DNA from: an uncultured Sphingomonadaceae bacterium
GTDB lineage: Bacteria > Pseudomonadota > Alphaproteobacteria > Sphingomonadales > Sphingomonadaceae
NCBI GenBank assembly: GCA_946480515.1
Contig: CAMLKX010000017.1
Coordinates: forward strand, 1 to 15,394
Length of the DNA stretch: 15,394 nucleotides
Direction of reading: 5' to 3'
Made by a program: the position numbers and the translations under genes. Of this stretch, positions 1 through 15,394 are shown piece after piece. Positions within the stretch are counted from its first letter, which is position 1, and each line of letters starts with the position of its first letter. Under the pieces are notes generated by a model that ran no database searches, was not told the DNA's origin, and saw only the letters and a list, made by a program, of their open reading frames with translations.

Positions 1-9
1 GCGGTTAGA

Positions 10-807
10 TTAGCGGGCGTCTGAAATCCAGATGTCCTTGAACTCGATCGGCTGGCCTTCGCTCTGCAGGGCGATATAGCCTTCGCCGATCACCAGATTG
101 CCGCCTGCCGCGGCGATCAATGGCCGCGCAAGCTTGTCGGCGGGATCATATTCAACGCGGTCATATTCGAGAGCCGTGACCCCATCGACGCGCTGGATCA
201 CATGGCCGGTCGGAGAAACTCCAATCTCCAGATCGCGCCATGTTCCGTTCGGCGGAACGGGCACGGTCGAATTGACGCAATGGATCCTGGTCAGCTTGCC
301 GGCGATGGTGATATGCGTTCCCGGCGTGCAGACATTGCCGTTGGTGCGCTTGTCCGTGCCCCGTCGGCCAAGCAGTTGCGCTTCTGCCGACACGGGAAAG
401 GCCTGGTGTCGCGACATCGTTGATGGCGACTGCGCGAAGATCATCACCCCGCTGTTATACTCCGCGTAGAATGGCGTGCCCTTCAGAGGAGTGCCGACAA
501 TCCGGTATTTGAGCTTGAGCCGGAAGCTCTTGAACGGCCGGTTGTAGAACAGGTGGCCAAAGCGGCCGCGAAGCTCGCCATATCGATCATAGCCGACACG
601 GATCGCGCCATCGGCAACCGTGAACGTCCCAATCGTATCTTCGCCGACCGGATAACCCGCAACCTTCGGTGTCCAGCCGGCCAGCGTGCGGCCATCGAAG
701 ATCGGCTGCCATCCCTCGTCCGTCCCTTTCGAAGGGGTTGCGCAAGCCCCAAGTCCACAAAGAACGGCCGCGACTGCGAGCGCCTGAACCCTCAATCCGA
801 ATGACAT
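10..807 (-). CDS. DUF1080 (3-keto-disaccharide hydrolase-like) lipoprotein
   Basis: A 265-residue protein. After the signal it opens with the GWQPIFDGRTLAGW motif (about residues 32-45) that marks the DUF1080 / 3-keto-disaccharide hydrolase domain, a concanavalin-like beta-sandwich found in secreted sugar-active proteins; the domain fills the rest of the chain and ends in the typical IEFKDIWI strand. The start is set at 807 rather than the longer 861: a purine-rich GGGAGGGGGG lies just before this ATG, and a signal peptide follows directly. The signal ends in a lipobox LGAC (Cys22), so it is probably a membrane-anchored periplasmic or outer-membrane lipoprotein. It lies 50 bases downstream of astD on the same strand and may be co-transcribed. 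The family is known for glycan-related hydrolysis, but the substrate cannot be read from the sequence. Confidence 0.85.
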   Translation of the reverse strand: MSFGLRVQALAVAAVLCGLGACATPSKGTDEGWQPIFDGRTLAGWTPKVAGYPVGEDTIGTFTVADGAIRVGYDRYGELRGRFGHLFYNRPFKSFRLKLKYRIVGTPLKGTPFYAEYNSGVMIFAQSPSTMSRHQAFPVSAEAQLLGRRGTDKRTNGNVCTPGTHITIAGKLTRIHCVNSTVPVPPNGTWRDLEIGVSPTGHVIQRVDGVTALEYDRVEYDPADKLARPLIAAAGGNLVIGEGYIALQSEGQPIEFKDIWISDAR

Positions 808-857
808 GAGCTGCCCCCCTCCCAAGCAATCAGCATCGCACTGTCGCGCGGCCGCGT

Positions 858-2285
858 TCAATCCTCAAGCAAGTTCGGATCGCGCAGCCCTTCGCCGATC
901 GCGGCGCGGGCAAGTTCGGACTCACTGCTGGTGACCGGATAGGCGCAGTAGTCCGCCGCGTAGAAGGCGCTTGGCCGATGGTTGCCCGAGATCCCGATCC
1001 CGCCGAACGGAGCGTTGGACGGGGCGCCATTGGTCGGCTTGTTCCAATTAATCACCCCGGCGCGGACATTGGCCCAGAAGCGGTTGTACAGTTCCGGGCT
1101 GCCGCCGACGAGGCTCGCGCACAGGCCGAAGCGGGTGGCATTGGCCTCGTCGATCGCGGCATCAAAGTCCGCGACCCTGATCAGCTGCAGGACCGGCCCA
1201 AAAAATTCCACGTCAGGCCGCTCCCGGATATCCGTCACGTCCATCAGCGCCGGCATCAAGTAAGGTCGCTCTTGGTAGGGCCGATCGAGACGGCGGATCG
1301 TCCGCCCGCCCTTCATCATCAGTTCGACCCAATGCTCCTGGAGCTGATCGGCCGCCGCATTGTCGATCAGGGGACCCATGAAGGGCTGCGAATCGGCGTG
1401 GGGATGATCGACGATGATTCGGTCGATGAGCTTGCCGATGCGCTCGACCAGCTCCTCATGCTTGCCCTGTTCGACGATCAGGCGCCGGGCCGCGGTGCAG
1501 CGCTGGCCAGCCGAGAGATAGGCGGATTGAACAGCGATCGCCGCCGCGGCCTCAAGATCGGCGCAATCCCACACTACCAGCGGATTGTTGCCGCCCATCT
1601 CGAGCGCCAGGATCTTGTGCGGCATCTCGGCGAATTGGCGCGACAGAGCCAATCCAACCTTCGCGGAGCCAGTGAACAACAACCCGTCGATCCCCGGATC
1701 GGCGGCGAGCGTCCGCCCCTCCTCCGGCCCGCCCTGGACCAGCCGGACAACGCCGTCCGGGACCCCCGCCTCGCGCAACAGATCGACCAGAAAGGCGCCG
1801 CTGGCCGGAGTCTTTTCCGATGGCTTGAACACGACCGCATTGCCCGCAATCAGCGCCGGCACGATGTGACCGTTCGGCAGGTGTGCCGGGAAGTTATAGG
1901 GTCCGAGCACGGCGAGGACGCCATGCGGTTTGTGGCGAACCGCAACCTTGCTGCCGAGGGCGGCTTCCAGCCGGCGCTGCGGCGTACGCTCGGCGTAGGC
2001 GCTGACCGAGATATCGACCTTGTTGATCACGGCAATGACCTCGGTGGCGGACTCCCACAACGGCTTGCCGGTCTCGCGCGCGATCAGATCGGCGAACTCA
2101 TCCTGCTTGGCACGGACCACATTGGCGAAGCGGCGAAGCGTCTCGATCCGGTAGGACAGCGACTGCGCCGCCCACGCCGGCCAGGCTTCGCGCGCCACCG
2201 CGATTGCCTCGGCCGGATCCCCGATGTCTCCGGCCCACAAGGTGGTTCCAGTCGCCGGCTCGATCGAGATCAAAGGGGCACGCAT
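858..2285 (-). CDS. astD: N-succinylglutamate 5-semialdehyde dehydrogenase
   Basis: An aldehyde dehydrogenase that oxidises N-succinylglutamate semialdehyde to N-succinylglutamate with NAD+, the fourth step of the arginine succinyltransferase (AST) pathway. It follows AstD of enteric bacteria almost throughout. From the ATG start, the Asn of PYNFP is at about 131, the catalytic general base Glu of ALEMGGNNP at about 229 and the nucleophilic Cys of SAGQRCTAARR at about 263. The C-terminal NWNKPTNGA and GNHRPSAFYAADYCA segments are characteristic of AstD rather than of other aldehyde dehydrogenases. The start is uncertain: an in-frame TTG at 2321 would overlap the selO stop by four bases (TTGA) and add 12 residues, while the ATG at 2285 has a weak GGG-rich site. 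No other ast gene is in the window, so the pathway partners must lie elsewhere. Confidence 0.93.
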   Translation of the reverse strand: MRAPLISIEPATGTTLWAGDIGDPAEAIAVAREAWPAWAAQSLSYRIETLRRFANVVRAKQDEFADLIARETGKPLWESATEVIAVINKVDISVSAYAERTPQRRLEAALGSKVAVRHKPHGVLAVLGPYNFPAHLPNGHIVPALIAGNAVVFKPSEKTPASGAFLVDLLREAGVPDGVVRLVQGGPEEGRTLAADPGIDGLLFTGSAKVGLALSRQFAEMPHKILALEMGGNNPLVVWDCADLEAAAAIAVQSAYLSAGQRCTAARRLIVEQGKHEELVERIGKLIDRIIVDHPHADSQPFMGPLIDNAAADQLQEHWVELMMKGGRTIRRLDRPYQERPYLMPALMDVTDIRERPDVEFFGPVLQLIRVADFDAAIDEANATRFGLCASLVGGSPELYNRFWANVRAGVINWNKPTNGAPSNAPFGGIGISGNHRPSAFYAADYCAYPVTSSESELARAAIGEGLRDPNLLED

Positions 2286-2317
2286 CGCGCCCTTGCCTAG
2301 TGGTTCAAGGGGTCCGG

Positions 2318-3706
2318 TCAAGCGCCCGTCCCACTGGCGAAGGCATCTCCCATCCGGCGGATCTGGTCGATCTTGGCATGGAACAGCGACCAGTCGTCGC
2401 GCTCCGCAATCGGCGCCCAGATCGCTTCGACCTCCTCGATGTGCATGCTGCAGGGATCGGCGTCATTCCAATAGGGATGCTCGCGGGCAGCAAGGCGCTC
2501 CCTACCGGAGAGGGCCGCTCGGAGTGGATCGAACGCCTCACCATAGGCTTCCTGCCCAGGATCGCGGCCGGCGCGCCAATCGAAGAACAGCCGGTCGATG
2601 GTGACCGTTCCGCCTTGCAGCGCCTCGATCAAGGCACGAGCGAGCGCGCGGTCTGCCTCCTCTTCTGCCGGGCCCACACCGAGCCGGTCGATCAACTTCC
2701 GCACCAGTGCAGCCTCAAACTGCTCACCCCAGGTGGAGAAAATCTCGACCAGCCGATCGCGCTCGCTGATCAGCGTCAGCGCTCCGGCAAGCTGAGCAAG
2801 GTCCCACTGAATTGCTTCCGGCTGGCGACCAAAGCAATAAAGGCCGCTATGGTCGAAATAGGCGGCGGTGAAGCCCAGTTCCCACGTGGGGGTGAAGCGC
2901 CAAGGGCCATAGTCGAAGCTTTCGCCGGTGATCGCGATATTGTCGCTGTTCAGCACGCCATGAACGAAGCCGGCCGCGAGATAGCTCGCCGCGAGCGAGG
3001 CTGTTGAAGCGGTCACGCGCTCAAGCAGCCGAAGGCCATTCTCCGCGTCCTCATTGCCCGAGCGGTCGCCATAGAGATGGCCCAGGCAATAGCGCGTCAA
3101 CTTGGCGATATTGTCGCGGTCGTTGAAGAAGGCGAGCCGCTGAAAGCTGCCGATGCGAATATGACCATGACTAAGGCGGGTTAAGACTGAAGAGCGGGTC
3201 GGCGACGGTTCATCGCCGCGCACCAGATCTTCCCCGGTCTCGAACAAGGCGAATGTCTTGGACGTGCTGACTCCCAGCGCCTCCAGCATCTCGGTGGCGA
3301 GCACTTCGCGAACACCGCCCTTCAGAGTCAGGCGCCCGTCCCCCATCCTGCTCCACGGGGTTTGCCCGGAGCCTTTGGTACCAAGGTCGAGCAGGCGATC
3401 ATCGCCATCCCGCAGCTGAGCGAACAGGAAACCCCGCCCATCGCCTAGATCCGGATTGTAGGAGCGAAACTGATGGCCGTGATAGCGCAGGGCGAGCGGC
3501 TTCGTGAGGTTCTGCGTCAACGGCTCGAACCGGCAGAAGTGAGCCGCCTGCCCCGCTTCGTCGAGAGTGCCAAGCCCAACGCGTTCGGCCCAACGCCTGT
3601 TGAAGAAGCGCGGGATCTGAAGAGGGAACGGCGCCGGGTCGACTTCGTCGTAGAAGTCGGGTCCAAGCTCGAGGATCCTGGGATCCGGACGGTAAGCAAC
3701 CATCAT
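2318..3706 (-). CDS. selO: Protein adenylyltransferase SelO (YdiU/UPF0061 family)
   Basis: A pseudokinase-fold enzyme that transfers AMP from ATP to Ser, Thr or Tyr of target proteins; E. coli SelO AMPylates redox proteins. The 462-residue length is close to the usual 470-490. Visible motifs are SGHQF-like YHGHQF (75-80), LGDGRG (87-92), the ATP-site stretch GTKGSGQTPWSRMGDGR with Lys111, and the active-site block HGVLNSDNIAITGESFDYGP. In that block Asp255 is the likely base, and Asn256 and Asp265 the metal ligands. All catalytic positions seem intact. Two consecutive ATG codons begin the frame (3706 and 3703), neither with a clear Shine-Dalgarno sequence. It is the first gene of the selO-astD-DUF1080 run and is divergent from the hydrolase across 68 bases. 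The C-terminal tail differs from E. coli, and I cannot identify there the redox cysteine reported for some SelO proteins. Confidence 0.93.
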   Translation of the reverse strand: MMVAYRPDPRILELGPDFYDEVDPAPFPLQIPRFFNRRWAERVGLGTLDEAGQAAHFCRFEPLTQNLTKPLALRYHGHQFRSYNPDLGDGRGFLFAQLRDGDDRLLDLGTKGSGQTPWSRMGDGRLTLKGGVREVLATEMLEALGVSTSKTFALFETGEDLVRGDEPSPTRSSVLTRLSHGHIRIGSFQRLAFFNDRDNIAKLTRYCLGHLYGDRSGNEDAENGLRLLERVTASTASLAASYLAAGFVHGVLNSDNIAITGESFDYGPWRFTPTWELGFTAAYFDHSGLYCFGRQPEAIQWDLAQLAGALTLISERDRLVEIFSTWGEQFEAALVRKLIDRLGVGPAEEEADRALARALIEALQGGTVTIDRLFFDWRAGRDPGQEAYGEAFDPLRAALSGRERLAAREHPYWNDADPCSMHIEEVEAIWAPIAERDDWSLFHAKIDQIRRMGDAFASGTGA

Positions 3707-3774
3707 CGGTGAAAGCTGGAGCGTCCCACGGGGTTCCGCTAGGCATCCCGGCGAACCGACGCAAGGGGACGGTC

Positions 3775-4635
3775 ATGGGTGGCGGAGCAAGCTGGGTCGA
3801 AGGCTTCTGGACCGTTCCTGACGGGCTTCGCCTCCACTATCGTAATTATGCCGGACCGTCCGACCAGCCGCCGATCCTGTGCCTTCCGGGTCTGACTCGC
3901 AACGCGCGCGACTTTGAGGCGCTTGCCGACGCCTTTGCCGGGCAATGGCGCGTGCTGGCGATCGATTTCCGCGGCCGGGGTCTCAGTGACTACGACCCGC
4001 AGCCGGAGCGCTACACCCCCCTCAGCTACGCCGACGACACGATCCGGCTGCTTGACGAGCTTGGGATCGAGCGGGCGGTTTTCGTCGGCACCTCGCTTGG
4101 CGGCATTGTGACCATGTTGGTCGCCGCGACTCAGCCGCATCGGATTGCCGGAGCATTGCTCAACGACGTCGGTCCGAAACTTGGCCGAAGCGCACTGGAC
4201 CGGATTCGTGCGTATGTCGGGAAGCCCCTGGAGGCATCCAGCTGGGAGGAAGCAGCGGCAGCGACCCAGAGCAACAATGCCGCTGCCTTCCCGACCTACA
4301 GCGCCGCCGAATGGCTTCGGATGGCGCACCGGACATGCCGCGAGGACCAGGGCGTAATCCGCTTCGACTATGACATGGCAATCGCCAACAATTTCGCGCG
4401 CGATCCGGGCGAGCCGCCGGATAGCTGGCCGCTGGTGGACGCGATGGCCGGACTTCCGGTAACCCTGCTGCGCGGCGAAATCAGCGACCTGCTGAGCGCG
4501 GAGGTTGCTCAGCGGATGATCGACCGGATGCCCCGCGCAGAGTTGGCAATCGTTCCGGCGACCGGCCACGCGCCAACCTTTGATGAGCCGGAGGCCCTTG
4601 CCGCCGTTGAACAGCTGCTGGCGAGGATTTCCTAG
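3775..4635 (+). CDS. Alpha/beta hydrolase
   Basis: A 286-residue alpha/beta-hydrolase-fold protein. Visible elements in order are the oxyanion-loop strand ILCLPGLTRNARDF (about 34-47), the DFRGRGLSD strand-turn, the nucleophile elbow GTSLGG with Ser107, a probable acid Asp238 in RGEISDLLS, and the catalytic His265 in TGHAPTFDEPEAL. The triad is complete. The start at 3775 is preferred over the ATG at 3709 because AAGGGGAC sits about five bases before it and the extra 22 residues look non-domain. There is no N-terminal signal, so it is cytoplasmic. Family members include esterases, enol-lactonases, haloperoxidases and C-C hydrolases, and I cannot choose among them. It stands alone on the plus strand, divergent from selO and convergent with the Sco gene. 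Confidence 0.88.
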   Translation: MGGGASWVEGFWTVPDGLRLHYRNYAGPSDQPPILCLPGLTRNARDFEALADAFAGQWRVLAIDFRGRGLSDYDPQPERYTPLSYADDTIRLLDELGIERAVFVGTSLGGIVTMLVAATQPHRIAGALLNDVGPKLGRSALDRIRAYVGKPLEASSWEEAAAATQSNNAAAFPTYSAAEWLRMAHRTCREDQGVIRFDYDMAIANNFARDPGEPPDSWPLVDAMAGLPVTLLRGEISDLLSAEVAQRMIDRMPRAELAIVPATGHAPTFDEPEALAAVEQLLARIS

Positions 4636-5240
4636 GCGCTGATCCGCCGCAGCTTGTCGAGCGCGACCGCATCGCCCTCTTCCGGTGCGATCGTGCCCGC
4701 GAACGCACCTTGGCGGTCGAACAAAAGAACCGTTGCGGTATGATCGACCGTATAGTCTCCGCCCGGTTGGGCAACCTTCTCAGAAAAGATGCCGTACTGC
4801 TTCTTGACCTGCTCAATCTGCTGAGGCGTACCCGTCAGCCCCACCACCGGGCTATCGAACAGAGCAGCATATTTCCCAACGTCAGCGGGTGTGTCCCGCT
4901 CGGGATCGACACTCACAAACAGAATCGTGAACGCGTCCGCCCCTTTGCCCATCGTGTTGCGGAGCCGGACCAGGCGAGCGAGCGTGGTCGGGCAAACGTC
5001 CGGGCAATGGGTGAAGCCAAAGAAGATCGCGTAAGGCTTGCCGGCAAGCTGAGTGGTCGAGAATGGCTTGGCGGTGGAGTCAGTGAGGGTGAACGGCCCA
5101 CCGATGCCGAGGGTCTGTCCGGCCGGAGCCAGCTCTGGCTCGTTTCGCAAAAAAAGCAAACCGGCGAACCCGATCAGCGCGAGTCCGACTAGGACCCACA
5201 GCAAGATGCGGATGCGCCGCACCGGATTAGTGGTGGGCAT
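4632..5240 (-). CDS. sco: SCO1/SenC family copper chaperone
   Basis: A thioredoxin-fold, membrane-tethered protein that binds copper and helps assemble the CuA centre of cytochrome c oxidase. It has 202 residues with an N-terminal basic stretch and one transmembrane anchor (about 11-31). The domain carries the Cys-x3-Cys copper site HCPDVCP (Cys79, Cys83) and the distal ligand His167 in YTVDHTAT, so all three metal ligands are present. The VSVDPERDTP motif (109-118) is also typical. Its first 14 bases overlap the end of the PCu(A)C gene upstream, its usual functional partner, and it ends the six-gene run that begins at 9599. Its TAG stop shares the palindrome CTAG with the stop of the convergent hydrolase, so there is no room for a conventional terminator between them. 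Confidence 0.93.
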   Translation of the reverse strand: MPTTNPVRRIRILLWVLVGLALIGFAGLLFLRNEPELAPAGQTLGIGGPFTLTDSTAKPFSTTQLAGKPYAIFFGFTHCPDVCPTTLARLVRLRNTMGKGADAFTILFVSVDPERDTPADVGKYAALFDSPVVGLTGTPQQIEQVKKQYGIFSEKVAQPGGDYTVDHTATVLLFDRQGAFAGTIAPEEGDAVALDKLRRISA

Positions 5241-5682
5241 GAGCGTCAGCCGCGGCTGTGGCCGGCCGGACTTCGAACACCACCCGCTGCTTGCCCGCCC
5301 GCACGAACTGCAGTTCGACCGGGACTCGCTGTCCGGCCCTAAGCCGTCCGGACAGATTGGTCAGCATCAGGTGCGTTCCCCCGGACTTCAGCGCGACCGG
5401 CTTTCCAGTCGGCAGCGGGAGACCTTGCGGGAGTGCTCGCATCCGCATGATCCCGCCGTCCATGGTCATGCTGTGGATCTGGACCTTGCCAAGATCGCTT
5501 CGCCCGCCGAGCAGCCGGTCGGGGGCACCCCCGTTCAGCAGCGTGACATAGCCGGCGGCAGCCGTCTGGCCGGGCGCGGTCTCCCGGATCCAGGCGCCGG
5601 TTGCCGATACTGGAGATTGGGCTTGAGCGGCGGCCGGAACCGCAAGCAGTGCGAGCAGGAACAGATTAGGCTTCACGAGCAA
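5227..5682 (-). CDS. PCu(A)C periplasmic copper chaperone
   Basis: A small periplasmic Cu(I) chaperone (PCu(A)C, formerly DUF461) that passes copper to Sco or directly to the CuA site of cytochrome oxidase. It has 151 residues. A hydrophobic signal peptide ends near AAAQAQ (residues 17-22). The family copper motif is visible as IHSMTMDGGIMRMR (His70, Met72, with Met79/Met81 following) and THLMLTNL (His104, Met106). A His-rich tail (AHAHH) may add metal affinity. The start is not ATG: TTG at 5682 or GTG at 5676 are the options, with a GAGG four or ten bases before them. Either choice overlaps the 3' end of the Anbu peptidase gene, which implies translational coupling. The next gene is its expected partner, Sco. 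Confidence 0.9.
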   Translation of the reverse strand: MLVKPNLFLLALLAVPAAAQAQSPVSATGAWIRETAPGQTAAAGYVTLLNGGAPDRLLGGRSDLGKVQIHSMTMDGGIMRMRALPQGLPLPTGKPVALKSGGTHLMLTNLSGRLRAGQRVPVELQFVRAGKQRVVFEVRPATAAADAHAHH

Positions 5683-6427
5683 CTGGCCTCGCTGGTTCGA
5701 ATGTGAAGGGCGGTAGCTGATTCATCCCTTCTCTCAAGAGCTTGCTCCAGCGAGCAGATAGTTCGTTGAAATAGGGATCATTGCGCTCGATCCGCTGCGC
5801 GTGGTCGATGCGATACTGATCACGCTCGATCGTCACAAGATCGAGCGGCAGGTCGACCGCAATATTGGCGCGGATGGTGCTGTCGAACGACAGCATCAGC
5901 ATCCGGATCGCCTCCTCGAAACTCATCTTCGGGTCATAGCCGCGGACGAGGATCGGGCGGCCATATTTTGTCTCGCCGATCTGAAAGAAGGGGGAGTCGT
6001 CGGTCGCCTCGATGAAATTCCCTTCCGGATAGACGAGGAACAGCCGTGGATCCTGTCCCTTGATCTGGCCGCCAAGGATCAAAGAGGCGGAGAAGGATGC
6101 GTCATGTTCATGACCGGCCCAGTCATGCTTGCGGATCACGTCGCGCAGCGTGTCACCGACGACATTGGCGATCTGGTACATCGATGGCGCAGTCAGGATC
6201 GAGGGGCTGCGATCCTTGGGCGCTTTGACGCGTTCCTTAAGAAGATTGATAACCGCCTGCGTGGTCGCCAGATTTCCGGCCGACAGCAGGACGATTGCCC
6301 GCTCTCCCGGAACTTCCACCACCTGCACCTTGCGCGCTTGTGACACGTCGTCCACGCCCGCATTTGTGCGCGTGTCGGCCATGAACACCAGGCCGCGGTC
6401 GAGCCGCATGGCTACACAATAGGTCAT
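5666..6427 (-). CDS. anbu: Anbu proteasome-like Ntn peptidase
   Basis: A predicted N-terminal-nucleophile hydrolase of the Anbu family (ancestral beta subunit, COG3484), related to HslV and the 20S proteasome beta subunit. It has 253 residues. I chose the ATG at 6427 over the longer frame from 6439 because it has a GGAG five bases upstream and gives MTYC, placing the catalytic Thr directly after the initiator Met. The expected triad is Thr2, Asp18 in MADTRTN and Lys33 in QARKVQV (17 and 32 if Thr is numbered 1). The GETKYGRPILVRGYD segment (around 153-167) is typical of Anbu and not of HslV. It is cytoplasmic. It follows the transglutaminase gene by 15 bases and overlaps the PCu(A)C gene start. 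The family forms open-ring or helical assemblies in published structures, and its substrate is unknown. Confidence 0.92.
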   Translation of the reverse strand: MTYCVAMRLDRGLVFMADTRTNAGVDDVSQARKVQVVEVPGERAIVLLSAGNLATTQAVINLLKERVKAPKDRSPSILTAPSMYQIANVVGDTLRDVIRKHDWAGHEHDASFSASLILGGQIKGQDPRLFLVYPEGNFIEATDDSPFFQIGETKYGRPILVRGYDPKMSFEEAIRMLMLSFDSTIRANIAVDLPLDLVTIERDQYRIDHAQRIERNDPYFNELSARWSKLLREGMNQLPPFTFEPARPVAREA

Positions 6428-6442
6428 AGTGCTCCGCAACGA

Positions 6443-7243
6443 TTATTGCTGGACCTGCACATCCACCGAAAGGGACTCGCCCTCCCCGCCAACGCGCATC
6501 CCGATCACCGGTGCCGCGTCACGGTAGTCGAGTCCAGTCGCGACCCGCACATAGCGCTCATCGGGTGAATGGCCATTGGAAATGTCGAACCCGATCCAGC
6601 CGACACCGTCGACATGGACCTCCGCCCAGGCATGGGTCGCATCCTGCCCGACCCTGTCGTTGAGCATCAGGTAGCCGGAGATGTAGCGGGCCGGAAAGCC
6701 GAGCAGGCGTGCGGCGGAGATGTAGGCATGCGCATGGTCCTGACAGACACCGGTACCGGCGGCGAGCGCCTGCTCAGCAGTCGTCTCGGGCGAGGTTTGG
6801 CCAGGCTGATAGGCGATGGCTTCCCGAACCCGCTCGGACAGGTGATGGGCCAACGCAATCCTGTCACCGGAAAAGCCATTCATCGAGCGAGCGAGAGTCT
6901 TCAGGCCCCTGCCTGGCTGGCTGATCGGCGTTGAGCGAAGGAAATACCACAGTGGAAGATAGCCTGCGTGCGGTCCGACGATGCCGTCGCGGCTGCTGAT
7001 CTCCACGGTTCCAAAGCAGCGAATGACGATCTCGCTGGTATTCGGCTCGATCGAGATCAGGTCGACCTTGTTCAGGTGATGGTCATTGAAGTGAACTTCC
7101 CTGCGACCGCCCTCCACCTCGATCTGCCAGTCCTCCACGATCTGGCCGATGCGGTCCTTGGGCGTAAGGCGCAGCTGCTGGAGTCCATGCTGCACCGGGC
7201 TGGCGTAGCGGTAGCGCGTTTCATGCTCGACCCGCAGCCTCAT
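6443..7243 (-). CDS. Transglutaminase-like cysteine protease (Anbu operon)
   Basis: A 266-residue protein with an N-terminal beta domain (residues 1 to about 100, starting MRLRVEHETRYRY, typical of the bacterial transglutaminase N-terminal region) and a transglutaminase-like core. The Cys-His-Asp triad is complete: Cys167 in GTGVCQDHAH, His204 in DATHAWAEV and Asp220 in IGFDISNG. Prokaryotic members usually act as peptidases or amidases rather than cross-linkers. Its ATG overlaps the TGA of the alpha-E gene (ATGA), indicating coupling. Together with ATP-grasp, alpha-E and Anbu it forms a recurrent conserved set (COG1305 type) proposed from comparative genomics to make, attach or remove a peptide or amide modification. 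The target is not known. Confidence 0.92.
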   Translation of the reverse strand: MRLRVEHETRYRYASPVQHGLQQLRLTPKDRIGQIVEDWQIEVEGGRREVHFNDHHLNKVDLISIEPNTSEIVIRCFGTVEISSRDGIVGPHAGYLPLWYFLRSTPISQPGRGLKTLARSMNGFSGDRIALAHHLSERVREAIAYQPGQTSPETTAEQALAAGTGVCQDHAHAYISAARLLGFPARYISGYLMLNDRVGQDATHAWAEVHVDGVGWIGFDISNGHSPDERYVRVATGLDYRDAAPVIGMRVGGEGESLSVDVQVQQ

Positions 7244-8187
7244 TGCTCCGGCTCAAAGCGGTAATCACGCTCGATCGCGGATGCGAGCGCATTGTTGGCA
7301 ATGAGAAAGTCTCCAACGAACTCATGCAGGCCGTCGGCGAAAATCCGCTCCATCGGCTCACTGAAGCAACGGCCCTGGACGTCTCCCGCCATTGCGTGAC
7401 AAGGAGGCGCTGCTCCGTACGCATCCTCAAGCGCAGCCAGCTTTGCCTGGATACGCGCGTAACAAAAGGCGAGGCTGCGCGGCATTTGTTCGTTGAGGAT
7501 CAAATATCGCGCAACGCTCATCGCCGAGATCTCACTGCCGTGCTGCCAGCGGAACGAGCGATAGGCCGAGACAGAGCGAAGGATCGTCTCCCACTGAATG
7601 ATGTCGATCGGCGAGCCGACCGCGGACACGGATGGGAGCAGCAGGTAATATTTGACGTCAAGCAGACGGGCGGTGTTGTCCGCGCGCTCGATGTGCAGGC
7701 CAAGCTCCTGGAAAAAGTAGATGTCATTGCGGAGCATGGTGTTGATCGCGGCCCCGCGGACCACCGAATTATATTTACGGACGGCGGCGATCAGCGCCGG
7801 TACCTCGCGTTCCCGAACGCGAGAGTTCCAGCTGTCGAACTCCATCCAGCCTTCATTGATAGCTTCCCAAACTTCACGGGTGAGTGCCGTCCGGACCCGC
7901 CGCGCATTGTCCCGTGCGATCTTGATCGTGGCGAGGATGCTTCCCGGGTTGGACCGGTCGAGCAGGAGATAATCGACCAGTCGGGTAGTCGTATACTCAT
8001 TGCCATGCTTTGCGTTGAAACCAGCGAGCTGACCCGTCGTGGTCAGAATGGAGGTCCATTCATTGGCTGCCGACGAAGCGCGGGTGAGCGCGATCAGGAA
8101 CCCGGCCGATAGCAGGCGAGCCGTCGCTTCGGCCCGCTCCAGATAGCGGTTCATCCAGAAGATGCCGGAGGCGGTGCGTCCGAGCAT
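7240..8187 (-). CDS. Alpha-E domain protein
   Basis: A 315-residue all-helical protein of the alpha-E family (COG2307), defined by conserved Glu/Arg-rich helices and of unknown biochemical role. The start MLGRTASGIFWMNRYLERAE is the standard family opening. A second copy of the motif, LHIERADNTARLLD, lies at about 164-177, and conserved Arg/Asn/Asp residues follow (IARDNARRVR, about 90-99). The ATG at 8187 is used rather than the in-frame GTG at 8205 because it overlaps the TGA of the ATP-grasp gene (TGATG) and matches the family N-terminus. Alpha-E proteins almost always accompany the circularly permuted ATP-grasp protein and are thought to work with it, perhaps as a partner or substrate-binding subunit. 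No signal peptide is present. Confidence 0.9.
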   Translation of the reverse strand: MLGRTASGIFWMNRYLERAEATARLLSAGFLIALTRASSAANEWTSILTTTGQLAGFNAKHGNEYTTTRLVDYLLLDRSNPGSILATIKIARDNARRVRTALTREVWEAINEGWMEFDSWNSRVREREVPALIAAVRKYNSVVRGAAINTMLRNDIYFFQELGLHIERADNTARLLDVKYYLLLPSVSAVGSPIDIIQWETILRSVSAYRSFRWQHGSEISAMSVARYLILNEQMPRSLAFCYARIQAKLAALEDAYGAAPPCHAMAGDVQGRCFSEPMERIFADGLHEFVGDFLIANNALASAIERDYRFEPEQ

Positions 8188-9599
8188 CAATCGTCCAGCA
8201 CCCACGTGTCCTTGGTCCCGCCGCCCTGGCTGGAGTTCACCACCAGCGACCCTTCAGTCATGGCCACGCGCGTGAGCCCGCCCGGAACAATGTCCACCCC
8301 GTCCGGCGAGACGAGGATGAAAGGACGGAGATCGACGTGCCGCGGAGCGAGCCCGCGCTTGCTGAAAATCGGTACTGTCGATAGTGCCAAGGTAGGCTGA
8401 GCGATGTAATTGTCGGGCTTGGCCTCAAGCTTGGCGCGGAACGAAGCCAGTTCCTTGCGGCTGGCAGCGGGACCGATCAGCATTCCATAGCCGCCCGAGC
8501 CATGCACTTCCTTGACCACCAGCTCGGCCAGATGATCGAGGACGTAGCTCAGCTGATCGGGCTCGGAGCAGCGCCACGTCTCCACATTGTCGAGCAACGG
8601 GGATTCGCCTGTGTAAAAGCGGATGATCTCCGGCATGTAGCTGTACAGTGCCTTGTCGTCGGCGATCCCCGTGCCTGGCGCGTTGGCCAAGGTAATCCCG
8701 CCGGCGCGGTAGACGTCGAACAGCCCTGCTATCCCGATCACGGACTCTGTCCGGAAGTTCAGCGGATCGATCCAGTCGTCATCAATCCGCCGGTACAGCA
8801 CGTCGATCGGCTGGTAGCCTCGCGTTGTCCGCATCGCGATGCGGCCATCGATCAGACGCAGGTCGTGCGCCTCGACCAGCTCGACACCCATCTGCTCGGC
8901 AAGGAAGCTATGTTCGAAATAGGCCGAGTTGAAGCTGCCCGGAGTAAGAACCGCAATGGTTGGCGACCCATCGCATGCGGGCGGAGCGCAGGCCGCGAGC
9001 GAGCGGCGCAGGCGCTGAGGATAATCGGAGATCGGTTGCACCGGAATTCGGCTGAACAGCTCCGGAAACATCTGCAGCATCGTTTCCCGATTCTCGAGCA
9101 TATAGCTGACGCCCGACGGGGTGCGCGCATTGTCCTCCAGCACCATGAAGCGGTCCGGACCGGTGCGCACCAGGTCGATCCCGACCACATGGGTGTAAAC
9201 GCCGGCCGGCGGGACGACCCCAGCCATCTGCGGAAGAAAGGCGCTGTTTCGCGCCACGAGCTCCTGCGGCAGCTTGCCCGCGCGCAAAATCTCCTGGCGG
9301 TGATAAAGGTCGTACAACAGGGCGTTGATGGCCCTCACCCGCTGCTCGATCCCGCGGGCGAGGCGCCGCCACTCGGATGCCGACAGAATGCGGGGAATGA
9401 TGTCGAACGGGATCAGCCGTTCGTCGCTGTCGGATTCTCCGTAAACGTTGAAGGTAATCCCGACGCGGCGGAAGAATGTCTCCGCCTGCTCCGCCTTGCT
9501 TTTCAGATGCTCGCTATTCTCTTGGTCGATCCACCGGCGAAACTCGGCGTATGCGGGCCTTGGCTCGCCGCCGCTTTCGTCGAGCATCTCGTCGAACAT
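8187..9599 (-). CDS. Circularly permuted ATP-grasp protein
   Basis: A 470-residue protein of the circularly permuted ATP-grasp type 2 family (COG2308), predicted to form a peptide or amide bond using ATP; the acceptor is unknown. Recognisable stretches are FDIIPRILSASEWRRL (about 65-80), GIDLVRTGPDRFMVLEDNARTPSG (about 141-164), YRRIDDDWIDPLNFR, ANAPGTGIADDKALYSYMPEII and the C-terminal SSQGGGTKDTWVL (about 457-469), all family signatures. The start at 9599 rather than the TTG at 9620 is backed by AGGAG five bases upstream and by the MFDEML opening. It is the first gene of the six-gene minus-strand operon. The operon promoter should lie in 9600-9700, but only a weak candidate is visible there (TTGCGC, 17-base spacer, AAGATG on the minus strand). 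Confidence 0.93.
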   Translation of the reverse strand: MFDEMLDESGGEPRPAYAEFRRWIDQENSEHLKSKAEQAETFFRRVGITFNVYGESDSDERLIPFDIIPRILSASEWRRLARGIEQRVRAINALLYDLYHRQEILRAGKLPQELVARNSAFLPQMAGVVPPAGVYTHVVGIDLVRTGPDRFMVLEDNARTPSGVSYMLENRETMLQMFPELFSRIPVQPISDYPQRLRRSLAACAPPACDGSPTIAVLTPGSFNSAYFEHSFLAEQMGVELVEAHDLRLIDGRIAMRTTRGYQPIDVLYRRIDDDWIDPLNFRTESVIGIAGLFDVYRAGGITLANAPGTGIADDKALYSYMPEIIRFYTGESPLLDNVETWRCSEPDQLSYVLDHLAELVVKEVHGSGGYGMLIGPAASRKELASFRAKLEAKPDNYIAQPTLALSTVPIFSKRGLAPRHVDLRPFILVSPDGVDIVPGGLTRVAMTEGSLVVNSSQGGGTKDTWVLDD

Positions 9600-9665
9600 C
9601 GCCGCTCCTGATCGTACCAACGCATCTTGGCAGATGTTTTGTGCGGCGCAACATGCTTAGGCCCG

Positions 9666-9694
9666 TTGACGAAATCCTTACGACTCCCTTATAC
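9666..9694 (+). promoter_or_regulatory. Sigma-70-type promoter of the leader transcript
   Basis: TTGACG (9666-9671) and TTATAC (9689-9694) are separated by exactly 17 bases, close to the housekeeping consensus TTGACA/TATAAT. The predicted transcription start is about 9700-9702, only a few bases before the ATG at 9705, so the leader reading frame would be translated from a nearly leaderless RNA. This fits the absence of a Shine-Dalgarno sequence there. It would drive the leader, the attenuator and the ACT-domain gene. Confidence 0.65.
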
Positions 9695-9704
9695 AGAACG
9701 ACCA

Positions 9705-9830
9705 ATGTCGAACGCGAACGCCTTGCCGATGATGCTCCAGCCGCTCTGCGGCCGGCTCTCGGCGTGCGCTCTTGTAGCAGTAGCGAAGGTAGCAAACCCG
9801 CAGCTTGGGGGTGTGCCCGGCTCTGCCTGA
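9705..9830 (+). CDS. Probable attenuator leader peptide, 41 residues
   Basis: A 41-codon frame starting a few bases after the predicted transcription start and ending at TGA 9828-9830, 32 bases before an intrinsic terminator. Residues 22-30 read ALVAVAKVA, and the three valines there (codons at 9774, 9780 and 9789) all use GTA, which is uncommon in this G+C-rich DNA; Leu23 uses CTT. Leader peptides of branched-chain amino-acid operons concentrate such codons where a ribosome must stall. No ribosome-binding site is visible, consistent with leaderless initiation. The rest (NANALPMMLQPLCGRLSAC) has no domain I recognise. It could instead be a non-translated structured leader, but the position, codon use and downstream hairpin favour a regulatory peptide. 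Confidence 0.55.
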   Translation: MSNANALPMMLQPLCGRLSACALVAVAKVANPQLGGVPGSA

Positions 9831-9892
9831 CGACCGATCTACAAACCGGTTCTGAAGTTAGACCCCGCCCCCACCAGGAGGCGGGGTTTTTT
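9796..9892 (+). promoter_or_regulatory. Candidate transcription attenuator (valine/branched-chain)
   Basis: Three mutually exclusive pairings can be drawn. Pairing 1:2 joins ACCC (9796-9799) to GGGT (9809-9812). Pairing 2:3 joins TGGGGGTG (9806-9813) to CGCCCCCA (9866-9873) over eight pairs with one G-T wobble, and would destroy the 5' arm of the terminator. Pairing 3:4 is the terminator at 9863-9886. A ribosome stalled on the GTA valine codons (9774-9791) leaves segment 2 free to form the antiterminator; one that reaches the stop at 9828 covers or disrupts segment 2, so the terminator forms. The 1:2 stem is short and weak. The layout is inferred from pairing done by eye. Confidence 0.5.
9863..9892 (+). 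terminator. Intrinsic terminator upstream of the ACT-domain gene
   Basis: A seven-pair stem CCCCGCC (9863-9869) / GGCGGGG (9880-9886), with a ten-base loop that may extend by two inner pairs, runs straight into TTTTTT (9887-9892). This is a textbook rho-independent terminator for plus-strand transcription. On the minus strand the hairpin is not followed by a T-run, so it would not end transcription in that direction. It lies between a promoter and the next gene on the same strand, with no complete gene other than the short leader frame between them, which is why attenuation is suspected. Confidence 0.85.
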
Positions 9893-9924
9893 ATTGCGTG
9901 TTGGCGAAGTGACAGGAGGAAAGA

Positions 9925-10182
9925 ATGTGTGAGATGGCGATCGAATTTGAACCCACCGACAATGTCATGCCCCGGGTTCTCGAGCGGATTGAAGATCATG
10001 GCTTCGTCCTGCGCGGTCTGAAGCTGATCCCGGCCAATCCGACCGGGCGATCGATGCTGCAGATCGACCTCGGCGGCTGGAACGAATGGGATGATTTGCG
10101 GGCGCTTGAGCAGGGCCTGTCCAGCCTCGACCCCTCGATCCGCGTGATCCAGCTCGCAACCGGTGCCACCGCCACCGCTTGA
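9925..10182 (+). CDS. ACT-domain protein resembling IlvM
   Basis: An 85-residue protein with a single ACT-like fold. The pattern VLERIEDHGFVLRGLKL (about 18-34), then a strand MLQIDLGG, then a helix with LRALEQGLSSLD and a final strand IRVIQL, follows IlvM, the small regulatory subunit of acetohydroxy acid synthase II, in length and order. That enzyme starts isoleucine, valine and leucine synthesis. The start at 9925 has a strong AGGAGG (9914-9919) at five-base spacing; the ATG at 9934 is too far from it. No catalytic AHAS subunit is next to it, so it may pair with one encoded elsewhere or sense amino acids for another enzyme. The leader and terminator upstream fit amino-acid control. Similarity is judged by eye; a generic ACT regulator remains possible. 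Confidence 0.7.
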   Translation: MCEMAIEFEPTDNVMPRVLERIEDHGFVLRGLKLIPANPTGRSMLQIDLGGWNEWDDLRALEQGLSSLDPSIRVIQLATGATATA

Positions 10183-10242
10183 TAGCCGGTCGACCAGTCG
10201 GCGCCAGCCCGCTGCTCGGGCGGCCTGCTCCTCCCGCGCTCA

Positions 10243-10265
10243 GCCCGCGCGGGCGGTTCCCGCCC
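10243..10265 (+). other. G+C-rich inverted repeats after the ACT-domain gene
   Basis: A perfect 12-base palindrome GCCCGCGCGGGC (10243-10254) overlaps a hairpin GGGCGG-TTC-CCGCCC (10251-10265). They lie 60-80 bases after the ACT-domain stop. No T-run follows, so this is at best a weak or factor-assisted terminator, or a structured 3' end. The remainder of the 247-base gap 10183-10429 holds the stress promoter and nothing else I can name. Confidence 0.35.
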
Positions 10266-10333
10266 ACGGCTCGGTTCATCGTTCAAATCGGGGCGGTGGG
10301 CCGAACTCATCGGTCCCGTTCCCTTCGCGACTC

Positions 10334-10358
10334 GGAACGATGAAGCGGCTTTACCGTT
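10334..10358 (+). promoter_or_regulatory. EcfG-type general stress response promoter
   Basis: GGAAC (10334-10338), a 16-base spacer and CGTT (10355-10358) match exactly the promoter consensus of EcfG sigma factors, which run the general stress response of alphaproteobacteria under PhyR/NepR control. Transcription would begin about 10365-10370, giving a 5' untranslated region of about 60 bases before the lipoprotein start at 10430. The site lies in non-coding DNA on the correct strand and at a suitable distance. It would also drive the L,D-transpeptidase gene that follows. Confidence 0.75.
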
Positions 10359-10429
10359 ACGCTGCGGTGACGTGTGGGGTCAGTTCGTTGCAATCCGCAC
10401 ATGTCCGTAGTTCCTCTGTAGGAGAATCG

Positions 10430-10981
10430 ATGATGCGAAAGTCACTTTTGACGATTGCCATCGTGAGTTCGGTATCGCTCAGCGCTTGCGCAACGGACAG
10501 CCAAACGGCTGGTGACATCGCTCAAGGTGCGGCAATCGGCGGCGTTGCCGGTACTGCGGTCGGCGCAGTTGTTCCCGGGGTCAGCGTGGTCGAAGGTGCG
10601 GTTGCGGGCGCAGCGATTGGCGGACTTGGCGGCGCAATCTGGTCTGACCAGAACAATGATGGCCGGGTCGACGGCTACGTCCAGAATGGCCAATATTATT
10701 CTGGAGCCCCATCCGGCTATGATCCGACGCTGCAGCGCGTAGTAACCGGTGCAGCCGGTGGCGCGGCGCTCGGAGCAGTCGCAGGTGCCGTCCTGCCGGG
10801 TGTTGGCCTGCTTGAAGGCGCTGTCGTCGGAGCTGCCGTCGGCGGACTTGCCGGCGCAATCTGGGCCGACAACAACAGCGATGGCCGCGTTGACGGCTAT
10901 GTCCAGAATGGCCAGTACTATCCGGGTGAACCCGCCCCCAGCTCAGCGCCCGCTCCAGTTCCGACCGGAGAACGCGGCTAA
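10430..10981 (+). CDS. Glycine-zipper lipoprotein with internal duplication
   Basis: A 183-residue protein. A signal peptide ends in the lipobox LSAC (Cys20), so a lipid-anchored envelope protein is likely. Two similar units follow, residues 33-94 and 107-168, offset by 74. Each has a Gly/Ala-rich glycine-zipper segment (for example AAIGGLGGAIW and AAVGGLAGAIW), suited to membrane insertion or helix packing, and then a hydrophilic DxNxDGRVDGY loop and YVQNGQYY. The loop resembles the Asp/Asn ladder of EF-hand or dockerin calcium sites (Asp73, Asn75, Asp77, Asp81; repeat at 147, 149, 151, 155) but lacks the final Glu. The tail is Pro/Ala-rich. The start has AGGAG five bases upstream; ATG 10433 is an alternative. 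Glycine-zipper lipoproteins include stress-related outer-membrane proteins such as the SlyB family; the exact role is unknown. Confidence 0.85.
   Translation: MMRKSLLTIAIVSSVSLSACATDSQTAGDIAQGAAIGGVAGTAVGAVVPGVSVVEGAVAGAAIGGLGGAIWSDQNNDGRVDGYVQNGQYYSGAPSGYDPTLQRVVTGAAGGAALGAVAGAVLPGVGLLEGAVVGAAVGGLAGAIWADNNSDGRVDGYVQNGQYYPGEPAPSSAPAPVPTGERG
10526..10711 (+). repeat. Intragenic repeat unit 1 of the glycine-zipper gene
   Basis: First copy of a 62-codon unit (residues 33-94): a glycine zipper followed by a DxNxDG loop. It matches 10748-10933 at an offset of 222 bases. The best conserved DNA is around GATGGCCG at 10658 and 10880 and the following VDGYVQNGQYY codons. Confidence 0.75.
10748..10933 (+). 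repeat. Intragenic repeat unit 2 of the glycine-zipper gene
   Basis: Second copy of the unit (residues 107-168). The zipper half has drifted at codon and residue level, whereas the loop VDGYVQNGQYY is identical in protein to copy 1, with mostly synonymous DNA changes. This points to selection on the loop. Confidence 0.75.
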
Positions 10982-10993
10982 TTCGGAGATGAC

Positions 10994-12352
10994 GTGACGA
11001 GTAGGCGTATTTCGCGCACCGGCCCAGAGCGGCTGGTGCGCGCATTCTTCCATGTCACAGGGGCCGCTGCCACAGCGGCCCTTTTTCCAATTGCGCCCGC
11101 GGCCAGCGCACCGCCGCACCAACAACTCCGTCAGGACCAACGGCAGGAAGTGGCTGATTTCTATGCCTCCCGGCAGGGGCGCCTGCTGTGGTTCGGAAAG
11201 GCGGGACGGCAGGCCGACTTGCTGTTCGAGCTTTTGAACACGGCCGCGATCGACGGCCTTGACCGCCGCCGCTACCGGGTCACGTCACTTGATCGTGCGA
11301 TCCGCGCCGCGCGGACCGGTAGGCCCGAGGCAGCTCGCCGGGCCGACCTGCTGCTGAGCCAAGCGCTTGTCGACTATGTACAGGACCTGCGCCGGCCCGG
11401 TCCCGACATTGGAATCATCTACGTTGACCCAGAGCTGAGGCCGAAGCCGCCTTCCCCGCGTGCCATTCTCGCTGAGGCTGCCGCCGCGCCGTCGCTTGAG
11501 CGCCACATCGCGACGATGGGGTGGATGCATCCGCTCTACGGGCAAATCCGGACCGCGCTGATGACAGGTCGCAACTGGCCACGGGACCATTATCAGCGTC
11601 TCCAGCTCAGTCTTGAGCGTGCTCGTGAGCTGCCACCCGCTCGGGTCCGGCACGTGCTGGTCAACATCCCCGCCCAACAACTGTTCATGTACCAGGACGG
11701 CGAGGTTGCGGATTCAATGCGCGTGGTTGTGGGAAAGCCCAAGTATCCGACGCCAATGATGAGCGCGATCATCCGCTACGCCGCGCTTAATCCATACTGG
11801 AACGTGCCCGCGGACCTCGCGGCAGAACGAGTCGCTCCCAATGTACTAAAATCGGGGCTCTCTTATCTGCGCACCCAGCGCTATCAACTGCTCGCGCCCT
11901 CGGCGACGGGCTATGAGGTGATAGATCCCACCACCGTCGACTGGGCTGCGGTCGCGAACGGCACAAGCCAGGTCTATCTGCGCCAGCTCCCCGGCCCGGC
12001 CAACGCCATGGGACGGATGAAATTTATGTTCCCCAATGCGCAGGGCGTCTACCTCCACGACACTCCTGACAGGAAGTTGCTGAACGAGGCATCGCGTCTG
12101 TTCAGCGGCGGTTGCGTCCGCCTGGAACATGCGCCGAAGCTGGGACAATGGCTGTTTGGAAGTCCGTTACGGCCGGATGGTGCTGGGCCAGAACAGAAGG
12201 TGCCGCTGAACAATCCTACTCCAGTTTATCTCACTTATCTGACAGCAGTCCCGAGCGGCAGCGACTTTGCCTTCTACGACGACATCTATGGGCGCGACGC
12301 CGCACGCTTGGCGCAATTGGGCAACGATAAAGGCACGATCGCATCCCGCTAG
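10994..12352 (+). CDS. LdtD (YcbB)-type L,D-transpeptidase
   Basis: A 452-residue periplasmic enzyme predicted to cross-link peptidoglycan stems (3-3 bonds) or attach proteins to them. A basic N-terminus and hydrophobic segment (about 14-38, ending APAASA) form a signal peptide. A helical scaffold region follows (about 45-210), then the YkuD catalytic domain from about 218. The catalytic signature is HDTPDRKLL (His355) and SGGCVRLE (Cys374); the SGGC form, instead of SHGC, is like LdtD. The NPYWNVP motif and the insertion around IDPTTVDW (310-317, the capping loop) also fit this class. The start is GTG, with GGAG six bases before it, 12 bases after the lipoprotein stop, so the two are likely one operon under the stress promoter. 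Its stop is one base from the end of the convergent TonB gene. Confidence 0.93.
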   Translation: MTSRRISRTGPERLVRAFFHVTGAAATAALFPIAPAASAPPHQQLRQDQRQEVADFYASRQGRLLWFGKAGRQADLLFELLNTAAIDGLDRRRYRVTSLDRAIRAARTGRPEAARRADLLLSQALVDYVQDLRRPGPDIGIIYVDPELRPKPPSPRAILAEAAAAPSLERHIATMGWMHPLYGQIRTALMTGRNWPRDHYQRLQLSLERARELPPARVRHVLVNIPAQQLFMYQDGEVADSMRVVVGKPKYPTPMMSAIIRYAALNPYWNVPADLAAERVAPNVLKSGLSYLRTQRYQLLAPSATGYEVIDPTTVDWAAVANGTSQVYLRQLPGPANAMGRMKFMFPNAQGVYLHDTPDRKLLNEASRLFSGGCVRLEHAPKLGQWLFGSPLRPDGAGPEQKVPLNNPTPVYLTYLTAVPSGSDFAFYDDIYGRDAARLAQLGNDKGTIASR

Positions 12353-12353
12353 G

Positions 12354-13139
12354 TCAGCCCGGCTGCCACGTCGCGGTATAGACGATCTCCTGAGCGATCG
12401 GCCGGCCGCGAGAATCCCGAGCGGGCCGAAACCACAGCCGCTGTTCGACGACGCGGCACAGATTTCCGTCGACGATGGTGTCCCCGCTCGATCGAACCAC
12501 CTTGCACGAGGTGGCTGAGCCGTCCGGAAGAACTCGCAGCGCCAGGGAAGCGATCCCCGAACGCTGGCGTCCGGCAGCGATCTGGCGATAATCGCGGTCG
12601 GTCAGGTTGCGGATTAGCCGGACCGGAACCTCGCCTCCGCCTGATCCGGTGCCACTCCCTCCGGTTCCGCCGCCGCCGAAGCCACTCCCCTGCCCGCCCG
12701 CGCCGGTTCCGGGTCCCGGAACATCCGCCGCCCCGGCGGTCCGATCCAGTCCTTCCGGCCCACGCACCTGAGCAACATTGACCGGCGGGGGTGTCGGCAG
12801 CACGATCCGCGGCGGGGGCGCGATGATCGGCGTCGGCTTCGAACGGATGTTGGCCGGAGCCGCTTCGTCTTCAGGCGCGGACCGCTCATCCGGGGTTGAC
12901 GGCCGCTCCTGCTGTAGCACGGGGGGCTGTGGCTCGATGATCTCGAAGATTTTCAAGACTTCCGGCGACTGGCCTGCGACTTGCACCGCGAAACCGCTGA
13001 GGATCAGCGCCCCCAAACCAGCGTGAACCAGAGCTGCGGCCATCAATGCTGCCGCGCGATCCTGTCCAACGGTTCCGCGATACTGTGACACTGGCAGGCC
13101 TCGACTGGTCAAACGCTTGTCGAGGCGCGAAGGTGTCAC
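12354..13139 (-). CDS. TonB-family energy transducer
   Basis: A 261-residue protein with TonB layout: a short cytoplasmic N-terminus, one transmembrane segment (about 29-52), a Pro-rich periplasmic stretch (68-120), an unusual Gly-rich linker (141-169, GGGGTGGSGTGSGGG) and a C-terminal TonB domain (170-261) with VLPDGSATSCKVVRSSG and LWFRPARDSRGRPI. It would carry inner-membrane energy from ExbB/ExbD to outer-membrane transporters. Two cysteines in the domain (212, 228) may form a disulfide. The start is uncertain: GTG at 13139 overlaps the AraC-gene stop (GTGA), but an in-frame GTG at 13091 has GAGG seven bases before it and gives a more typical N-terminus. No exbB, exbD or receptor gene is adjacent. 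Confidence 0.85.
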   Translation of the reverse strand: MTPSRLDKRLTSRGLPVSQYRGTVGQDRAAALMAAALVHAGLGALILSGFAVQVAGQSPEVLKIFEIIEPQPPVLQQERPSTPDERSAPEDEAAPANIRSKPTPIIAPPPRIVLPTPPPVNVAQVRGPEGLDRTAGAADVPGPGTGAGGQGSGFGGGGTGGSGTGSGGGEVPVRLIRNLTDRDYRQIAAGRQRSGIASLALRVLPDGSATSCKVVRSSGDTIVDGNLCRVVEQRLWFRPARDSRGRPIAQEIVYTATWQPG

Positions 13140-14242
13140 TCCTTCAGGCCCGAGACTTCACCGCTCATGGCTGCCTTCCGGTACATTGAAGGCGCAACCC
13201 CGAGCCACTCCCGGAAGGCCCGCCGAAACGCATCGGAATCGCAATAATCAAGCCGGCAGGCGATATCTTCGATCGAAAGGGATGAATCGCGCAGCAGATC
13301 GAGCGCCACCTCCCGTCTGCAGCTATCCTTCACTTCGCGATAGTTCGTGCCTTCACGGGCGAGGCGCCGGCGCAGCGTCGCCGAGCTTCCTCCCATCGCG
13401 GCAACGATCTGGTCGAACGAGGGCAGACGACTTGCCTGACGCAATTGTTTGAGGGCGAGACGCCGGACCTGCGTGACCGCCGCTTCCTCGCCGATATCGA
13501 GGCCTTGACCGTCAAACAGAAAGCTCCCTGGCGGAGGATTATCGAATTGGTCGACAGGGCGCACGACAGGATAATCCAGAAAGGCGGTCGGAAACTGGAA
13601 ACCCGTCCACCCGCGGTCGAGCGCAAGCGGGAACGGGAGTTCAGGCAATTGCAGCGCGGCAAATTCCTGCGGCGGATGATCAAGGCCGATCCCTGTAATC
13701 GGAATTGTTCGATTGATGATCCAGCTGAACAGATTGTGGATCGAGGCCACACCATAGAGGTCCAGCACGCAGCCCATTGGCGAGGGTGCGGGGCGCATCG
13801 CGTCGAGGTGGAGCTCGGCAACTTCACCCCGCGTGCGCAAGCTCATCCGCCCGCAGCGCCAGTCGATCGCTTCGAAACAGTCTACGCAGTGAAGGACGGA
13901 TTCGCGCAATGTGCGAGCACTGGAAATACCGTAGCGGATCACCCGCCAGTCGGCGGCGCGCAACGGCGAGCGGCCCGATCGACGATTATCCTCAGCGGCA
14001 AAGTGGATGACCGCTCGCCCCGTAAGCCGGGCAAGCTCGACCAGCGGCATTCCGCGCAGCCCCCCGCTCGCAAGGAATTTTTGAGTCAGCGGAGAGTTGA
14101 GTGACCTGAGCAGAGGTTCAAGGCTGCCGAACTGTCGCGCATAGAGGTCGAGCGCCGCTGCCGCCAGCCGTTCTCCCAACAACCACTCGCCATAATGCTT
14201 CACGCAAAGCTCTTCCCGGACCGAACCGCGAACCGACCCCAT
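13136..14242 (-). CDS. AraC-family transcriptional regulator
   Basis: About 368 residues from the ATG at 14242. The N-terminal two thirds match the arabinose-binding-like sensor domain seen in OruR-type AraC regulators (GMPLVELARLTG, LRESVLHCVDCFEAIDW, and the WIINRTIPITGIGLDHPP region). The C-terminal 90 residues hold two helix-turn-helix units: the first around MGGSSATLRRRLAREGTNYR, the second SIEDIACRLDYCDSDAFRRAFREW, ending GVAPSMYRK. An in-frame TTG at 14290 would add 16 residues, with AAGG only two bases before it, so the start is not settled. The TGA overlaps the TonB-gene start, suggesting the two are co-transcribed and perhaps functionally linked. It is divergent from the exported protein gene at 14428, across 185 bases, which is another possible target. 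Confidence 0.9.
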   Translation of the reverse strand: MGSVRGSVREELCVKHYGEWLLGERLAAAALDLYARQFGSLEPLLRSLNSPLTQKFLASGGLRGMPLVELARLTGRAVIHFAAEDNRRSGRSPLRAADWRVIRYGISSARTLRESVLHCVDCFEAIDWRCGRMSLRTRGEVAELHLDAMRPAPSPMGCVLDLYGVASIHNLFSWIINRTIPITGIGLDHPPQEFAALQLPELPFPLALDRGWTGFQFPTAFLDYPVVRPVDQFDNPPPGSFLFDGQGLDIGEEAAVTQVRRLALKQLRQASRLPSFDQIVAAMGGSSATLRRRLAREGTNYREVKDSCRREVALDLLRDSSLSIEDIACRLDYCDSDAFRRAFREWLGVAPSMYRKAAMSGEVSGLKE

Positions 14243-14427
14243 GATACTGCTCAATATCTCTTTTGCAACGCGAGGCAAGAAATGGCTCAATGCCTTGATA
14301 ACCGGACAACAAATGCAGGGTTAGTCTTAAACAGATGATTGAAAATGGGGTGGAAGGAAATGTTGAGTTAAGTCACAAGGCCGCCGAAGTGCCGCGCGGT
14401 GAAGGAAGACGGCACCTGGAGAGAGGT

Positions 14428-15394
14428 ATGACCGCACGGCTAAAAGCTGTTTCGCGCCGGCACGCGGCAGGGGTCCTGACTGCGCTTGGGGCCACTGCGC
14501 TGATCGCTGCCGATGCTCCAACTGGTGGTGAGCCCGGCGTCTACGCGTTCGCACTCAGCAACATTTTCATCGCCAGTTCGGGGGACGCCGGTGAGTGCCC
14601 GATCGTGGCCGACGGGGGGATCGAAACCTTCTTCAAGATGCTCCCGCCGGAAGAGCGGGCAAAATATGCCAAACCGGGCAAACCGGACGAGATCGAGCAG
14701 TCGAAGCGCGGCCCGCTCGAACTGGCGATGAACAAGCATTTTGGGTTCATGCGAGTTGCGATCAAAGGCGGCGGACCGGGCGGGCGTCAAGGAAAGGCCG
14801 TCCTTCCGCCGGGAGTGTCGCCGAATGATCCGATCACGCCAGAGCAGGCGATTCAGATCGGCGCCTTGAACGGGTTCCCGAAGGGCCGCGGCCGTCTCGC
14901 CTTCTCCAACCTGACGGTGGCTTATAGCGCCTGCACCAACCCCGAGGATTTCCCGTCGCTTGCCGAGGGGTTTCGCACTTATGATGGGCCGGTGGCGCCA
15001 GGGATCGACCTCGACGGCAAGGTCGGGAAGGAAGACTTTGCTGGGCTGGACGGCAAGAAAGGCGTCGATAATCAGCTCTGGCGAGCGGTCGGGTGCGTGC
15101 AATCGTTCCGAGAAAACGGCGACCCTGAACACGCCAGGAAGACCTTCGTCTCGGCGCGCGCGCCGACGCTGATCGAGCTGCGCGGGGTCGACAATCTTCA
15201 GAATGATCCGGACGTGCGGGTCCACATTTACGGGGGAGCGGATCCAGTCACACGCGACGGCCGCAACGAGGCCCTGGCGAAGGCGAGCTTCAAGCTTGAC
15301 GGCGATCCGTCCCTCCGTTCGTCGACCCGCGGCAAGATCGTCAACGGGGTCCTGACCACCGATCCGGTCGATGTGCGGCTGTGTCAGGTCGAGG
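14428..15394 (+). CDS. Exported protein of unknown function (partial)
   Basis: An uninterrupted frame of 322 codons from ATG 14428, running off the window, so the C-terminus is missing. GGAGAGAGG lies just upstream. The N-terminus has Arg residues (SRRHAAG) followed by a hydrophobic stretch ending near LIAADA (about 14-30), a signal peptide with a partial twin-arginine look; the usual hydrophobic residue after RRx is absent, so Sec export is equally possible. The mature part has four cysteines (57, 169, 223, 319), enough for two disulfides, an acidic Asp/Gly stretch IDLDGKVGKEDFAGLDGKKG (193-212) that may bind calcium, and a segment VRVHIYGGADPVTRDG. I do not recognise the family. Coding is supported by the length of the open frame and by codon bias like the neighbours. 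It may be controlled by the divergent AraC regulator. Confidence 0.75.
   Translation, partial: MTARLKAVSRRHAAGVLTALGATALIAADAPTGGEPGVYAFALSNIFIASSGDAGECPIVADGGIETFFKMLPPEERAKYAKPGKPDEIEQSKRGPLELAMNKHFGFMRVAIKGGGPGGRQGKAVLPPGVSPNDPITPEQAIQIGALNGFPKGRGRLAFSNLTVAYSACTNPEDFPSLAEGFRTYDGPVAPGIDLDGKVGKEDFAGLDGKKGVDNQLWRAVGCVQSFRENGDPEHARKTFVSARAPTLIELRGVDNLQNDPDVRVHIYGGADPVTRDGRNEALAKASFKLDGDPSLRSSTRGKIVNGVLTTDPVDVRLCQVE

What the first reader, a model, noticed from the sequence alone, without database searches (positions are those of the whole stretch)
9666..9924. Leader peptide with GTA valine codons and an antiterminator in front of an IlvM-like gene
The sequence shows a near-consensus promoter, a 41-codon frame with three GTA valine codons in 18 bases, a strong terminator 32 bases after its stop, and an eight-pair competing helix (9806-9813 with 9866-9873). 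The target is a small ACT protein like the regulatory subunit of acetohydroxy acid synthase. Classical ilv attenuators have this plan, but they normally sit before the catalytic subunit. Here a lone regulatory subunit seems to be under valine-sensitive attenuation, which would tune enzyme feedback rather than amount.
Basis: partly seen in the sequence, partly recalled or inferred. Interest (0 to 1): 0.75.

Follow-up and report, generated by a model that had tools for sequence, protein, structure and literature searches.

The report
Valine attenuator before lone IlvM-like gene
A short RNA switch that probably senses valine supply, of the type that sits before branched-chain amino acid operons in related bacteria, stands here before just one small regulatory-type gene, so valine shortage would probably raise that one protein alone.

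Summary
In Sphingomonadales, all 14 ilvG-ilvM operons that I fetched (12 starting with ilvD, 2 with ilvC) have the same plan: a leader frame with branched-chain codons (GTA favoured), a leader end that can pair with the 5' arm of the terminator, and a terminator mostly of the CCCCGC...GCGGGG type. The competing helix co-varies across the set (permutation p 0.0006 for 15, 0.0025 for the 14 relatives; with my first region rule 0.005 and 0.019). The last 18 bases of the window leader match one relative at 16 of 18; none of 645 other stop triplets in the window does so well. The window differs in two ways: one divergent 85-aa IlvM-like ACT gene follows, with no ilv gene in 15 kb, and the leader has dropped isoleucine and most leucine codons but kept three GTA valines. 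So it looks like an ilv attenuator reduced to valine and to a lone ACT gene. 'Tunes feedback' is not supported: the positions I recall as the valine site of IlvH are changed. Whether the cell has any AHAS cannot be told; no genome is held.

The parts
9666..9695 (+). promoter: TTGACG, 18 bases, TATACA; predicted start of RNA about 9702, 2-4 bases before the leader ATG (near-leaderless)
   Evidence: sequence. TTGAC lies 39 bases before the ATG here and 34-37 bases before it in 6 of 12 relatives with an ATG (L177-L182); in the other 6 (L183-L186, L188, L189) none lies within 60 bases of the ATG tried. Start site is inference
9705..9830 (+). leader peptide, 41 codons, tail LGGVPGSA-stop
   Evidence: last 18 bases 16/18 identical to leader of L188, 14/18 to L191; 0 of 645 other stop triplets reach 16
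9774..9791 (+). regulatory codons GTA GCA GTA GCG AAG GTA
   Evidence: GTA 4.9% of valine codons in window genes but 21 of 40 in the last 60 bases of the 14 relatives' leaders
9806..9813 (+). antiterminator strand TGGGGGTG inside the leader end (a longer bulged pairing uses 9804-9815)
   Evidence: co-varies with terminator arm across 15 attenuators; pairs listed
9866..9873 (+). partner of the antiterminator, overlaps the 5' arm of the terminator
9862..9892 (+). intrinsic terminator ACCCCGCC-loop-GGCGGGGT-TTTTT
   Evidence: model built from the 14 relatives hits 9860-9893 at E 2.9e-6; -21.6 kcal/mol
9914..9919 (+). ribosome-binding site AGGAGG
   Evidence: sequence
9925..10182 (+). 85-aa IlvM-like ACT protein, lone
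   Evidence: no Pfam or NCBIfam match

Best explanation
This is a ribosome-mediated ilv attenuator of a kind found in Sphingomonadales, now driving a single IlvM-like ACT gene. RNA starts at or just before the leader ATG. If valyl-tRNA is short, the ribosome halts on the GTA codons at 9774-9791; the leader end is then free and pairs with 9866-9878 before the 3' arm of the terminator is made, and the ACT gene is transcribed. If valine is plentiful, the ribosome runs to the stop at 9828, covers the leader end, and the hairpin at 9862-9887 stops transcription at about 9892. Shown: the sequence parts, their match to 14 ilv attenuators, the co-varying competing helix, the IlvM-like profile and fold. 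Inferred: translation of the leader, the stalling, the response to valine, the start site, and that the product acts as a small (activating) subunit of an AHAS II-like enzyme encoded elsewhere. Likely origin (inference): an operon leader-ilvC-ilvG-ilvM, as in L188 and L191, lost or moved its catalytic genes and kept leader plus ilvM.
For: All 14 ilvG-ilvM operons fetched have leader frame plus terminator; gene order checked by tblastn in all 14. Own-versus-swapped pairing of leader end and terminator arm: p 0.0052 with my first choice of arm region, 0.0006 after I changed the rule because it had cut L180's arm; 14 relatives without the window 0.019 and 0.0025; thinned sets: 0.0022 (10) and 0.0092 (9). 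L189 has a wholly different but complementary pair (GAGGAAGCA/TGCTTCCTC); from L188 to the window an A-U pair becomes G-C (by eye). Leader tail 16/18 to L188. Terminator model E 2.9e-6. Before the 3' arm exists, the RNA free from 9796 or 9800 folds into the antiterminator; the RNA free from 9842 folds into the terminator. The ACT's nearest genome homologue is the IlvM of G411, whose leader is the second nearest. P0001-P0003, of 85-89 aa and 99, 74 and 67% identity, argue that the ACT is kept by selection.
Against: The window leader has at most 4 V/I/L in any 10 residues; the 12 relatives scored have 7-10. That also fits decay. The helix alone is not above shuffles, and 4 relatives (L177, L179, L182, L184) have only 5-6 pairs. 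The covariance model matched only with its terminator part (it also gave the reverse strand of the same hairpin at E 0.062), and CCCCGC/GCGGGG terminators are a common sort (recalled). Once the whole hairpin is made the antiterminator is the minimum only if RNA is free from 9796 (-39.1); free from 9800 or 9802 the terminator is (-38.8, -36.3), so the switch would rest on the order of synthesis. No homologue with the same lone arrangement could be read: P0001-P0003 come without DNA, and draws of 396, 298 and 267 genomes (overlapping) gave no close ACT; with profile A2 only G411's IlvM passed 0.001. No experiment.
Confidence: 0.7

Rival explanations
1. Operon relic: ilvC and ilvG were lost, and leader plus ilvM are left without function, drifting.
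For: Leader has lost most branched-chain codons; 18 of 21 genomes with the nearest LD-transpeptidase had no AHAS large subunit at E 1e-100.
Against: ACT ORF intact, with a strong ribosome-binding site, and conserved in three other sequences; all three valines in the key stretch are the GTA favoured in relatives' leaders; helix and terminator intact. No clear ilvC, ilvG or leuA remnant: 9 weak hits over two tblastn runs, E 0.008-0.093.
Confidence: 0.15
2. The ACT protein is no longer an AHAS subunit: it is a valine-regulated sensor acting on something else (for instance uptake or the stringent response).
For: No Pfam or NCBIfam hit; recalled valine-site positions changed; lone location; 18 of 21 genomes nearest by LD-transpeptidase lack AHAS. 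Val and Ile are reported to act on the RSH enzyme of Alphaproteobacteria (PMC6123439, passage), so branched-chain sensing outside AHAS exists in the class.
Against: Closest relatives by profile are IlvM and IlvH and IlvN heads the fold list; the switch in front is an ilv switch.
Confidence: 0.2
3. The short RNA 9702-9892 or its peptide is the functional product (as reported for rnTrpL/peTrpL of Sinorhizobium meliloti), and the ACT gene has mainly another source of transcript.
For: Near-leaderless leader ORF and strong terminator, as in rnTrpL (PMC7298713 and PMC10117765, passages).
Against: The scan found no promoter between terminator and ACT gene, which is weak since it missed the one at 9666 too; the match is to cis attenuators of ilv operons.
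Confidence: 0.08
4. Chance: an ordinary terminator and an unrelated open frame.
For: Open frame extends upstream to 9627; helix alone not significant.
Against: Leader tail match, GTA bias, co-varying helix, same plan in the 14 ilvGM operons read.
Confidence: 0.05

Closest known systems
ilvGMEDA and ilvBN attenuators of Escherichia coli (leader peptides of 32 aa with 15 and 11 branched-chain residues, as stated in PMC6123439)
   Same: Leader peptide with codons of the end product, mutually exclusive antiterminator and terminator, before ilv genes.
   Different: There a catalytic subunit comes first in an operon; here only an IlvM-like gene follows. Leader is nearly valine-only and near-leaderless.
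Attenuators of ilvD-ilvC-ilvG-ilvM and ilvC-ilvG-ilvM operons in Sphingomonadales (14 loci read here: L177-L189, L191)
   Same: Leader end pairing with the terminator arm, terminator sequence, GTA codons; leader tail shared with L188 and L191; a TTGAC box close to the ATG in 6 of 12.
   Different: Those leaders carry Leu, Val and Ile codons and precede ilvD or ilvC.
ilvB leader peptide of Alphaproteobacteria credited to Vitreschak et al. 2004 (seen only as a mention in PMC1273637)
   Same: Ilv attenuation in the same class.
   Different: Named for ilvB; the original paper was not available to me.
IlvM, small subunit of AHAS II; IlvH/IlvN of AHAS III/I
   Same: Length, beta-alpha-beta-beta-alpha-beta fold, profile similarity.
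   Different: 22-25% identity to three IlvM proteins of relatives; no Pfam ACT_5 match; recalled valine-site residues replaced; no adjacent catalytic gene.
Lone ACT_5-type genes divergent from an Lrp-type regulator in other genomes of the order draw (L121, L123-L126, L128-L130)
   Same: A small ACT_5-like gene apart from an AHAS gene.
   Different: No hhalign match to the window protein (probability 5.6); next to a regulator gene (8 of 8), no attenuator seen in the upstream DNA printed.

Membership tests
Ribosome-mediated ilv attenuator | Short leader ORF with clustered codons of the end product | tested here: met
   Three GTA in 18 bases, GTA 4.9% of Val codons in window genes; but only 4 V/I/L in any 10 residues against 7-10 in 12 relatives
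Ribosome-mediated ilv attenuator | Intrinsic terminator between leader and gene | tested here: met
   9862-9892
Ribosome-mediated ilv attenuator | Mutually exclusive antiterminator, conserved as a structure | tested here: met
   Permutation tests over 15 attenuators; window alone not significant; fold outcome depends on where the free RNA begins
Ribosome-mediated ilv attenuator | Read-through rises when the cognate amino acid is short | not testable with these tools
   Needs reporter or RNA data
Sphingomonadales ilvGM-operon attenuator (set assembled here) | Leader tail and terminator of the same sequence family | tested here: met
   16/18 to L188 and 14/18 to L191, 3-9 of 18 to the other 12; 0 of 645 control stops reach 16; model R1 E 2.9e-6, terminator part only
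Sphingomonadales ilvGM-operon attenuator (set assembled here) | First gene is ilvD or ilvC, followed by ilvG-ilvM | tested here: not met
   ACT gene alone; no clear ilvC, ilvG or leuA in the 15.4 kb
IlvM (AHAS II small subunit) | Match to ACT_5 (PF13710) or the NCBIfam small-subunit models | tested here: not met
   0 families; three IlvM proteins of relatives do match ACT_5 over its cut-off
IlvM (AHAS II small subunit) | Homology and ACT fold | tested here: met
   hhalign 93%; AlphaFold2 model pLDDT 79.9, bab-bab; Foldseek first IlvN 5ypp, E 4.2e-4, tied with an ACT domain of a GTP pyrophosphokinase; the VIA-align list was headed by other ferredoxin-like proteins
IlvM (AHAS II small subunit) | Partner catalytic subunit in the genome | not testable with these tools
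   No genome held for the window
Rfam leader families | Score over the gathering cut-off | tested here: not met
   0 matches in the window; two sRNA models below their cut-offs at the site; 0 in five relatives' loci

The most novel reading that the evidence does not exclude
A split AHAS in which only the small activating subunit is under valine-only attenuation: valine shortage would raise the ratio of small to large subunit and so enzyme activity, without making more enzyme. The switch would have been narrowed from Leu/Val/Ile sensing to valine after the operon broke up.
Probability: 0.3. Interest if true: 0.62.

Novelty: new variant of a known kind. Interest (0 to 1): 0.45.

Why it matters
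It gives a natural case of an operon switch that stayed with one small regulatory-type gene and narrowed its amino acid specificity, which can be compared step by step with 14 intact relatives. It also brings out a set of ilv attenuators in Sphingomonadales that no Rfam model matched in the five loci tested.

Tried and rejected
Looking for the same lone ACT: plasmids (none), genome contigs with A1 (51 pattern hits, none confirmed), viral contigs (none confirmed), 15 genomes behind loci (nothing better than E 0.2), then draws of 396, 298 and 267 genomes. In some searches only G411's IlvM passed 0.001; the four hits at E 0.004-0.009 are three in 459-537-aa frames and G051's IlvM. Genus of G411: one genome only.

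A further ATP-grasp search of 27 genomes gave at most 73%. Not resolved.

ilvI-ilvH operons as a source of the switch: 20 loci, about 400 bases upstream; terminator-like sites in 2, V/I/L-rich short ORFs in 5, both together in none (six upstreams read). Rejected.

Generic promoter and terminator scan missed both elements for stated reasons. The helix test on the window alone failed. The first arm region of the permutation test cut off L180's arm; both results are given. L179, L185 and L191 were not found by the leader script; their leader and terminator were located by eye or by a looser pattern. The MAFFT alignments A4 and A5 misplace some leader ends, so I counted no base pairs on them; the structure used for the model is the terminator only. 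VIA-align's top rows are other ferredoxin-like proteins and do not name a function; an AHAS small subunit is not among the 50 shown.

Both are mended, and the confidence lowered from 0.72 to 0.70.

Papers: searched the open library; none of the titles and abstract openings listed describes ilv attenuators of Sphingomonadales or an attenuated lone ilvM. Only passages were seen of PMC6123439, PMC7298713, PMC10117765, PMC1183508, PMC8632094, PMC5343134 and PMC1273637; a term search of PMC2864571 found nothing; the rest were seen as listings. Vitreschak et al. 2004 was seen only as a citation.

Full report
What is there. The leader ORF runs 9705-9830, with GTA at 9774, 9780 and 9789. The terminator is 9862-9892. 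Bases 9806-9813 can pair with 9866-9873. An 85-aa gene follows at 9925-10182 behind AGGAGG. Predicted RNA start is 2-4 bases before the ATG, so the leader is near-leaderless; S. meliloti trpL is a published case of a leaderless attenuator ORF (PMC7298713, PMC10117765, passages).

Is it more than chance. GTA makes up 15 of 307 valine codons in 15 window genes; 3 of 4 in the leader has P about 0.0004. The region folds 2.5 standard deviations better than shuffles. The 8-pair helix by itself does not beat shuffles. So I looked for relatives.

The gene. The ACT protein has no Pfam or NCBIfam hit. Two searches of about 5.8 billion proteins gave three relatives, P0001-P0003, at 99, 74 and 67% identity over the alignment. 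The predicted structure is bab-bab, pLDDT 79.9. Foldseek's first hit is IlvN with valine, E 4.2e-4, tied with an ACT domain of a GTP pyrophosphokinase; other ACT and ferredoxin-like folds are close behind. Profile comparison with seven IlvM proteins from Sphingomonadales gives probability 93, E 2.5e-7, over residues 3-54. A profile of the window protein, two relatives and three IlvM rows hits E. coli IlvH at E 1.2e-6. The best genome hit of the narrow profile A2 is the IlvM of G411, E 5e-4, found in draws of 298 and 267 genomes. Setting the window protein by hand on the alignment, the IlvH residues N11, G14 and N29, which I recall as valine contacts, correspond to P10, N13 and V28.

The switch in relatives. 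A scan for ACT_5 in 147 genomes of the order, a profile search in 396 and led to 14 loci with an IlvM-type gene behind an AHAS large subunit: G041, G021, G028, G051, G055, G035, G144, G233, G366, G280, G267, G340, G031 and G411. All 14 have, just before the first gene, a leader frame with branched-chain codons and a terminator; L187 and L191 have no ATG in that frame. By tblastn, ilvD is the first gene in 12, then ilvC and ilvG; ilvC is first in L188 and L191, where L191 has a divergent ilvD upstream and L188 none in 10 kb. NCBIfam names the ilvD of L182 and L186, the ilvC of L188, L191 and L131, and ilvG, leuA and ilvE of L131. In contrast, 20 ilvI-ilvH loci show no leader plus terminator together.

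The competing helix. In each relative the leader end can pair with the 5' side of its own terminator: GAGCGGGG/CCCCGCTC, GGCCGGGG/CCCCGGCC, GGTCGGGG/CCCCGACC, GGGAGCGG/CCGCTCCC, GAGGAAGCA/TGCTTCCTC, and TGGGGGTG/CGCCCCCA in the window; four relatives (L182, L179, L177, L184) have only 5-6 pairs. Swapping arms among sequences gives lower scores: p 0.0006 for all 15, 0.0025 for the 14 relatives; with my first choice of region 0.0052 and 0.019. Relatedness is not modelled; thinned sets give 0.0022 (10) and 0.0092 (9).

The window belongs to this set. A covariance model of the 14 relatives hits 9860-9893 at E 2.9e-6, in its terminator part only. The last 18 bases of the leader match L188 at 16 and L191 at 14 of 18, the other 12 at 3-9; over 645 other stop triplets on both strands the best is 14. 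L188 and L191 are the operons that begin with ilvC, and G411, the owner of L191, also holds the best IlvM match. Both halves of the window locus thus point to a leader-ilvC-ilvG-ilvM ancestor (inference).

What differs. Nothing clearly like ilvC, ilvG or leuA is found in the window. The leader has at most 4 V/I/L in ten residues against 7-10 in 12 scored relatives, and in its last 20 codons it has four valines, two leucines and no isoleucine. This is either narrowing to valine or early decay; conservation of the ACT protein speaks for the former.

How it would work. When the whole hairpin is present, the antiterminator stays the minimum with RNA free from 9796 (-39.1), but the terminator wins with RNA free from 9800 or 9802. 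With RNA free from 9842, as with a ribosome at the stop, the terminator forms. So the computed switch depends on the edge of the ribosome and on the order of synthesis. Published work describes this mechanism for ilvGMEDA and ilvBN of E. coli (PMC6123439, passages), and an ilvB leader peptide in Alphaproteobacteria is mentioned in PMC1273637 (passage). Rare codons in leaders are an old suggestion that PMC1183508 calls an oversimplification (passage).

Verdict. The attenuator is real in all likelihood and belongs with a Sphingomonadales ilv set; its use before a lone, divergent IlvM-like gene is a variant. The physiological meaning is open: split AHAS, a new role, or relic.

Noticed in passing
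L121, L123-L126, L128-L130: Eight genomes of the order draw carry a lone small ACT_5-type gene divergent from an Lrp/AsnC-type gene (8 of 8 by tblastn; Pfam for L126). Function unknown to me.
   Followed up: partly
genomes: Of 8 genomes with an IlvM-type ACT_5 gene, 7 have no second ACT_5 match at E 0.001, so IlvM seems to replace IlvH rather than accompany it.
   Followed up: no
genomes: Of 21 genomes with the nearest LD-transpeptidases, 18 have no AHAS large subunit at E 1e-100; five of them (G118, G127, G135, G150, G156) also show no ACT_5: a possible branched-chain auxotroph clade.
   Followed up: no
L177-L189, L191: The ilv attenuators of Sphingomonadales have no Rfam model that reaches its cut-off in five loci tested; a family could be built from them.
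   Followed up: partly
window 5666-9620: ATP-grasp, alpha-E, transglutaminase-like and protease genes lie in a row; tblastn found them in 80, 80, 79 and 76 of the 133 loci then held, 80 of which had been fetched by the ATP-grasp gene.
   Followed up: no
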